Origin: Saprospiraceae bacterium
GTDB taxonomy: Bacteria > Bacteroidota > Bacteroidia > Chitinophagales > Saprospiraceae
Direction of reading: 5' to 3'
Assembly (NCBI GenBank): GCA_027488935.1
Contig: JAIYAP010000014.1
Coordinates: 93,019 to 157,018, forward strand
DNA: 64,000 nucleotides
The position numbers and the translations under genes were made by a program. The notes beneath the pieces were generated by a model that did no database searches, was not told the DNA's origin, and worked only from the letters and a program-made list of their open reading frames with translations. Shown here in pieces: positions 1 through 64,000 of this stretch (the first letter of the stretch is position 1; every line of letters begins with the position of its first letter).

Positions 1-745
1 TTCTTTTGACGGGTAACCCGTCGGTGTTGTATTCATATTGGTATTCAATTGGTCCGGGAAGAAAATCCGCATTATCCCAATGTATAATTTCGCTAATTGA
101 TTCATTATAAATCGAATAATAATCTGGATCAATTTCATATAGCCCAATCAAATATTCCGGGTTATAGGTGTTGGAATAAGTTGCCACACGGAGCCTGTTT
201 TCATGGTTATCTGAAATTATAAAATCCTGAGATTGAATGTCGTTTCCGCAAGCGTCGCGGGTATAAAGGGTATAATAATCCGAGCCATTTACCCAGGTTT
301 TATGCACAAACCCTTGCGTATCCCATTCAAAATTTTTCACCAATTTCCAACTTAGGGTTCCATCGGGATTGTATATATTAGTTTCTATTTTAGTTAACAG
401 TCCATTATTATAAAAGTACTGCTTCACCTGGTTCGGCGCATTGGGAATGGACGAAATCACTTGATCCACACGACCTGCGGCATTGTACCGGATTTTATGG
501 CCCCCTGAAATGCTGTCAAGTCGGTTGTTTGCATCAAAAAAATATTGATCTTGATACACCAAGTTTATTTTGCCGGTTGTCTCATCGAAAGCAGTGTGCA
601 GCACTTTATAAAGCCGCTTTGGGAACGTTTGGGACAAACAAGGGTTTGTAACTTTGGCCATTTCGGTATTTTCATCAGCAGTGCGGTCGCAAGATGGCAA
701 AATTAAGGCGACGCAAATGGCAATTAGGAGCGAAAAAGGTTTCAT
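1..745 (-). CDS. Secreted lipoprotein, cut by the window edge
   Basis: Reading leftward from ATG at 743-745, the frame stays open to base 1, so only the first 248 codons are present and the C terminus lies outside. The N terminus is a lipoprotein signal: Lys at position 2, a hydrophobic stretch, and a lipobox ending LPSC with Cys19. The remaining part is rich in Tyr, Asn and Asp, with short patterns such as YQYEYNTDGLPVKR and RYNAAGRVDQ that resemble the YD/RHS-like strands of Bacteroidota lipoproteins that track key-value text (inferred resemblance). No catalytic motif is visible. Probably anchored to the outer membrane or exported. Gene identity is otherwise unknown. Confidence 0.7.
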   Translation of the reverse strand, partial: MKPFSLLIAICVALILPSCDRTADENTEMAKVTNPCLSQTFPKRLYKVLHTAFDETTGKINLVYQDQYFFDANNRLDSISGGHKIRYNAAGRVDQVISSIPNAPNQVKQYFYNNGLLTKIETNIYNPDGTLSWKLVKNFEWDTQGFVHKTWVNGSDYYTLYTRDACGNDIQSQDFIISDNHENRLRVATYSNTYNPEYLIGLYEIDPDYYSIYNESISEIIHWDNADFLPGPIEYQYEYNTDGLPVKR

Positions 746-824
746 ATCTTTTATGGAATTTGGTTCGTCTAGATTACGAAGGATCGGGTAGAATGGTTGG
801 GGAGGGTAATAAAAACTCTCCCAA

Positions 825-1253
825 CTAAAGACTTCTCTGAAAATGATACCCAATAATATCATAGCCCCGATTAATCCAAAATCGCACCCCCTTTTTATTG
901 GCCACGTAACAATTGAGTTCAGAGGCAATACAGCCCTGGGAACGACCATATTCGAAGATCCAGGCCAGCATTTGTTCGCCAATGCCCTTACCCCGATAAT
1001 CGGGATGAATGATTACGTTATCGGGTTCGATGTGTTTGCCGACATAAAACTTGGTCATGATCCACAAGCCGGAAACCCCAATGAGGCGATCCCCGTCGTA
1101 CGCGCCCACGCACACGTATGCCTGGGTGCGCATCTCTTCCAGCCGGGCCAACATGGTGGTTTCGTCGGATTTAGGATTGAGCAGCATGATAAACGGCAGG
1201 ATGGTATGGAGCGATTCATTGGGAATCAGGGCAAAATGCGGCATTTTATGCAA
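825..1253 (-). CDS. GNAT-family N-acetyltransferase
   Basis: This 142-residue protein has the core of a Gcn5-related acetyltransferase, which moves an acetyl group from acetyl-CoA to an amine. The acetyl-CoA-binding motif A is visible as VIIHPDYRGKGIGEQML near residues 79-95 (the R-G-x-G-x-G turn), preceded by a substrate-side strand with GDRLIGVSGLW and followed by a conserved late strand with an Asn-rich turn (VANKKGVRFWINRGY). Length is typical for a single GNAT domain. A second in-frame Met three codons later (1242-1244) is an alternative start. The substrate cannot be told from the sequence. It lies 26 bases downstream of the ORF6N gene on the same strand and may be co-transcribed with it. 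Confidence 0.8.
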   Translation of the reverse strand: MHKMPHFALIPNESLHTILPFIMLLNPKSDETTMLARLEEMRTQAYVCVGAYDGDRLIGVSGLWIMTKFYVGKHIEPDNVIIHPDYRGKGIGEQMLAWIFEYGRSQGCIASELNCYVANKKGVRFWINRGYDIIGYHFQRSL

Positions 1254-1279
1254 TTTTTTTAAAAAACAAGGTTAAAAAC

Positions 1280-1828
1280 TTACTCCCGTCCAAACCCAAT
1301 CATCCGACGTTCTTTTTTGGGCGTTTCCGCAGTTTCTGAGGCTTCCAGGGCGGCAATTGCATCGGCACGGGCCTGGTTTTCTTCGCCCAGCCAATGTAAT
1401 ACGGTGTGAATATCAGACAATTCTTTGCCCATGAATGCTTCCAGTTCAGCAATTTTTAAGGCCAGCGCCTGGTGTGCAAAGGCAAAATGCCGCAAGGAAA
1501 CAAAGGCCCGGATGATCTCGATGTTCATTTGAACTGCCTTGGGACTGTTCAATATGCCGGAAATCATGGCGACCCCATGCTCCGTGAAAGCAAAAGGCAA
1601 ATAACGGGTGCCGCCTTTCTTTGAGGTCACATTTTGCGACTTCAAAGTTTCAAACTCCGCTTTGGTAAGTTCGAACATAAAATCTTCGGGGAAACGATCT
1701 ATGTTCCGACGAACGGCCTCTTTCAAGCGCTTCGTTTCGGTACCAAAAAATGCTGCCAGATCATAATCCAGCATTACTCTTTGATCGCGAATGGAATGTA
1801 TTTTCGATTGTATAATTTGTATTTCCAT
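1280..1828 (-). CDS. ORF6N domain-containing protein
   Basis: The ORF6N domain occurs in phage and mobile-element proteins and is thought to bind DNA. The typical N-terminal core is present: IHSIRDQRVMLDYDLAAFFG, then the R-R-N-x-x-R-F-P-x-D-F-M-F-E-L run, then the L-K-S-Q-N-V-T-S segment and LPFAFTEHGVAM, all within the first ~100 residues. The C-terminal 80 residues are helical and charged. A longer frame reaches 1876, but the Bacteroidota -7 box TATGTTTG (1877-1870) overlaps that upstream Met, so I choose ATG at 1826-1828, giving 182 residues. A decayed copy of the same gene lies at 5970-6090. Role in the cell is unknown; an integrated mobile gene is likely. Confidence 0.85.
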   Translation of the reverse strand: MEIQIIQSKIHSIRDQRVMLDYDLAAFFGTETKRLKEAVRRNIDRFPEDFMFELTKAEFETLKSQNVTSKKGGTRYLPFAFTEHGVAMISGILNSPKAVQMNIEIIRAFVSLRHFAFAHQALALKIAELEAFMGKELSDIHTVLHWLGEENQARADAIAALEASETAETPKKERRMIGFGRE

Positions 1829-1869
1829 GGGTTTATAGCGGGTGCAATGGGCACCTTTGTTTAGAAACA

Positions 1870-1877
1870 CAAACATA
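1870..1877 (-). promoter_or_regulatory. -7 box for the ORF6N gene
   Basis: On the minus strand this reads TATGTTTG, an exact match to the Bacteroidota -7 consensus TAnnTTTG. It lies about 40 bases before the chosen ORF6N start. No clear -33 TTTG is seen at the usual distance. Confidence 0.5.
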
Positions 1878-1959
1878 AATAATTCGGGCGCTAAGCTGGA
1901 TACCCTATTACTTTTGTTTATCTAATAAACATTATGTAAGATAAACGTCAATTGGCCTA

Positions 1960-1990
1960 TTTGAAAATTTTAAATTTGGGAATATATTTG
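1960..1990 (+). promoter_or_regulatory. Bacteroidota-type promoter
   Basis: A TTTG (1960-1963) and a TATATTTG (1983-1990) are separated by 19 bases, matching both elements of the Bacteroidota sigma-ABfr promoter (TTTG - about 19 - TAnnTTTG). Transcription would begin near 1996, giving a leader of about 135 bases before the secreted protein at 2131. A strong hairpin sits within that leader. Confidence 0.65.
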
Positions 1991-2039
1991 TAACATTAAA
2001 AAATCCACATGAACCCATATACCCCTTTGATCTTGAACC

Positions 2040-2084
2040 ATTGCGTCAAGCGAGCTTTTGCAGTTGGCTTGACGCAATTTTTAT
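2040..2084 (+). terminator. Terminator-like hairpin in the leader of the 2131 gene
   Basis: A perfect 11-bp inverted repeat, ATTGCGTCAAG (2040-2050) and CTTGACGCAAT (2068-2078), encloses a 17-base loop and is followed by TTTTAT. It lies downstream of the promoter at 1960-1990 and upstream of the next gene, so it could end a short RNA or act as an attenuator. A 27-codon frame (2009-2092) runs through it. It has the shape of an intrinsic terminator, but its role is inferred. Confidence 0.5.
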
Positions 2085-2130
2085 ATGGGTAATATGATAA
2101 TAATTCATCACTTACATCTAAATCATACGT

Positions 2131-5100
2131 ATGAAAATCAAATTATGTACACTTTGCCTGCTGCTGGTCAGTATTTATGCAAAAACATTTGCCCAAATTA
2201 ATTGGCAACCCACCAATGGCCCGGAAGGTGGATCCTTTTTGAATATTTACGATGATGGCCAGTACGCTTTTGCTGCCGATGAATATCAGTTTTTTAGAAC
2301 CAGCGACGGGCTACACTGGGAACATTTACCCCATGGAAACATTTGGCCACTGGCTACTTCACCTACCAAATTAGCCGCGGGTAAAGGATATGGGTATAAT
2401 AATGACCCCAGTTCAAGCCCCACCTTCGTAGTAAGTTATGATCATGGCAATACTTGGAAAGAGGGAACCATGCCCCCTACCACCTATGGAAATTTTAGCA
2501 GCATCGCTGTGTGTTCGCATGGCGTGTATGTACCTGATGGATCAAATGGTAAAATTTTTAGGACGCAAGATGATGGGCTAACTTGGGATGCGATACCTGT
2601 ACCTGGCATGTATTGTTACGATGTTTGGGCCTTTGATGACCGATTGTACACAGAATGGAATAGAAGGTTTTGGCGGCTTGGTTTAAACGGAACCGATTGG
2701 GAGATTGTATCGCCTTTATTTGGCAGTGGTGACTACGCTTCCAATATGTATGCTTCCGATTCCCTTTTGTTTTTTGCTACCAAATACAGCCTTTGGTGCT
2801 CCAGTAATGCAGGTGGGACATGGAGCCAAAGCCCCCTAGTATTTCACAGCAATCAAGACAAATTTTGCAAAATTGGAAACCGAGTATATACAGGCGGCGG
2901 ACAATCAGGTGTTGTGTACACCGATGATTTTGGATATAGTTGGCAGGAATTGCCAATCCAGAATGATTTTAGCACATTTGACGTGGCAACAGCAGGCGGG
3001 CAACTACTTTGCGGCAGTTCCAACAAAGGAGTATTCCGGTATGATATGCCCAATCAACAACTAGTTCCCAGCAATGAAGGACTTAACTCTGCAACAGTAC
3101 ATAGTTTGGCCGCCGGCAATGGACAATTGTGGGCGGCGTGTGGAAACGGCGTATTTGCATATGATTTAGCACAAGATATCTGGGTTGATAAAGCCCTTTT
3201 ATCAAAGCCTTATAATTATTTCGAAAGGGTTGCAGTAAGTCCCGCTGGAAAAATAATAGCCCACGATAAATACCCATACCATTTTTATCTGTCTGTAAAT
3301 GGCGGCGCTTCCTGGGACACGATTTCCACAATTGACATCGGAAACGGGACGCATATAAATATTTACAACATGTACTGGGTTGAAGAAAATATATTACTCA
3401 AGTCAGAATCGGATAACTATGCCTGGTCTGCCGATCTTGGCCAAAGCTGGAAATATGGTGAGTTTCCCGATAATATTGTCTTTTTTGCTGGACGATATTT
3501 TGGAATAAAATGGTCAGAGGGACTCGTTTCAAGCAACAACTCTGGCCATAGCTGGAAGCTTGAGGCTGGCCCAAAAGGATTAGATATTATTAAACTTTAT
3601 GCTTCCGATGATAAACTATTTGCCTTGATATATGATGTTCAGGGCAGAACTAAACTCTACAGCACTTCTGATTTGATTACGTGGACCTATTCCGGCGACG
3701 GCCTTCCGCAAATAAATGCACCCGATCCTAACCAAGATCCCTACTATGGTGGAATTTGGCACAAAGGCAACCGGTATTACCTGCATGAGACCCCTATTGG
3801 CCTTTTTACCTCCTTGGACACCTGTAAAACCTGGCTCCCGATAGAACGCTATTCTGGCAGCGTTATGGAGGCCGTAGAAAGCACCTTATATCAAGGAGGT
3901 TTTGGCGGAGGCGTTCTCAAAACCGGTTTGCCTCAAAATTACGGCGCGCTTTCCACGGGCCATGTGTATCAAGATGATAACAATAACAGCATCTGGGACG
4001 CCAATGAAGCCGCATTACCCAGTGTGTCGGTCAGCGTTAAAGAACCCGGTGCCTGGTATCCCTATTGGTTTGTAAATACCGAATCAGATGGCAACTATTC
4101 AATTGGTAGTTCGCCCGGAAACATTGATACGCTACAGGTGAGTATTCCGTCCGTGTATGTAGAAAACATCAATCCGCCGCAATACATTGTAACGAATGCG
4201 GGCAATAACCGTGATTTTGGTATCCATTCCAAACGAGATATTACCGATGTTTCCATCGAAGGATACTATGGAGCCCAGCCCAGACCAGGGTTTTCACTCA
4301 ACGCTTATATCGGGTATCACAATGAAGGAACTGTACCCGCCAGTGGAAAAATCGGTATTAAACTCGATCCGAAATACAATTTTGTTAGCGCCGACCCGCT
4401 CCCCACTGCAATGGTCGGCACCGATAGCCTGATTTGGGATTTTGACTCCATTCCGCCTTTTAGCCAGCAGCAGATTCGAATTTCCGGGGTAGTGGATGTT
4501 TCCACGGTAATTGGCAATCCCTTTAAATTAAAGGGCCACATCGAGCCAACTTTATCCGATTTCAAACCTAGTAACAACCATTTTGTACGGATCGAAATCG
4601 TGGTTGGCTCCTTCGATCCCAATGAAAAACGCGTTGAACCGGCACAAGGGCTTACGCCAACCGAAATCGCGGCCGGAAAAGAACTGGTGTACACCGTGCA
4701 TTTTCAAAACACGGGCACTTACCAGGCAGACCGGGTGCGCATCACCGATATACTGGATACTGCTTTGAATGTAAAAACATTACGCTTAATCACATCAAGC
4801 CATGCGATTACTAGTTTTCGACTGCTCCCGGGCAATTTGCTGGAAGTCGTCTTTGATCAAATCGCCTTGCCCGATAGCAACAGCAATGAGCCCGCGAGCC
4901 ACGGTTTTGTTTCCTTTGCCATCCAGCGAAACAAAGCCTTCAACAAAACCCGTAAAGTCCTAAACACGGCCGCGATTTATTTCGATTTCAATGAACCCAT
5001 AATTACCAACACGGTAATTACGCCGGTAGCAACTCCCACGGTGTCGAGTTTTGAACCGAATACAACGGATACGAAATTTGCTGGACTGGTCATCACACCC

Positions 5101-5325
5101 AATCCAACCGCCAAGGATTTTGTGGTTGATACCCGTGGCCGCTTGTCAGGCACCGGAAACATGGAGTTGTTCAACGCACAAGGGAAAATATGCCTTTCAA
5201 TACCCGTGACCGACTTGTCAAGTCCAATCAATGTAGCAATTACCGGCCTAACGGAGGGTGCTTACATGGTGCGTGCTACTGGTAAAAACGGGGTTTTGTT
5301 TGGGAAAGTGGTGGTTGTGCGGTAA
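2131..5325 (+). CDS. T9SS-exported protein with BNR-like repeats
   Basis: A signal peptide (KLCTLCLLLVSIYAKTFAQ) starts this 1064-residue protein. Residues ~25-600 contain many short strands with S-x-D-x-G-x-T/S-W patterns (SYDHGNTWKEG, TQDDGLTWD, SNNSGHSWKLE), the hallmark of BNR/sialidase-type beta-propeller repeats. Residues ~610-675 form an SdrD-B/carboxypeptidase-regulatory-like module (GHVYQDDNNNSIWDANEA). Residues ~825-965 match the Bacteroidota repeat now called DUF7619 (FDPNEKRVEP ... VHFQNTGTYQADRVRI ... IYFDFNEPI). The last ~80 residues are a type A T9SS sorting domain (VITPNPTAKDFVV ... GAYMVRATGKNG). So it is exported by T9SS and either attached to the cell surface or released. 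Ligand or enzyme activity is unknown; no sialidase catalytic residues were identified. Confidence 0.85.
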   Translation: MKIKLCTLCLLLVSIYAKTFAQINWQPTNGPEGGSFLNIYDDGQYAFAADEYQFFRTSDGLHWEHLPHGNIWPLATSPTKLAAGKGYGYNNDPSSSPTFVVSYDHGNTWKEGTMPPTTYGNFSSIAVCSHGVYVPDGSNGKIFRTQDDGLTWDAIPVPGMYCYDVWAFDDRLYTEWNRRFWRLGLNGTDWEIVSPLFGSGDYASNMYASDSLLFFATKYSLWCSSNAGGTWSQSPLVFHSNQDKFCKIGNRVYTGGGQSGVVYTDDFGYSWQELPIQNDFSTFDVATAGGQLLCGSSNKGVFRYDMPNQQLVPSNEGLNSATVHSLAAGNGQLWAACGNGVFAYDLAQDIWVDKALLSKPYNYFERVAVSPAGKIIAHDKYPYHFYLSVNGGASWDTISTIDIGNGTHINIYNMYWVEENILLKSESDNYAWSADLGQSWKYGEFPDNIVFFAGRYFGIKWSEGLVSSNNSGHSWKLEAGPKGLDIIKLYASDDKLFALIYDVQGRTKLYSTSDLITWTYSGDGLPQINAPDPNQDPYYGGIWHKGNRYYLHETPIGLFTSLDTCKTWLPIERYSGSVMEAVESTLYQGGFGGGVLKTGLPQNYGALSTGHVYQDDNNNSIWDANEAALPSVSVSVKEPGAWYPYWFVNTESDGNYSIGSSPGNIDTLQVSIPSVYVENINPPQYIVTNAGNNRDFGIHSKRDITDVSIEGYYGAQPRPGFSLNAYIGYHNEGTVPASGKIGIKLDPKYNFVSADPLPTAMVGTDSLIWDFDSIPPFSQQQIRISGVVDVSTVIGNPFKLKGHIEPTLSDFKPSNNHFVRIEIVVGSFDPNEKRVEPAQGLTPTEIAAGKELVYTVHFQNTGTYQADRVRITDILDTALNVKTLRLITSSHAITSFRLLPGNLLEVVFDQIALPDSNSNEPASHGFVSFAIQRNKAFNKTRKVLNTAAIYFDFNEPIITNTVITPVATPTVSSFEPNTTDTKFAGLVITPNPTAKDFVVDTRGRLSGTGNMELFNAQGKICLSIPVTDLSSPINVAITGLTEGAYMVRATGKNGVLFGKVVVVR

Positions 5326-5345
5326 TTATTCGACATTAATTCAAT

Positions 5346-5395
5346 TTCATTGCCGAGTTGCCTGGATGTTTTGGGTGGCTCGGCAATGAATTTTG
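5346..5395 (+). terminator. Intrinsic terminator after the T9SS protein
   Basis: A perfect 12-bp inverted repeat, TTCATTGCCGAG (5346-5357) and CTCGGCAATGAA (5379-5390), begins about 20 bases after the stop codon at 5325 and is followed by TTTT. The placement fits a terminator for the upstream gene. Confidence 0.7.
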
Positions 5396-5460
5396 GATAG
5401 AAGCCGGTCTTTGTTTTTTCATACGTGATGCCCCGTTGTGCTTTGATCTTCCCGATTAAC

Positions 5461-5826
5461 TTATCCAAGCACTGAAACAATCAAGTCAAGCAGCCCACAT
5501 AATCCCGCTCCAATAATAATAGTCCAGGATATCCAGTCCTTGAATTCATTGTTTTTGTGCCCAAGAAACAAAATATGAAGTCCTAAATGCACCACCATAA
5601 AAATATTAAATCCCTTTATAAATACGCTTAAGTCCTGAATGTGTGTCAGTTGCCAATAAATAAAAAAGAAAAGCGGAATGTGTGCAAATACAAACACGAT
5701 GTGCCCTAATTTGTCGCTGAGCAAGGAAAGGCCCGGAAAAATACGCCACTCTCGGCAACGAATCGCGTCCATTTCGTGCATGGTTAAAAGGGAAAGTCCC
5801 ATGTAAAAGAAAACATGCTCCTCCAT
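5461..5826 (-). CDS. Small four-helix membrane protein, DUF6713-like
   Basis: The 121-residue product has about four hydrophobic segments. The first helix carries the pattern LLTMHEMDAIRCREWRIFPG, which I associate with the DUF6713 family of uncharacterised inner-membrane proteins (family recalled, not searched). A conserved HIPLFFFIY segment and a short cytosolic stretch FLGHKNNEFKDW separate the helices. It stands alone, convergent with the secreted protein upstream. Its function is not known. Confidence 0.6.
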   Translation of the reverse strand: MEEHVFFYMGLSLLTMHEMDAIRCREWRIFPGLSLLSDKLGHIVFVFAHIPLFFFIYWQLTHIQDLSVFIKGFNIFMVVHLGLHILFLGHKNNEFKDWISWTIIIGAGLCGLLDLIVSVLG

Positions 5827-5969
5827 ATTAAAATTTTTTTATTAATTATATGTCTTTGACAGGCCTTTAATCCTTGCAAGTACAAATTGAAAGTACTGGA
5901 TCAATTTTCGAAACGGGTTATTTTCCCTGCCAACGCGCGTTGGGCATCCTGTGTGGAACGACGAATATT

Positions 5970-6090
5970 TCTTTGAGGTCGCAAATTGCGACCTCAAAGA
6001 ATTAAACGCTGCTTGGGTACGTTCAATATAAAATCATCAAGGAAACGGCTATGCTCAGACAAACGGCTTCTTTCAAGCGCAACAAAGCGC
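5970..6090 (-). pseudogene. Decayed ORF6N gene fragment
   Basis: Read on the minus strand, about 100 bases align at nucleotide level with the ORF6N gene at 1280-1828. Shared landmarks in order are GCGCTTGAAAGA, GCCGTT, CATAG, CGTTTCC, GATTTTAT, and the LRSQ-type segment ending GACCTCAAAGAAA. The reading frame is broken by at least a one-base deletion after CATAG and by a TGA stop near the L-R-S-Q segment. Homology stops after the TSKK position. The fragment abuts the stop codon of the giant adhesin (6091). A 14-bp palindrome with a one-base centre (5971-5999) overlaps its distal end, and a perfect 14-bp palindrome (CCAACGCGCGTTGG, 5930-5943) lies just beyond; the rest of 5827-5970 holds nothing recognisable. 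Confidence 0.7.
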
Positions 6091-9000
6091 TTAATTTTGA
6101 ATCACCGTCAAATCCCCTTTGATCAGTTCTATTGTTCCATCGACCAGGCGCACTTTCAAATAATACACATACACGCCCACGCCCACTTCTTTACCGCCAA
6201 CCCGGCCATCCCAACCCGGCCATTCATTGGGCCCGATGGGCGTATCCAGGATATACACGGCGTTGCCCCAACGGTCGAAAATGCGCAACTCTTCCATGCG
6301 CAATACCGACGGACCCGCACCGATTGTAAACAGGTCGTTATCGTTGCGGTTATCCGGCGAAAACACGTTGGGTACATAAACCGGCGAAGTCTTTTTCACA
6401 ATAACACGAATGGTCGCTTTGGATACACAACCAAAAGTATCCACTTGCGTAACGGTATAACTACCCGAACTGAAGGGGATCCAGGTTTGGGTAAGGCAAT
6501 TGGCACAACTGGAATCAGCCAAAGGCGACCAACTAATGCTGCGCCAAACATCCAGGTTGGTTTGGGCCTCAATGATCAATACCTGCCCAAGTTGCACCAC
6601 GGTATCGGAAGGCAGCGAAATAACACCCGATTCGGGCACCACCAACGAGAACGTCGAGTCGACAATACAATCGTTGGCATCTTGCACCACAATGTTGTGG
6701 GAGCCGCTGCCAATAGACGGAATGGTACCACTTACCAGGTTTCCATCCAAAAATACATCATACAACTGAACCCCACCCAAGGGGGTAATGGCCACATCTG
6801 CCACCTGTTCACCGCAGTCCGGACGGTCCACGGCCAGAATAAACCGCAGGGGATCGGGTGCTTTTAAACTCGTAGTACCGAGTGTTGGACAACCGTTGTT
6901 ATCCGTAATCGTAACAGTATAATCGCCTTCACCCAACTTGCTGTTTGTAGCCAAAGTATCGCCATTGCTCCACAGGTATTGATAAGGGCCGGTACCGCCG
7001 CCGACCACTGCGGTCGCCGAACCATCGGTATCGCCAGCACAACGCACCCCAAAACCATTGTATAATTGCAGCGGGGTGACGAGTACCGACAAAGCAGGTG
7101 GTGCGGTCACTACACTTTGCAAGGTCAGGGTTGGGCCGGTAGTCTGGGTAATGGTAATGCTAAAGGTGCCTGCCGCCAGCCCGGGTATTTGAAATGCCGT
7201 ATTCAATCCGGCGGTTGTGCCGCTACCGGAGTTGCCTTGCCCATCGATCCAGTTGTATTGAAACGGCGGCAGTCCCGAATTGATCAGAACCGTCACCTGG
7301 CCATCGTCGTTGTCGGCACAAGTGGTGGGTGTACTGCCAATGACCCCACTTGGCGCGCAAAGGGTTGGATCATACACGGTGATGCGTACCACAACCGAAT
7401 CGCAACCGTCAATACCGCTGAGGGTTTCGATTAATTGACCGGCCTGGGTTTGGTCGCAAGTGGTCAGCGTAATTTGGGTCGTATCCAGCTGCGTCGGGTC
7501 GAAAATTACGATGCGTGTGACCACCGAGTCACAGCCATTGATGTTATAGGTGTCAATAAAGGTACCCGCGTTATTCGGTTTGCAGGTAAATACGTTCACC
7601 GTATTGGTAATGGGCGGTGCCAGGGTCGTGTTGGTGATCACCACGGAGTCGCAACCGTTGGAGCCGCTTAAGATGATTTGTGCAATACCAACTTGCGCCG
7701 CATTGCAGGTTACGGCAGTTAAAAAGGTAGAATCAATCAAACTCGGATCAAACACAACCGTGGTGGTTCGAATCGAGTCACAACCGTCGATGCTTACCAG
7801 GTTTTGGGTAAATACGCCCGCTTCATTGGGTTTGCAAGTGATCGTTGAAAAGGCCAGCGCATAACTTGGGGCCAAGGTACGGTTGGTGATCAAAACAGAA
7901 TCGCAGCCATTGACACCCAAAAACGTTTGTGCGACCTGGCCCACCTGGCCTGGCAAACAGGTTTTGGTATTTAAAAGGGTAGTATCAATCAAACTTGGAT
8001 CAAACACAACCGTGGTCGTTACCGTAGAGTCACAACCGAAAATATTAGTCAAATTTTGGGTAAATACCCCAGCTTCTGCTGGTTTACAAGTCACTGCACT
8101 CAGGTTGATGGTATTGCTAGGCAACAAAGTAGTGTTGGTAATCACCAGGGAGTCGCAGCCATCAACGCCCACCAGCAATACCTGGGTGGGTACCGCATTG
8201 GCCGGAATACAAGTAGTTGCTCCCAGGATCGTGGTATCAATATTGGCCGGATTGAACGTAATCGTATTGATTACGGTGGAATCGCAGCCAAATATATTGG
8301 TCAAATTTTGGGTAAATACCCCTGCATTTGCCGGATTACAGGTAACACTGCTCAAATTCACGGTATTGCTGGGCAGGAATTGTGTGGTAAGAATCACCGT
8401 ACTGTCGCAACCAAATTGATTGAAAAAATTGGTAACCACCACGCCGGTGTCTAATGGATTACAACTGCTTGCGCTAAGGTTGGTGATGTTGAGCGGATTG
8501 ACCGTAACGGTGGTATTGGCCAGGGCCGTACAACCCACTGCATCGCTTACAATCACGGCGTAGTTGGTGGTTGCGTTGGGGACAACCGTGATGGAATTCG
8601 ACATTTGGCCGCCGCTCCAGTTGTAACTGGTGCCACCATTGGCAGTGAGGGTCGTGCCATCACCGCTGCACAGGGTCGTTACGCCGGTAATGGTCGCCAC
8701 CGGTGCTGGGTTGATGTTTATGGTAAATACTTCTGCCACCCCGGTACACGTGCCGATTTGGGGCGTTACGGTGATTTGGGCGGTTTCTACGGCGGTCACA
8801 TTGGCGCCAATAAAACTCAGGTTTCCGGTGCCACTTGCCGCCAAACCAATGGCCGGGTTGTTGTTGGTCCAGTTGTACACGGTGTTGCCGGTGCCAAATG
8901 TAACCGCCACCGGCGTGTTGGCACATGCATTGGTGATACCTGGATTGGTAACCGTGGGTATAGTAACAACTGTGATATTAAAGGTTTGGGTAGGACCCGT

Positions 9001-12000
9001 GCAGGTGCCGTTTACCGGGGTTACCGAAATGGTGCCGGTGGTAGGACCTGCTACATTTGCTGCAGTAAAATTGATGTTGCCATTTCCGGTAGCACCCAGG
9101 CCAATGGCCGGGTTGTTGTTGGTCCAGTTAAAGATCGTACCGGCAGCGCCTACAAAGTTGACATCCAGCACGTTGCCGCCACACACATTTTGGTCGCCCG
9201 GGTTGGTCATCGTCGCTGCCGGTTGCACCGTGATGGCAAAGGTTTGTGGTGCGCCGTTACAAGAGCCCAATACAGGTGTAACACTGATGTTGCCCACCAG
9301 CGGGGCCGCTACATTGGCTGCCGTAAACATGATACTGCCATTGCCACTGGCACCCAATCCGATGCCAGTATTGTCATTTATCCAGGTAAAAGAAGTGCCG
9401 GTTTGGTTGGCGCTGAAATCAATTTGCAGCACATTGGTGGCACATACCTGCAAATCAGCGGGTGGTGATACCTGTGGGGTTGGGTTGACGGTGATGTTAA
9501 ATTGAACAGTTGCGCCGGTACAGGTGCCAATTTGCGGCGTTATCGTGATCACAGCGGTTTGCGGATTAACTACATCCGCAGAAGTAAATACCAAGTTACC
9601 AGTTCCGCTGGCTGCCAAACCGATGGCAGGATTGGAATTGGTCCAGTTGAAACTACCCGCGCTGCCACTCAAGGCTATATTGACCGCCTGGTTGCCGCAA
9701 ATAATTTGATCGACAGGCGCGGTGGCGGTCGGCTGACTTTCGATGGTAATGGAAAAACTCAGGGGTGTTCCAGGACAACCATTGGCGGTAGGGGTAACCG
9801 TTACCACGCCGGTAGTCGTGTTTGCTACATTGGGGCTGGTATAACTAATATTTCCACTGCCGCTTGCGCCCAGGCCCGTTGCGGTATTGCTGTTGGTCCA
9901 GTTGAACGTTGCACCGGCCGTTCCGGTAAAATTGACATTTACAGGCTGACCACCGCATACCAATACATCGGCAGGTTGGTTGAGCACCGCGGCAGGGTTG
10001 ACGGTAATGGTAAATGTGCGCGCGACACCCGGGCAGGTGCCCGATTGGGGTGTTACGGTTATATTGGCTATTTGCTGGGTTGTCACATTGGCGCTGGTAA
10101 AACTGATATTTCCATTGCCCGACGCGCCCAGGCCTACTATCGGGTTGTCGTTGGTCCAGCTATAGGTAACCCCCACCGGTGTGCCGGCAAAAGCCACATT
10201 CACGGGCGCGCCTGCACAAACCACCACATTGGCCGGTTGGTTGGCCGTGGGAATGGGTGCTACAGTAACCGTAAAGGTCTGCGGCGCGCCGGGGCATCCA
10301 CTGGCATTTGGGGTAACAGTAATGGTTCCGGTTTGGGTGGCAGCCACATTGGCTGCATTAAAGTTAATATTGCCAGTACCGGAAGCCCCCAGACCAATGG
10401 CCGGATTGGAGTTGGTCCAGTTCAGGGTTGGATTGCCCGTGGCGGCAAAATTGACCACAACCGGGTCGCCTGCGCAAACAGCCTGATCCAGCGGGTCGGT
10501 CAGCACCGGAGTCGGATTGATGGTTATGGTAAATGTGCGCGCTACACCCGGGCAGGTGCCAAATTGGGGCGTTACCGTAATATTGGCAATTTGCTGGGTT
10601 GCCACATTGGCGCTGGTAAAACTGATATTGCCGTTGCCCGACGCACCCAGGCCTACTGCCGGGTTGTCGTTGGTCCAGCTATACGTTACCCCCACTGGCG
10701 TACCGGCAAAAGCCACATTCACGGGCGCGCCTGCACAAATCACCACATTGGCCGGTTGGTTAGCCGTGGGAATGGGTGCTACAGTAACCGTAAAGGTCTG
10801 CGGTGTGCCAGGACATCCACTAGCATTTGGGGTAACGGTAATGGTTCCGGTTTGGGTGGCAGCCACATTGGCTGCATTAAAGTTAATATTGCCCGTGCCA
10901 GAAGCACCCAGGCCAATAGCAGGATTGGAGTTGGTCCAGTTCAGGGTTGCGTTGCCTGTAGCGGCAAAATTTACAACAACCGGATCGCCCGCACAAACAG
11001 CCTGGTCCAGGGGGTCGGTCAGCACCGGAGTAGGGTTGATGGTGATGGTAAAGGTACGCGGTACCCCTGGGCAGGTGCCAAATTGAGGCGTAACTGTAAT
11101 ATTGGCAATTTCCTGATTGGCCACATTGGCGCTGGTAAAACTGATATTGCCCGTACCTGAAACGCCCAAGCCTACTGCCGGGTTGTCGTTGGTCCAGCTA
11201 TACGTCACCCCCACCGGCGTACCGGCAAAAGCCACATTCACGGGCGCACCAGCACAAACCGTTACATTGGCGGGCTGGTTGGCTGTGGGCGCAGGTGCAA
11301 CCGTGATGGTAAACAACTGCGGAGTTCCTGGACACCCGCCACTGTTGGGCGTTACGGTGATGGTACCAGTTTGGGTCGTTGCCACGTTTGCGGCATTAAA
11401 ATTAATATCGCCATTGCCGGAAGCACCTAAACCGATCGCAGTGTTGTTATTGGTCCAAGAAAAACTCGGGTTACCGTTGCCTGTAAATACCAAGATAACC
11501 GGATCGCCGGCACATACATTTTGATCACCCGGATCGTTTACCGTGGGCGACGGATTGATAATAATGGCAAAAGTCCGCGGAATACCTGGGCAGGCACCAT
11601 TTTGTGGAGTTACCGTGATGTTGGCAATTTCCTGATTGGCCACATTTAAGCTGGTAAAACTAATATTTCCAGTGCCAGACGCACCCAGGCCGATGCTAGG
11701 GTTATCGTTGGTCCAGTTGTAAATATTGCCGCCGGGCGTCCCGTTAAAGTTTACGACCACCGGTGCGCCGCCGCAAACGGTTACATCGTTGGGCTGGTTA
11801 AGTACGGGCGTCGGACTAACACTAATATTGAAATTTTGCGGAGTACCCGGACAGCCTGCCAGAACAGGCGTAACCGTGACAACACCAGTCGTGACGCCAG
11901 CCACACTGGCGGCTGTAAAATTAATGTCCCCGGTACCGCTGCCACTCAATCCAATGGACGGGTTGGTATTGGTCCAGTTAAACGTTGGGCTTCCTGTACC

Positions 12001-13473
12001 AGTGAAGGTAACACCCACCGGATCACCGCCACAGACACTCAAATTGGGTGGATCATCCACTGTTGGGGTAGGGTTGATGGTGATGGTAAAGGTTTGGGGC
12101 GTACCTGGGCAGGTGCCAAACTGGGGGCTTACCGTAATACTGGCTACTTCCTGATTGGCCACATTGGCGCTGGTAAAACTAATATTTCCGGTGCCGGAAG
12201 CGCCCAGACCTACGGTTGTATTATCGTTGGTCCAGCTGTAGGTAACACCACCTGGAGTACCGCTAAAATTGACCGTTACTGGTCCACCGCCACATACCGT
12301 AATGTTAGCCGGAATATTGACCGTGGGAGCCGGATTGACGGTAATAGTAAAATTCTGGGAAGGCCCCGGACAGCCGTTTTCATTGGCCGAAACTGTTACA
12401 GTACCAACTTGGGTAGCAGCCACGTTAGCGGAGGTAAAACTTAAATCGCCACTGCCAGAAGCCCCCAAACCAATGGCCGTATTGTTATTGGTCCAGTTAA
12501 ACGTAGCCCCCCCATTGCCACCGGTATAAGTTACATTCACCGTTTCATTGGCACAGACGGTAATATTTGGCGGATCGGCTACCACAGGCAGCGGATTTAC
12601 CGTAACCGTGAAAGTAATCGGTGGGCCTGGGCAACTCGGCAACGTAGGCGTAACGGTGATGGTGCCTACCTGCTGGGTTGCAACATTTGCTGAAGTAAAA
12701 TTCACATTGCCCGTACCACTGGCACCCAAGCCAATAGCGGTATTGTTGTTGGTCCAGTTATACACAGTGCCTGAGGGACCTGTAAAAATAGCGCTCACGG
12801 GGCTATTGGCACAAACGGTAATATCAGCAGGCTGCGTCATTACAGGCGCTGTAGTTCCTGTAACAGAAACATTATCAAACCAATAGGTTTCTGCAGTTGC
12901 TTTATTGGAAGGCTGAATTCTAATTTCCAGGGTGGTGCCACTCAAACCATTGATGGTGGCTGTACCTGCCATGCCGCCGCACACATAAGCAAATTGAATC
13001 CAGGGCCCGCCATTAATGCGGTATTGAAATACAATTTGGTCATGGCCATTGTCGATTGCAACATTGCCCTGACAGCCGAAATAAGGACCACCAGCAGTAC
13101 ATTCAAACGAGCCACTAAAGCCATACGTCACCGAAATGCCTACATTACAAAATCCGGCGATGTTAATCGGGTTGGTGACCCATTCATTATCGCCGCCGCC
13201 GCCAGATGGGCAACAAGGCGCTCCCTCCATATCCGTAACTTCAAAACGGTTGTTCTGTACGCCCGCAAAGGAAGCCGCCGTTCCATCACAATCGGTAAAA
13301 TTCTGTGTCCAGCCCTGGTTGGCACCGGAAAAATCTTCCTGCCAGATTTGAGCGTGGAGGTCCTTGGGCAGTACCAGCATCAAAAAGAGCAGGGCTCCAA
13401 GGGTGCTTAGGGGAGTACGTTGTTTCAACAAGGAAGGAAATTGGAAAATAAAGAGAGGGGACTTGAATGCCAT
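6091..13473 (-). CDS. Giant multi-domain adhesin with gliding-motility C-terminal domain
   Basis: 2460 residues. After a signal peptide ending PKDLHAQ, residues ~45-205 form a Cys-rich jelly-roll-like module (GGGDNEWVTNP, WIQFAYVCGG, YWFDNVSVTG). Residues ~210-1535 hold 16 tandem Ig-like repeats of ~86 residues, each with a V-C-x-G/N-x-P-V start, a Y/F-N-W-T-N-x-N centre and a G-L-G-A-S-G-x-G turn. About residues 1650-2040 carry nine ~45-residue repeats with the motif GCDS. Residues ~2042-2200 hold two SprB-like repeats (CAGDTDGSATAVVGGGTGPY). The last ~100 residues match the gliding-motility-associated C-terminal domain (VPNVFSPDNRNDND ... RIFDRWGNAVY), a T9SS type B signal. It should be a cell-surface adhesin. 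Within 10012-12606 the DNA repeats every 519 bases, a two-domain unit (see repeat entry). Confidence 0.9.
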   Translation of the reverse strand: MAFKSPLFIFQFPSLLKQRTPLSTLGALLFLMLVLPKDLHAQIWQEDFSGANQGWTQNFTDCDGTAASFAGVQNNRFEVTDMEGAPCCPSGGGGDNEWVTNPINIAGFCNVGISVTYGFSGSFECTAGGPYFGCQGNVAIDNGHDQIVFQYRINGGPWIQFAYVCGGMAGTATINGLSGTTLEIRIQPSNKATAETYWFDNVSVTGTTAPVMTQPADITVCANSPVSAIFTGPSGTVYNWTNNNTAIGLGASGTGNVNFTSANVATQQVGTITVTPTLPSCPGPPITFTVTVNPLPVVADPPNITVCANETVNVTYTGGNGGATFNWTNNNTAIGLGASGSGDLSFTSANVAATQVGTVTVSANENGCPGPSQNFTITVNPAPTVNIPANITVCGGGPVTVNFSGTPGGVTYSWTNDNTTVGLGASGTGNISFTSANVANQEVASITVSPQFGTCPGTPQTFTITINPTPTVDDPPNLSVCGGDPVGVTFTGTGSPTFNWTNTNPSIGLSGSGTGDINFTAASVAGVTTGVVTVTPVLAGCPGTPQNFNISVSPTPVLNQPNDVTVCGGAPVVVNFNGTPGGNIYNWTNDNPSIGLGASGTGNISFTSLNVANQEIANITVTPQNGACPGIPRTFAIIINPSPTVNDPGDQNVCAGDPVILVFTGNGNPSFSWTNNNTAIGLGASGNGDINFNAANVATTQTGTITVTPNSGGCPGTPQLFTITVAPAPTANQPANVTVCAGAPVNVAFAGTPVGVTYSWTNDNPAVGLGVSGTGNISFTSANVANQEIANITVTPQFGTCPGVPRTFTITINPTPVLTDPLDQAVCAGDPVVVNFAATGNATLNWTNSNPAIGLGASGTGNINFNAANVAATQTGTITVTPNASGCPGTPQTFTVTVAPIPTANQPANVVICAGAPVNVAFAGTPVGVTYSWTNDNPAVGLGASGNGNISFTSANVATQQIANITVTPQFGTCPGVARTFTITINPTPVLTDPLDQAVCAGDPVVVNFAATGNPTLNWTNSNPAIGLGASGTGNINFNAANVAATQTGTITVTPNASGCPGAPQTFTVTVAPIPTANQPANVVVCAGAPVNVAFAGTPVGVTYSWTNDNPIVGLGASGNGNISFTSANVTTQQIANITVTPQSGTCPGVARTFTITVNPAAVLNQPADVLVCGGQPVNVNFTGTAGATFNWTNSNTATGLGASGSGNISYTSPNVANTTTGVVTVTPTANGCPGTPLSFSITIESQPTATAPVDQIICGNQAVNIALSGSAGSFNWTNSNPAIGLAASGTGNLVFTSADVVNPQTAVITITPQIGTCTGATVQFNITVNPTPQVSPPADLQVCATNVLQIDFSANQTGTSFTWINDNTGIGLGASGNGSIMFTAANVAAPLVGNISVTPVLGSCNGAPQTFAITVQPAATMTNPGDQNVCGGNVLDVNFVGAAGTIFNWTNNNPAIGLGATGNGNINFTAANVAGPTTGTISVTPVNGTCTGPTQTFNITVVTIPTVTNPGITNACANTPVAVTFGTGNTVYNWTNNNPAIGLAASGTGNLSFIGANVTAVETAQITVTPQIGTCTGVAEVFTININPAPVATITGVTTLCSGDGTTLTANGGTSYNWSGGQMSNSITVVPNATTNYAVIVSDAVGCTALANTTVTVNPLNITNLSASSCNPLDTGVVVTNFFNQFGCDSTVILTTQFLPSNTVNLSSVTCNPANAGVFTQNLTNIFGCDSTVINTITFNPANIDTTILGATTCIPANAVPTQVLLVGVDGCDSLVITNTTLLPSNTINLSAVTCKPAEAGVFTQNLTNIFGCDSTVTTTVVFDPSLIDTTLLNTKTCLPGQVGQVAQTFLGVNGCDSVLITNRTLAPSYALAFSTITCKPNEAGVFTQNLVSIDGCDSIRTTTVVFDPSLIDSTFLTAVTCNAAQVGIAQIILSGSNGCDSVVITNTTLAPPITNTVNVFTCKPNNAGTFIDTYNINGCDSVVTRIVIFDPTQLDTTQITLTTCDQTQAGQLIETLSGIDGCDSVVVRITVYDPTLCAPSGVIGSTPTTCADNDDGQVTVLINSGLPPFQYNWIDGQGNSGSGTTAGLNTAFQIPGLAAGTFSITITQTTGPTLTLQSVVTAPPALSVLVTPLQLYNGFGVRCAGDTDGSATAVVGGGTGPYQYLWSNGDTLATNSKLGEGDYTVTITDNNGCPTLGTTSLKAPDPLRFILAVDRPDCGEQVADVAITPLGGVQLYDVFLDGNLVSGTIPSIGSGSHNIVVQDANDCIVDSTFSLVVPESGVISLPSDTVVQLGQVLIIEAQTNLDVWRSISWSPLADSSCANCLTQTWIPFSSGSYTVTQVDTFGCVSKATIRVIVKKTSPVYVPNVFSPDNRNDNDLFTIGAGPSVLRMEELRIFDRWGNAVYILDTPIGPNEWPGWDGRVGGKEVGVGVYVYYLKVRLVDGTIELIKGDLTVIQN
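10012..12606 (-). repeat. 519-bp internal tandem repeats in the adhesin gene
   Basis: The anchor that follows each 'TGGTAAA' (10012, 10531, 11050, 11569, 12088) recurs at exactly 519 bases, i.e. 173 codons or two Ig-like domains. The units starting 10012 and 10531 are nearly identical over much of their length, while outer ones have diverged. This indicates recent duplication of a two-domain unit and a site prone to copy-number change. Confidence 0.8.
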
Positions 13474-13592
13474 ACAAGTGCAATGGATTGGTGAATGGAC
13501 AATTAACCAAGGAGATTCCGTAAAATTTTACTGGAATTGTGGGAAAAATCGGATTAGGATGGATAAATCAAAAGGAAAGTGCAAAACGAACA

Positions 13593-13600
13593 CAAAGGTA
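13593..13600 (-). promoter_or_regulatory. -7 box for the giant adhesin
   Basis: On the minus strand this reads TACCTTTG, matching TAnnTTTG. It is about 120 bases upstream of the adhesin start (13473), so the mRNA would have a long leader. It sits in the intergenic space shared with prfA. No -33 TTTG was found at the right distance. Confidence 0.5.
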
Positions 13601-13689
13601 TGTCCTATATACGATATAAAATTTGGATCGGACGTTAATTAACCTTGGCTTTACAGCAACAAAAAGAAATTTATTGTTTTTATAGGATG

Positions 13690-13697
13690 TATCTTTG
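13690..13697 (+). promoter_or_regulatory. -7 box for prfA
   Basis: TATCTTTG matches the Bacteroidota -7 consensus and is followed by a run of C. It ends 22 bases before the chosen prfA start codon, implying a very short leader, and it makes any start upstream of 13720 untranslatable. Confidence 0.6.
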
Positions 13698-13719
13698 CCC
13701 CCCAATTTTATATAGTACC

Positions 13720-14796
13720 ATGCTCGAGAAATTACCTGCTATCCGCGATAAATACCTGCACCTGGAAGAACAACTGTCCGACCCCGGCATTGTGGCCGAT
13801 ATGGACAAATCCAAAAAGGTGAACAAGGAGTACAAAAAACTTCAGCCTATCATGCAGGCTTTTACCCAATATGAAAGAACGCATCAGGATATTGAAAGTG
13901 CACGTGCCCTGTTGAGCACCGAAACCGATCCGGAAATGCGCGAAATGGCCAAAGAGGAAATCGAAAGCCTGCTCCCCGCCCTAGATGCCCTGGAAGAGCA
14001 ATTGAAAGATATGCTCACGCCCAAAGATCCGGAAGATGAAAAGGACGTGATTTTTGAAATTCGTTCGGGTACCGGTGGCGATGAAGCGGCCTTGTTTGCC
14101 GGCGATTTGTACCGGATGTATATGCGCTATTTCCAGGACCAAAAATGGGAAGTGGAAGTGGTGGACGAAACCCCCGGCTCTGCGGGCGGTTATTCCAAAA
14201 TTATCCTGGAAGTAAGCGGTGACAATGTATATGGCCGACTAAAATTCGAATCGGGCGCACACCGGGTACAACGTATCCCGGAAACCGAGGCAAAAGGCCG
14301 GGTACATACTTCAGCCGCCACGGTGGTGGTGATGCCGAAACTGGAAATGGAAGATGTGGACATCCGCAAAGAAGATATTCGGACCGACGTGTTCCGCGCG
14401 AGCGGTGCGGGTGGTCAGCACGTAAATAAAACGGAATCAGGGGTGCGTTTTACCCACTTACCCACAGGTGCGGTGGCGGAAAGTACCGAGAGCCGTTCAC
14501 AACATAAAAACCGCGACATCGCCATGGGCCGCTTGATCCAGGTGATCCGCGATGCACAAATCAATGCCCACAATTCGAGCATCGCCTCCGCGCGGCGCTC
14601 GCTCGTAGGCACAGGCGACCGCTCTGAAAAGATCAGAACCTACAACTGGCCACAAAACCGCGTTACCGACCATCGTTTGGAAGGCGATAACAAGAACTTT
14701 AACCTCGATAAAGTGGTGGAAGGCGATTTGGAAGGCCTGATTCAGGCGCTGATTATTGCCGATAATGCGGCAAAATTACAGGAAGAGGCGGCATAA
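13720..14796 (+). CDS. prfA: Peptide chain release factor 1
   Basis: RF1 recognises UAA and UAG in the ribosomal A site and triggers release of the finished protein. The family signatures are present: the codon-reading tripeptide P-x-T as Pro-Glu-Thr at 187-189, followed by GRVHTSAATVVVMP, and the universal GGQ loop at 231-233 within ASGAGGQHVNKTESGVR. The 358-residue length is normal. ATG at 13720 is chosen because it begins MLEKLPAIRDKYLHLEEQL, the usual N terminus, and because the promoter box at 13690 rules out the longer TTG-initiated frame from 13645. The gene stands between divergent and convergent neighbours and is probably a single transcription unit. Confidence 0.97.
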   Translation: MLEKLPAIRDKYLHLEEQLSDPGIVADMDKSKKVNKEYKKLQPIMQAFTQYERTHQDIESARALLSTETDPEMREMAKEEIESLLPALDALEEQLKDMLTPKDPEDEKDVIFEIRSGTGGDEAALFAGDLYRMYMRYFQDQKWEVEVVDETPGSAGGYSKIILEVSGDNVYGRLKFESGAHRVQRIPETEAKGRVHTSAATVVVMPKLEMEDVDIRKEDIRTDVFRASGAGGQHVNKTESGVRFTHLPTGAVAESTESRSQHKNRDIAMGRLIQVIRDAQINAHNSSIASARRSLVGTGDRSEKIRTYNWPQNRVTDHRLEGDNKNFNLDKVVEGDLEGLIQALIIADNAAKLQEEAA

Positions 14797-14842
14797 AAGC
14801 CAAACTCACCTCCGTCCAACCACTGCCAGTTTACCGCTTTGC

Positions 14843-14948
14843 CCCCTCCCCGCTCGCGCGCGGTTCTACCGCGTGTGTCCATCATTGGGGCTCTGCCCCA
14901 TCGGGTGGAACCCGAATGATCGGAGCACGGGGTGGAACCCCGCGCTAG
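14843..14948. repeat. Compensated-hairpin repeat, copy 1
   Basis: This intergenic stretch after prfA is built from successive small hairpins: CGCGGTTCTACCGCG, GGGGCTCTGCCCC, CGGGTGGAACCCG and CGGGGTGGAACCCCG. The same order of boxes (CCGCT-GCGC, a GGTTCTACC hairpin, TCCATC, a GGGT-ACCC hairpin, and in two copies GCGCTAGC) is found at 33175-33292 and, reversed, at 51052-51106. Stems differ between copies but stay paired. Confidence 0.65.
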
Positions 14949-14950
14949 CA

Positions 14951-14990
14951 GAAAAAAAATGCCGGAGCGGTATCCCCACCCCGGCATTTC
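14951..14990 (-). terminator. Intrinsic terminator of the 15005 gene
   Basis: An 8-bp inverted repeat (AATGCCGG at 14959-14966, CCGGCATT at 14981-14988) has eight A bases on its left flank. On the minus strand this reads as a stem followed by a U-run, right after the stop codon of the 15005 gene, which is classical terminator geometry. Confidence 0.75.
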
Positions 14991-15004
14991 CATATTACTT
15001 CCCC

Positions 15005-18000
15005 TTAAGGCAACTTCTTGATTTTCACATTCTTATACCAAACCAAATTCCCGTGATCCTGCAAGGAAATACGGCCTTTTTTCGATTTGCCAAAATCGGG
15101 CATGTCTTTGAATTTGCTGCCGGCAATCAGTTTGGGCCATTCCGGCGAATTCATATCGTATTCCACCAGTTTGCGGTTGTTGAGCCAGTGCTCTACTTTG
15201 CCTTTGTTGTTTACCAAACGCACATGGTTCCATTCGCCGGCCGGTTTTACCGTTTCGTATTTGCAAGGAATCAGGTCGTACAAATCGCCTGCACGGTGTT
15301 TGTGAATCCGGGCGTCGGGGTGGCAGGAATTGTCCAAAACCTGCATTTCCGGGCCGGTTTTCCAGACATAATCATATTTGGCCGGGTCTTCCACCACATT
15401 GTAAATGATGCCGGAGTTGCCACAGGCGCCTATTTTCCAATCTAATTCCAGTTCATAATTTTCATACGCATCGGCGGTTAAAATATCGCCGCCATCGGGT
15501 GCCTGCCAGTCGCCGCTCGGATTGGGAACCGCATGCAGGTGGATGGCGTTTTCGTCAATGATCCAGGATTTTCCGATGGTTGTTTTGCCATAATTATGCC
15601 AGCCATTCATTGATTTTCCATCAAACAACAAGGCCCAGCCTGCCGCTTTTTCCGCTTCGGTCAGTTCATTGTCTCCGGTATTGACCATGGTTGGAGCACT
15701 GGTTTTTACCCCAAAATCGTTGGCCGGAATGCTGTTCATGGTGTACCAGGCATCGGTGGTCCAAATTTCATGGTTTAAACTGCTGAGGGGCAATTTGCGC
15801 AAACCAATATGCTGCACATACCCAGCCTTAATACCCGGAATTTCCAAAAATACTTTTTTGCGGTCGGCGCTTACATTGGCCGACAAAACAGTTAATGTCG
15901 TTTCATCCAACTTCGGACCGCCATATTGGTTGGTAGGCTTATAATACCATTGTTTTATTTCAAATTGTGCCGGATTCCAGCCATCGCCTTCGCGCAAAGG
16001 TTCGGTAAATTCAATTTCCAAACCATTCGTTTTGGCGCGCACGGCCAGCATTTCAAATGCCGATTGACCATTGTACTGCATCCGTTGCAAACCGTACCAC
16101 AACTTGCCTTCCTGGCTCCAGTTGCCCGGATTGCCAATGCCCCCAATATACAAAGCGCCATCAGGTCCCCAAACCAAACGATTGGTACCCGCCTCTAAGC
16201 CCTGACTGAATTTGAACACACAACCCTGGTAATCGCCGTTTACTTTTTCCATAAATACCCGCTGCAAACCGCCATAACACACGTCGCCGTGAATCAACTG
16301 GCCTTTGTACGGACCATCGTTCAAAACAACAGGCTGCGTGGGTGAATTGCCAATTTCATCCTGGGGCAACCAAACCACCGGTTGTTGTACCGGCATTTGG
16401 GCCACCACGGCGCTATCCACGGCAAAAGAGCCAAAAAACGCATTCGGTTTTACATGCAAAATTTTAGAAGAAGGCAGCCAGTCGCCCTGGTTATCGGCCA
16501 CAAAAATTTCGCCATCCGGGCCAATGCCAATGCCGTTGGGCGTACGCAAACCTCGTGCTATAAATTCAATGCTGCCGTCTTTTTTGCTGATGCGCACCAC
16601 TTTACCCCGGTCGAGGATCTGCGGACGCGCGCTCGCGCCACCCGGCATGATCGCAATGGCCAAAGTCACATAAAAATAATCGTCTTTGTACACAATGCCA
16701 AATGCAAATTCATGGAAATTGGCCGAAGCCTTCCAACCCTTGGCAAAACACTGGTATTCATCAATAATATCGTCTTTGTTTTTGTCGACAAGCCGTGTAA
16801 GTTCTTGTTTTTGAAGTACATAGATGTCACCATCCACTACTTTAACCCCCAGCGGCTCCGCAAGGCCCTGGGCAATGCGTTTTACCTTAATCTTTTTCGG
16901 ATCACCGCTTTGCACATTTTCCAACACATACACCGCACCCATGGCATCCCAGGTACACACCACCAAACGGCCATCCGGTAAAAAGTCCATACCCGATACT
17001 TTGGGTAAAAACCCGTCCGGACGCGCCTGGGTCAAAGTGTAGGCCGGATGAACTTCCTGCAAGGGGACACCATCGCCGGGAATGGCTGTTACACCACCCG
17101 ACAAACGCGCCATGCCTTTTTCGGCATCCGTTTTTTTGTGGTAGAAGAAATTTTCTGGAATGACCTCAAAGCCGGGTTTGCCAAAGCGTGCCCATTTCAG
17201 CACGATGCCGCGGCCGCCGCCCCCCTGGTAATAATCAATACGCAGCGGATGGTAGCCCGCGCGCAAGGCCAATTCGGCCTCTTTGGGCTGCATGCCATGG
17301 TCGCCGTCGTTGTCGATCAGCAACCGACCGTCTAAATAAAGTTGCGAACCATCATCGGACGACAATTGCAACACAATATTATCGTCTTTTTCGAGGTACA
17401 GATAGCCTTCACCACGCAGGGCAAACTGATCTTTAAAATCTCCAAAGTCGCCATTTCCGGCATTTACCGATCCGGCTAAGGCGCTTAAAGCGGGTTTTGC
17501 GTTAAAATTGATTTCGGCTAATTTGGACGGCATTTTCGGCAATTTGATCAAATTGACCGTAATACCCGGTTGCATATTTTCGGCCTTAATGCCCGGATCG
17601 GCATTTAACCATTGGTTGGCCGGAATGGCATTCAAATCTTTCGCACCAGCCGTCGAGCCGCCTTCCCCATCGTCTTCGCCTTTATCCAGGCCCAAAATGT
17701 ACGATAACATGGTAGCCGCATCGGCCGGTTGCAAATCAGGGTGCGCGCTCATCGCGGCCACGCCCCACACGCCCGAACCACCCTTGATAATCTTGGCGGT
17801 CAACATTTCTACGTTCGCAGGTGTGTTTTTGTACCGTTCTGCGATATCAATGTACGCAGGTCCAACTGTTTTTACTTCCGGGTTGTGGCAAGTGCGGCAA
17901 TCGGATTTTGCCATCAGGCGTTCGCCGGCACTCACCGTGGTGGTCGCTTCGGCCTCCGTTTTGCGGCGTTCATCAAACGGATTTGGTTCCAGCGGCGTTT

Positions 18001-18724
18001 TTACAAACATGGCGCGCAGGTGGGTTGTCCCGCTGTTGCGCAATTCGAGGGTGCCTTTTACGGCAATGGCCTGAATGCCTTCTGCGCGGTCGTCGGCTTT
18101 GGTTTCAGCGGTTGTCCAGGTTCCGTTGGTTTCAATGCTGTTGCTGGCGGCGATACTGCCGATATTGGCTTGCAACACCACCGAAACGCCTTGTGGCACA
18201 TTTTCGAGGGTATAATTGCGTTCAAACCCATTTTGATGATCTACTTCCAGGAATTCGGGGCGTTCGTTGACCCGAATGCGCTGGCCGTCGTTCAAAACAA
18301 GGTCGTACATAATTTCTGCATGTCCGTCTTTGGTATACCGATGGCCTTTGTAATCCGTTTGGGGCGTTTCGGTTTTGCCATTGCGGTTGATCTGCCATGG
18401 CTGCCGGTATTGATTTGAAAACCAGGCATTTCCGACGCTCATGGGTTGCGGTCCGTGGCGCATGTTGTACACGGCCCCTTCAAAATCGACGCTACCCGAC
18501 CACACCTTATACAAAGCGCAAGAATCGGTAGAATAAGCGGCCCACATATCATCGCTGAGGGCGAAGGTGATCATGCGGGGTTGTTCGTCGAGCACCGAGC
18601 GGAACACCCAAGGGTCGTTGGGCCGGTCGATGGCAACCGCTTGGGCATTGTTTCGGCTGGCAAACCACCAAAGTCCCAGCAATACCGCCAGGATCAACAG
18701 AAAAAGTGTACGTGACTTTAACAT
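15005..18724 (-). CDS. Fused cytochrome c / PA14 / propeller / DUF1080 secreted protein
   Basis: 1239 residues. A hydrophobic N-terminal anchor is followed by an unassigned beta-rich region (~30-265). A cytochrome c domain carries the heme motif CRTCH at 276-280 and a likely distal Met ligand in MSAHP; PA14 follows at ~403-528 (the carbohydrate-binding fold, with DDGSQLYLDGR), then a glucose/sorbosone-dehydrogenase-like six-bladed propeller at ~560-1010 (FLPDGRLVVCTWD, GIGPDGEIFVADNQG), and a C-terminal DUF1080/3-keto-disaccharide hydrolase-like jelly roll from ~1020 (WALLFDGKSMNGWHNYG). The arrangement suggests periplasmic or surface sugar oxidation with electrons passed to heme c (inferred). 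A close cousin is at 47394. Start chosen at ATG 18722-18724, which begins MLKSRTLFLLILAVLLG. Confidence 0.85.
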   Translation of the reverse strand: MLKSRTLFLLILAVLLGLWWFASRNNAQAVAIDRPNDPWVFRSVLDEQPRMITFALSDDMWAAYSTDSCALYKVWSGSVDFEGAVYNMRHGPQPMSVGNAWFSNQYRQPWQINRNGKTETPQTDYKGHRYTKDGHAEIMYDLVLNDGQRIRVNERPEFLEVDHQNGFERNYTLENVPQGVSVVLQANIGSIAASNSIETNGTWTTAETKADDRAEGIQAIAVKGTLELRNSGTTHLRAMFVKTPLEPNPFDERRKTEAEATTTVSAGERLMAKSDCRTCHNPEVKTVGPAYIDIAERYKNTPANVEMLTAKIIKGGSGVWGVAAMSAHPDLQPADAATMLSYILGLDKGEDDGEGGSTAGAKDLNAIPANQWLNADPGIKAENMQPGITVNLIKLPKMPSKLAEINFNAKPALSALAGSVNAGNGDFGDFKDQFALRGEGYLYLEKDDNIVLQLSSDDGSQLYLDGRLLIDNDGDHGMQPKEAELALRAGYHPLRIDYYQGGGGRGIVLKWARFGKPGFEVIPENFFYHKKTDAEKGMARLSGGVTAIPGDGVPLQEVHPAYTLTQARPDGFLPKVSGMDFLPDGRLVVCTWDAMGAVYVLENVQSGDPKKIKVKRIAQGLAEPLGVKVVDGDIYVLQKQELTRLVDKNKDDIIDEYQCFAKGWKASANFHEFAFGIVYKDDYFYVTLAIAIMPGGASARPQILDRGKVVRISKKDGSIEFIARGLRTPNGIGIGPDGEIFVADNQGDWLPSSKILHVKPNAFFGSFAVDSAVVAQMPVQQPVVWLPQDEIGNSPTQPVVLNDGPYKGQLIHGDVCYGGLQRVFMEKVNGDYQGCVFKFSQGLEAGTNRLVWGPDGALYIGGIGNPGNWSQEGKLWYGLQRMQYNGQSAFEMLAVRAKTNGLEIEFTEPLREGDGWNPAQFEIKQWYYKPTNQYGGPKLDETTLTVLSANVSADRKKVFLEIPGIKAGYVQHIGLRKLPLSSLNHEIWTTDAWYTMNSIPANDFGVKTSAPTMVNTGDNELTEAEKAAGWALLFDGKSMNGWHNYGKTTIGKSWIIDENAIHLHAVPNPSGDWQAPDGGDILTADAYENYELELDWKIGACGNSGIIYNVVEDPAKYDYVWKTGPEMQVLDNSCHPDARIHKHRAGDLYDLIPCKYETVKPAGEWNHVRLVNNKGKVEHWLNNRKLVEYDMNSPEWPKLIAGSKFKDMPDFGKSKKGRISLQDHGNLVWYKNVKIKKLP

Positions 18725-18831
18725 GGAAAAATCAAAAAAGGGTGGAAGGATCAATTACAGGTTGAATGCAACCGTTGTTACACAGTGCACATTTATTGCG
18801 AAAATAAGATGATATTTGGTAAAGGCAAGGG

Positions 18832-18839
18832 CAAAGTTA
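18832..18839 (-). promoter_or_regulatory. -7 box for the 15005 gene
   Basis: Minus-strand TAACTTTG matches TAnnTTTG, about 108 bases upstream of the ATG at 18724. The region between is AT-rich and contains no other gene. Confidence 0.45.
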
Positions 18840-18922
18840 GTTTTTGTGTTGGCAAAAACAAGAACTCAAAATTTACCTTATCTTATTTTTTATCTTATTT
18901 TTTAATATCCTTCCAGCCGCTT

Positions 18923-19990
18923 TTAATTCGGGGTGCTTTTTACACCGGCCTTTTCCAAGCGCTCCTTGGCGGTCTTGGCTTCCTCGTAGGTCGGATTCAT
19001 TTTATAGGCCTGTTTGTAATCAGCCAAAGCAGCAACTGTATTGCCTTTGAGTTCCGAACTCAATCCCCGATAATAAAACGCATCGACAAACAACACATCT
19101 GTTTTGGTGGCCAGGTCAAAATGCGCGTATGCTTTATCCAACGAATCCAGTTCGAGGTAAATCACCCCCATGTCAAAATAGGCATTGGCGTAATCGGGGT
19201 TGCGGGTAATGATGTCCCGGTAAATGTTAAAAGCCTGATCAAACTGGCCCTGGCGTTTGTAAAAAGCGGCTTTAAACTCGCGGGCTTCCAGGCTGGTAGA
19301 GTCTACCCGCAAGGCATTATCAAAATATTGAATGGCCTGTGGGTTGTTCTTAGTGCTATAAATACGTCCTAAAAAAATCCAGGCATCCACATTATCGGCA
19401 TTCAATTGCACCGATTTTTTCATGGAGGCGATGGCGTTGAGCGTATCGGCTTTATCGAGGGCTACCCGGCCGCTCATAAAATACGCCTCTGCGTTTTGTG
19501 GGTCGCGCAGCAACACCTGGTTGAGGGTTTCGAGTGCATCGCCGTGTTTGCGCACAATGAGTTGAAATTCACTCAGTTTGAGCAGGGTTGAAAGGCGGTT
19601 AGGAAACTTTCGAGTAGCCGTTTTTAATACTTCAATGGCCCGTTTGGAGTCGTTCGGGCGGCCATAATCGAGCAAAACATCGGCCATCAGGTGGTAATAC
19701 GGTGCTTTACTGGAGTCGATTTGGATTGCTTTCCCCACATCCAGCAGGGCTTCGTCGTACCCGTCGAGGCGATAATAGAGCAGTGCACGGCGGTACAACA
19801 GGGTATCATTGTTGGGGTTCGATTCCAGCAATTGATTGAGTTGCACCATTTCAGGGTCTTGCTGAACGGCCTGGGCTGCTTCCGACATTTTTTTGGAATC
19901 ACCGGAACAGGCATAAAACAAACAAAAGGCTGCTAAAATGGCAGAAAAGAACAGGGGGCTGCGGGCAAAAGTTGGAAACACAGGTGTCAT
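18923..19990 (-). CDS. TPR-repeat lipoprotein
   Basis: Residues 1-28 form a lipoprotein signal with lipobox FYAC (Cys28). The remaining ~320 residues are almost entirely tetratricopeptide repeats, with the typical A-x-x-x-Y-x-x-x-G and D-x-x-N-A-x-x-x-L patterns recurring every 34 residues (for example NPDYANAYFDMGVIYLELDS, NAEAYFMSGRVAL). TPRs are protein-protein interaction scaffolds. No enzyme motif is present. It is probably periplasmic or outer-membrane bound. Partner unknown. Confidence 0.85.
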   Translation of the reverse strand: MTPVFPTFARSPLFFSAILAAFCLFYACSGDSKKMSEAAQAVQQDPEMVQLNQLLESNPNNDTLLYRRALLYYRLDGYDEALLDVGKAIQIDSSKAPYYHLMADVLLDYGRPNDSKRAIEVLKTATRKFPNRLSTLLKLSEFQLIVRKHGDALETLNQVLLRDPQNAEAYFMSGRVALDKADTLNAIASMKKSVQLNADNVDAWIFLGRIYSTKNNPQAIQYFDNALRVDSTSLEAREFKAAFYKRQGQFDQAFNIYRDIITRNPDYANAYFDMGVIYLELDSLDKAYAHFDLATKTDVLFVDAFYYRGLSSELKGNTVAALADYKQAYKMNPTYEEAKTAKERLEKAGVKSTPN

Positions 19991-20046
19991 TGCGCTAAAT
20001 GATTCGTTGAATGGTGTGCTTGGGGTGTTTAAAAAGATTTAATCCG

Positions 20047-20054
20047 CAAAATTA
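20047..20054 (-). promoter_or_regulatory. -7 box for the TPR lipoprotein
   Basis: Minus-strand TAATTTTG matches TAnnTTTG and lies 57 bases upstream of the start at 19990. The remaining intergenic sequence to 20222 shows no other feature. Confidence 0.45.
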
Positions 20055-20222
20055 GCCCTTTCAAGTGAGCCGTAGTCGGTAATTTCGCAGCGCTTTTGCA
20101 AATACAGAACCATCGGGTGTGTTTTTTGTTAAAAAGTCGTTGATTTTCAATTTATTACCCTGCCTCAGATCGTTTTCACCGGCCTTGGGCATTGTGTGAA
20201 CGATCTTTTGCCTTGTTACATT

Positions 20223-20984
20223 ATGGAACTATTTTCGCGTGAATTCGGCCAGGGCAACCCGGTTATTATCCTGCACGGTTTGTTTGGTTTTTCCGACAAC
20301 TGGCAAAGCATCGCCAAAGCATTGGCCGATGAGCGCCTGGTCATTACCCCCGATTTGCGCAACCACGGCCGTTCGCCCCATGCCTCTACCCATACTTATA
20401 TAGATATGGCGGAAGATCTCCACGATTTTATGCAAAGCCGCTGGATGTTCTCGGCCGACATTGTCGGGCATTCGATGGGTGGAAAAGTGGCCATGCAATT
20501 GGCCTTGAACTACCCCGATATGGTCAACCGGCTGGTGGTGGTAGACATAGAGCCCGGTCAGGCCGAAGACAACCATTCGGGCATTTTTGAGGCTTTATTG
20601 GCACTCGATTTGAATAAAGTGCAAACGCGCCAGGAAATTGAAGACTTTTTGGCACCCCGCATCCCCGAAAATGGCACCCGACAGTTTTTGTTAAAAAATA
20701 TCACCCGCACGGAGGCCGGCGGTTTTGCATGGAAAATGAATTTGCCGGTGCTGTGGGCCGCTTTTCAGGATATCCTGAGCCCGGTTACCGGCGACCCATT
20801 CACTAAACCCGCGCTTTTTGTGCGGGGCAGCAAATCCGATTATGTCAAAGATGAAGACATTCCGGGAATTCGCCAACTTTTCCCCAATTCGGAAGTCGTG
20901 ACCATTCAGGATGCCGGACATTGGGTACATGCCGACCAGCCTGCGGCGTTGCTTCAGGTTTTAAAAGACTTTTTAACCGATTAA
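20223..20984 (+). CDS. Alpha/beta-hydrolase (YbfF-like esterase)
   Basis: The product, 253 residues from ATG 20223, has an alpha/beta-hydrolase core. The nucleophile elbow GHSMGG places Ser84; the catalytic His is in AGHWVHAD (His233), and the acid is probably the Asp of VRGSKSDYV. The oxyanion HG turn is visible as LHGLFGFSDNW, where YbfF-type esterases carry the same segment. Substrates of this group are short acyl esters or thioesters. A longer frame beginning at 20196 adds nine residues without support, so the shorter start MELFSREFGQG is preferred. It precedes the S41 protease on the same strand but no tight coupling is evident. Confidence 0.85.
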   Translation: MELFSREFGQGNPVIILHGLFGFSDNWQSIAKALADERLVITPDLRNHGRSPHASTHTYIDMAEDLHDFMQSRWMFSADIVGHSMGGKVAMQLALNYPDMVNRLVVVDIEPGQAEDNHSGIFEALLALDLNKVQTRQEIEDFLAPRIPENGTRQFLLKNITRTEAGGFAWKMNLPVLWAAFQDILSPVTGDPFTKPALFVRGSKSDYVKDEDIPGIRQLFPNSEVVTIQDAGHWVHADQPAALLQVLKDFLTD

Positions 20985-21125
20985 ATGCCTGTAAAAAAAG
21001 CCCTAAACACGTTTTTGACCTAAATGCAAGTAAAATTGGTCGGAAAAGCACGCAAACATTCCGTTCTTCGTTTTAGTTTTCCGTCCCAAGGACCCCTATC
21101 GTTTTTCAAGTATTTCAACCGTATC

Positions 21126-22766
21126 ATGACCATAAAAAACAGTGCACTGCTATTATTCCTGGTACCCTGCATCGGGTTTGCCCAGCCAGCAGCAAGTCCA
21201 ACACCCGCTGGAAAGTATTTCGATATCGCCAAAAACCTCGAAATTTTTGCCAACGCCTTCAAAGAAATCAACCACGGATATGTCGACGAACTCGATCCCG
21301 GACAAGTAATGCGCCGTGGCATGGATGCGATGCTCGAAGGATTGGACCCCTTTACCAACTATATTTCGGAAACGGATATTGAAGGATATCGCATTCAATC
21401 GGATGCCCGATATAACGGCGTGGGCGCTTCGGGTATGAAGATGGGCGAATACATGGTCGTGACCGAAATTTTTGAAAACAGCCCGGCCCATAAAGCCGGT
21501 TTGAAAGTAGGCGACGCCATTGTTGCCGTAGACGGTATTACTGCCAAAGGCAAAACCGAACAGGAAGTGCTCGATTTTTTGCGCGGCTTTCCCGGCACCG
21601 AAACCATGCTCACCCTGCGTCGGCCGGGGACGAGCAAAGACCTGAACGTGACGCTCAAACGCGAAGAAGTGGAGGTGCCCAATGTGCCCCATTCGGGCAT
21701 CGTGGCTGAGCATATTGGCTACATCAACCTCACCACCTTCACCCAAAATGCAGGCGGCAATATTGGCGCGGCCCTGCAAAAACTGAAAGATAAAGACAGC
21801 GGATTAAAAGGTATCATCCTCGACCTGCGCAACAACGGCGGCGGTTTGTTGAACGAAGCGGTGAACATTATCAACCTGTTTGTGCCCCGCGGCTTGAGCG
21901 TTGTAACCACCCACGGCAAAGTAATTGAGTGGGACAATACGTTCAAAACAACCGCAGAACCGCTCGATAAAGACATTCCAGTGGTCATTTTGGTCAATAA
22001 AATGAGCGCTTCGGCTAGTGAAGTGGTTTCCGGTTCGTTGCAAGACCTGGATCGGGCGGTCATTATGGGCCAGCGCACGTACGGAAAAGGCCTGGTGCAA
22101 AACACCCGCGACATTGGGTACAATGCCAAAGTAAAACTCACCACCGCCAAATATTATATTCCATCCGGGCGCTGTATTCAGTCTTCCCGGTATAAAGACG
22201 GGGTTCCGGTCGATATCCCGGAGGCCGAACGTGCACAATTTAAAACCACCAATGGCCGCACCGTATTGGATGGCGGTGGCATCAAACCCGATGTCGTGCT
22301 GCCCCATGATTCTGCGACCAGCCTGGTAAAGGCCCTGCTAGACCAGCATTTGTTGTTCGACTACGTGACCCAATGGGCCATCAAGCACACTTCGATTGAT
22401 TCGATTGAAGTGTTCAACTTTACCGATTGGGACGATTTTACCCAATACCTGAAAAACAGCAGTTTCAGTTACCAATCGGCATCGGAGCGAAAAATAATAG
22501 AATTAAAGGGCCTGCTCGCACAAGAAAATTATCCAATAAACGTCGAACTAGATGCCCTCGAAGCCAAGTTGAAAGTGGAAAAGCAAGGGGATTTGCTGAA
22601 AAACAAAGCCCGCATCATCCACGAAATCGAACAGGAAATTGTGGGGCGGTACTATTTTCAACGCGGAAAGGTGCGTAAAAACCTGAAAAACGACCCGGAA
22701 GTTGAAGCCGCTGTGCAATTGCTCAACGACACGACCCGTTACGAAGGCATTTTAAAGGGTAAATAA
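21126..22766 (+). CDS. S41-family C-terminal processing peptidase (periplasmic)
   Basis: The 546-residue product starts with a signal peptide (MTIKNSALLLFLVPCIGFAQ). It has an N-terminal substrate-binding region, a PDZ domain (~75-185; GEYMVVTEIFENSPAHKAGLKVGD), and a Ser/Lys dyad peptidase domain in which SASASE carries the Ser and TYGKGLVQ the Lys. This family degrades or trims proteins with exposed C termini in the envelope. A long C-terminal helical extension (LLKNKARIIHEIEQEIVGRYYF) is normal in Bacteroidota members. ATG at 21126 is chosen because it starts the signal peptide; the longer frame from 21024 adds 34 basic residues without hydrophobic character. Confidence 0.93.
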   Translation: MTIKNSALLLFLVPCIGFAQPAASPTPAGKYFDIAKNLEIFANAFKEINHGYVDELDPGQVMRRGMDAMLEGLDPFTNYISETDIEGYRIQSDARYNGVGASGMKMGEYMVVTEIFENSPAHKAGLKVGDAIVAVDGITAKGKTEQEVLDFLRGFPGTETMLTLRRPGTSKDLNVTLKREEVEVPNVPHSGIVAEHIGYINLTTFTQNAGGNIGAALQKLKDKDSGLKGIILDLRNNGGGLLNEAVNIINLFVPRGLSVVTTHGKVIEWDNTFKTTAEPLDKDIPVVILVNKMSASASEVVSGSLQDLDRAVIMGQRTYGKGLVQNTRDIGYNAKVKLTTAKYYIPSGRCIQSSRYKDGVPVDIPEAERAQFKTTNGRTVLDGGGIKPDVVLPHDSATSLVKALLDQHLLFDYVTQWAIKHTSIDSIEVFNFTDWDDFTQYLKNSSFSYQSASERKIIELKGLLAQENYPINVELDALEAKLKVEKQGDLLKNKARIIHEIEQEIVGRYYFQRGKVRKNLKNDPEVEAAVQLLNDTTRYEGILKGK

Positions 22767-22841
22767 GCCCATTTTGTCGAAACCTGTTCAAATTGAATGT
22801 TAAGGTGGTGTGAAAACAAACCTTGTTTCGCATTTTACCCT

Positions 22842-22849
22842 TAATTTTG
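22842..22849 (+). promoter_or_regulatory. -7 box for the Cys-rich peptide
   Basis: TAATTTTG matches TAnnTTTG and lies about 55 bases before the ATG at 22903. A TTG at 22823-22825 lies 16 bases upstream, slightly short of the usual spacing. Confidence 0.5.
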
Positions 22850-22902
22850 AAATTCTTTTTATTCATACGACTCATTTTTCACTAGTAAACAATCGTTTTC
22901 CC

Positions 22903-23316
22903 ATGAAAAAAGTGATTTTTTTCTTCGCATTTTTCCTCGCGATCGGCATCGCAGGCGCACAAGCACAAGCATGCGCAGGCCAAGCATCCGCAGGTAAGTC
23001 TTGCTGCGCATCTAAAGCAACCAGCGCCGCTAAATCAGATCCAAGCATCGAAATGCGCAAAGCCGACGACGGTACCGTCGCTTATGTACGCAAAGAAGCG
23101 GACGCACAAGGCAATGTAAAATTTGTAAGTGTTCAGTTCGACGAGCAGTCTAACGCTTTTGTAAATGTTGCACCTAAAACCATTGCTGCTGAAGACAAAG
23201 CCGTGATGACTAAAAAAGCATGTGCAGGCGAGAAAAAAGCTTGTGCAGGTGAAAAAGGTGGCAAATCATGCTGCGCTTCAAAAGGCACGGCTACTGCTAC
23301 TCCATCTGAGCAATAG
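22903..23316 (+). CDS. Small secreted Cys-rich protein
   Basis: 137 residues with a clear signal peptide (VIFFFAFFLAIGIAGAQAQA). It carries two Cys-rich segments at the two ends of the mature chain: CAGQASAGKSCCASK near residues 25-39 and CAGEKGGKSCCASK near the C terminus, separated by a conserved-looking middle (SIEMRKADDGTVAYVRKEAD). The paired GKSCCASK motif suggests disulfides or metal binding, but no family is recognised. The AT-rich promoter box at 22842 and the terminator at 23362 frame it as a single transcription unit. ATG at 22903 is chosen because it begins the signal peptide. Confidence 0.75.
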   Translation: MKKVIFFFAFFLAIGIAGAQAQACAGQASAGKSCCASKATSAAKSDPSIEMRKADDGTVAYVRKEADAQGNVKFVSVQFDEQSNAFVNVAPKTIAAEDKAVMTKKACAGEKKACAGEKGGKSCCASKGTATATPSEQ

Positions 23317-23361
23317 TTTTTGAGCAAATCATTTGCACAGATTCTTATGCAATGGCCTATA

Positions 23362-23401
23362 AAAACGGCTGTCTTCGGTGTTTACCGGAGGCAGCCGTTT
23401 T
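23362..23401 (+). terminator. Terminator after the Cys-rich peptide gene
   Basis: A 10-bp perfect stem, AAAACGGCTG (23362-23371) and CAGCCGTTTT (23392-23401), has a loop that can fold further. It lies 45 bases after the stop codon and its right arm ends in Ts. Confidence 0.7.
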
Positions 23402-23436
23402 CGTTTAGTTCCGTTAACCATCTCTGTGCAACATGT

Positions 23437-24150
23437 CTACGCGCCGGACTGGAAGTTATCCAGGTCCTCCGTCCAGTCATACGCACGAAAGGAAAGTTGG
23501 TAGTGTGTACTTTTTAAGGCTAACCTTGCTTCCAACATACGCCGAATGCCTGTTTGCCCGCCAAAATCGCCGCGGTACCACCATAACAAACGCGAAGTAG
23601 CCACCGCATGTTGATCTTCCGATACAATCGTTTCGCTTTCCAAAAAGGATTGGGTGGCCAATTCTAATTGCTGTTCTATTTTATCCGGGGTATAAAAGGC
23701 AATCGGCGGACAACTTTTAGCCCCGCAATTGAGGGCAAAGTGGATACGGTAATCTCTTTGGGCAACCATCAATGTCCGCAAAACCCGCCGCGAAAACGGG
23801 TTGGGCAAATATCCCAACGCCCATTTTAGCCGGTTTTTACGCAAAATGATGTGCTCTATATCATCCAGGCTCAGCCATAATCCGGCAATTGCGATGGCGC
23901 GTTTGGTAAAAATGGCCGGCGCTTCTAATTGCTGTTCCTTGCGCAAAATCAGGAAAAACGCATTGTACAGGTTGATCCAACAGGCGAGTTTATGGGCATC
24001 TTCGGGCAAGTCCTGTTTTAGTTCGGCCAGGGGCATACGCGCCAGTTGCTCCAGGGCTTGAGCGGTTGGTTGGTTTAATTTGGCGGATTGGAGGAGTTGT
24101 TGGGAGATTTGGTGGGTGCTACCTTCCTTACTTTGAAGTATTTTTATCAT
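23437..24150 (-). CDS. DUF547 domain protein
   Basis: The 237-residue protein carries the DUF547 signature region: AHKLACWINLYNAFFLILRKE, FSLDDIEHIILRK-like helices, and RIHFALNCGAKSCPPIAFYTP, where the CGAKSCPP-like element is the most conserved. The family is widespread and its biochemical function is unknown. The strict ATG is at 24148-24150; a GTG two codons upstream is an alternative. It starts just after the preceding gene's stop codon (24157-24159), so the two may be co-transcribed. Confidence 0.8.
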   Translation of the reverse strand: MIKILQSKEGSTHQISQQLLQSAKLNQPTAQALEQLARMPLAELKQDLPEDAHKLACWINLYNAFFLILRKEQQLEAPAIFTKRAIAIAGLWLSLDDIEHIILRKNRLKWALGYLPNPFSRRVLRTLMVAQRDYRIHFALNCGAKSCPPIAFYTPDKIEQQLELATQSFLESETIVSEDQHAVATSRLLWWYRGDFGGQTGIRRMLEARLALKSTHYQLSFRAYDWTEDLDNFQSGA

Positions 24151-24156
24151 TTTCAC

Positions 24157-24801
24157 TTACCTCGTTTGTAATGAATCACACTTGTTTGTCTTGAAATAAA
24201 TTTTCATTTTACTTCTTAGACAATCTCGTTGGTTTGGCACTTCTTTATCATTTTCATATTTTGGTTCGAAAAAATTCTTGCTTTCAAATTCTACAAGTCC
24301 AAAAATTATGTTTGGATGTTTTTTATCAGGCATATTAGATAAGGTAACTTTAGATGTTTTAGTTGGCACCTTTACACAATATTCAAGATTTCCCTCTTTT
24401 GTATATGAAAACTGCCTTATCATATGATTACAAATGGAAAGATACACTTTGGGCGTTTTGTCTATTATATTTATTTCAAAACCATACCTACCATTACTTT
24501 TAAAAAAACCATAGATAATTACTGTATCACCTTTTTCTCTCCAATAAGAACAAAATGGTCTATATTTATCATTTTCAATGTTATCGTTTTGCAATAAATC
24601 GTTTGAATAACGTTCAAGGTACAGAGTATTCATATAATTTAAGTCGCATTCGCTTCCGTACTCGTGAAATGTATCAATTATTTCACTTTCTACTTCTTTT
24701 TGAATGTCCTTATCAATGATAATTTTATTGTAATTTTTAGCATTGAAAATACAATTTCCAAATACAAGTACCATAATTAGATATAGAAGTGCCTTTTTCA
24801 T
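24157..24801 (-). CDS. AT-rich predicted lipoprotein of unknown family
   Basis: 214 residues with a signal peptide and lipobox ending VFGNC (Cys17). The mature chain is rich in Asn, Lys, Ile and Tyr and has several Cys residues, with no motif I recognise. The DNA is clearly more AT-rich than its neighbours, a possible sign of transfer. It ends just before the DUF547 gene in the same orientation. Function cannot be inferred. Confidence 0.65.
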   Translation of the reverse strand: MKKALLYLIMVLVFGNCIFNAKNYNKIIIDKDIQKEVESEIIDTFHEYGSECDLNYMNTLYLERYSNDLLQNDNIENDKYRPFCSYWREKGDTVIIYGFFKSNGRYGFEINIIDKTPKVYLSICNHMIRQFSYTKEGNLEYCVKVPTKTSKVTLSNMPDKKHPNIIFGLVEFESKNFFEPKYENDKEVPNQRDCLRSKMKIYFKTNKCDSLQTR

Positions 24802-24998
24802 TGGTTCATTATTTTAATTCCTGTCATATCTGGTTTGCCATAACCCTGATTGCGTGCTCCTCTATTTGTTTCAATCAACAACGATTCTTATGTGGTTAGA
24901 TTGACGCAACCATTTAAGTAAAAGGGGCGCACCGTTTATTAGGCAATTTTTACTTTGCAAATATATTGAAAAACTTCAATTATCCAAATTGCGTCATC

Positions 24999-25006
24999 TA
25001 TATTTG
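24999..25006 (+). promoter_or_regulatory. -7 box for the small protein at 25023
   Basis: TATATTTG matches TAnnTTTG, 16 bases before the ATG at 25023, and rules out the upstream TTG (24966) as the start. The rest of 24802-24998 holds only AT-rich sequence with a second weaker box TACTTTGC near 24950. Confidence 0.55.
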
Positions 25007-25022
25007 CAGAAAAAATCACACC

Positions 25023-25280
25023 ATGCGCGTAGTCAAAATCGTGGAAGAAGACATCGCCGACAAGATCGACACTTTATACATTTTGAATCTTTTCCGACAC
25101 ATTGAAAACGTTGGAATCACCTTCGTCTGCACAAAAGACGGGCAATCAGAGGACGATTGGGTGGATGAAGACGGCCGGCACATTGTGATTCAATTACCTT
25201 ATTCCGAGGTTAAACAAATGGCGGATATAAAGCCCCTGATGCTTACGTGTGTAAAAGAACGGTTAGGATTGGTGGCGTAA
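25023..25280 (+). CDS. Small hypothetical protein
   Basis: 85 residues starting MRVVKIVEEDIADKIDTL, with alternating charged and hydrophobic residues and no signal or membrane segment. The Bacteroidota -7 box ends 16 bases before this ATG. No domain recognised. It is convergent with the PEP-synthase-like gene and ends 35 bases before that gene's end. Confidence 0.55.
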   Translation: MRVVKIVEEDIADKIDTLYILNLFRHIENVGITFVCTKDGQSEDDWVDEDGRHIVIQLPYSEVKQMADIKPLMLTCVKERLGLVA

Positions 25281-25315
25281 TGCCCATAAAACCCAACAAA
25301 AAGCGTCCTGTTTTA

Positions 25316-27277
25316 TTAATCAAAACTCCGCGCCTGCTTGATGTAAATTTTACGGGTATTTTTATCCAATTTAAACTCAATATCCATGGCAAAATCGAAA
25401 AACACCTCGTTGATCGCTTTGTATCCATTGGCCGTGTAAAAATGCCTTTTTATCGCATCCAGGTACACTGCAAGTAATTGAATTTCTGCGTCTTGCAGCA
25501 GCGGTTGATAGGCATTCAGCGGAGAATGGGCCAAATAATCTACCGCAATTTTATTCATACCGGTTACATGAATTGAATATTTAATTAAAAACTGCTCCGG
25601 CATTTCATCTTTTTCGGGCGAAACAACACTGGCCTCGCCTTTTTGGGCATTAATGGTAAAAGCCGGGTAAGACTTGCGGTATAAATCCTTGGTAATCGCT
25701 ACTCCATTCACTTCTTCGGTTCCAAAGGCCCGGTGTACCAAAACCCCCATCGCAAGGTTTTTTTGATCAATTTTAGCATTTACCCGTTCCTCAAAAGCCC
25801 TGGGCGACCATAAACTGGCCCAAACCTTTTTGATGGCCTTTTCAACCGATTTTTCCGGATTTACCAGACTGCCTGTTTTGGAGGTGTACAATCCGGCACC
25901 CGAAAACCCGGGAATATCCTCTGCATTGGTGGAAGAACGGAACCTGAATTCGGTATAGGCGGGGTAAGACTTTAGTTTTTGAACGACCGTTTGCAAAAAA
26001 ACAGGATCCAGTGGTTTGGCCAGGATACTGTCTTGAAGGGCTTTTAAATGGGTGAATAATAAAGTCCTGTTTTGGGAAATACTATCCGATTGTAAGATCA
26101 AATCAATTTGTGGCTGCAGGGCATGCCGGTCGATATGGGCCTTGTAATAATAAAACGGAATGGCAAACGCGGCTTCCGGAATTGGAATTTTAGTGCCATT
26201 AGGCAGCATAATCTTTTCCAATTCACCAAAGTTGGCCGCTTTCCCGCCCACTATATCAACGTCGAACATGTTAATCCGCTTTATATCCAGCAACCCCTTT
26301 TTCTTGGTATTACAACGCAGTATTTGGCCGGGTTCTCCATTTTTTTGCAGCCAATAAGCATTTGCTTCTTCGAGACTTGCCTCTTTCAGGTAAAAACTAT
26401 CCTGTTTGACCTCAAAACAAACCAGTTTTCCTACAAATTTTTGAAGATTGGGATCGTTCCAGGCGCGTTTATCGGCACAATTGGGCGTTTTTCTGTTTTG
26501 CGATAAAACGTTGATATGCGAAAGCGGCGTTTGAAATTCGGTGGTTAAAACACCCTGACAAAAAGGCAAATCGTTGGGCAAAAAATCGGTAAAAATGATG
26601 TCTTTGGTGGTGAAATTGTGGTGCTCGAAATCGGATTTTCCCACTTTTTGAAAATAGCCATACGACTTGGCGCAAACCATCGGCTGGTAGCGCAAATCCC
26701 CAAATATTCGATCTACCGAAATAATACGGGCCGGGTCAATTCCAGCCAGCCTTTCCTGGATACTACCATTCGAAAGGATATATAATTTATCCTTAAAATA
26801 AGCATATTGCGCTACCTCGCCCAGTAAAAGTTTGATTTGCGCAGCCGAAATCTGATCATCTACAAAAAATTCGAGGGTATAAATATCCGAAGCATGATAA
26901 TAATTCAGGTTGGCAAGCAAGTAATTCCTTCCTGGTAACGCGCTGTATTCCAGCGTATTGAACGTGCCTAGCCCCCTGGAATACCCTAAATAATCGGCGC
27001 AAAAATTATAATGATAGGGGTATTTGCGCGAATTCATAAAAAACAACTTTTGCCGATTTAAATCATACACTACCTTGATGGCATCTACTTCCGAGAATTT
27101 ATTCGACAGGGGCAAACCTTTTAATACATCAAAATCCGACTGGTTCGTCAGCATACTCAAATAATCTTCTTCGCCTCGGACAGCGGTCGGAAGATTTTGT
27201 TTTTGGGGTGGTTGCCAACATGCACCCAAAAAGCAAAGGGATAAATAAAGGAGGAGGTAGGGAAATGGCTTTTGCAT
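25316..27277 (-). CDS. PEP-synthase-like lipoprotein with rearranged domains
   Basis: 653 residues. The start at ATG 27275-27277 gives a lipoprotein signal (LLLYLSLCFLGAC). A mobile phosphohistidine-like segment with TPLSHINVLS (His254) comes first, then a PPDK/PEP-synthase ATP-grasp domain from ~340 with VGGKAANFGELEK and the substrate loop RSSTNAEDIPGFSGAG (~442). In ordinary PEP synthase the order is ATP-grasp, then the phosphohistidine domain, then the PEP-binding barrel. Here the first two are swapped and the barrel is absent. That, plus the export signal, suggests a non-metabolic or regulatory role (inferred). It may use ATP to phosphorylate His254, but this is not shown. The N-terminal ~200 residues are unassigned. 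Confidence 0.75.
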   Translation of the reverse strand: MQKPFPYLLLYLSLCFLGACWQPPQKQNLPTAVRGEEDYLSMLTNQSDFDVLKGLPLSNKFSEVDAIKVVYDLNRQKLFFMNSRKYPYHYNFCADYLGYSRGLGTFNTLEYSALPGRNYLLANLNYYHASDIYTLEFFVDDQISAAQIKLLLGEVAQYAYFKDKLYILSNGSIQERLAGIDPARIISVDRIFGDLRYQPMVCAKSYGYFQKVGKSDFEHHNFTTKDIIFTDFLPNDLPFCQGVLTTEFQTPLSHINVLSQNRKTPNCADKRAWNDPNLQKFVGKLVCFEVKQDSFYLKEASLEEANAYWLQKNGEPGQILRCNTKKKGLLDIKRINMFDVDIVGGKAANFGELEKIMLPNGTKIPIPEAAFAIPFYYYKAHIDRHALQPQIDLILQSDSISQNRTLLFTHLKALQDSILAKPLDPVFLQTVVQKLKSYPAYTEFRFRSSTNAEDIPGFSGAGLYTSKTGSLVNPEKSVEKAIKKVWASLWSPRAFEERVNAKIDQKNLAMGVLVHRAFGTEEVNGVAITKDLYRKSYPAFTINAQKGEASVVSPEKDEMPEQFLIKYSIHVTGMNKIAVDYLAHSPLNAYQPLLQDAEIQLLAVYLDAIKRHFYTANGYKAINEVFFDFAMDIEFKLDKNTRKIYIKQARSFD

Positions 27278-27320
27278 CAATTGGAGATTTATATCTGTTC
27301 CTAATTCCATATAACTTAAA

Positions 27321-27357
27321 ATGGCTGTCTCGGGTTAAACATACCCAAGACAGCCAT
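27321..27357 (-). terminator. Terminator of the GH3 gene
   Basis: A 10-bp perfect stem, ATGGCTGTCT (27321-27330) and AGACAGCCAT (27348-27357), with inner CGGGT/ACCC pairing, sits just after the stop codon (27370) of the minus-strand beta-glucosidase gene. On the minus strand the flank is TTTTAAG, a modest T-run. Confidence 0.65.
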
Positions 27358-27369
27358 CTACTGAATAAA

Positions 27370-29625
27370 CTATTTCAATTCAAAACCGGCACTTTTCACA
27401 TCCCGCGCATTGCCCCCCACAAAAACGGTGAACTTGCCCGGATCTGCCTTGCGTTTGCTATTTTGATTCCAGTAAGACAAATCAGCGGCCGTTAATTTGA
27501 ACGTTACGGTTTTAGTTGCGCCTGCAGCCAGGTTTACCTTCTCAAAACCCTTCAGTTCCTGCACCGGACGTGCAATATCAGCGGCCACATCGTTGAGGTA
27601 CAATTGTACCACTTCATCGCCCGCTACACCACCCGTGTTGGTCACATCCACCGATACCTCGAGGGTTTCGGTCAGGCTGATTTGCGATTTGCTCAAGCGA
27701 ATATCCGAATAAGCAAATTTGGTATAACTCAAGCCAAATCCAAACGGATAGGCAGGGGTGCTCGGCAAATCCAGGTAGCCGCTGGTCCACATGGTACCAA
27801 AGTTTTCCTGGGGCCGACCCGTTTTCAAATGGTTGTAGTACAAAGGAATTTGGCCCGTGCTGCGCGGAAAAGTAACCGGCAGTTTGCCACCTGGGTTCAC
27901 CTTGCCCGTCAGTACGTCCGAAAGTGCATTGCCTGCCTCAAAACCAGGCTGCCATGCCACCAGGATCGCAGGCACATTGTCGTTGGCCCATTGGAAGGTC
28001 ATCGGACGGCTGTTAAACAGTACCATCACGGTCGGTTTATTGTTCCGGCTGGTTACGCGCAAAATCTGCTCCTGGTTATCGCGCAGGTTTAAATCACTCA
28101 CACAACGGCTTTCTCCGCAATTGAGTCCCTCTTCCCCCACACAGGCAATCACCAAATCGGCCTCGCGTGCTGCCTGAATGGCCACACTTAGGTCCTTTTC
28201 GGTGCAGGTGGCATCGAGGCAGATTTCTTGTACCGACACCGAAAAGCCCAAGGCTTCCAACTGTGGTTTGAGCGCCATCGCAGGGGTCACCACTTTGGTC
28301 GAATCGTAGTAGCGCATGCCCAGCCCCAGGGTCCAGAAACTCATATAGTCTTTATTGGTATGGCTATCCGCATATGGACCAATAATCAAAATGCGTTTGA
28401 AGGGGCTTTTTTCGGTTAAGGGCAAAATGCCGCCTTCATTTTTGAGCAATACCATACTTTTTGCTGCGGCCTCCCGCGAAAACTGCCGGTATTCAGGCTT
28501 TTCCAAGGTTTCGGCCCGACGTTTTGGGTCCAGGCGCACAAAAGGATTGTCAAATAAGCCCAACTGAAATTTAAAACGTAATACCCGGCGAACAGCTTCA
28601 TCAATTTGAGCCTTGGTCACCCGTCCTTTGTCTAACGCATTTTTTAACCCTTTTTGAAAGGTGGAGCCCGCCATATCCATATCGCTGCCCGCATTCAGGC
28701 ATTTTGCTGCGGCATCGGTTTCGTCGGCTGCAGCGCCGTGTACGATGGTTTCGCCGAAAGAATTCCAGTCGCTTACCACCATACCGCTCCAGCCCCATTC
28801 GCCGCGCAAAATGTCGGAAACCAGGTAATTATTCATACTGGCCGGCACGCCATTTAAGGTATTGAATGCGTTCATAAAGGTGGCGCTGCCCGCTTTAGCC
28901 GCCGCTTCAAATGGCGGCAACACCATTTCGCGCAGGCGTTGATCGCTCATATCGACCGTGTTATAATCGCGGCCACCTTCCGTAAAGCCATATCCGGCAT
29001 AGTGTTTTACACAAGCCGCCACGGCAGTTGGACTGCTCAGGTCCGAGCCTTGAAAGCCTTTTACCCGGGCTGCGGCCACTTTACTGCCCAAATAAGGGTC
29101 TTCACCAGCGCCTTCCATCACGCGGCCCCAACGTGGGTCGCGCGAAACATCCACCATGGGCGCAAAAGCCCAGTCTTGTCCGTCGGCTGCTGCTTCTGTT
29201 GCAGCAATCCGTTCAATTTGCTCAATCATACCCAAGTCCCAACTGGCAGCCTGCGCCAACGGAATCGGGAAAATCGTTTTGTAGCCATGAATAACATCAA
29301 ACCCAAACACCAGCGGAATGCCCAAGCGGGTTTCCTTCACGGCCACCCGTTGCATGATGATTTTATTTTCAAAATTGGTGTTGCTAAGCACACTCCCCAC
29401 CTGTCCACTGCGGATTTGGCTCATTAAATCGTCTTTCGCAACGGCAGTACCCGTACTAATATCGCCTGCCCGCTGCTGTAATTGCCCGATTTTTTCGTCA
29501 AGGGTCATTTTGGCAAGCAGTTCGTTTACCTTTCGGTCAATATCTTTTACCGAAGTTTGTTGTGCGGCCGCCTGCACACACGCGAGGCAGGTTAGGGCGA
29601 ACAAAAGAAATCCTGTTTTTTTCAT
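27370..29625 (-). CDS. bglX: Periplasmic GH3 beta-glucosidase
   Basis: The product hydrolyses beta-linked glucosides to release glucose. 751 residues from ATG 29623-29625, with a signal peptide (MKKTGFLLFALTCLACVQAAAQ). The GH3 nucleophile is visible in GWSGMVVSDWNS (Asp286), with the upstream substrate motif GEDPYLGS and VKHYAGYGF. A C-terminal GH3 domain and a fibronectin-III-like tail (SVDVTNTGGVAGDEVVQLYL) follow, as in BglX. A -7 box (29647-29654) directly before the ATG supports this start over the longer frame from 29784. The gene is unlinked to other sugar genes here. Confidence 0.93.
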   Translation of the reverse strand: MKKTGFLLFALTCLACVQAAAQQTSVKDIDRKVNELLAKMTLDEKIGQLQQRAGDISTGTAVAKDDLMSQIRSGQVGSVLSNTNFENKIIMQRVAVKETRLGIPLVFGFDVIHGYKTIFPIPLAQAASWDLGMIEQIERIAATEAAADGQDWAFAPMVDVSRDPRWGRVMEGAGEDPYLGSKVAAARVKGFQGSDLSSPTAVAACVKHYAGYGFTEGGRDYNTVDMSDQRLREMVLPPFEAAAKAGSATFMNAFNTLNGVPASMNNYLVSDILRGEWGWSGMVVSDWNSFGETIVHGAAADETDAAAKCLNAGSDMDMAGSTFQKGLKNALDKGRVTKAQIDEAVRRVLRFKFQLGLFDNPFVRLDPKRRAETLEKPEYRQFSREAAAKSMVLLKNEGGILPLTEKSPFKRILIIGPYADSHTNKDYMSFWTLGLGMRYYDSTKVVTPAMALKPQLEALGFSVSVQEICLDATCTEKDLSVAIQAAREADLVIACVGEEGLNCGESRCVSDLNLRDNQEQILRVTSRNNKPTVMVLFNSRPMTFQWANDNVPAILVAWQPGFEAGNALSDVLTGKVNPGGKLPVTFPRSTGQIPLYYNHLKTGRPQENFGTMWTSGYLDLPSTPAYPFGFGLSYTKFAYSDIRLSKSQISLTETLEVSVDVTNTGGVAGDEVVQLYLNDVAADIARPVQELKGFEKVNLAAGATKTVTFKLTAADLSYWNQNSKRKADPGKFTVFVGGNARDVKSAGFELK

Positions 29626-29646
29626 AATTCCATTCATTATTTTAAG

Positions 29647-29654
29647 CAAATGTA
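29647..29654 (-). promoter_or_regulatory. -7 box for bglX
   Basis: Minus-strand TACATTTG matches TAnnTTTG, 22 bases upstream of the ATG at 29625. It overlaps the alternative longer reading frame and so decides the start. Confidence 0.6.
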
Positions 29655-29857
29655 AACTACTAATGCTAATCTGAAAGCAGATTATCGGTAGGAATATTGG
29701 CTTATTGTAAAAAATACAATAAATCCTGCGTTCAATCTGGTTTTTTACCCACAAATCGGCTGTTTGTGTCGATTGGGCAATCAATTTTTTAGGCTTTTTG
29801 TCCCAAATCCCGTACTTTTACCTAAGATAAGGAGCAACTATCCGCTTCTTCACGGAT

Positions 29858-30187
29858 ATGGACAACGCAGCATTACAACAGACTACCCAACTAATTAAAG
29901 GCGATTTTGAACTGAGCAGCGCGCCGGAATCGGAAGCCGCCTTGTTGGACATGTTGGCAGAGCGCATCGATCAGATGTTGGCAACCCAACCCGAATACCT
30001 CATGAGTATGTTGTACCGCATGGATGTGCTGGAGCATAAAATTAACCGGGTGATGCATCCCGCTGCGCCCGAACCCGCACCAATGGGCCTTGCGCGCTTG
30101 GTCCTGGAGCGGCAGTTGCAACGGGTAGAAACCAAGCGCAACATCAAACCCGCGCCCCTGGATGATTGGGAAGAATGGACGCTTTAA
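29858..30187 (+). CDS. Small hypothetical protein, Bacteroidota type
   Basis: 109 residues, helical, with no signal peptide. It contains a hydrophobic-patterned segment LLDMLAERIDQMLATQPEYLMSMLYRMDVLEHKINRVMHP and a basic tail. No family recognised. It is followed directly by a 13-bp direct repeat (30191-30218) and by the promoter of the acyl-CoA dehydrogenase. Confidence 0.55.
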   Translation: MDNAALQQTTQLIKGDFELSSAPESEAALLDMLAERIDQMLATQPEYLMSMLYRMDVLEHKINRVMHPAAPEPAPMGLARLVLERQLQRVETKRNIKPAPLDDWEEWTL

Positions 30188-30190
30188 CGA

Positions 30191-30218
30191 CATTTGTCCA
30201 AACGTCATTTGTCCAAAC
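30191..30218. repeat. Short direct repeat
   Basis: CATTTGTCCAAAC occurs twice, at 30191-30203 and 30206-30218, with a 15-base period, just after the stop codon. A possible operator or slippage product. Confidence 0.5.
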
Positions 30219-30305
30219 AGGTATTTTACGCCTGTGTGGCAAATTAAATTCGGTCAAAATAAGCAAATTGGATTTATGCAAAACCGAGTTGGCAAAAACT
30301 TTGTT

Positions 30306-30313
30306 TACTTTTG
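30306..30313 (+). promoter_or_regulatory. -7 box for the acyl-CoA dehydrogenase
   Basis: TACTTTTG matches TAnnTTTG and lies 35 bases before the ATG at 30349. The upstream TTG (30289-30291) is 14 bases away, shorter than usual. Confidence 0.5.
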
Positions 30314-30348
30314 CACCAAAATTATCCTAACCAATATTTCGGCAAAAT

Positions 30349-31569
30349 ATGCAATCGAACGGCATTGATTCGTTAATTAAACCCCGTACTGCACGGGAGG
30401 ACCGCTACCAGCACCACGACTATTACCTGGTAGACGGGCTGCTTTCTCCCGAACACCTGCTCGCCCGCGATGCGGTGCGCGATTGGGTAAAAGCGGAAGT
30501 GAGCCCCATCATTGAGGCTTATGCCGACAAAGCAGAATGCCCCACGCATTTGTTCAAAGGTTTGGCCGAAATCGGCGCTTTTGGACCGTCTTTACCAGCA
30601 GAATACGGCTGCGGCGGCATGGACGAAATCGCGTATGGCGTAATCATGCAAGAACTGGAACGCGGCGACTCGGGCATCCGCTCGATGGCTTCGGTGCAAG
30701 GTTCGCTGGTGATGTACCCCATTTACAAATTCGGCTCGGAAGAACAAAAACGCAAATACCTGCCCAAATTGGCAAAAGGCGAACTGATTGGCTGCTTCGG
30801 TCTGACCGAACCCGACCACGGCTCTAACCCCAGCGGCATGGTAACCAATGTAAAAGACGATGGCGACCATTACATCCTGAATGGCGCTAAAATGTGGATT
30901 ACCAACAGCCCGCTGGCAGATATCGCGGTGGTTTGGGCCAAACGCGAAGATGGTAAAGTAATCGGTTTAATTGTTGAAAAAGGCATGCCTGGCTTCTCGG
31001 CACCCGAAATTCACGGTAAATGGTCGCTCCGCGCCAGCATCACCGGCGAATTGGTGTTTGAAGATGTACGTGTTCCTAAATCCAATGTGCTACCCGGTGT
31101 AGTGGGCATGCGCGGACCGCTTACCTGCCTCACCAAAGCGCGTTACGGTATTGCCTGGGGCGCCATTGGTGCGGCCCTGGATTGTTATGACGCAGCCTTG
31201 CGTTATTCCAAGGAGCGTATTCAATTCGGCAAACCGATCGGTGCTTTCCAATTAACGCAGAAGAAATTGGCCGAAATGATTACCGAAATCACCAAGGCAC
31301 AATTGCTCGCCTGGCGCTTGGGTACCCTGGCCAATGAAGGCAAAATGACCTCGGCACAGGTATCTATGGCCAAACGTAACAACGTACACATGGCGTTGGA
31401 GATCGCACGCGAATCCCGCCAGATACACGGTGGCATGGGCATTACCAACGAATACCCTTGCATGCGCCACATGATGAACCTGGAAACGGTGTTGACCTAC
31501 GAAGGCACCCACGATATACACTTGCTCATTACCGGCCATGATATTACCGGACTGGAAGCATTTGGATAA
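30349..31569 (+). CDS. Glutaryl-CoA dehydrogenase-like acyl-CoA dehydrogenase
   Basis: The enzyme oxidises glutaryl-CoA to crotonyl-CoA and CO2 in lysine and tryptophan breakdown, using FAD. 406 residues, normal family length. The acyl-CoA dehydrogenase signatures are present: CFGLTEPDHGSNPSGM, NGAKMWITNSPLADI, the FAD-binding QIHGGMGITNEYP and the catalytic base Glu in TYEGTHDIHLL (Glu385). The pattern RSMASVQGSLVMYPI before the middle domain is typical of the GCDH subgroup (assignment to substrate is by motif and is moderately sure; isovaleryl-like alternatives are less likely). A terminator follows at 31598. Confidence 0.85.
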   Translation: MQSNGIDSLIKPRTAREDRYQHHDYYLVDGLLSPEHLLARDAVRDWVKAEVSPIIEAYADKAECPTHLFKGLAEIGAFGPSLPAEYGCGGMDEIAYGVIMQELERGDSGIRSMASVQGSLVMYPIYKFGSEEQKRKYLPKLAKGELIGCFGLTEPDHGSNPSGMVTNVKDDGDHYILNGAKMWITNSPLADIAVVWAKREDGKVIGLIVEKGMPGFSAPEIHGKWSLRASITGELVFEDVRVPKSNVLPGVVGMRGPLTCLTKARYGIAWGAIGAALDCYDAALRYSKERIQFGKPIGAFQLTQKKLAEMITEITKAQLLAWRLGTLANEGKMTSAQVSMAKRNNVHMALEIARESRQIHGGMGITNEYPCMRHMMNLETVLTYEGTHDIHLLITGHDITGLEAFG

Positions 31570-31597
31570 GATAACGCAATAAGTCTAATGTGAATTT

Positions 31598-31635
31598 AAA
31601 CGGCTTGCAAGCAGAAGGGGGCTTGCGAGCCGTTT
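31598..31635 (+). terminator. Terminator after the acyl-CoA dehydrogenase
   Basis: A 15-bp stem with one mismatch, AAACGGCTTGCAAGC (31598-31612) against GCTTGCGAGCCGTTT (31621-31635). It lies 28 bases after the stop codon and ends in TTT. The remaining AT-rich sequence to 31871 holds no other recognised element. Confidence 0.65.
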
Positions 31636-31871
31636 ATCGGTACAAGGCTAAAACAAATGTCATTACGGCGCTGTTTCGTGTTAAAATCTGCGGTTTTATC
31701 TAAAACGGGACATGATTTGCGCGTTTTTGACGTTTAAGTATAAATTTTTGCACTGAGAAAACTTTTAAGGGCTATTAGAACTAGATCCATGCGCTTCCGA
31801 GGCATAGATTTTGTGTGGTGGCCTTTCACAATCCTGATCAAAACAATTACCGTACTATGTCTGCTGAATGT

Positions 31872-33029
31872 ATGTTTAAGTGGGTCCTAATCATCCTGTG
31901 CGTACCCGTATTTGGGTTCGGACAAACGAAAGAAGCGCCCATTTTGTTCAATAACCCTTCGTTTGAAGGATTTCCCAAAGCGGGTCAAACACCGGCAGGC
32001 TGGTATGATTGTGGCCCTCCCGGCGAAAGTGCTCCGGATATTCAGCCCGGCAGCTTTGATGTTACACGGCCAGCGAGCAACGGCAATTCATACCTCGGTT
32101 TGGTGGTGCGGGAAACCGATACCTGGGAATCGGTCGCACAACGCATCAGTCGGCCCCTGGAAATAAATCAATGCTATGAATTTAGCATGGATTTGTGCCG
32201 ATCCGAAATTTACGTTAGCCCGCTGGCTAAAAGCGCAACCCCTGGTCCTAGAAACTTTGTTGCCCCTTGTAAAATTCGCATCTGGGGCGGCATGGGCTAT
32301 TGCGACAAAGCGGAGTTGTTGTACGAAAGTTCCCTCATTACCCATACCCGCTGGATATCCTATAATGCACGTGTTAGTCCTAAAAAGGGCAGTTATACGT
32401 TCATCTTGATTGAGGCGTATTATAAAACGCCGATTTTGTTTCCTGAAAACGGCAATATCCTGCTGGACAACTTGTCCCCAATTAAAAAAGTGGTTTGCGG
32501 ACCGGATAAAATGCCCGATCCTAAACCAAAGTTGGCGGTAAAAGGGCCAGCCACCGCCAAGCCAACCACTGCCAAGCCTACCACCGCAACGCCAAAGCCG
32601 GAAACCGGTGTCAAAAAACCTGTTGCACAATCTACCACAAATGAAAAGATTGAGCGCAGCAACATGAAAAAAGGCAAGGTGTTCCGGCTCGAAAAGGTAT
32701 ATTTTGATGCCAATAAATACGAGGTAAAACCCGAAAGCGAAACCGAATTGACCGCCTTGTTCAAGTTCCTGAACGATAATCCGGATGTCATGGTAGAAGT
32801 GGGCGGCCACACCAACAATAAAATGTGGCCCAATGAAGAATTTGCCAACGAACTTTCTACCAACCGCGCCAAAGCGGTAGCCGATTGGCTGATTGAAAAA
32901 GGCATCGCCACCGAACGGGTACAATATAAAGGCTATGGCTGGAAATACCCGATCGAACCGAACTCGACAGAAGCCGGGAAAAAGAAAAACCAGCGGGTGG
33001 AAGTGAAGATTTTGACGATCAACGGGTAA
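31872..33029 (+). CDS. OmpA-domain outer-membrane protein
   Basis: 385 residues from ATG 31872, which starts a signal peptide (FKWVLIILCVPVFGFGQ). Residues ~20-225 look like a carbohydrate-binding or jelly-roll module (NPSFEGFPKAGQTPAGWYDC). A Pro/Thr/Lys-rich linker with PTTAKPTTATPKPE follows (~235-262). The C-terminal ~100 residues are an OmpA-like peptidoglycan-binding domain (VYFDANKYEVKP, LSTNRAKAVADWLIEKGI, KKKNQRVEVKI). It should tie the outer membrane to peptidoglycan. A second ATG at 31857 is possible. Terminator hairpin at 33115. Confidence 0.85.
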   Translation: MFKWVLIILCVPVFGFGQTKEAPILFNNPSFEGFPKAGQTPAGWYDCGPPGESAPDIQPGSFDVTRPASNGNSYLGLVVRETDTWESVAQRISRPLEINQCYEFSMDLCRSEIYVSPLAKSATPGPRNFVAPCKIRIWGGMGYCDKAELLYESSLITHTRWISYNARVSPKKGSYTFILIEAYYKTPILFPENGNILLDNLSPIKKVVCGPDKMPDPKPKLAVKGPATAKPTTAKPTTATPKPETGVKKPVAQSTTNEKIERSNMKKGKVFRLEKVYFDANKYEVKPESETELTALFKFLNDNPDVMVEVGGHTNNKMWPNEEFANELSTNRAKAVADWLIEKGIATERVQYKGYGWKYPIEPNSTEAGKKKNQRVEVKILTING

Positions 33030-33058
33030 GGAGGGTGGATTTCTCCGAAAAAGGGGAT

Positions 33059-33090
33059 ATACCACGGATTACGCGGATTTGCACAGATTG
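33059..33090 (+). repeat. CACGGATT-family repeat, copy 1
   Basis: This contains ACCACGGATTACGCGGATT followed by TGCACAGATTG. Matching elements occur at 50963-50993, 51011-51041, 52738-52769 and, inverted, at 52790-52820. Confidence 0.7.
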
Positions 33091-33114
33091 TTATTAGCGC
33101 GGTGCATTGGAAAG

Positions 33115-33151
33115 AAAAGCGACAAAGACATTTGATGTTTTTGTCGCTTTT
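33115..33151 (+). terminator. Terminator after the OmpA protein
   Basis: A 17-bp near-perfect stem with one G-U pair runs from AAAAGCGACAAAGACAT (33115-33131) to ATGTTTTTGTCGCTTTT (33135-33151), with a TTG loop, followed by TCATTT. It is the strongest hairpin between 33030 and 33290. Confidence 0.7.
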
Positions 33152-33174
33152 TCATTTCCTAGGTGTTAAAAACA

Positions 33175-33292
33175 GGTCCGCAGGACCGAAACCGCTCGCG
33201 CCAGGTTCTACCTGGTGCGGCCCATCGGTCGGGTTCATACCCGACGTACGGGCGGGTCGCGCATCGTAGGGGCGGGTCGCGACCCGCCCCTA
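33175..33292. repeat. Compensated-hairpin repeat, copy 2, ending in a 26-bp palindrome
   Basis: Small hairpins CCAGGTTCTACCTGG and CGGGTTCATACCCG follow in the same order as at 14843, ending at 33267-33292 in a perfect 26-bp palindrome whose half reads TAGGGGCGGGTCG. The palindrome runs into the stop codon of the P-type ATPase gene (33290-33292, minus strand) and may serve as its terminator. Copies differ in stem sequence but keep base pairing. Confidence 0.65.
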
Positions 33293-35704
33293 CCGCAAAC
33301 GCAACCGACGCGCCCGCAAATTCCCCGATACAATCCCGAACAACACAATCGAAACGGAACTAACTGGCATCAAAATCGCGGCAATTAAAGGCGAAAGATG
33401 CCCCGTCACAGCATAACTCAACCCAAACAGGTTGTACGCCAGCGCGATCACATACGACTGTTTCACAATGCGCACGCCCGACTCTGCCAAACGCACAAAC
33501 TGCGGGATTTTATCAAATTCATCGGCATGCACAATACCATCGCAGGCCGGGGTGAAGTTGTTGGTATCTTCTGCCAACACGATGCCCACATTGCTTTGTT
33601 GCAACGCGCCTGCGTCGTTCAGGCCATCGCCGATCATAAGTACTTCCTGGCCGTTGTCTTGTAAGTTTTTTACAAAATTCAATTTATCTTGCGGTGTGCG
33701 ATTGAATTGCATGTGCGCAGGATTCGGGAAATACGGGGCTAATTGTACCGCCTCCTGGTTTTGGTCGCCCGAAAGCAGCCAAACCGAGCGTTTTTTCCGG
33801 AAAAATGCTAATACCTGGCTCAATCCGGCGCGGTACCGGCTTTTTACCTCAAAATAACCTTTCACCACCCCGTCCACCGCGTAATACACACCCTGGCCGC
33901 CGCCATATTGACCTACAAATTCGGCAGAACCAATTTTAATTTGTAGCCCCTGAAGCATCCCCTGAATACCCAGACCGGGCAATTCCTCAAATTGCTCGGG
34001 AGGAAGGGTTGGCAACGCTGGCAGAGAAGCGTACAAGCGCCGACTCAATGGATGCGCCGAGTGTTTGGTCAAACTCTTAATGGCGGCCTGATCCGAGAAA
34101 CTCAAAGCCGCCCCTTTAAACTGATAAGATTGCTGCGCCACCTGGGTAATAGTGCCCGTTTTGTCAAAAATAACGGCCTGGGTGGAGGCGAGAGCTTCAA
34201 TGACCGCGCTGTTTTTGACGTAAAACTGGTTGCGGCCCAGGATGCGCAAAATATTGCCCATCGTAAAGGAAATGGAAAAAATGATGGTGCAGGGGCAAGC
34301 CACAATCATCACCGCAGTAAAAGCATTGATGGCAGTGGCCATGCTGGTGGGCGCCCAGTATAAAAATCCGCCCAGGCCGGAAGCCAGGATAAGGATGGAA
34401 AAAATTTGTCCGGCGCGATCGGCAAGGCGGCTGATTTTGCCTTTTTCAACCTGTTTAAAGGCCTGGTCATTCCAAAGGCGCGTCAGGTAACTCTGGGCGA
34501 CCCGTTTGGTGAGGGAAATTTCGATGCTTTCTGCCGTTTGTTTGCCACCCGCAAAAATGCGTTCGCCCGCGTGTACGAGTACCGGGTCCGATTCGCCGGT
34601 CACAAAACTGTAGTCAATTTTAGCAGAACCTTTAATCAGCAACCCATCGGCCGGGATGATTTCCTGGCTGCGCACCACAATAATATCACCAGGCACCAGG
34701 CGGTTGACGGGGGTAGAAGTTTCCTCGGTGCCGTTTTTCAGCATGGCCGCTACGGGGAAGTAGGACTTATAATCGCGTTCAAAAGAAAGCGTATTCCAGG
34801 TTTTTTGCTGAAACCATTTCCCGATGAGCAGCAAAAAGATCAATCCGCCAAAGGAATCGAGGTAGCCTGCGCCGGTTTGGGACAGAATTTCATAGGCACT
34901 GCGGAAATACAGGGATAAAATGGCCAAAGAAAGCGGAATATCCACATTCAAATTGCCATTGCGCAGGCCATTCCAAGCAGACACCAAATAATCGCGCGCA
35001 CTATACACCAGCACGGGTGTAGCGATAAGCAGGCTTAAATAACCAAAAACACGGGCAAACCAGGCATCTTCTACCCGATCCATGCCCAAATATTCCGGGA
35101 AACTGAACAACATGATGTTTCCCACTGCAAAACCCGCGATGGCAATTTGGCTGGCCAATTTTTTTGAAAGCGCTTTGGGGCGGGCTTGGTCTACATCGGC
35201 TAAGTTAATATCCGGCGCATACCCGATGGATGCCAACAGGGCCGCGATTTTGCGCAAGGATGTCACGGCAGGATCGAACTGGATGAGCGCTGTTTTTTTC
35301 AGGAAATTGACGCGGGTATTAAACACCCCTTCATCGAGTTTGTACAGGTGTTCGAGCAGCCAAAGACAGGAAATGCAGTGCATTTGGGGCAGGTAAAAGG
35401 TGACCTGCGCGGTATGTCCATCGTTGTATTCGAGGAGTTTTTCTTGAACTTCGGCATCATCGAGATAGGCAAATGCGCGGGCATCGCGGCGGTTTTTCAG
35501 GCTCTGGCCCGGTTTTTCATCTAAGATGTAGTATTGGCATAAATTATTGGTATTCAGTATTTCATACACCATTTTACAGCCTTCGCAACAAAAGAATTTG
35601 TCGTCGGTGTACAAGCGTTCATCCGGACAGAGTTCCTGGCAGTGAAAACAAGTTTGCTGGGTAAGCGGCGGATTGGGGGCGTGTACTTGTGTAAATGTGG
35701 CCAT
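33290..35704 (-). CDS. ccoI: CcoI/FixI-type copper-translocating P-type ATPase
   Basis: An 804-residue P1B-type ATPase, with the N-terminal Cys-rich segment CFHCQELCPDERLY and FCCEGCKMVYEIL, then an HMA-like region with MHCISCLWLLEHLY. The metal-site CPC is at 470-472 (VACPCTIIF), the phosphorylated Asp in DKTGT (Asp514), TGES (VTGESDP) and GDGLNDAG are all present, so catalysis should be intact. CcoI members export copper for cbb3 oxidase assembly; I assign by the HMA/CXXC N terminus and CPC and do not see ccoNOP nearby in this window. ATG at 35702-35704. A -7 box precedes it. Confidence 0.85.
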   Translation of the reverse strand: MATFTQVHAPNPPLTQQTCFHCQELCPDERLYTDDKFFCCEGCKMVYEILNTNNLCQYYILDEKPGQSLKNRRDARAFAYLDDAEVQEKLLEYNDGHTAQVTFYLPQMHCISCLWLLEHLYKLDEGVFNTRVNFLKKTALIQFDPAVTSLRKIAALLASIGYAPDINLADVDQARPKALSKKLASQIAIAGFAVGNIMLFSFPEYLGMDRVEDAWFARVFGYLSLLIATPVLVYSARDYLVSAWNGLRNGNLNVDIPLSLAILSLYFRSAYEILSQTGAGYLDSFGGLIFLLLIGKWFQQKTWNTLSFERDYKSYFPVAAMLKNGTEETSTPVNRLVPGDIIVVRSQEIIPADGLLIKGSAKIDYSFVTGESDPVLVHAGERIFAGGKQTAESIEISLTKRVAQSYLTRLWNDQAFKQVEKGKISRLADRAGQIFSILILASGLGGFLYWAPTSMATAINAFTAVMIVACPCTIIFSISFTMGNILRILGRNQFYVKNSAVIEALASTQAVIFDKTGTITQVAQQSYQFKGAALSFSDQAAIKSLTKHSAHPLSRRLYASLPALPTLPPEQFEELPGLGIQGMLQGLQIKIGSAEFVGQYGGGQGVYYAVDGVVKGYFEVKSRYRAGLSQVLAFFRKKRSVWLLSGDQNQEAVQLAPYFPNPAHMQFNRTPQDKLNFVKNLQDNGQEVLMIGDGLNDAGALQQSNVGIVLAEDTNNFTPACDGIVHADEFDKIPQFVRLAESGVRIVKQSYVIALAYNLFGLSYAVTGHLSPLIAAILMPVSSVSIVLFGIVSGNLRARRLRLR

Positions 35705-35723
35705 AATACCTGAATATTTCAGG

Positions 35724-35731
35724 CAAAACTA
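35724..35731 (-). promoter_or_regulatory. -7 box for ccoI
   Basis: Minus-strand TAGTTTTG matches TAnnTTTG and lies 20 bases before the start codon, so the leader is very short. Confidence 0.5.
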
Positions 35732-35798
35732 TCACAGCGGGCTATGCCAATCTGTGACGGGCGTCATGGGTGCCGCTGATTATGGTCAAACACCCTGT

Positions 35799-36353
35799 TT
35801 ATTGTACAGATTGGGCTTTTAGGTCTTCCGCGACCGCGCCCAATTCTTTCAGGCCGTTTTTATAATAATCCGTTAAAATACCTTGTACGCCAAAGCCGAG
35901 GAGCAGGCCGCGTACCCAAAAGGGTTCGTCTTTTACCAGCAATTCCCAATTTACCGTGGTTTGGGTGCTGTCGCCCGAAAAATGCCATTCATTGTTGGCT
36001 TGAACGGTTTGTGTTTCTGAAAAATGTACCTCCGTTTTAATATAGGCGTTGGGGCGCAGGTCAATTATTTCCTGATGCCCATTGCCTTCCCGACGGCTGG
36101 TCCAATACACCTGGTGTCCAACCACGCCCGGCGTGCCTTGGGGCACATAGGTCATGGTAGAATCGTTGTGTTTCCAGGGGCTCCAGTCCGACCATTTTCC
36201 AAAATCGGCCACCAACGGAAAAACGGTTGTTACCGGCGCTTTAATCGTTTGGGTTGCTGTTATGTGCATTTGAGCCGGGCCCAAAAAGCACAACAGGAGG
36301 TACAGCATCGACAGGCCGATGAAAATGTAGAGGGTAATGCGGATCGTTTTCAT
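35799..36353 (-). CDS. SRPBCC-family protein
   Basis: 184 residues, anchored by an N-terminal hydrophobic segment (IRITLYIFIGLSMLYLLLCFLG). The START/SRPBCC fold is suggested by TATQTIKAPVTTVFPLVADF and WSDWSPWKHNDSTM, the common polyketide-cyclase-like start, and by a long C-terminal helix. These proteins bind hydrophobic ligands. ATG at 36351-36353 is preferred because it begins the hydrophobic anchor. It is 69 bases downstream of lpd, possibly one operon. Confidence 0.75.
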   Translation of the reverse strand: MKTIRITLYIFIGLSMLYLLLCFLGPAQMHITATQTIKAPVTTVFPLVADFGKWSDWSPWKHNDSTMTYVPQGTPGVVGHQVYWTSRREGNGHQEIIDLRPNAYIKTEVHFSETQTVQANNEWHFSGDSTQTTVNWELLVKDEPFWVRGLLLGFGVQGILTDYYKNGLKELGAVAEDLKAQSVQ

Positions 36354-36421
36354 AAAGTTTTCAGGCTGATGGGCACTTGGGGCCAATTAATTAAGGTTCC
36401 AAATGCCCACCAGGCTGTATT

Positions 36422-37828
36422 TTACAAGTGAATTGGGCGATTGGCGGTTGCTGCCAATGCCGCTTCCTTAAAGGCTTCGGTGTAGGTAGGATGTGCATGC
36501 GACATCCGTGCGGCATCTTCGGCAGAAGCGCGGAATTCCATCAAAGCGACGCCTTCTGCAATCATATCGGCAGCGCGGGCACCTACGATGTGCACGCCCA
36601 GGATTTCGTCGGTTTCCTTGTGGGCCAATACTTTCACCATGCCTTCGAGGTCCATGCTCGCGCGGGCGCGTCCGAGGGCGCGGAACGGGAATTTGCCTGG
36701 TTTATAAGGAATGCCCATTTCTTTCAATTGCTCTTCAGTATAACCCACCGCTGCTACTTCTGGCCAGGTGTACACCACGCCCGGAATCAGGTTGTAGTGG
36801 ATATGCGGTTTTTGGCCGGCTATCACTTCTGCAACAAAAACGCCTTCTTCTTCGGCTTTATGCGCCAACATCGCGCCTTTAATAACGTCGCCGATGGCAT
36901 AAATGCCTGGAACATTTGTTTCGAGGTGCTCATTTACTGCAATACGGCCTTTTTCATCCAAAGAGATGCCCACTTTATCCAGGCCCAAATTGTCGGTATA
37001 AGGCTTACGGCCCATGGCAATCAGGCAATAATCTACGTCCCAGTTGAGGGTTTTGGAAGCATCGTCGCGGCTTTGGGCCACTACTTTCACCTTTGTTTTG
37101 GAAGGGGTCACCTCGGTCACCGCGTGGCGCAGGTGAAACTGCATGCCAATTGCTTTCAGAGATTTCATCAATTCGCGGCTGCAATCGCTGTCCATACCGG
37201 CAATGATGCGGTCCATATATTCCACCACGTGCACTTCGGTACCCAGGCGCGCGTACACGCTACCCAGTTCGAGGCCGATTACGCCACCTCCGATGATGAG
37301 CATGCTACCCGGCACTTTTTCGATGTTGAGCGCTTCAGTGCTGGTGATGACGCGTTTTTTATCGTAGTTAAAATTGGCGGGGACAATGGGTTTAGAGCCC
37401 GTCGCAATAATGGTGCGCTCGGTTTCTACCGTCGTTGTGCCGCCTTCTTTGGTTTGTACCTGGATGGTGTTTTTATCGATAAAACTGCCATGCCCGTGGT
37501 ACACGTCAATTTTATTCTTTTTCATCAAAAAATCGACGCCCTTGTTGTTTTCCAGCACCACTTCGTTTTTCCGCTTGATCATTTGCGGCATATTCACCTT
37601 CAGGTCTTTCAAATCGATGCCGTGCACCGTGAATTTGTCGTGGGCATTGTGGTAATGTTCCGACGAATCGAGCAGTGCCTTGGAAGGGATGCATCCTACA
37701 TTAAGGCAGGTGCCACCGAGCACATTATAGCGTTCGATGATGGCGGTTTTAAAGCCCAATTGGGCGCAACGAATGGCGGCTACGTATCCTCCTGGTCCGG
37801 AGCCAATGACGGTAACGTCGTATTTCAT
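36422..37828 (-). CDS. lpdA: Dihydrolipoyl dehydrogenase
   Basis: E3 subunit of 2-oxoacid dehydrogenase complexes: reoxidises dihydrolipoamide, passing electrons by FAD and a disulfide to NAD+. 468 residues. The N-terminal FAD motif GSGPGGYVAAI, the redox disulfide CLNVGC (Cys41, Cys46), the NAD motif IGGGVIGLELGSVYARLG and the C-terminal HPTYTE (His446, Glu451) are all present. No other complex genes are nearby in this window. Confidence 0.97.
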   Translation of the reverse strand: MKYDVTVIGSGPGGYVAAIRCAQLGFKTAIIERYNVLGGTCLNVGCIPSKALLDSSEHYHNAHDKFTVHGIDLKDLKVNMPQMIKRKNEVVLENNKGVDFLMKKNKIDVYHGHGSFIDKNTIQVQTKEGGTTTVETERTIIATGSKPIVPANFNYDKKRVITSTEALNIEKVPGSMLIIGGGVIGLELGSVYARLGTEVHVVEYMDRIIAGMDSDCSRELMKSLKAIGMQFHLRHAVTEVTPSKTKVKVVAQSRDDASKTLNWDVDYCLIAMGRKPYTDNLGLDKVGISLDEKGRIAVNEHLETNVPGIYAIGDVIKGAMLAHKAEEEGVFVAEVIAGQKPHIHYNLIPGVVYTWPEVAAVGYTEEQLKEMGIPYKPGKFPFRALGRARASMDLEGMVKVLAHKETDEILGVHIVGARAADMIAEGVALMEFRASAEDAARMSHAHPTYTEAFKEAALAATANRPIHL

Positions 37829-37920
37829 GATGATTTAGAATTGATATGCTATTGCAGTTTTGTGCTGCCGTAAAGGTCTAAAAAAGAACAAAAGCATCAC
37901 GCATTAGTTGAGACTTGTTG

Positions 37921-39654
37921 TTAATCTTCTTTTTTTGGTCCCCGACTTTTCGATTTCCAACGATCCCGGCCTCGGCCGCCGGTGCGTGGTGGCGCATTGC
38001 CATCCCCCGTTTTAGGCGGTTGGTCCGTTTTCGGATTTTGATCGGCCCGGGGCGGCTGTTCGGCCCTTGGTTTTTGCTCGGGACGAGGCGGCTGTTCGGG
38101 TCTTGGTCTTTGTTCAGGACGCGGAGTTTGCTCCGATCGTGGTTTTTGTTCCGGACGTGGCGGGCGTTCAGGACGTTCAGGCCGCGGCGGACGTGGTTGC
38201 TGCGGTTGTTGCGGACGTGGTTCGCCTTTTTCAGCACCTGCCTCGTTTTTTTGCTGGGGCCGGGGTTGTTCTGGCCGGCGATTTCCGGGTTGGTTGGGTC
38301 TATTTCCGGGTTTTGGGCCGTCATTTTGCGGGCGTGGGCCTTCGGGGCGGCCTTCAGGGCGGCCTTGTGGGCGTTGCTGGCCGCTGCGTTGGTCGCGGCG
38401 CTGATCAGGCCTTCCGGGCGGGCGTTTGTCGGGTACTGCTTTTGCACTTTCTTCTTTGGCCACTTTTTCAACGGCAGCTGCGGCAGATTGCGAGCGATCG
38501 CGGGTTTTGCTTTTCTTTTTCTTCTTTTTCTTGCGTTTTTCGAGCGGCAATTCCAGCACGTCGTTTACGCTGTCGTAATCTGGTTCTTCTTCTTCTGGTT
38601 CCTCGTCTTTTGGTGGTGTTTTGGATAAAATATCTTCCAGGCTTACGGGTAATTCGCCTTTTTTAATCAAATCGAGGGCATCCCACACCTGATCTACGTG
38701 CAGCGGGAAGAATTTGCCCCGGTTTTCGGCATAGGTATAAAACATGAGGCGTTTGAACACATCCGTTTTTACCAAAATGGCCATCCCGGCGGAGGTTTTC
38801 ATCCGTTCGGCGCGGTCCGGGAAATCTTCCAGCGCGTCGATGTAAGTATCAAGTTCGTAGTTGAGGCAGCATTTGAGGCGGCCACACATACCCGACAATT
38901 TGGTTTGGTTGATGGCCAGGTTTTGGAAGCGGGCAGCCGCAGTATTGACACTTTTGAATTCGGTCAGCCAGGTAGAGCAGCACAATTCGCGGCCGCAGTT
39001 GCCCAATCCGCCAATGCGGGCCGATTCCTGGCGGGCACCAATTTGCCGCATTTCAATTTTCACCTTGAATTCGCGGGCGTATTCGCGGATGAGTTCGCGG
39101 AAATCGACGCGACCATCGGCGGTGTAGTAAAATGTGCATTTACGGCCATCGCCCTGAAACTCCACATCACCGACCTTCATATCGAGGTCGAGTGCGCGTG
39201 AAATTGCGCGGGCCTGTACCATCACGGCTTTTTCCTGGTTGCGCACTTCCACGAGGCGTTCGAGGTCGCGTTCGTGGGCTTTGCGCACCACCGTTTGCAG
39301 GCGGGCATCGGGGCGTACGCGTTTGCGTTTCATTTGCAGGCGCACCAATTCACCGGAAAGCGAAATTTTACCCACATCATAGCCGCCGGTGGCCGATTCG
39401 ACAATCACCCAATCGCCCGTAGTAGCGCGGGTGAAGGGCGGGTTTTTGAAAAATTCCTTGCGGGAGCCATTTTTGAAGCTGACTTCCACGTTTTCATAGG
39501 GATTCGGGTCGCGGATACCGAGTGCGGTAATCCAATCGTATGTATTATGCCGGTTACAGCCACCTGAGGCGCAACCGCCGTTGCTTTTACAGCCACTTAC
39601 GGCGCCAGGTGTTGAATCTTTACCGGTTGAACAAGAACAACCTACACAAGCCAT
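37921..39654 (-). CDS. ricT: RicT-like PSP1-domain protein with a long basic low-complexity tail
   Basis: 577 residues. The N terminus (MACVGCSCSTG ... CASGGCNRH) is Cys-rich. The PSP1 core (~90-270) includes ALDLDMKVGDVEFQGDG, the GRVDFRELIREYA segment and GLGNCGRELCCSTWL, GMCGRLKCCLNYE, the conserved Cys motifs that in Bacillus RicT help bind an iron-sulfur cluster. From ~365 to the end it becomes Pro/Arg/Lys/Glu/Gln-rich with many PRPEQ-like repeats, and its core is longer than a usual PSP1 protein. It lies next to holB, as in Firmicutes and other Bacteroidota, a conserved pair. The tail may bind RNA (inferred). Confidence 0.85.
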   Translation of the reverse strand: MACVGCSCSTGKDSTPGAVSGCKSNGGCASGGCNRHNTYDWITALGIRDPNPYENVEVSFKNGSRKEFFKNPPFTRATTGDWVIVESATGGYDVGKISLSGELVRLQMKRKRVRPDARLQTVVRKAHERDLERLVEVRNQEKAVMVQARAISRALDLDMKVGDVEFQGDGRKCTFYYTADGRVDFRELIREYAREFKVKIEMRQIGARQESARIGGLGNCGRELCCSTWLTEFKSVNTAAARFQNLAINQTKLSGMCGRLKCCLNYELDTYIDALEDFPDRAERMKTSAGMAILVKTDVFKRLMFYTYAENRGKFFPLHVDQVWDALDLIKKGELPVSLEDILSKTPPKDEEPEEEEPDYDSVNDVLELPLEKRKKKKKKKSKTRDRSQSAAAAVEKVAKEESAKAVPDKRPPGRPDQRRDQRSGQQRPQGRPEGRPEGPRPQNDGPKPGNRPNQPGNRRPEQPRPQQKNEAGAEKGEPRPQQPQQPRPPRPERPERPPRPEQKPRSEQTPRPEQRPRPEQPPRPEQKPRAEQPPRADQNPKTDQPPKTGDGNAPPRTGGRGRDRWKSKSRGPKKED

Positions 39655-39697
39655 ATATTTAGGTTTGTCGTTTTATAAATATGAATAGAATGCGTGC

Positions 39698-40804
39698 TCA
39701 CGCGCTTTTCATGATCTGGTGCAATTGAATAGAGGTATCCAAAAACAGAATTTTCGGATTGGCATTGCGCTCTATGTAGTACACATTGTCGTTAAAAAGG
39801 GCGGTCACGCGGATGATTTTCTCAAAATTGAGCACTTTCGACATGTTTTGTGCGGTAATTAACTCCTGGGGGCGCAGGCGCAAGGTATCCGCGCCAGTGA
39901 GTCCAAAAGCCATGAGTTCGCGCAAAAAATGCAGTCCATACTGTAAAAACTGTTTCTGGTTTTCGCGGCCGAGTTTGGCAAAATTGTCGGTCCATTTTAC
40001 AAGTTCCGGACCATTTCCTTTCCAGCATTTGCGCAGCCAGTCGAGTAAGAGGGTCGCATCGTCATTATCGGGGTTTTCGGCAATGGTGCGGGCCAGGTGG
40101 TAATCGCCCCCTGCCAAAAATGCGATTTGCCGGGCACGTTCGGGTGCCGTGTCTAGGTGTGCTACTAAAGCATTGGCCACCTCATCGTCCGAAAGCGTAT
40201 CGGTTTTGATGAGTTGGCAACGGGAAAGGATGGTATTGAGTATTTGGTCCTGATTTTCGGCGACCAACAGGAAAATCGTTTGCTCCGGCGGTTCTTCGAT
40301 GAGTTTCAGGAGTCGGTTGCCTTCTTTGCCCAGGTATTCGGGCAGCCACATCAACAGGATTTTATACCGGCCCTCGAAGGCTTTGAGGCTCAATTTTTTC
40401 AGAATGGCGTTGCATTCGTCTTTATTGATATTGCCCTGTTTGTTTTCCGCACCGAGGCGTTGCAACCAGGTATTGGCATCAAAATAGGGGCTTTCCTTCA
40501 GCGCGGCGCGCCATTGTTTCAAAAAATCGGTGCTCACGGCATTGGCGCCGATGCTGGGAAACGAAAAATGGATATCCGGATGGGTAAAATGGGCGGCTTT
40601 CCGACAGGCATTGCACACGCCGCAGGAATCGAATTCGCCCGGTTGTTCGCATTGTAAAAGTTGGGAAAAAGCCGTTGCCAAAGCCAAACTACCGCCACCG
40701 GTTGCGCCCAAAAACAACAATGCATGCGGAACCCGCTCGCTGTGTCGCAGCTGCAAAAGAAAACCCTTGGTGCGGGTTTGACCAATGACGTCGGATAGGT
40801 ACAT
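39698..40804 (-). CDS. holB: DNA polymerase III delta-prime subunit
   Basis: Part of the clamp loader. 368 residues. AAA+ core with the loop GATGGGSLA, a degenerate Walker A lacking the expected Lys, as many delta-prime subunits are ATP-inactive. The zinc site CGVCNACRKAAH and the sensor region LLKLIEEPPEQTIFLLVAEN ... ILSRCQL are clearly recognisable. A GGAGG Shine-Dalgarno precedes the ATG. Downstream on the same strand comes ricT, a conserved neighbour. Confidence 0.9.
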   Translation of the reverse strand: MYLSDVIGQTRTKGFLLQLRHSERVPHALLFLGATGGGSLALATAFSQLLQCEQPGEFDSCGVCNACRKAAHFTHPDIHFSFPSIGANAVSTDFLKQWRAALKESPYFDANTWLQRLGAENKQGNINKDECNAILKKLSLKAFEGRYKILLMWLPEYLGKEGNRLLKLIEEPPEQTIFLLVAENQDQILNTILSRCQLIKTDTLSDDEVANALVAHLDTAPERARQIAFLAGGDYHLARTIAENPDNDDATLLLDWLRKCWKGNGPELVKWTDNFAKLGRENQKQFLQYGLHFLRELMAFGLTGADTLRLRPQELITAQNMSKVLNFEKIIRVTALFNDNVYYIERNANPKILFLDTSIQLHQIMKSA

Positions 40805-41239
40805 ACCTCCGTTTTTTAAAATATTTAAAAACGGCTGGCAGAAAGATCTTTAAACAGGATACGGGTACAAGCTGGATACACTGAAAGGGTATCAAGAGCA
40901 GGATGTATTTTTATGATCAAATAGCCGAAGCGGTAAAATTGGATCCGATTCGCTAGACTCAGGTTTGTTTTAAGCTCCAAACCTATCAGTTTGGTAACGA
41001 CATGGAGTCGATTGGCTTATTTTATTCCTGGAGTTGTACCTATTTTCCATATCATTGCCCGAAGGCAAAAAGTAAAAATCAATCCTTGCATCCACTCATA
41101 ACGTTCCGTTCCGTTCTCCCACTTGCCTGCAACTTCGCCGTTAGATGATTCAATACGGCCAAAGGTACATAAATTGTTTAAATAGAAGTTGGTATAAATT
41201 CACACGTACGCATGGGATAACACATATTCATATTACAAA
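40805..41239. other. 435-base gap between holB and the AT-rich operon
   Basis: No gene is seen. A minus-strand TACCTTTG box lies at 41160-41167, pointing towards holB but 350 bases away. At 41099-41144 a TAAC...GTTA pair flanks about 40 bases; read on the minus strand it begins ATCTAACG, like the R-box of an integron attC site. The other end (GTTATGA) matches less well, so a recombination site is only possible. Confidence 0.3.
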
Positions 41240-43078
41240 CTATTCGGCAAAATCATGCAAATCAGCATTTCGCGCTTGATACCGAGTAAATTTATCCAAA
41301 AGATGTTTCGAATCTGGATACCGAAGTCGTTTAATTCGTCTCACTCCAATGCCGATAGACGAACTCGTCAATTTTATCAGGACATCTAATCTATTTGGAA
41401 ATGAAAATACCGGTAGCAAATTTCTTTGCATTATTTGGGTGAAGTCTTTAGTAACTACATTTCGACGAATCCATCTACCTATAACACGGCTATCTGCCTT
41501 TTGTACTACTGTTTGATATTTTACATTTTGATGTATTATGTGTCCAAACTTACTAATAATAATATTGTGTCTATTTTGCAAAGATAAACCAAATTCATTT
41601 TCGGGGAGAGATATATTATCAACTGAAATCATTGCTTCCCCTTCTGAATTGAAAACCGTTAAATCAAGAAAATCTATATCTACATATAATGGGTCTTTAA
41701 AATAAACTTTCCCAATACTATCAGAAACCTCATTATAATATCTTAAAATGTATAAATTTGGCTGTTCGGCCTCTTTTAATGTATTTTTCTTTTGCTTTTC
41801 CGTCATGATTGTTAAATCAATTATTTCAATTCGCAAAAGCAACCCAATACTAGCGTTTCTTTTTCCATCAGACCGAATCATTAAATCACATTCTTGTGCA
41901 ACTAGAACATAGTTTTTCTCTTCCTCACCGAAATATTCAATTTTAAAAATATCTCCATTTTCAAGAGGATAATTCAATCCGTTTATTATTTGCTCTGAAA
42001 GATATAGTTCTTTATTTCGGATTTTTAATTTTTCAATATATGGCTCAGCGTTTGGCTTAGGAAGTTCAATTAAACTAATAGACTTTGCTATTTCGATATT
42101 TTTATTCATTCTATTAACATACTTACTTGTAATCATGTTTTGATGAATAAAATCCTCTTGAAATATTTTTATGATTCGTTGAAGGGTAAACGGCTCCCAA
42201 ATACCTTCCTTAGATGAGGATTTTAAAATTACATCATCAAAATTATATGGATCAAGATTTTCAATTTCTTCTCGTGTTTCTTCTAATGCTTTGTCAAAAA
42301 CGTCAAGTGAGGCAATTTTAATTGTTTCGATATAATTATTTAATAAAGCCTTTTTAATCCCATCAGCAAATGCTTCTAATTCAGAAGATCGACTTTTTGA
42401 AAGTGCAAAAAAATCTTTCTTTTTCAAAATTGACTCTTCTGAAGTTGCTAGATTATTTCTCCATTCTAACTCACTAGCGTACGTAGTTATTTTATTACTA
42501 AAAATAATTGGTATAACCGTTGTCAATAAATTATCCCCCTTCAATTCCTCAATAAAATTATGGCCTTTTCGAGGGCTTGCATCACCAAACTCCTCATCAA
42601 ACAGAACAATAATTTTCCTATTAGGTAAAACTTGTTCTATAATTGTATATTTCTGCTCGACCCATTGATCCGGTGTCAGAGGTTGCAAATTATCAAAGAA
42701 CATAGAAATTTGTTCCACTTTTTCTAAATCACTGAGCCAAGTTTCATCACTAATCTTCGCAACTTGCATAAATATATTTTTTTGGAGATCTGGCGATAAA
42801 GCATCCCACTCTCTTATTAAATAATTTGGCAGGATGTCAATATCTTGATCAAGAGTAAAATGGCCGCTGGCAATACCTCTAATTTCATTATCCTTTCCAT
42901 CTTGAATTGCATATTGTACAAGTCCTATAATTGTTCCAACATCATAACCCCCAACTCTTTCATCCACAAAATATATTTGATCAACATATTCTAATTTCAA
43001 TAATTCCTTTAGTTGATTTTTAATCATTTCAACATTGTTATTAGGTTCCATTCGAACCGGTCTAGCAGGTTTAGCCAT
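41240..43078 (-). CDS. Atypical receiver-domain protein of the three-gene operon
   Basis: 612 residues. The N-terminal ~235 residues fit a response-regulator receiver: acid pair Asp39-Glu40 after IYFV, phosphoacceptor-like Asp161 in IIVLFDEEFGD, the Ser/Thr position as IIFSN (Ser194) and the Lys in FALSKS (Lys228). The gap between the first strand and the Asp161 strand is ~120 residues, about three times normal, so a helical insertion is likely. The C-terminal half has no known effector domain; a motif VLVAQECDLM (~395-399) is reminiscent of the Q-x-C-D-L strand in other stress or defence proteins (uncertain). No nuclease motif is recognised. Starts 11 bases after the upstream gene. Confidence 0.55.
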   Translation of the reverse strand: MAKPARPVRMEPNNNVEMIKNQLKELLKLEYVDQIYFVDERVGGYDVGTIIGLVQYAIQDGKDNEIRGIASGHFTLDQDIDILPNYLIREWDALSPDLQKNIFMQVAKISDETWLSDLEKVEQISMFFDNLQPLTPDQWVEQKYTIIEQVLPNRKIIVLFDEEFGDASPRKGHNFIEELKGDNLLTTVIPIIFSNKITTYASELEWRNNLATSEESILKKKDFFALSKSRSSELEAFADGIKKALLNNYIETIKIASLDVFDKALEETREEIENLDPYNFDDVILKSSSKEGIWEPFTLQRIIKIFQEDFIHQNMITSKYVNRMNKNIEIAKSISLIELPKPNAEPYIEKLKIRNKELYLSEQIINGLNYPLENGDIFKIEYFGEEEKNYVLVAQECDLMIRSDGKRNASIGLLLRIEIIDLTIMTEKQKKNTLKEAEQPNLYILRYYNEVSDSIGKVYFKDPLYVDIDFLDLTVFNSEGEAMISVDNISLPENEFGLSLQNRHNIIISKFGHIIHQNVKYQTVVQKADSRVIGRWIRRNVVTKDFTQIMQRNLLPVFSFPNRLDVLIKLTSSSIGIGVRRIKRLRYPDSKHLLDKFTRYQARNADLHDFAE

Positions 43079-43089
43079 AAAGCAAAAAA

Positions 43090-45564
43090 TTATTTGTTGA
43101 TAGAGTTGAAGTTGATCTGAAAAATGTATCGTTTGTCAAAAGAGTTACGTTGAGGTAACAAGTAAATTTCTCCTCCGTGAGATTCTATTATCTGTTGTGC
43201 ATTAAAAAGCCCTAAACCTCTTCCAATACTTAGAGGCTTAGTAGTGACAAACGGTTGAAAAATGGAACTTTCCACATCCTTACTAACCCCGAAGCCATTA
43301 TCATAAATTCTAACTAATGGGTCATCAACTTCAATTGTGATTAATCCATTAAATCCAGATTCAATCTTTTGTCTTTCTCGCAACCAATATTCTGAATTTA
43401 AAAGTAGATTATCAAAAACTTGAGTTAATTTACCTTCATTCATACGAACAATAAAATCTTGTTTAATATTAATATTAAACAAGATTCCTTGAACTGAAAA
43501 TTTATTCTCAAAATAAGTTTTTAAATCTTTTACAAAGTAACTTACTTTTATTTCCTGTTTTTGTTCTCGATTAAATTTCAAAGAAGGTGCTAAATGATTG
43601 ATTTGATTTCTAATATTTTTTGTAAAACCTTTTACCTGTTCAATATATATAAGAAATGCCACATCTACATTATTAAAATCTTTCATTTTCTTTACCAACT
43701 GGTCAGTTTGACCTGAAATCCTATCTAAAATATTGTATAGTTCATGAGTTAGATATTCAGCCAAAAGACCTAAACCAGCTAATTCTGAAAACTGGGTCAG
43801 TTGGTCTTCCAAACCTTCAATTTGTGGTAATAAATAATCAGCGTCAGATTGCAATTGTTTGGCTAAAGGAAGTAACTCATTAATATCTTTAAGCAATTGT
43901 GCTCCCCTGTTTAAAACACTTTCCGCTTCCTTTAAAATAGGTAAAACAGTTGTTTCAGATTCATTTGCAAAAAGAGGATTGTTCACAATTCGTACAACCT
44001 CGGATTTCATTTTAATAGAGGTTTGATTGAATTCCTCATTCAATCTTTGCAATTTATCATCTACCTTATTAGCAATCTTGGTAGCTTCACGAAGACGGTT
44101 TCCACTGTCTTTTATTGACTTTATTCCACCCTTTTCTTCAGCAAATTTCTTCTGATAATCATTATAACTACGTCGGATGTTTTCACATACCCGATTTATT
44201 TCAGTAACTGCTTTACTAATCAATTGAAAAAAATTACGAGAATAAGGAGAGTCAATAAATCCTTCGCGGTCAGTCTTTTCTTTTAGATTAATATTCTCGT
44301 AGGTAGAGATCAATACATAGCCAATTACATTTTGAGGTCTTAGACCGTAAAATGAGCCTCCAGAAGTTTGACCCTTGTTTAGTTGAAGCCAGTCATTTTG
44401 GTTAAAGCCAAATGGTTTTAAGCCAAAACCATCACGAAAAACTCGAACTCCTGTTTGGTTTTTAACCAGTTCCTTATATTCACTAAAACGTTCAAAAGCA
44501 CCTTGAATGTCATTACCATCTTTTAAATTATATTCATCGATTTCTCCTGTAAATGCCCCAGGATTAGCAGGTTCAAGTTTATCCTCAAATTCATTATAAA
44601 CCATAGCCTTATCGGCAAATGATGTTTGCCAGTCTAAATCAATTGAGAACTTTACAAACCAGCCCTCTTTTCCATTGGTATATTCTAGATTTGGGATAAA
44701 ATATTTTTTGTTATTGTGTGAATCAGATAAGAAATTGAAGAAATGAGCACCATTGTCAGGCTGAATTAACCGAATATAACGTTCCCTTTCATTTCCTACG
44801 AGCTTTGATAGCCTGATTTGCCCTTTTATATTGAAATTGTTCCTATCAAAAGAAAAGCTAAACTTACCAATTGCTGCTTTTCGCAAATTTTCATTAATTT
44901 CATCCAAATCTAATGAAGAATTATCAACAGATAGATAAACATTGAAAGGTCTTTTCTCTTTAAATGGGAATATTAACTGTGATAACTCCGCTCGAAAACG
45001 GTCAAGTTCTTTCTTTTGCCAAATTGTCCGATTACGCAAATTCCTAATAATTAATGTAGTACCTTTCTCTTTTTCTGTTTTAGGGGAAGTTGAATAATCC
45101 ACCTTCACGGTTGAAAGCTCTGTATTTTCATTAAAGTCTTCCCAGTTGAATGAAATATTATGCCATATTAACTCATCTACTTTCCCTGTAATCATCTGCA
45201 TTTGGTATCCTAATTTCTGAGTACTTAACCGCCCTAATCCTTTTTCTCCAAGTGGAGCACGACCTTTGGGAGTGACTTTTAATTCATCTTTCATAGACTT
45301 TTTACTAGACATTGAAATGAACAGCCAGCCATTTTTTATATCTAAATAGTTCATTCCAAAACCATTGTCTTGTATTTCGACACGATTATCTAATTCGTCA
45401 GTATGAATCGAGACTTTAACCCAATCTGCATCAGCGTCATACGCATTTTTAATCAACTCCATTACGGCAGTAATTTCGTCAGTTACTAATTCCTCTCCAA
45501 GTTGGCGCACTACATGCGCACTAATCTCAAAGTTCAAATTTCCTTGTTGTTCGTTCTTAGCCAC
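43090..45564 (-). CDS. Double-GHKL protein: MORC/MutL-like ATPase plus histidine-kinase-like module
   Basis: 824 residues. N-terminal GHKL ATPase: N-box ELIKNAYDADAD (Asn40), DNGFGM (66-71), and GEKGLGRLS (106-114). This order, with its MORC/MutL/Hsp90-type spacing, is unlike a sensor kinase. A central mixed region (~130-590, with coiled coil ~480-590) follows. The C-terminal module has H-box LTHEL (His607), N-box FDNLL (~719), G1 DNGFGV (~752) and G2 GRGLGL (~780-786): a complete histidine kinase with its own ATP site. No membrane or PAS segment. The gene overlaps the methyltransferase by 8 bases and precedes the receiver by 11 bases. Role is inferred: signal-coupled DNA or nucleoprotein ATPase. 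Confidence 0.75.
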   Translation of the reverse strand: MAKNEQQGNLNFEISAHVVRQLGEELVTDEITAVMELIKNAYDADADWVKVSIHTDELDNRVEIQDNGFGMNYLDIKNGWLFISMSSKKSMKDELKVTPKGRAPLGEKGLGRLSTQKLGYQMQMITGKVDELIWHNISFNWEDFNENTELSTVKVDYSTSPKTEKEKGTTLIIRNLRNRTIWQKKELDRFRAELSQLIFPFKEKRPFNVYLSVDNSSLDLDEINENLRKAAIGKFSFSFDRNNFNIKGQIRLSKLVGNERERYIRLIQPDNGAHFFNFLSDSHNNKKYFIPNLEYTNGKEGWFVKFSIDLDWQTSFADKAMVYNEFEDKLEPANPGAFTGEIDEYNLKDGNDIQGAFERFSEYKELVKNQTGVRVFRDGFGLKPFGFNQNDWLQLNKGQTSGGSFYGLRPQNVIGYVLISTYENINLKEKTDREGFIDSPYSRNFFQLISKAVTEINRVCENIRRSYNDYQKKFAEEKGGIKSIKDSGNRLREATKIANKVDDKLQRLNEEFNQTSIKMKSEVVRIVNNPLFANESETTVLPILKEAESVLNRGAQLLKDINELLPLAKQLQSDADYLLPQIEGLEDQLTQFSELAGLGLLAEYLTHELYNILDRISGQTDQLVKKMKDFNNVDVAFLIYIEQVKGFTKNIRNQINHLAPSLKFNREQKQEIKVSYFVKDLKTYFENKFSVQGILFNINIKQDFIVRMNEGKLTQVFDNLLLNSEYWLRERQKIESGFNGLITIEVDDPLVRIYDNGFGVSKDVESSIFQPFVTTKPLSIGRGLGLFNAQQIIESHGGEIYLLPQRNSFDKRYIFQINFNSINK

Positions 45565-46948
45565 TTTTGCGCAAGATGAGTATTTTTTCAGTTTTCATTG
45601 TTTGTGAGAAGTTGTTTTTGGCGGGCATCTTTTTATTTAAAATTTTCCTTTCCAACTCCGTCACATAAGTAAACCCTTTATCTTCTAAAAAGTCCTTCAT
45701 AATCAAGTCGTTAGGTATCTCTATACTCCCGACATTTCGATTTCCGATTGTCCATATGTTATAAGAGTTTGGAGCCATATATTTTGCAACGTTTGAAAAT
45801 GACTTATCGAGGTCAAGAAAAAAATTCAATACTTTATTAACCTTATTAGGGTGATTAATCTTCAAGCGTTCTATGGTTAGTTTTAAAGCTTTTGACATTT
45901 GAAACAGATTAGATATATCGTCTAATTTAATCGGGCGCTCACTTCCTCCAATACTTTGGTAGTCAATTTCATGCGTAGTTTGAATTATTTCATTCGTTAA
46001 ACCTGGGCTAATATCATTTAAATCAATCCATTGCAATGGTAAATAAGAGTGCTGCCCATATGGAATTGTTGATTTATTATCTCCATAAGGGGGCGATGTA
46101 ACTAAAATATCGAATAGTTGATTTTCATCTCCTACTTTTATCGCAGTTTTACTATTAGCGAGAGAGATTCGAATTTCCTCTAAATATTCCCCATTCAAAT
46201 CTAATAGTGATTTACTATTTAGCATTCTTTTAAAACCTGCTAAATAGCGAATATTATCTTCTGCTAAACATTTAAAGGTTTTGATTGGACTTATGGTACG
46301 TCTTTCAATTTCTTCATCCTTGCGTCGATGCAATTTATAAGTAGAAATTCTGTCATTGCTAGTTAGGCGAATCGTCTCTGCAAATGTTATCCAAAGAAAC
46401 CTCCTTACATCCAAGCGCTTAACCAAATAAATCCCTGATTGTATTCTTGAAAGTTCATTGATAACTTCAGGTTTAAACCAACGATCTATACCTTTAAAAT
46501 TAGTCTTAGTCACTATTGATTCATTCTTTATAACAAATTCTAATATCTCATTGTATCCTTGATGTAAATCTGTGGCACTACAATTACTTAGTTTTACTTG
46601 CGCTAATAATACCGCCAAGGGATTAATATCTTGACCATAACAGCTCAATCCACATTCCATACCAGCCAACAATGAACTAGCTGACCCCATGTATGGGTCA
46701 AATAGTCTTCTAACTCCGGTTTGACACTCAGTAATTACTGAAATTAAGTCTCTTTGCCCATCAGTAACCATCATAGCCGGATATAAAAAAATAGCTTGAA
46801 GATGCTCTTTCCTCTTGCCTTTTCGCTTATTCTGCCAGTCAGGATCTTCTATTAGTATCTTTTTAATTTTTTCCTTAACGGCCATATCAACTATTCCCAA
46901 AGCCTGCCGTTGGTTGTTTATTATTGGCAATGAGACACCATTTGACAT
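45557..46948 (-). CDS. AT-rich DNA methyltransferase of the three-gene operon
   Basis: 463 residues with an AdoMet-binding motif I (FDPYMGSASSLLAGM, ~84) and motif IV TSPPYGD (~284-288), giving the order motif I, ~200 residues, motif IV, as in alpha-class amino-methyltransferases; SPPY is common in N4-cytosine and N6-adenine enzymes. The stretch between could be the target-recognition domain. The AT-rich sequence and promoter (47009-47038) suggest a foreign origin. No partner nuclease is nearby. It may protect the host DNA or mark a target (inferred); specificity unknown. Confidence 0.75.
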   Translation of the reverse strand: MSNGVSLPIINNQRQALGIVDMAVKEKIKKILIEDPDWQNKRKGKRKEHLQAIFLYPAMMVTDGQRDLISVITECQTGVRRLFDPYMGSASSLLAGMECGLSCYGQDINPLAVLLAQVKLSNCSATDLHQGYNEILEFVIKNESIVTKTNFKGIDRWFKPEVINELSRIQSGIYLVKRLDVRRFLWITFAETIRLTSNDRISTYKLHRRKDEEIERRTISPIKTFKCLAEDNIRYLAGFKRMLNSKSLLDLNGEYLEEIRISLANSKTAIKVGDENQLFDILVTSPPYGDNKSTIPYGQHSYLPLQWIDLNDISPGLTNEIIQTTHEIDYQSIGGSERPIKLDDISNLFQMSKALKLTIERLKINHPNKVNKVLNFFLDLDKSFSNVAKYMAPNSYNIWTIGNRNVGSIEIPNDLIMKDFLEDKGFTYVTELERKILNKKMPAKNNFSQTMKTEKILILRKSG

Positions 46949-47008
46949 ATTTAAAATTTGTTTAATAGAAAAAGGGTCAGGTCAATCTTATCGTTCACGC
47001 TTTAGGAG

Positions 47009-47038
47009 CAAATATACGCAATTATGCATATAATCAAA
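47009..47038 (-). promoter_or_regulatory. Promoter of the three-gene operon
   Basis: Minus strand: TTTG (47038-47035), 18 bases, TATATTTG (47016-47009), close to the Bacteroidota consensus. The predicted start is ~46 to 60 bases before the methyltransferase ATG. Confidence 0.7.
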
Positions 47039-47393
47039 ACTTTTAAATATTAAGTGAAAGGAACTTTAATATTTTTGAGCACAATTTAATGGACTTACTA
47101 TGCAGTTTCCCTCGCCGAATTGAATTTAGAAACTACATTGCAACGACCTGATATATATGATAAAGGCAATCAATTTTTATCATGAATCGCTTACATTGAA
47201 GACCCTGCAAAGTTACAGTAGGCAGATTATTTTCGAAAACTTTTTTATGTGCTTAAAATTTAAGGATTGATACATCTTTTTTCAAATCCCGTTATTAGCA
47301 AACAAAATACTTGACCAATCCTTACCATAAGTACTTGCCATTCAAAGAAATCACTATTTTCGCCAAAACAATAACGACTTTTCAGATTTTTCT
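47039..47393. other. AT-rich intergenic gap
   Basis: About 355 bases without a credible gene. No convincing TAnnTTTG box or hairpin is visible in the plus direction before 47394 (TATTTTCG near 47356 is a weak match). Confidence 0.5.
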
Positions 47394-50300
47394 ATGTTAT
47401 TTTCAATTTTTTGCAAGCGCCTATTGGGCATATTGTTCTTACTTTACATACTGGCTTGCCAGGCTTGTTTTAGCAACGATGCACCACCGCGGCTCCTGGT
47501 TTTTTCTAAAACAGCCGCTTATCGCCATTCCAGCATTCCGGCGGGTGTGGCTGCCTTGCGCAAATTGTGCCGTGAAAACGGGATGGTAATGGATACCACC
47601 GAAGACGCAACGGCCTTTACCGAAGAAAACCTGAAGCGTTACCATGCGGTCATTTTCCTCAATACTACCGGCGATGTACTTGATCCGAAGCAGGAAAATG
47701 CTTTTGAACGCTATATTCAGGCGGGCGGCGGTTATGTGGGCATCCACTCCGCCACGGATACCGAATACGGCTGGAAATGGTACGGCGGCTTGTCAGGTGC
47801 TTACTTCAATGGCCATCCGGAAATACAAGATGTTCAAGTACAAGTGCTTGACCATCAACATCCTGCCACTAAAAACATCCCTGGAAATACCTGGAACCGC
47901 CGCGATGAATGGTATAACTACAAGGAATTCAACCCCAATGTGCAGGTGTTGCTGTCTCTGGATGAATCTTCTTACAAGGGTGGAACCATGTGTACGGAAA
48001 ATCACAAAGGCCCCGATTGCCACCCCATTGCCTGGTGCCATGAATATGACGGTGGCCGCGCATTTTACACCGGCATGGGCCATACCGCCGAATCTTATGA
48101 GGAACCAGGCTATTTGCAACACTTGCTGGGCGGTATTAAATACGCCTTGCGCAAAAAACGCCTGAATTATGCAGATTGTCGCACCGCCGCGCTGCCCGAC
48201 CCGACCCGCTTTGTAAAAACCGTGCTGGCCGATAACCTGACTGAACCCATGGAGTTCGAAATGCTGCCCGATGGCAAAATTATCCTCATCGAACGGCGCG
48301 GGGCGATTAAAATATTTGACCCAAGCACGGGTTTGATCAATATTGTACACAAATTGCCCGTGCATTCGGAAGAAGAGGATGGCCTGTTGGGCCTGGCGCT
48401 CGACCCGAATTATGCACAAAACCACTGGATTTACCTGTATTACTCGCCCGTGGGGGAAGAATCGGCCAATTATTTGTCCCGGTTTTCTTTTGTGGCCGAT
48501 ACGCTCGACCGCGCTTCGGAAAAACTGCTGCTCAAAGTGGCCGTGCAGCGGGTAGAATGTTGCCATGCCGCCGGTTGCATTGAATTTGACGAAAAAGGCG
48601 ATTTGTACCTGTCTACCGGCGACAATACCAACCCTTTTGCCTCGGAAGGGTACGCGCCCATCGACGAGCGGCCCGGACGCAGTGCCTGGGATGCCCAAAA
48701 ATCGTCGGGCAACACCATGGATTTGCGTGGAAAAATTCTGCGCATCCACCCGCAGCCGGATGGTACTTACACTTGTCCGCCGGGCAATTTGTTTCCCGAT
48801 CCCACCGTGGGCCGACCTGAAATATATGTGATGGGTTGTCGCAATCCGTTTCGCATTTCGCTCGATTCGCGGCGCAATTTGCTGTTTTGGGGCGAAGTAG
48901 GGCCTGATGCAGGCGATCCCGACACCACCCGCGGTCCGGCAGGGCATGATGAGGTGAACCGCGCGAAGGCCGCCGGATTTTTTGGCTGGCCGTATTTTGT
49001 CGGCAACAACAAGCCATATCGGGCCCGCAATTTTACCACGGGTGCTTACGGCGACTGGTTTGACCCGGCTCATCCGCACAATTACTCGCCGAACAACACG
49101 GGTGCCCGCGATTTGCCCCCGGCACAACCGGCTTTTATCTGGTATCCCTATGGCAATTCTCCGGAATTTCCGCTTTCGGGCAATGGCGGGCGCAATGCGA
49201 TGGCCGGACCCGTTTATTACCGCGATATGTACCCGGAAAACACCCGTTTACCCGATTATTACGACGGAAAACTAATCACCTACGACTGGATGCGCAACTG
49301 GATGATGGCGGTTACGCTCGATTCACTGGGCAATTTCAGCCGCATGGAACCTTTTGGCGACAGCATCCGCCTGAGTCGGCCGATGGATATGTTTTTGGAT
49401 AAAAATGGCTCCTTGTGGGTGCTGGAATATGGCACCCAATGGTTTGCCTCTAATCCCGATGCACGTTTGAGCCGCATTGATTATGTGCGGGGCAACCGTC
49501 CGCCGCTGCCGGTATTGGCCGTGGAAGAACCAGCAGGAGCAGCGCCTTTTGAGGCGGTGTTTTGTGCCGAAAAAACTATTGATTACGATGGAGGCAATCT
49601 TTCGTTTAGCCTTGATTTTGGCGATGGGAGTCCTGCTGTGACGTTTCAGGCAAAAGCCTTGCCGGCTGCACGCGTAAAACACAAAAAAAGCAGTGCCTGG
49701 GCGGGCGTTTCGGTCGAACAGGTGCGGCATTTGCCGGATATTCATGCTGTTAAACATATTTATCAACAGGCAGGCCAATACGAAGCCGTGCTTTCGGTAA
49801 CGGATGGGCTGGGCTTGACCCGGGTAGCGCGTCGCAAAATCGCGGTAGGCAATGCGCCGCCCGTGGTTTATTGGGACCTGGGTGGGAAAAACAAGAGTTT
49901 TTACAAACCAGGCGACACCTTACAATACCGGGTGGTGGTGGAAGATGCGGAAGATGGCAGTTTGCAAAAAGGGCAAATCGCGGCGCAATCGGTGGCGACT
50001 TCCATTGATTATTTGGAAACCGGATTTGACATTACCTCCATCGCGCAGGGGCATCAGGCGGCTAAAAGTGCGGCAGAATACGCCCGCGGCAAACTATTAA
50101 TTGATCGTTCGGATTGTAAAACCTGCCATGCCGTGGATCGGAAAGTGAACGGACCGGCTTTTCAGGACATTGCCGCGCGTTACCGGAACAATGAATTTGC
50201 GGTGCGGGATTTATCGAACAAAATCATTAAAGGCGGCGCGGGTGTTTGGGGGCAAACGGTAATGAGCGCCCATCCGCAATTGTCGATAGAAGATGCAGGG

Positions 50301-50936
50301 GAAATGGTGCGCTGGATCTTGACCCTGGGTGATCCGCCGAAAGTAAAGCAGGGCGTATCGATTGCTGGCAATTATGTGCTGCAAATACCGCCGGGCACCG
50401 ACAAAAACAAAAAGCCAGCCCCGGGGACCTTTTTATTACAAACCAGTTACCGCGATCGGGGCAGCAGCAGCCAGGCGGCGCTCGAAAACAGCGCGGCGAT
50501 TGCGTTGCGTCCGGCTTTTCAGCAAGCAGAAAATGCGGATAGTGTGTCGCGTGATGTGCGCACGTATCGGCCTTTTAATGGCGACACGGTGGTGCTGAAT
50601 GAGTTTAAGCACCAGAGTTTTTTTATGTTTAAACACTGTGATTTGAACCGCATTCATACCGTTTCGCTGGGATTGGGCACCGGCGATCATCTTTACCCTT
50701 GCCATGGGGGCATTGTTGAGTTGCATTTGGATGCGCCGGATGGGCCTTTGGCGGGAAAAGTGGCGTTTGAGGTGCGGAATGTGCCGAAAAACATGGAATT
50801 TTCAGAAGTGCAGATCCCGGTGGGGTTGGCGGCGGATGGAAAGTACCACGATTTGTATTTTGTGGTAAAACATGCGCAAAATCCGTCAGAACTGGCGCTG
50901 GCGGTAGATTGGGTGCGGTTTGAGTTGTCGCGATAG
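47394..50936 (+). CDS. ThuA / propeller / PKD / cytochrome c / CBM fusion protein
   Basis: 1180 residues beginning with a signal peptide. ThuA domain (~30-255; TAAYRHSSIPAGVAAL, GGGYVGIHSATDTEYGWKW) comes first, then a glucose/sorbosone dehydrogenase-like propeller (~265-700; GKIILIERRGAIKIF, GLALDPNYAQNHWIY, GDLYLSTGDN), a PKD domain (LDFGDGSP ... YEAVLSVTDG), a cytochrome c domain (SDCKTCHAVDRK ... MSAHP) and a C-terminal carbohydrate-binding-like domain. ThuA proteins act in sugar turnover (trehalose utilisation) in related systems. The heme and propeller echo the 15005 protein, with the same cytochrome-to-MSAHP spacing, so the two are paralogues in part. Probably periplasmic or exported. 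Confidence 0.88.
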   Translation: MLFSIFCKRLLGILFLLYILACQACFSNDAPPRLLVFSKTAAYRHSSIPAGVAALRKLCRENGMVMDTTEDATAFTEENLKRYHAVIFLNTTGDVLDPKQENAFERYIQAGGGYVGIHSATDTEYGWKWYGGLSGAYFNGHPEIQDVQVQVLDHQHPATKNIPGNTWNRRDEWYNYKEFNPNVQVLLSLDESSYKGGTMCTENHKGPDCHPIAWCHEYDGGRAFYTGMGHTAESYEEPGYLQHLLGGIKYALRKKRLNYADCRTAALPDPTRFVKTVLADNLTEPMEFEMLPDGKIILIERRGAIKIFDPSTGLINIVHKLPVHSEEEDGLLGLALDPNYAQNHWIYLYYSPVGEESANYLSRFSFVADTLDRASEKLLLKVAVQRVECCHAAGCIEFDEKGDLYLSTGDNTNPFASEGYAPIDERPGRSAWDAQKSSGNTMDLRGKILRIHPQPDGTYTCPPGNLFPDPTVGRPEIYVMGCRNPFRISLDSRRNLLFWGEVGPDAGDPDTTRGPAGHDEVNRAKAAGFFGWPYFVGNNKPYRARNFTTGAYGDWFDPAHPHNYSPNNTGARDLPPAQPAFIWYPYGNSPEFPLSGNGGRNAMAGPVYYRDMYPENTRLPDYYDGKLITYDWMRNWMMAVTLDSLGNFSRMEPFGDSIRLSRPMDMFLDKNGSLWVLEYGTQWFASNPDARLSRIDYVRGNRPPLPVLAVEEPAGAAPFEAVFCAEKTIDYDGGNLSFSLDFGDGSPAVTFQAKALPAARVKHKKSSAWAGVSVEQVRHLPDIHAVKHIYQQAGQYEAVLSVTDGLGLTRVARRKIAVGNAPPVVYWDLGGKNKSFYKPGDTLQYRVVVEDAEDGSLQKGQIAAQSVATSIDYLETGFDITSIAQGHQAAKSAAEYARGKLLIDRSDCKTCHAVDRKVNGPAFQDIAARYRNNEFAVRDLSNKIIKGGAGVWGQTVMSAHPQLSIEDAGEMVRWILTLGDPPKVKQGVSIAGNYVLQIPPGTDKNKKPAPGTFLLQTSYRDRGSSSQAALENSAAIALRPAFQQAENADSVSRDVRTYRPFNGDTVVLNEFKHQSFFMFKHCDLNRIHTVSLGLGTGDHLYPCHGGIVELHLDAPDGPLAGKVAFEVRNVPKNMEFSEVQIPVGLAADGKYHDLYFVVKHAQNPSELALAVDWVRFELSR

Positions 50937-50962
50937 GTTGGGGGGCACCGCGGGTTTTATGC

Positions 50963-51041
50963 ACCACGGATTACTCGGATTTGCACAGATTTTTCTTTTT
51001 CAGGGGGATTTACCACAGATTTACAGGGACTTATACAGATT
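50963..51041 (+). repeat. CACGGATT-family repeat, copies 2 and 3
   Basis: ACCACGGATTACTCGGATT followed by TGCACAGATTTTT (50963-50993), and TACCACAGATTTACAGGGAC followed by TTATACAGATT (51011-51041), 48 bases apart. The second is more diverged. Confidence 0.65.
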
Positions 51042-51051
51042 GGAGGGCTGG

Positions 51052-51106
51052 TGCGGGTTTAACCCGATGGAGGGACGCACCAGGTAGAACCTCGCGCTAG
51101 CGGGGG
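51052..51106. repeat. Compensated-hairpin repeat, copy 3, inverted
   Basis: CGGGTTTAACCCG, ACGCACCAGGTAGAACCTCGC and CGCGCTAGCG-like elements, when read on the minus strand, align with 33175 and 14843 in the same order of boxes. It lies in the space between the fusion protein and the immunity-like genes. Confidence 0.6.
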
Positions 51107-51116
51107 GATTATCTCT

Positions 51117-51833
51117 TTACCAAGCACCAAGATTCAAAGTATCCCCATCGTTAACCTCTAGAAACCGAATTCCTGTTATTCCTGCTTCTTCAATTGCACT
51201 TTTCAAGGTTTGGGATATAATGGGAAAAACTACAAATGGAAGCATGAAAATATCTTTATCTATGCCGTTTGGGTTTAGGTACAATTCCCTTAATCTCAGA
51301 TAACGGGCCTTAGCATTTGGGTTTTCGGCCCTGGCTGTTTTAAACTCGAGATGCAGTCTTTTCAACGTTTCCTCTATTTCAATTGCGTTTTTAATTTCAA
51401 CATCGATTTTTTCAGAAAGGTCGGTGTTTTCAATTACAAACTTTGATTTTGACAGATCTATAAATTCAGGATTTTGCTTATTAAAATATATAAATTTATA
51501 AGGTAAAACTTTATCTTTATGTTCAAGGGTAGCATCTAATGCGATCAAGTCTGGCAAATTGAATTTAAGTAATAATTCCCAGAAACGTACACTTACCAAT
51601 GGCCGATGAAATCCGATATTTACCCCACTAATCCAGTCGGTAACCTTTGCTTGATATTTTAACTTGAACCCATACGCATTTCGAAATGGACTTGAAATTA
51701 ATCCATCTGGATATATGCCAAATACTGCCATGGGCTCTAAAGCATTATATCCGTTAAACATCCGCTCCAATTGAGGGTATGGCCTGCCAATGATTTTTGG
51801 GTCCGAAGCGGCATTCATGAAATAGTATTGCAT
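51117..51833 (-). CDS. Imm11-like immunity protein candidate
   Basis: 238 residues with the C-terminal pattern LKSAIEEAGITGIRFLEVNDG, and a central DKVLPYKFIYFNKQN, which I associate with the Imm11 family of polymorphic-toxin immunity proteins (recalled, not searched). No toxin gene is nearby, so it would be an orphan. It has modestly lower G+C than the fusion gene. A second similar-type gene follows at 51909. Confidence 0.55.
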   Translation of the reverse strand: MQYYFMNAASDPKIIGRPYPQLERMFNGYNALEPMAVFGIYPDGLISSPFRNAYGFKLKYQAKVTDWISGVNIGFHRPLVSVRFWELLLKFNLPDLIALDATLEHKDKVLPYKFIYFNKQNPEFIDLSKSKFVIENTDLSEKIDVEIKNAIEIEETLKRLHLEFKTARAENPNAKARYLRLRELYLNPNGIDKDIFMLPFVVFPIISQTLKSAIEEAGITGIRFLEVNDGDTLNLGAW

Positions 51834-51908
51834 GGTTCAGTTTAAAATTTATTCCGCCGCGCTTGCGTGAAAACGCTGCGCGGCGGAATTGACTTCTTCC
51901 ATTTTTAT

Positions 51909-52505
51909 CTAAGGCAAAGGTGGTAATCCCGCCCTTTTCCGATATTCATCCATGCCATTTTTTACCTTTTGATCGACATACGCTTTATCTAATTTGTATT
52001 GATGATTGAAATAGGCATCAATATTCACATCAATTGGATAAAAATTTGTCAATATTTCAAATGCTGGGCCAAAATTCTTCCAACGGATTTCATCCTCGTA
52101 TCCTTTATGCTTGCGCAAGAAATCCAGCGCTTTTTCGGATACCACTAAAAACCTTTTGTCCCAAAGGAAAAAATCTTGCACCACTCCAGTGGATGGTATT
52201 TCTACTTTCCAAAAGCTTTTTTCGGTGATCGAATGTTCTGTAAAAAAATCTACCCGATGCGGATCTAATAACAAATGATCAATCGGAGTGAAAGTCAGTT
52301 CCGTAAAACCCGCTTCCTGAAGTTCCTTTTTAAATGCATCCGTTGCAAAATAATCTGCACCAAAAGTTCCAAAAAAAGCAGGCGGAATATCGAAAGTGTC
52401 GGGGTACAAGACGCGAAGTCCCAAAGGCAATCCTTCGTTGTTACGTTCATTGGAGACAAAGTATTCGCCAGCAAGCGCATTTACTCCAATATAATAAAAC
52501 TTCAT
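51909..52505 (-). CDS. Second Imm11-like immunity protein candidate
   Basis: 198 residues with DFFLWDKRFLVVSEKALDFLRKHKG, close to the SerLeu-rich strand typical of Imm11, and FFGTFGADYFATDAFKKELQEAGF. Tandem with 51117 on the same strand, 75 bases apart. It lacks a signal peptide. Immunity role is inferred by family feel; no toxin is nearby. Confidence 0.5.
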   Translation of the reverse strand: MKFYYIGVNALAGEYFVSNERNNEGLPLGLRVLYPDTFDIPPAFFGTFGADYFATDAFKKELQEAGFTELTFTPIDHLLLDPHRVDFFTEHSITEKSFWKVEIPSTGVVQDFFLWDKRFLVVSEKALDFLRKHKGYEDEIRWKNFGPAFEILTNFYPIDVNIDAYFNHQYKLDKAYVDQKVKNGMDEYRKRAGLPPLP

Positions 52506-52737
52506 AAAAATTAGCGAATTGGTGGAACGAAAAGTTTGTCGAACTTTGAATGCATATTTACCTGTTTAGACCGGCTATTTAGGATCACAAAGATTGCAGC
52601 CTAAAGCCACCCAATTCGCGACAGTTGAACAACTTTTTGAAGGGTGCTTTTTCGAATATAACAATTAAAATACAATGCAAATACTTATTGATCAATTATT
52701 TATACGAAAAGTCAATAGGCGCAGGGAAGATGTTATT

Positions 52738-52857
52738 TACCACGGATTACACGGATTTGCACAGATTTTAATAATATTCGAAATTAAAAAAATCTGTGTT
52801 AATCCGTGTAATCCGTGGTGTATCAAAATCTGTGCAAATCCCGATTAATCCGCGTGC
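52738..52857. repeat. CACGGATT-family inverted repeat
   Basis: A left arm TACCACGGATTACACGGATT continuing with TGCACAGATTTT (52738-52769) and a right arm AATCTGTG, TTAATCCGTG, TAATCCGTGGTG (52790-52820) form a ~30-bp inverted repeat with a loop of ~20 bases. A further partial copy (52825-52857) overlaps the 3' end of the SH3 gene, so its stop codon (52845-52847) lies inside the repeat. The rest of 52506-52737 has no recognised feature. Confidence 0.75.
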
Positions 52858-53579
52858 GACATGCTCAAATGTACAATACCGCCTTTGTTTTGCACTTCCA
52901 CTTCCCACAATTCATCATTGCTGGTCAGCGTAATAACCCCTTTGCTGATCGTGGATTTGAGACTTTCCACATCTTCCAGCCACAATTGTTTGCCAATCAG
53001 GTAGGCTTCTTCCACCGTTGTTTCTTTGCCAAAGCGGATGATGTATTGGGAGCCGCCTTCCCCGGTATTCACTTCCAGGTCGGCATTATTGGTAAACAGG
53101 ATGCGGTAATGTTCGTAGCGGTTATCGCCTTTTTCCAGGTCAATACGTTTGCCTTTGCGGTCGGCGTGCATCATCAGGTAGCGTTCCTGAATGGTCGTCG
53201 CGTCATTGTCTTTGGCATTCGGGTCATCGCCGTTTGGCAGGCTGCCCACCGTTTTGTATTTAGAAAGATAGCCGTCGAACACGTAGCCCTCTTTGCCGCC
53301 GGGAATACGCACTTTTACCCAAAAACCTTTGATGGTAAAGCCTTCAAACGGCGATACGGAATGGGGATTTTTGCGGAAACCCTCTTTCAGTACCGTCACT
53401 AAGGTACCGAATTCGACGGTCATGATTTTTTTGCCGGTTGGTGCAGGCGTTTCGCGCAGGATTAATCCGCTGGCTGCGTGTACCGTGAGTTGGTCACCCA
53501 CGGCATACATTCCAATAGAAAAAGCCACGGAAGGCCATGCAAACAGGCAAAGCAGTAGGAAAAATTGAAAAGTTCTCAT
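52845..53579 (-). CDS. SH3-domain secreted protein
   Basis: 244 residues. Signal peptide FFLLLCLFAWPSVAFSIG. A bacterial SH3 domain (~20-95: LTVHAASGLILRETPAPTGKKIMTVEFGT ... FWVKVRIPGGKEGYVFDGYL) follows, then a novel C-terminal half. SH3b domains usually bind peptidoglycan or metal-rich surfaces. ATG at 53577-53579 chosen because it begins the signal. Its last codons and stop come from a CACGGATT-type repeat. A -7 box precedes it. Confidence 0.75.
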   Translation of the reverse strand: MRTFQFFLLLCLFAWPSVAFSIGMYAVGDQLTVHAASGLILRETPAPTGKKIMTVEFGTLVTVLKEGFRKNPHSVSPFEGFTIKGFWVKVRIPGGKEGYVFDGYLSKYKTVGSLPNGDDPNAKDNDATTIQERYLMMHADRKGKRIDLEKGDNRYEHYRILFTNNADLEVNTGEGGSQYIIRFGKETTVEEAYLIGKQLWLEDVESLKSTISKGVITLTSNDELWEVEVQNKGGIVHLSMSHAD

Positions 53580-53626
53580 GTTTTGAATTGAAATTTTAGG
53601 TATTAAGGTAAAATTGGTTGTCGTGA

Positions 53627-53634
53627 CAAATTTA
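53627..53634 (-). promoter_or_regulatory. -7 box for the SH3 protein
   Basis: Minus-strand TAAATTTG matches TAnnTTTG, about 50 bases before the SH3 start codon. It overlaps the stop codon of the upstream membrane-protein gene (53632-53634). Confidence 0.5.
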
Positions 53635-54984
53635 CTTGCTTTCCGCAAACCAGAAAGGCGCGGCACCAAAAACCTGCAAAGAATCGGGTTTTTCTTTGGA
53701 CGGAATTTTTACCCAAACCATGTTTTTACCCGTATGAAAACCTTGGGTCGGCAAATAGGCCATCAAACCGAGGGTGGTGGTGCCGGGCTTTTGATGATAC
53801 ACCCAATTGGGCTTCGCATACAGTGAATCATTTATGTATAATTTAAAAAAATTATTCATGCATGCAATTTGGGCACTGTCGCGTAAGGCTGCGCGCACCG
53901 GACGCGGCAAGGAATCGGCTATTTCGGGGATATTGCATTGCAGGGCGATGCGCTCGTCGAGCATTTTCGGATACACCACAAAAACTTTCAAAAACGGGTC
54001 CGTTACAACATCCGTAGACAATGAAACCAGCGGAAGCCGGGCCTCGAAGGTGCGCAGGTTGTCGTATTTATCGGGCGTTAACTCCGCCTCGGGTGCGCCT
54101 GCCGCGTAAAATTGGTGGTATTCGAGCAGGTGGGCCGAACGCAACTCGCCCACTTTTTGCATAAAAGTGATAAATACAACGGTCATGACCACCAGCATCA
54201 CGCCAACCAAACTGATGTAATACTTTTTTTTGGAGATATTGGAGGTAAACGTCATGGTCAGGTAAGCGATTGGTCGGTGCAGCACCGGCAAAAAGCCATA
54301 CTTGAAAAAGATCGACAAGCGGGTCATGTATTTACCATACCGTGCATCCAATTCCGGTTTTGCTTTCAAGGCCCAATTGGCGATCAAAAGGAAGAGTGCC
54401 AATGCCATAAATGCGAATCCCACGATGTTCCCAACCAACTCCTGCATGTCCGGGGAAAGCACCGCATTGAACAACTGGGTAATATAAAAAATAGCATAAT
54501 ACAACACACCCACCATAATGCCCATCAAGGCCACCAAAAAGGCAAAAGCGAGCAAACGGTTGCATAAGCGGTCGAGGGATACCACATAATCATCCAACCT
54601 GCCGTACTTTTTTTCGTAATATTGTTGCTGGCTGGGCGGCATATTGGGCAAACGATCGTATTGAATGCCTTGCGGAAATGCGGCACTCAGTCCGATCATG
54701 GCCACCCAAAACGCGCGCATAATCAGGTGTACCACAAACATACCGATGAGCAACCAGGCCACCGTTTTGAAAAAAGCATAGGCCAAAATGGGCAAAGTAC
54801 CCATGCCGGAGAACCATTCGTACGATAAATTGTAATGAAACAGGTAAAACTGCCGCTCCACCAATTCGGGCAAATAGGTCGTCAACACAATGGCTGCACC
54901 CGAAATGATGAGTTCGAGGTTCCAACTTTTACCGATCAGCTCTTTTAGGATTACTTTCCGGTCGTTTTCCTGCATTTGTTCCAT
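53632..54984 (-). CDS. Multi-pass inner-membrane protein of unknown function
   Basis: 450 residues. About five or six hydrophobic segments (ELIISGAAIVLTTYLPELV, FFKTVAWLLIGMFVVHLIM, LLAFAFLVALMGIMVGVLYY, IVGFAFMALALFLLIANWAL, YYISLVGVMLVVMTVVFITF) are followed by a ~160-residue extracytosolic C-terminal domain. No known transporter motif. It shares its strand with the SH3 gene and is divergent from mnmE. Confidence 0.65.
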   Translation of the reverse strand: MEQMQENDRKVILKELIGKSWNLELIISGAAIVLTTYLPELVERQFYLFHYNLSYEWFSGMGTLPILAYAFFKTVAWLLIGMFVVHLIMRAFWVAMIGLSAAFPQGIQYDRLPNMPPSQQQYYEKKYGRLDDYVVSLDRLCNRLLAFAFLVALMGIMVGVLYYAIFYITQLFNAVLSPDMQELVGNIVGFAFMALALFLLIANWALKAKPELDARYGKYMTRLSIFFKYGFLPVLHRPIAYLTMTFTSNISKKKYYISLVGVMLVVMTVVFITFMQKVGELRSAHLLEYHQFYAAGAPEAELTPDKYDNLRTFEARLPLVSLSTDVVTDPFLKVFVVYPKMLDERIALQCNIPEIADSLPRPVRAALRDSAQIACMNNFFKLYINDSLYAKPNWVYHQKPGTTTLGLMAYLPTQGFHTGKNMVWVKIPSKEKPDSLQVFGAAPFWFAESK

Positions 54985-55021
54985 GCGCTGCGCTTTTTTA
55001 TGGCAAGTTTACGGAACAACC

Positions 55022-55029
55022 TAGATTTG
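55022..55029 (+). promoter_or_regulatory. -7 box for mnmE
   Basis: TAGATTTG matches TAnnTTTG and lies 12 bases before the ATG at 55041. It removes the GTG at 55029 as a start and implies an almost leaderless mRNA. Confidence 0.6.
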
Positions 55030-55040
55030 TGCCAATAATT

Positions 55041-56534
55041 ATGATACTACCTGATTTTTCTGATACCATTGTGGCTTTGGCCACGCCGCCAGGTTTGGGC
55101 GCCATTGCCGTGATTCGCTTGTCCGGTCCCGATGCGATTGGCCTGGGCGCACGGATATTTAAAGGCAAAAACCTCCTGAAACAGGCATCCCACACCGCCC
55201 ATTTTGGCCGATTGGAAGCCGAAGACGGGCGCATCCTCGATGAAGTGCTGGTTACGCTTTTTCAGGCCCCGCGCTCGTACACAGGCGAAAACATTGTGGA
55301 AATCAGTTGCCATGGTTCGCCGTATATTCAGCAGGAAATCATACAGTTGTGTGTGCGCCAGGGTGCGCGCATGGCTATGGCGGGCGAGTTCACGTTGCGG
55401 GCGTTCATGAACGGCAAAATGGACCTTTCGCAAGCCGAAGCCGTGGCCGATTTGATCGCCAGTCAGAGCGAAGCAGGGCACGATGTGGCGATGCGGCAGT
55501 TGCGGGGCGGATTTAAAAACGAAATTAGTCGTTTGCGCGGCGAACTCATCCATTTTGCCAGCATGGTAGAGTTGGAACTCGATTTTTCGGAGGAAGACGT
55601 GCAGTTTGCCGATCGCAATGCCTTGCGCGCGCTCGTGCAGGAGATTCGGCGGCATACCCAGGCTTTGATTGCGTCTTTTCAGTTGGGCAATGTGCTCAAA
55701 ACGGGCGTCACCACCGTCATTGCCGGGCGGCCTAACGCGGGTAAAAGCACCTTGCTGAATGCCCTGCTCAACGAAGAACGCGCCATCGTGAGCGCCATTG
55801 CCGGCACCACCCGCGATACCATTGAAGAAGTGCTGAACATCCACGGGGTGCAATTTCGCCTCATCGACACGGCCGGTATCCGGGAGGCGCAAGACCAAAT
55901 TGAAGCCATCGGGGTTCAACGCACCATGGAAAAAATACAAGACGCGGCCGTGCTGGTGTATGTGTGGGATATTACCACCATGACCCTGCAGGAGGTGTAC
56001 GCGGATTTGGATAAACTCATTCCGGCGCTGAACACCAGCGGCCCGGAAATCCCCGTGGAAGCACCCCAAGGCCTGTTGATTGTGTGCAATAAAATGGACC
56101 ACAATCCGTATTTTCAAACCGACTGGTTGTTACACCCCGAGGCGCCTGAAGTGCATCCGTATTTGTTGGAGGAAGGTACAACAGGCGTTCCAGCTCCGGC
56201 ATTTATGGCAGGTTTGGCCGACGCGATCATCCCCATTTCGGCCAAAAACCAGCAAAATATCGAGTATTTTAAGGAAAAACTCTTCGAAATGGTGGCAGGC
56301 GGCGGCATTCGTACTGACCAGACCATTGTGACCAATGCCCGGCATTACGCGGCATTACGCGCCGCCGACGGAGCCTTGGAAGACGTGTTGACCGGCCTGG
56401 ATACCGGCATCACCGGCGATTTTGTGGCCCAGGATATTCGAAGGGCTTTGGCGTTTTTGGGAGAGATCACGGGGGAGATTGGGGTGGAGGATTTGTTGGG
56501 GGAGATATTTGGGAAGTTTTGTATTGGGAAGTAA
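55041..56534 (+). CDS. mnmE: tRNA modification GTPase
   Basis: MnmE with MnmG makes the 5-carboxymethylaminomethyl group on U34 of some tRNAs. 497 residues from ATG 55041. The N-terminal folate-binding domain, central helical region and the inserted G domain are present: GRPNAGKS (~229), DTAGIRE, NKMD. The C-terminal motif Cys-Ile-Gly-Lys closes the protein. The 'leaderless' promoter at 55022 fixes the start. Confidence 0.96.
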   Translation: MILPDFSDTIVALATPPGLGAIAVIRLSGPDAIGLGARIFKGKNLLKQASHTAHFGRLEAEDGRILDEVLVTLFQAPRSYTGENIVEISCHGSPYIQQEIIQLCVRQGARMAMAGEFTLRAFMNGKMDLSQAEAVADLIASQSEAGHDVAMRQLRGGFKNEISRLRGELIHFASMVELELDFSEEDVQFADRNALRALVQEIRRHTQALIASFQLGNVLKTGVTTVIAGRPNAGKSTLLNALLNEERAIVSAIAGTTRDTIEEVLNIHGVQFRLIDTAGIREAQDQIEAIGVQRTMEKIQDAAVLVYVWDITTMTLQEVYADLDKLIPALNTSGPEIPVEAPQGLLIVCNKMDHNPYFQTDWLLHPEAPEVHPYLLEEGTTGVPAPAFMAGLADAIIPISAKNQQNIEYFKEKLFEMVAGGGIRTDQTIVTNARHYAALRAADGALEDVLTGLDTGITGDFVAQDIRRALAFLGEITGEIGVEDLLGEIFGKFCIGK

Positions 56535-56536
56535 CA

Positions 56537-57024
56537 TTGTCTGAACCGGGATTTGGGGGGATTTTTGGGATGTTGCGCGCATTAATTGTCTGAACCTGGA
56601 TTTGGGGGGATTTTGGGATGTTGGGATTTTTCACGCGTGCACATTGTCTGAACCGGGATTTGGGGGGATTTTGGGATGTTGGGATTTTTCACGCGTACAC
56701 ATTGTCTGAACCTGGATTTGGGGGGATCTTGGGATTTGAGGATGTATTACAATTAATGATCTCAACCTAAAATCCACCCAAATCCCGGTTCAGACAATGA
56801 ATGGCCCTAAAATCCCTAAATCGAAAAATCCACCCAAATCCCGGTTCAGACAATGAATGATCTCAAAAATTCTCAAATCAAAAAATCCACCCAAATCCCG
56901 GTTCAGACAACTATTACAACCTAAAAGCATGAACTGGAACACATCCTCAAATCCATAAATCCACCCAAATCCCGGTTCAGACAATAATAAGCGCAGAAAT
57001 CCACCCAAATCCCCGTCCAGACAA
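56537..57024. repeat. Mirror-symmetric array of nine ~29-bp repeats
   Basis: Four copies on the plus strand start at 56537, 56586, 56644 and 56702; each opens TTGTCTGAACC, then [G/T]GGATTTG, a six-G run and AT-rich sequence. Five copies on the opposite strand lie at 56769, 56824, 56882, 56957 and 56997; read on the minus strand they use GGGTGG where the plus copies have GGGGGG. The switch of orientation is at ~56745. Spacing varies (~40-75 bases), so it is not a CRISPR. The array ends 18 bases before a GxxExxY gene. One copy (56655-56683) fits a canonical four-tract G-quadruplex pattern. Confidence 0.85.
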
Positions 57025-57042
57025 CTAACACAACCTAAAAAC

Positions 57043-57453
57043 ATGAAATACGGAGACCTAACTCGAAAAATAATCGGTTGTGCCATGAAAGTGCATAGCA
57101 CATTGGGAAATGGCTTTCAAGAAGTTATCTACCAACGCGCTTTGTCCATTGAAATGGCCAAACAAGAGATTTCATTTATCCGTGAAATGGAAATGCCTAT
57201 CTTTTACGAGGAACATAACATAGGAACACGTCGCGTTGATTTTTTTGTTGAAAATCTCATCATGGTTGAGATAAAAGCAATCATACAACTCGAAAAGGTC
57301 CATTTAGCACAAGCCAAAAACTACCTGGAGGCATATAATATGGAAGTCGGACTACTCATCAATTTCGGCAGTATCAGCCTTTCATTTAAACGTTTGGAAA
57401 ACAACAAATTCAATCCAAATTTAATCGAAAAAGAAAACCCGAAAATCATGTAA
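57043..57453 (+). CDS. GxxExxY protein with a PD-(D/E)XK-like core
   Basis: 136 residues. The family motif is Gly24-x-x-Glu27-x-x-Tyr30 in GFQEVIY. Further on, Asp66 in RRVDFFVE and E76-x-K78 in MVEIKA complete a PD-(D/E)XK-nuclease-like triad, and the protein has the compact length of that family. It is embedded in a repeat array in the promoter region; the same repeat appears at 63822. Function in the cell is not established; nuclease activity is inferred. Confidence 0.8.
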   Translation: MKYGDLTRKIIGCAMKVHSTLGNGFQEVIYQRALSIEMAKQEISFIREMEMPIFYEEHNIGTRRVDFFVENLIMVEIKAIIQLEKVHLAQAKNYLEAYNMEVGLLINFGSISLSFKRLENNKFNPNLIEKENPKIM

Positions 57454-57571
57454 TCCCCCCATATCTCTGTTCAGAGTTCGGTTTTCCGAAATACAACAGC
57501 CCGCCGAGCGCAAAAACTACTCCCATTCAGGCTTCGTATGGAAGGTGAATTGTCCTTCACCCAATTTCACC

Positions 57572-58018
57572 CTATCTATTTGTATAATATGTAAACTGCG
57601 TTGCATCCAACCAACGGTCATAGGCTGTGTTTTTATAAAAATGGAGCGCTTCAAAATCATCTACTTCTGCCTGTACAAAAGCATCCTCAAAACCGTTTTG
57701 CTGGCAATACGCAACCAAATGACGCATAAGCAGCTTTCCAGCACCTTTTCTTTGGTGCTCAGGCGAAACCCCAACATCATACACGTAAGCGGTTGGCTTT
57801 TCCGAATAATATCGATGTAAAACATAGACGGTCAGTCCGCCTATGATTTGTCCATTTATCTTTACCACAAATACTAGAAAGTCGGGGTTTGCAATAAGGC
57901 TATTTAAATATTTTTTATCGGGCATTTCTAAATCAGGCATATCGAAAACAACCGAAAAAACCCGAATCAACGCTGTAAAGTCATTGACATCTTGTGGGGC
58001 GAGTTTGTGGATTTCCAT
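57572..58018 (-). CDS. AAC(3)-I-like GNAT acetyltransferase
   Basis: 148 residues. GNAT motif A is seen in YDVGVSPEHQRKGAGKLLMRHL, after IIGGLTVYVLHRYYSEKPTAYVY and before VQAEVDDFEALHFYKNT, a pattern close to aminoglycoside 3-N-acetyltransferases of type I. It may confer aminoglycoside resistance or be a housekeeping relative. ATG at 58016-58018 is chosen because upstream residues do not fit the fold. Confidence 0.75.
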   Translation of the reverse strand: MEIHKLAPQDVNDFTALIRVFSVVFDMPDLEMPDKKYLNSLIANPDFLVFVVKINGQIIGGLTVYVLHRYYSEKPTAYVYDVGVSPEHQRKGAGKLLMRHLVAYCQQNGFEDAFVQAEVDDFEALHFYKNTAYDRWLDATQFTYYTNR

Positions 58019-58131
58019 GTTCAAATTATTAGGGGGGGAACACTTGGAAAGGAAATGAATTCCATTAAAATTTCTTTTTAATAGACAAATATAAACCCTT
58101 ACATCGAATCCAACAAGCAGCAGTGAGGCTA

Positions 58132-58163
58132 CTGCGCGTGGCCGAAGGGAAGACCACACGCAG
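58132..58163 (-). terminator. Possible terminator hairpin of the C1 peptidase gene
   Basis: A 10-bp stem with one mismatch, CTGCGCGTGG (58132-58141) and CCACACGCAG (58154-58163), lies after the minus-strand peptidase stop (58184). No strong U-run follows. Confidence 0.4.
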
Positions 58164-58183
58164 CGGGACGATTCGGGATCTCC

Positions 58184-59605
58184 TCATTTTACCAGCTTCT
58201 TTTTAAGCTCACGGGGAATGGCATTTATATGAACCATGACAGAAATTGTCTTTAAAAGCAGGTATTCTCTTGACATATACAGATACCCACCGCAATCATT
58301 ATTGTCAGACGAGTTCTTGATTATATAAAATTTGCGCCCTTTTTCATTTTCCGCCATACCAATAATATGCATGTTATGGACATCCTCGGTAGTCCGATTG
58401 TCAAATGCGGCCTGTCTGATTTCTTGTGTAATAATTTTATCATTATCCAAAACAGCAAAACCATCTTTGTAGCCTTCATATATATCCCCATCCCAGCAAA
58501 CAGAATAGTTGTGCATCAGGGCATTGTCAATAACCGTGTTAAAATCATTCAATGGCAGGTTGACATAATAATTATTATTCCAATTGGCCTCAATCTCCAA
58601 CGCAAACTTTGAATAAAAAGGATGATGGCTAAATGAAGCGATTTCTACATAGTCGTCCGGATTAATCCCGATCATTTCCGCTGCAAACGACTTTGGCGAA
58701 AACGGCTTCCCGTCGTAAACAAAAGTATCCGGAACCTTGCCCATGGTTTGGGTAAGAATATCGTCTACCTCTTTTCTATATTGCACGGGAGTCAAATCAC
58801 CATGGGATTGTGCATAATATTTAACCTTGTCCAACAAGGCTTTGTTCATTTCTGCGTGATCGTGTTTGGCATCTGCTTCATTTTTTCCAGCATAAACCAT
58901 TTCAGGAATTGCACCGTATTCCTTGTACGCTTTTAAAACGCTGAAGGTCAGATCTCCTTCGCCAAAATAACTGCTGCCGTTCCTTCTGATATAGTGCTCG
59001 GCTTTATCAATGTAAGTGGGTGTTACAAAAAACATTGGTGAAAGGATGACTGGCATTTTGCCAAGTCGGATGGCTTCTGTTTCAATAAAAGAAGTGGTTG
59101 CAAAACTCCAACAATCGCCGGTTGTCTGCTGATCTTTACATGGGGTGCTTTCAATTAATTTTATGATTTTGAAGCCCGCAATGTTGGGATTTGTATTGGT
59201 TTTAAGCGTGAATATATAATTGGTGCGGCGCAGTTTCAATTGCCGGTCGCCGCCCCACCAGCCAAGGATGGTTGAATCCCCGCGCTCTAACAGCCCTTTA
59301 AAAATCAGGGGAGCCGAAGCAGGCCATCCCAATGACTTCCGGGCATCTGCAAAGACGGTATCCCCTACCATCCATACTTTATCAAGCGCAATACCCTTGA
59401 TTCTTTTATCCGGAAAATCCATAGCACCTTTAATGCTGCCATTTTTTAATTCAAAGTTAAACAGGACGGATTCTTCCAAGGACGAGCCTTTGCTTTCAGA
59501 TTTACCCATCCAGGAACCTGCCAAGCTTCCTGAGTTATCTGGCTGCGCATTAGCCTTTAATCCTATTCCCATAAAGATCAAAGAAATATAAATTATGTTT
59601 TTCAT
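58184..59605 (-). CDS. C1 papain-like peptidase with N-terminal accessory domain
   Basis: 473 residues with a signal peptide (MKNIIYISLIFMGIGLKANAQ). An unassigned domain (~25-140) precedes a C1 peptidase of bleomycin-hydrolase type. Cys165 in TTGDCWSFATTSFIETEA and His413 in MHIIGMAE plus the Asn of IKNSSDN form the catalytic set. Substrate unknown; exported. Convergent and divergent neighbours leave it as a single unit. Confidence 0.8.
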   Translation of the reverse strand: MKNIIYISLIFMGIGLKANAQPDNSGSLAGSWMGKSESKGSSLEESVLFNFELKNGSIKGAMDFPDKRIKGIALDKVWMVGDTVFADARKSLGWPASAPLIFKGLLERGDSTILGWWGGDRQLKLRRTNYIFTLKTNTNPNIAGFKIIKLIESTPCKDQQTTGDCWSFATTSFIETEAIRLGKMPVILSPMFFVTPTYIDKAEHYIRRNGSSYFGEGDLTFSVLKAYKEYGAIPEMVYAGKNEADAKHDHAEMNKALLDKVKYYAQSHGDLTPVQYRKEVDDILTQTMGKVPDTFVYDGKPFSPKSFAAEMIGINPDDYVEIASFSHHPFYSKFALEIEANWNNNYYVNLPLNDFNTVIDNALMHNYSVCWDGDIYEGYKDGFAVLDNDKIITQEIRQAAFDNRTTEDVHNMHIIGMAENEKGRKFYIIKNSSDNNDCGGYLYMSREYLLLKTISVMVHINAIPRELKKKLVK

Positions 59606-59653
59606 TTTTTTTCTTTAAGAATTCATTTTTTAAGCGTTGTACCAGCAAAGCAT

Positions 59654-60460
59654 TTATTTCACCAAAATGGACCGTTTTGAAACTGAAAACGCTCCAAAAT
59701 AACCCAATGCACCACCCGACCAATTGCTGCTGGGGTTCGTCGGAGCCGGGCTGCCGCTCCCGTCCACCAACAAAGCCAGCGTGGTGAAATAATCAAACAT
59801 CGCATGGCTTATGGAAACCAGTTCCACATCCACTTTATCGTTCAGTTCATAACTGTCCGTGAAAATGGGGAGCCTGAAGTAGGCACCTACCGAATAGCGG
59901 TCTTCGATCACCAAAAGTTTCACACCCTCCGAACGCGGGGTGCCGTTGACGGTCGATTTAATCCGGTAAAAATTGAGATCGGCCAGTGGGTCTTGATAGT
60001 TTACAAAGATCTGGAAGGAGTCCGCACCCGACGGATTGAATGGATTGTTTTCTAAAGAACTTACCGTAAGGCTGTCCAAAGGCACATTTTTGGGCAAAAA
60101 ATCGGTCGCCTCGTAGGTTTTTCCCTCGGCCGTGACAGATAAGAAATAGGATGTATTTTGCACCGCCGTAAAATTTTTGAGCGCATATATCCCGTTGCCT
60201 TCGTTTGTCAAATTGAGCGACGTTTCTGCACCTTTTTTCAAAAAAACAACAGCATCAGAAACGGTAAGGGGTTGGCCAGGATTGAAAAAATCGCTGGTTT
60301 TGGTGATTTTGACGGTGAAATCCTGGGTGCCAGAGACCAATTCAGCCTCAATGACGATTTTGGGGTCGGCCTCGTTAAGGTTGATGTCTATGACTTTAGT
60401 GCAACTGTTGATCAGGGCGATGGCGATGATGGTGGCCAACGCAAAAAGGATATTTTTCAT
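59654..60460 (-). CDS. DUF4249 lipoprotein
   Basis: 268 residues from ATG 60458-60460, with lipobox LINSC. DUF4249 is a Bacteroidota-only family found beside TonB-dependent receptors; the family core includes TKVIDINLNEADPKIVIEAEL, DFTVKITKTSDFFNPG and LKKGAETSLNLTNEGNGIYAL. It is 52 bases downstream of the TonB receptor, and is likely its surface or periplasmic partner. Confidence 0.85.
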   Translation of the reverse strand: MKNILFALATIIAIALINSCTKVIDINLNEADPKIVIEAELVSGTQDFTVKITKTSDFFNPGQPLTVSDAVVFLKKGAETSLNLTNEGNGIYALKNFTAVQNTSYFLSVTAEGKTYEATDFLPKNVPLDSLTVSSLENNPFNPSGADSFQIFVNYQDPLADLNFYRIKSTVNGTPRSEGVKLLVIEDRYSVGAYFRLPIFTDSYELNDKVDVELVSISHAMFDYFTTLALLVDGSGSPAPTNPSSNWSGGALGYFGAFSVSKRSILVK

Positions 60461-60512
60461 AATTTTTGATTGAAAGCGTTTTGTTGCAGTTAGCGGGATA
60501 GCCAAATGCCTT

Positions 60513-62846
60513 TTATTTAAATTTGAAATTGTAGGTCACTGCCGGAATAATGCTGAAAAGCGTTGTTTGCACGGCTTCTGTTTTTGAGCGATCATCCTCG
60601 TTTTCGCGGAATGCGATGGAATAGGCATTATTTCGGGCATAAGCATTGAAAACGGAGAAATTCCAACTCGATTCAAAGTTTTTGTGCTGTTTCCCTAGCA
60701 AAGTCACTCCAAGGTCGAGGCGATGATAATTGGGAAAACGATATCCGTTCCGCTCCGTGTAATAGGGTGTTTGGACGCCCGCAACGGTGTATTTTCCGCT
60801 CGGAAAGGTGGTTGCATCACCTGTATTAAAGACCCAGGTAGCCGAGAACGTGAGTTTGGGGGCTAATTTATAAATGGCAACGATAGAAAGATCGTGGATG
60901 CGGTCCTGTTTCGCGGGGTAATAATTGCCCTTATTGATGGCCTCGAACTTGCGCAGCGACCGCGCCAAGGTGTAGCCCACCCAGCCCGTGAGCCGTCCTT
61001 TTTTCTTTTTCAAGAAAAATTCTGCACCGTAGGCGATCCCTTTTCCATAGGTCAAAGCGCCCTCGTATTCGGAATTGAAGGTCAAATCCGCACCGTTTCG
61101 GTAATCAATCTGGTTTTGCAGCGACTTGTAATAGGTCTCAACGCTCCCCTCGAACATATTATCCGAAAAGTTTTGAAAGTAGCCGATGGAAACTTGATCA
61201 ACAATCTGCGGCTTCACATTATTAGAACTGGGCACCCACAAATCGGTCGGCGATGCAGTCGTCGCATTAGAAAGGAGGTGCATAAATTGATAATTCCGCG
61301 ACACCCCACCTTTGATAGAGCTCGATGCGTCGATCTGAAATTTCAGACTCAGTCGCGGCTCAAAACCGCCGTAAAATTTGATGGATTCGCCTTTTTTATA
61401 AAATTTCTCGCTCGTTTTGTTGCCATTTTCGTCAAATGTATAGGCTGTTCCTTTTCCATGATAATCGAAAAACGAGTATCGCACGCCGTATTGCAACCCA
61501 AAACGATCGCTGATTTTCCAGTCGTTTTGGGCATACACACCGCCTTCGTAAGCAAAGCGTTGCGCCGTTTTCGAGTCCTTAAAACTACTGGACTCCCCGG
61601 CATCAAGCGAGGTCGGTTGAAAGGTGTGATTGATAAAGTTCAACCCAAACTTAATCGTATTCTGCGCGTTCGGGAAAAAAGTGAAGTCTTGTTTCAAGTT
61701 GATATCGTCAATGGCCGCCTTTACCTTGAAATCAAAACCCGTCACACCGATGCCAAATTGATAATCATAATTGCTGTAAATCACCGACGTATTCGAAAAA
61801 AGCCGGTCACTGAACAGGTGATTCCAACGCAAAGTGCCCGTGTAATTTCCCCAATCCAGCCCAAACCCGGACAAACCCAGCACATCGCGTCCAAAATAAC
61901 CGGACAAAAACAGGCGATCTTTTTCGCTCAAACGGTAATTAGCCTTTACGTTCAGGTCGTAAAAATAGAGTTTCGTGTTGCGGATGCTTTCATTTTTGGA
62001 AAGTTTTACAAAGAGGTCGGCATACGTACGCCGCGCAGAAACGATGAACGAGCCTTCGTCTTTTTGGATCGGTCCTTCCAAGGTCAGCCGCGACGAAATC
62101 ACGCCAATGCCACCCGATGCGTTGATTTTTTTGTTGTTCCCATCCTTCATTTTGATGTCCAAAACCGACGAGCCGCGCCCTCCAAATTCTGCAGGCATCG
62201 TGCCTTTGTAAAGCGTGACGTCTTTCAATGCATCAGAATTGAAAACCGAGAAAAAACCGAGCAAATGCGAGGCATTGTAAACGGGCGCTTCATCGAGGAG
62301 AATCAAATTTTGGTCAATTGCGCCGCCCCGGACGTAAAAACCAGCGTTTCCGTCGCCCGCAGATTTTACACCGGGTGTTAGTTGCAGGGTCTTGATGATG
62401 TCCTTTTCCCCAAAAATGACTGGTATGTTTTCAATGTCTTTCGGGTCGAGTTTGGTGACCGACATCTCGTTTTTCGAGACATTTTTGTTTTCTTTATCCG
62501 ATTTAACGATTACCTCGGCGATCGCCAAACCCGCATCGGTGGCTAATTCTTCATCAAGCCGAAGGTCACGGTCGAGCGTGATTTTTCGCTCCAATGTTTC
62601 GAGGCCGAGGTACCTGAAAAGGAGCGTGTACGTGCCCTTGGGCAGCGTAAGCGAGTAAAAACCGTACGTATTCGCGGAAGTGCCGAGGGTCGGTTTTTCT
62701 TGCACGATGACGGTTGCGCCGATAAGGTCTTCGCCGTTGGAGGCATCTTTTAGCGTGCCGCTGATGGTGAAATTTTGGGCCGAAATTTTGGGCAAAAATA
62801 ACAGCAGCAAAATGGCTGTGAGCCATGAATTTACAAAATTGTGCAT
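60513..62846 (-). CDS. TonB-dependent receptor with carboxypeptidase-D-like N-terminal domain
   Basis: 777 residues; signal peptide ending FLPKISAQ. N-terminal carboxypeptidase-regulatory-like beta-sandwich (~23-105: FTISGTLKDASNGEDLIGATVIVQE), plug domain (~120-225; FYVRGGAIDQNLILLDEAPVYN) and a 22-stranded barrel ending in a terminal Phe-x-Lys strand. These energised pores import large or scarce ligands. The DUF4249 partner follows on the same strand. Ligand unknown. Confidence 0.93.
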   Translation of the reverse strand: MHNFVNSWLTAILLLLFLPKISAQNFTISGTLKDASNGEDLIGATVIVQEKPTLGTSANTYGFYSLTLPKGTYTLLFRYLGLETLERKITLDRDLRLDEELATDAGLAIAEVIVKSDKENKNVSKNEMSVTKLDPKDIENIPVIFGEKDIIKTLQLTPGVKSAGDGNAGFYVRGGAIDQNLILLDEAPVYNASHLLGFFSVFNSDALKDVTLYKGTMPAEFGGRGSSVLDIKMKDGNNKKINASGGIGVISSRLTLEGPIQKDEGSFIVSARRTYADLFVKLSKNESIRNTKLYFYDLNVKANYRLSEKDRLFLSGYFGRDVLGLSGFGLDWGNYTGTLRWNHLFSDRLFSNTSVIYSNYDYQFGIGVTGFDFKVKAAIDDINLKQDFTFFPNAQNTIKFGLNFINHTFQPTSLDAGESSSFKDSKTAQRFAYEGGVYAQNDWKISDRFGLQYGVRYSFFDYHGKGTAYTFDENGNKTSEKFYKKGESIKFYGGFEPRLSLKFQIDASSSIKGGVSRNYQFMHLLSNATTASPTDLWVPSSNNVKPQIVDQVSIGYFQNFSDNMFEGSVETYYKSLQNQIDYRNGADLTFNSEYEGALTYGKGIAYGAEFFLKKKKGRLTGWVGYTLARSLRKFEAINKGNYYPAKQDRIHDLSIVAIYKLAPKLTFSATWVFNTGDATTFPSGKYTVAGVQTPYYTERNGYRFPNYHRLDLGVTLLGKQHKNFESSWNFSVFNAYARNNAYSIAFRENEDDRSKTEAVQTTLFSIIPAVTYNFKFK

Positions 62847-62924
62847 TTCGAGTTTTTTAAAAAAGAAACATTTGATGCTACAAAGGTCCCTTCAACCCAA
62901 AGCCTGCACAATACTGAAATATCA

Positions 62925-63701
62925 TTACGCCATTTCCAAAAGTCCGAATTTGGAAGCAAAAGCAACCGCTTCCATGGAATTGTTGGCACCCAGTTTTTCT
63001 AAAAATCTTTGCCGATGGGTATTTACCGTATGCACGCTAATCGCTAATTTATTGGAAATTTCTTTGCTCAATAAACCCATTTTCACAAGCCCTAAAATTT
63101 CTTTTTCCCGTTTTGTCAATTCAAAATTTACGACTTGGGGAGGCTCCAAATTGATGATATTGCCAGTCCTGAAATTCAACAACTGGCTTTTGCTTGGTTC
63201 TGATTCGCCCTGATTGGGAGAAACATCTACAATATTAAACGCGAGCCATAATTGACCTTTTGGGTCCAATTTTAATACCTGATATTGCTCAACCAATCGC
63301 ACATACTGGTTTTGGGCATTCAACATCCGATATTCACTAATCATTTTATGGTTCAACTTTTCATCGTTTGAAAAATGGTTGAATATTTTTAGCACGGAAA
63401 CTGAATTGATACTCAGCATCAGCGCATCTTCCGGATGCATTTTGCTGGAAAAAAATTGCTGACCGGTTTCTTCATAATCAGACGGAACATACCCCAAGAG
63501 CCCACCGAAATTCGAGGAATAAAATGCAAACTGTCGTTTATAATAATCAAAGATGCCGGTTCCTGAATTGCCCATATCTGATAGCGCTTGCAATATGACC
63601 GAGTGTTTTTGAATGATAGAATAGTCCAATTGCGCTTCGTCAAACTTAAATTCTTCCAGAAACTTGAAAAAAATTGCTTGAATATCGTTATTCAATGCCA
63701 T
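62925..63701 (-). CDS. PAS-LuxR transcription regulator
   Basis: 258 residues. A PAS-like sensory domain (~40-165: GIFDYYKRQFAFYSSNFGGLLGYVPSDYEETG) is followed by a LuxR-type DNA-binding domain (~190-258: LTKREKEILGLVKMGLLSKEISNKLAISVHTVNTHRQRFLEKLG). It lies 78 bases upstream of the TonB receptor on the same strand and may regulate it (inferred). No receiver domain, so probably a single-component sensor. Confidence 0.85.
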   Translation of the reverse strand: MALNNDIQAIFFKFLEEFKFDEAQLDYSIIQKHSVILQALSDMGNSGTGIFDYYKRQFAFYSSNFGGLLGYVPSDYEETGQQFFSSKMHPEDALMLSINSVSVLKIFNHFSNDEKLNHKMISEYRMLNAQNQYVRLVEQYQVLKLDPKGQLWLAFNIVDVSPNQGESEPSKSQLLNFRTGNIINLEPPQVVNFELTKREKEILGLVKMGLLSKEISNKLAISVHTVNTHRQRFLEKLGANNSMEAVAFASKFGLLEMA

Positions 63702-63821
63702 CTAATTTTAAATTGTTTATTGGTTGAGATTACCATGAAAATCCATTTTTTTCTTAAAAAATCATCTATAATATGCTTCTTTTATTGCAGATCACAAACT
63801 TTCACCCAAGATACATAATTC

Positions 63822-64000
63822 TTGTCTGAACTTGGATTTGGGTGGATTTTTGACTTTTGTGCGCTAACATTGTCTGAACCGGGATTTGGGGGGATTTTGG
63901 GATTTATGGATGTTGCGCTCATTGATTTTAATGCCACTTCATTATCTTAACTTGGATTTGGGTGGATTTTTGACTTTTGTGCGCTAACATTGTCTGAACC
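63822..64000 (+). repeat. Second repeat array at the window edge
   Basis: Copies of the 56537-type repeat occur at 63822, 63870, 63942 and 63990 (cut by the edge). GGGTGG and GGGGGG subtypes alternate. The ~50 bases from 63831 recur exactly at 63951, a 120-base period. The gene it may accompany lies beyond the window. Nothing else is recognised between 63702 and 63821. Confidence 0.8.

Follow-up and report, generated by a model that had tools for sequence, protein, structure and literature searches.

Pairs of a kinase and a receiver encoded beside restriction-modification (R-M) genes have been described under the family names HEF_HK (PF19191) and Response_reg_2 (PF19192) (Bellieny-Rabelo et al. 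2021; PMC8011034). C5 methylases were conspicuous beside those pairs, and a linkage of 91.6% was given for 644 regions. The available part of that article reads the pairs as a possible two-component system with an output unknown to its authors, and it reports no other known domain in the Response_reg_2 receivers. MORC and paraMORC ATPases of R-M systems were the subject of an earlier study (Iyer et al. 2008; PMC2292703). The original prediction for the locus analyzed here held that the fusion of MORC and histidine kinase, partnered by a receiver, was unusual; such an arrangement close to a methylase had already been described, as the available text of the 2021 article shows (PMC8011034). The principle has thus been known since 2021 and, as far as our searches go, the new elements are a branch with an N4/N6-type methylase, a phage-borne link, and a predicted toxin-like output. 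Besides PMC8011034, searches of open-licence PMC text turned up nothing on this branch or on receivers of this kind with a MazF-like output.

The window, a 64,000-nucleotide stretch of a Saprospiraceae genome, carries three minus-strand genes in the order methylase, kinase, and receiver, and their open reading frames were confirmed. They encode a DNA amino-methyltransferase of the N4-cytosine or N6-adenine type (463 aa; 45557..46948), recognized through PADLOC, Pfam, and motif conservation; a histidine kinase with an N-terminal MORC/MutL-type GHKL ATPase (824 aa; 43090..45564); and a receiver protein with a C-terminal output domain (612 aa; 41240..43078) that matches no family above cut-off. 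The description of three tightly packed genes of low GC holds, with an 8-base overlap between the methylase and kinase genes, an 11-base gap between the kinase and receiver genes, and a GC content of 32.8% in the trio block vs 47.7% in the rest of the window. A Bacteroidota-type promoter-like sequence lies upstream of the methylase on the same strand (47009..47037), found as a pattern match only. Further low-GC patches occur in the window at 24001-25000 (32.6%) and 51001-53000 (39.4 and 38.4%).

The methylase matches generic Type II methylase models in PADLOC (MTase_II, E 6.1e-74), and its matches to Pfam N6_N4_Mtase and Eco57I are below cut-off. N6_N4_Mtase was matched at E up to 0.01 by 40 of 49 proteins (the window methylase and the products of 48 genes upstream of kinases). 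In all 46 trios compared, the D, P, and G of FDPYMGS and the S-P-P-Y-G-D of TSPPYGD are identical. By a rule that we take to apply here, the TSPPY motif would suggest N4-cytosine specificity.

The kinase contains an N-terminal GHKL ATPase domain at residues 32-155 (HATPase_c_3, E 3.3e-18; 45100..45471, minus strand) and a C-terminal kinase ATP-binding domain at residues 710-802 (HATPase_c, E 1.5e-17; 43159..43437, minus strand). HATPase_c is present in all 44 aligned kinases and HATPase_c_3 in 43. The H-box histidine, H607 of LTHEL (43744..43746, minus strand), is H in 44/44, and the residue after it is E in 43 and D in one. In the N-terminal module, G106, K108, G109, and G111 are kept in every aligned sequence, and E36, N40, D43, D66, G68, and G70 in 43, the remaining one having a gap; in the C-terminal module, N719, N723, D755, G757, G759, G781, G783, and G785 are kept in all 44. 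At its N-terminus the kinase is similar to the ATPase portion of BbrUII-type enzymes. Residues 11-186 match NF050001 (BbrUII/HgiDII) at E 1.4e-23, far below the whole-protein cut-off of that model, and PADLOC matched the N-terminus to two generic Type II REase models (E 5.6e-9 and 3.8e-8) and the kinase to TmtA and MzaB at E of about 0.01 only. A match to a named defence type had been left as a possibility; PADLOC named no system, the methylase and kinase matching generic models, or others weakly, and the receiver none. NCBIfam likewise gave no match to the receiver, and Pfam returned one chance-level row (E 0.17).

A receiver with an insertion had been proposed, with modelling as the check, and a fold search with the predicted model returned CheY-like receivers, with a helical insertion at about residues 63-125. 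The predicted receiver domain spans residues 27-250 with D161 as the phospho-acceptor (42329..43000, minus strand). D161, S/T194, and K228 are each present in all 57 aligned receivers; D39 is present in 56, with one gap, and the position after it is D or E in 54 and N in two, again with one gap. The residues of a two-component pair are therefore in place, namely the H-box His and the N and G boxes of the kinase and the Asp, Thr/Ser, and Lys of the receiver, and the conservation claimed for the C-terminal kinase motif and the receiver residues was confirmed across the 44 kinases and 57 receivers.

The effector had been left open in the original prediction, with the C-terminal domain of the receiver protein as a candidate; that domain can now be given a predicted fold. 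Full-length receiver Foldseek lists were mixed and weak, with one PemK-like viral row (probability 0.35), and the C-terminal part was therefore folded alone. The resulting AlphaFold model of residues 343-612 (41243..42052, minus strand; pLDDT 87.9, pTM 0.87) is predicted by Foldseek and VIA to have a MazF/CcdB/ToxN-like fold with a coiled-coil insertion. Ten residues are invariant in the 57 output domains (G375, D376, F378, Q395, C397, R402, D472, G480, R581, and R603), and the polar ones among them, D376, Q395, C397, R402, D472, R581, and R603, suggest an active site. The Arg and Thr that we take to be the catalytic residues of MazF are not among them. The domain has no Pfam match at E up to 10, and in hhalign it scored no better than shuffles against a PF02452 (MazF) profile built from 19 of 28 PF02452 loci, those with a recognizable RP-strand. 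Sequence profiles thus do not support true membership in MazF, which was rejected. A restriction-nuclease domain in the receiver protein was also rejected for now, since no family was matched and the folds found were those of CheY-like proteins and MazF-type RNases. A search for stand-alone copies of the output domain (270 aa) found 39 proteins, most of them encoded on short contigs. Of seven inspected, one was a full receiver and the others lacked the receiver part and may be fragments or start miscalls; the best lead is P0165, a 298-aa protein on a 39.8-kb contig.

The reading that we favor, with about even confidence, is that the trio would be a mobile, methylation-linked two-component defence switch of the abortive-infection type with a toxin-like receiver output. 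The methylase would mark the cell's own DNA, and the N-terminal GHKL module of the kinase would close on invading or unmodified DNA. Closure would start autophosphorylation at H607, from which the phosphate would pass to D161. The phosphorylated receiver would then free the output domain, which would stop growth by acting on RNA, as MazF and ToxN do, or on gyrase, as CcdB does. Both folds, that of the receiver and the toxin-like one of the output domain, are predictions. The weakest part is toxicity: that the output domain may be toxic is suggested by its predicted fold, in which the chemistry of MazF is not conserved.

The distribution of the genes bears on whether they act together. A receiver profile search of the genome collection gave 58 loci, labelled as belonging to Bacteroidota, Chloroflexota (Anaerolineaceae), Planctomycetota, Gemmatimonadetes, Pseudomonadota, Actinomycetota, Lentisphaerae, Armatimonadetes, and others, with one archaeal MAG among them. 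A dual-GHKL kinase adjoins the receiver in 53/58; four of the misses lie at a contig end (L016, L027, L056, L058) and the fifth, L053, is a fragment of a receiver that has no kinase. A methylase of the same family (E below 1e-40) is adjacent in 48/58, upstream in 43 and convergent downstream in five (L045, L048, L049, L050, L055), all five labelled actinobacterial. Six of the ten methylase misses are at contig ends (L015, L016, L027, L032, L056, L058) and four are true misses (L043, L051, L053, L054). Among 395 genomes of the phylum, the N-terminal 479 residues of the kinase found 26 at E up to 1e-20; matches reached about residue 476 in G000, G460, and G264, the genomes with the receiver, and stopped before residue 300 in the others. 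One weak partial match to the receiver profile (G346, 21 bits) was left out of the count. Protein distances are correlated in the 46 complete trios, including the window (r 0.86, 0.95, and 0.86, each higher than in any of 999 permutations), a correlation to which the shared ancestry of the hosts could contribute. Co-occurrence of the trio in other genomes, suggested at the outset as a check, was thus found, and gene order, adjacency, and correlated distances bear out the unity of the operon. An orphan methylase beside unrelated genes was rejected on the basis of this co-inheritance (r 0.86-0.95).

Two oddities were seen among these loci. At L031:7550-11350, kinase and receiver lie in one 1266-aa ORF that looks like a deletion fusion; its match to the kinase profile ends at position 713, with the ATP-binding boxes still incomplete, and its receiver match starts at profile position 67, so the locus was not used as evidence of a gene fusion. 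At two actinobacterial loci (L048:3617-7168 and L049:2696-6064), HEPN_Swt1 + DUF499 proteins are encoded upstream of the kinase, with the methylase on the other side.

The frequent adjacency of the methylase (48/58) would also suit a different role, in which the kinase and receiver control methylase expression or activity and no toxin is involved. Control of R-M was proposed for the related family in the available text of the 2021 study (PMC8011034). We consider this explanation unlikely, however, because the window receiver showed no DNA-binding family, its output domain is modelled with a toxin fold, the trio is sporadic and mobile, and phage-borne relatives often have no methylase-like gene upstream.

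The mobility of the trio is apparent from close relatives. The receiver was found in one of 100 genomes of relatives, that of the organism itself, and 41 of the others belong to the same genus. A segment at 41183..47482 is missing from one same-genus genome (G004), which has 238 bp in its place; the homologous stretch extends from the polymerase gene as far as window position 41182, and homology picks up again at 47483. In a second (G023), only about 0.6 kb separates the two flanking genes and the trio is missing, the flank proteins being 98% (polymerase subunit) and 95% (ThuA/GSDH flank) identical. The trio also occurs on a Hymenobacter monticola plasmid beside recombinase genes, with a receiver 30% identical to that of the window. 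The Hymenobacter plasmid receiver relative at L094:8001-9797 is annotated as a cytochrome P450, apparently a wrong name. When IMG/VR was scanned with the receiver and kinase profiles, the whole trio was found on five contigs (L124 = L154; L155; L159; L165; and L170), one of which, L159, has the methylase downstream and a weaker receiver match (E 8e-13), and a partial trio was found at the contig end of L125 and L156. The trio follows a gpA terminase gene in L124 and precedes a lambda-type portal gene in L125. L125 and L156 come from the same sample and both break inside the kinase; possibly they represent one phage with the trio. No receiver match was found in the INPHARED phage genomes. The foreign origin first proposed is upheld by the low GC content, the empty site in two same-genus genomes, and the plasmid and viral-contig relatives, and the three-gene operon was very likely acquired horizontally.

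Carriage on a plasmid and viral contigs, together with the co-inherited methylase, would also suit a selfish addiction module made of the same parts as the proposed defence switch. Loss of the operon would leave unmethylated sites on the chromosome to be read by the kinase, and the receiver toxin would kill the cells without the operon, as in post-segregational killing by R-M systems; the clean empty-site relatives neither support nor exclude this account, to which we assign a low probability. No nuclease family was detected in the three trio proteins or in the three flanking genes scanned. We regard it as very unlikely that the output domain is a non-toxic SH3-like barrel that binds nucleic acid or protein and recruits an unlinked nuclease in an unusual restriction system; the absence of the presumed MazF catalytic residues, the different invariant set, and the missing sequence link to PF02452 would fit such a barrel, but the invariant polar residues (57/57) suggest an active site.

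The trio was also compared with the elements described in 2021. PF19192 had no match among the 100 nearest relatives and the controls were likewise silent, so the phylum was searched; PF19192 was found in 16 of 395 genomes at E 0.001, eight of them over cut-off. Weak hits of 21-23 bits (L067-L075) were dropped from this set. They are ORFs of 240-260 aa adjoining ORFs of about 320-330 aa, come from genomes of one family of the phylum, and are probably ordinary response regulators. In the PF19192 loci fetched, the first gene encodes a C5 methylase in 8/8, followed by an ORF of 966-1001 aa and then the receiver. Of these eight middle ORFs, the two that were scanned both contained HATPase_c_3, HEF_HK, and HATPase_c. 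The window kinase also has HATPase_c_3 and HATPase_c together, and the adjacency of kinase, receiver, and methylase seen in HEF_HK elements is found in the window branch. At the level of family models, HEF_HK scores 7.3 bits against the window kinase (E 8.9; cut-off 24.1), and it finds 11 of the 44 kinases at E up to 1, the best at 2.7e-4. PF19192 does not match the window receiver at E up to 10 and is not among the 25 of 45 families listed for the 57 receivers, each listed family being matched by one sequence only.

Profiles of the two branches were compared part by part. Their kinase-core profiles align with a probability of 99.4-99.8%. Full-length receivers gave 8.4% and 7.7%, which is not significant, and receiver domains alone gave 1% (score 19.0 vs a maximum of 15.0 in 40 shuffles). 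Output domains alone gave 48% in local and 70% in global alignment (score 35 vs a maximum of 20 in 40 shuffles). Five phage-borne receivers encoded with a methylase and a kinase (L175, L183, L190, L212, L213) align to the window branch at 75%, to the PF19192 branch at 96%, and to the window output domain alone at 87%, with scores of 49-75 vs maxima of 16-20 in 20 shuffles each. By eye, these share a GD-[LIV]-[FY] strand and a CD motif. Given the output-domain and phage-borne bridge alignments, the most fitting view of the window trio is that it forms a divergent branch within a single wider class and falls outside both Pfam families in their present definition.

A second phage-borne set (L157, L158, L160, L162, L166, L173, L186, and others) could be a further branch. 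It has a dual-GHKL kinase of about 700-800 aa followed by a receiver-like protein of 439-465 aa with a CD-type motif, and the seven used have no methylase-motif gene directly upstream. Its receivers are linked weakly to the window branch (2%) and moderately to PF19192 (66%). Pattern-based counts in viral loci (35, 51, and 38 of 69) are loose and were not used as proof.

More tentatively, and with rather less confidence than doubt, these branches may belong to a large, unrecognized class of phospho-gated toxins. In such a class, MORC-type kinases would read foreign or unmodified DNA and unleash a MazF-fold receiver, the methylase would be interchangeable (C5, N4/N6, or none), and some branches would be carried by phages. 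If the defence-switch reading is true, it supplies the missing output for R-M-linked elements known only as 'TCS-like' since 2021, and it offers a clear-cut example in which an effector of the toxin type is governed by a phosphorelay that responds to DNA. It would also give bacterial MORC-type ATPases a measurable read-out, the phosphorylation of a named Asp.

Among other known systems, WonAB, an ABC-ATPase system in the available text (PMC12137116), is unrelated to the trio. The MORC and paraMORC ATPases, as far as the available source covers them (PMC2292703), and the BbrUII/HgiDII enzymes share with it an N-terminal GHKL ATPase and an R-M context, but the window kinase ends in a histidine kinase core. 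The output domain is like MazF/PemK, CcdB, and ToxN in its predicted fold, and to the eye its GDI(F/Y) and VLV-x-Q strands look like MazF; it differs from MazF, CcdB, and ToxN in its coiled-coil insertion, different invariant residues, and lack of profile similarity, and it adjoins a kinase and a methylase instead of an antitoxin gene. Detocs phage defence reportedly follows the same logic from kinase to receiver-effector, with a different sensor and effector and no methylase. The closest likeness in layout is to the HEF_HK/Response_reg_2 elements, which have methylase, kinase, and receiver in the same order, whereas the window trio carries an N4/N6-type methylase in place of the C5 enzyme.
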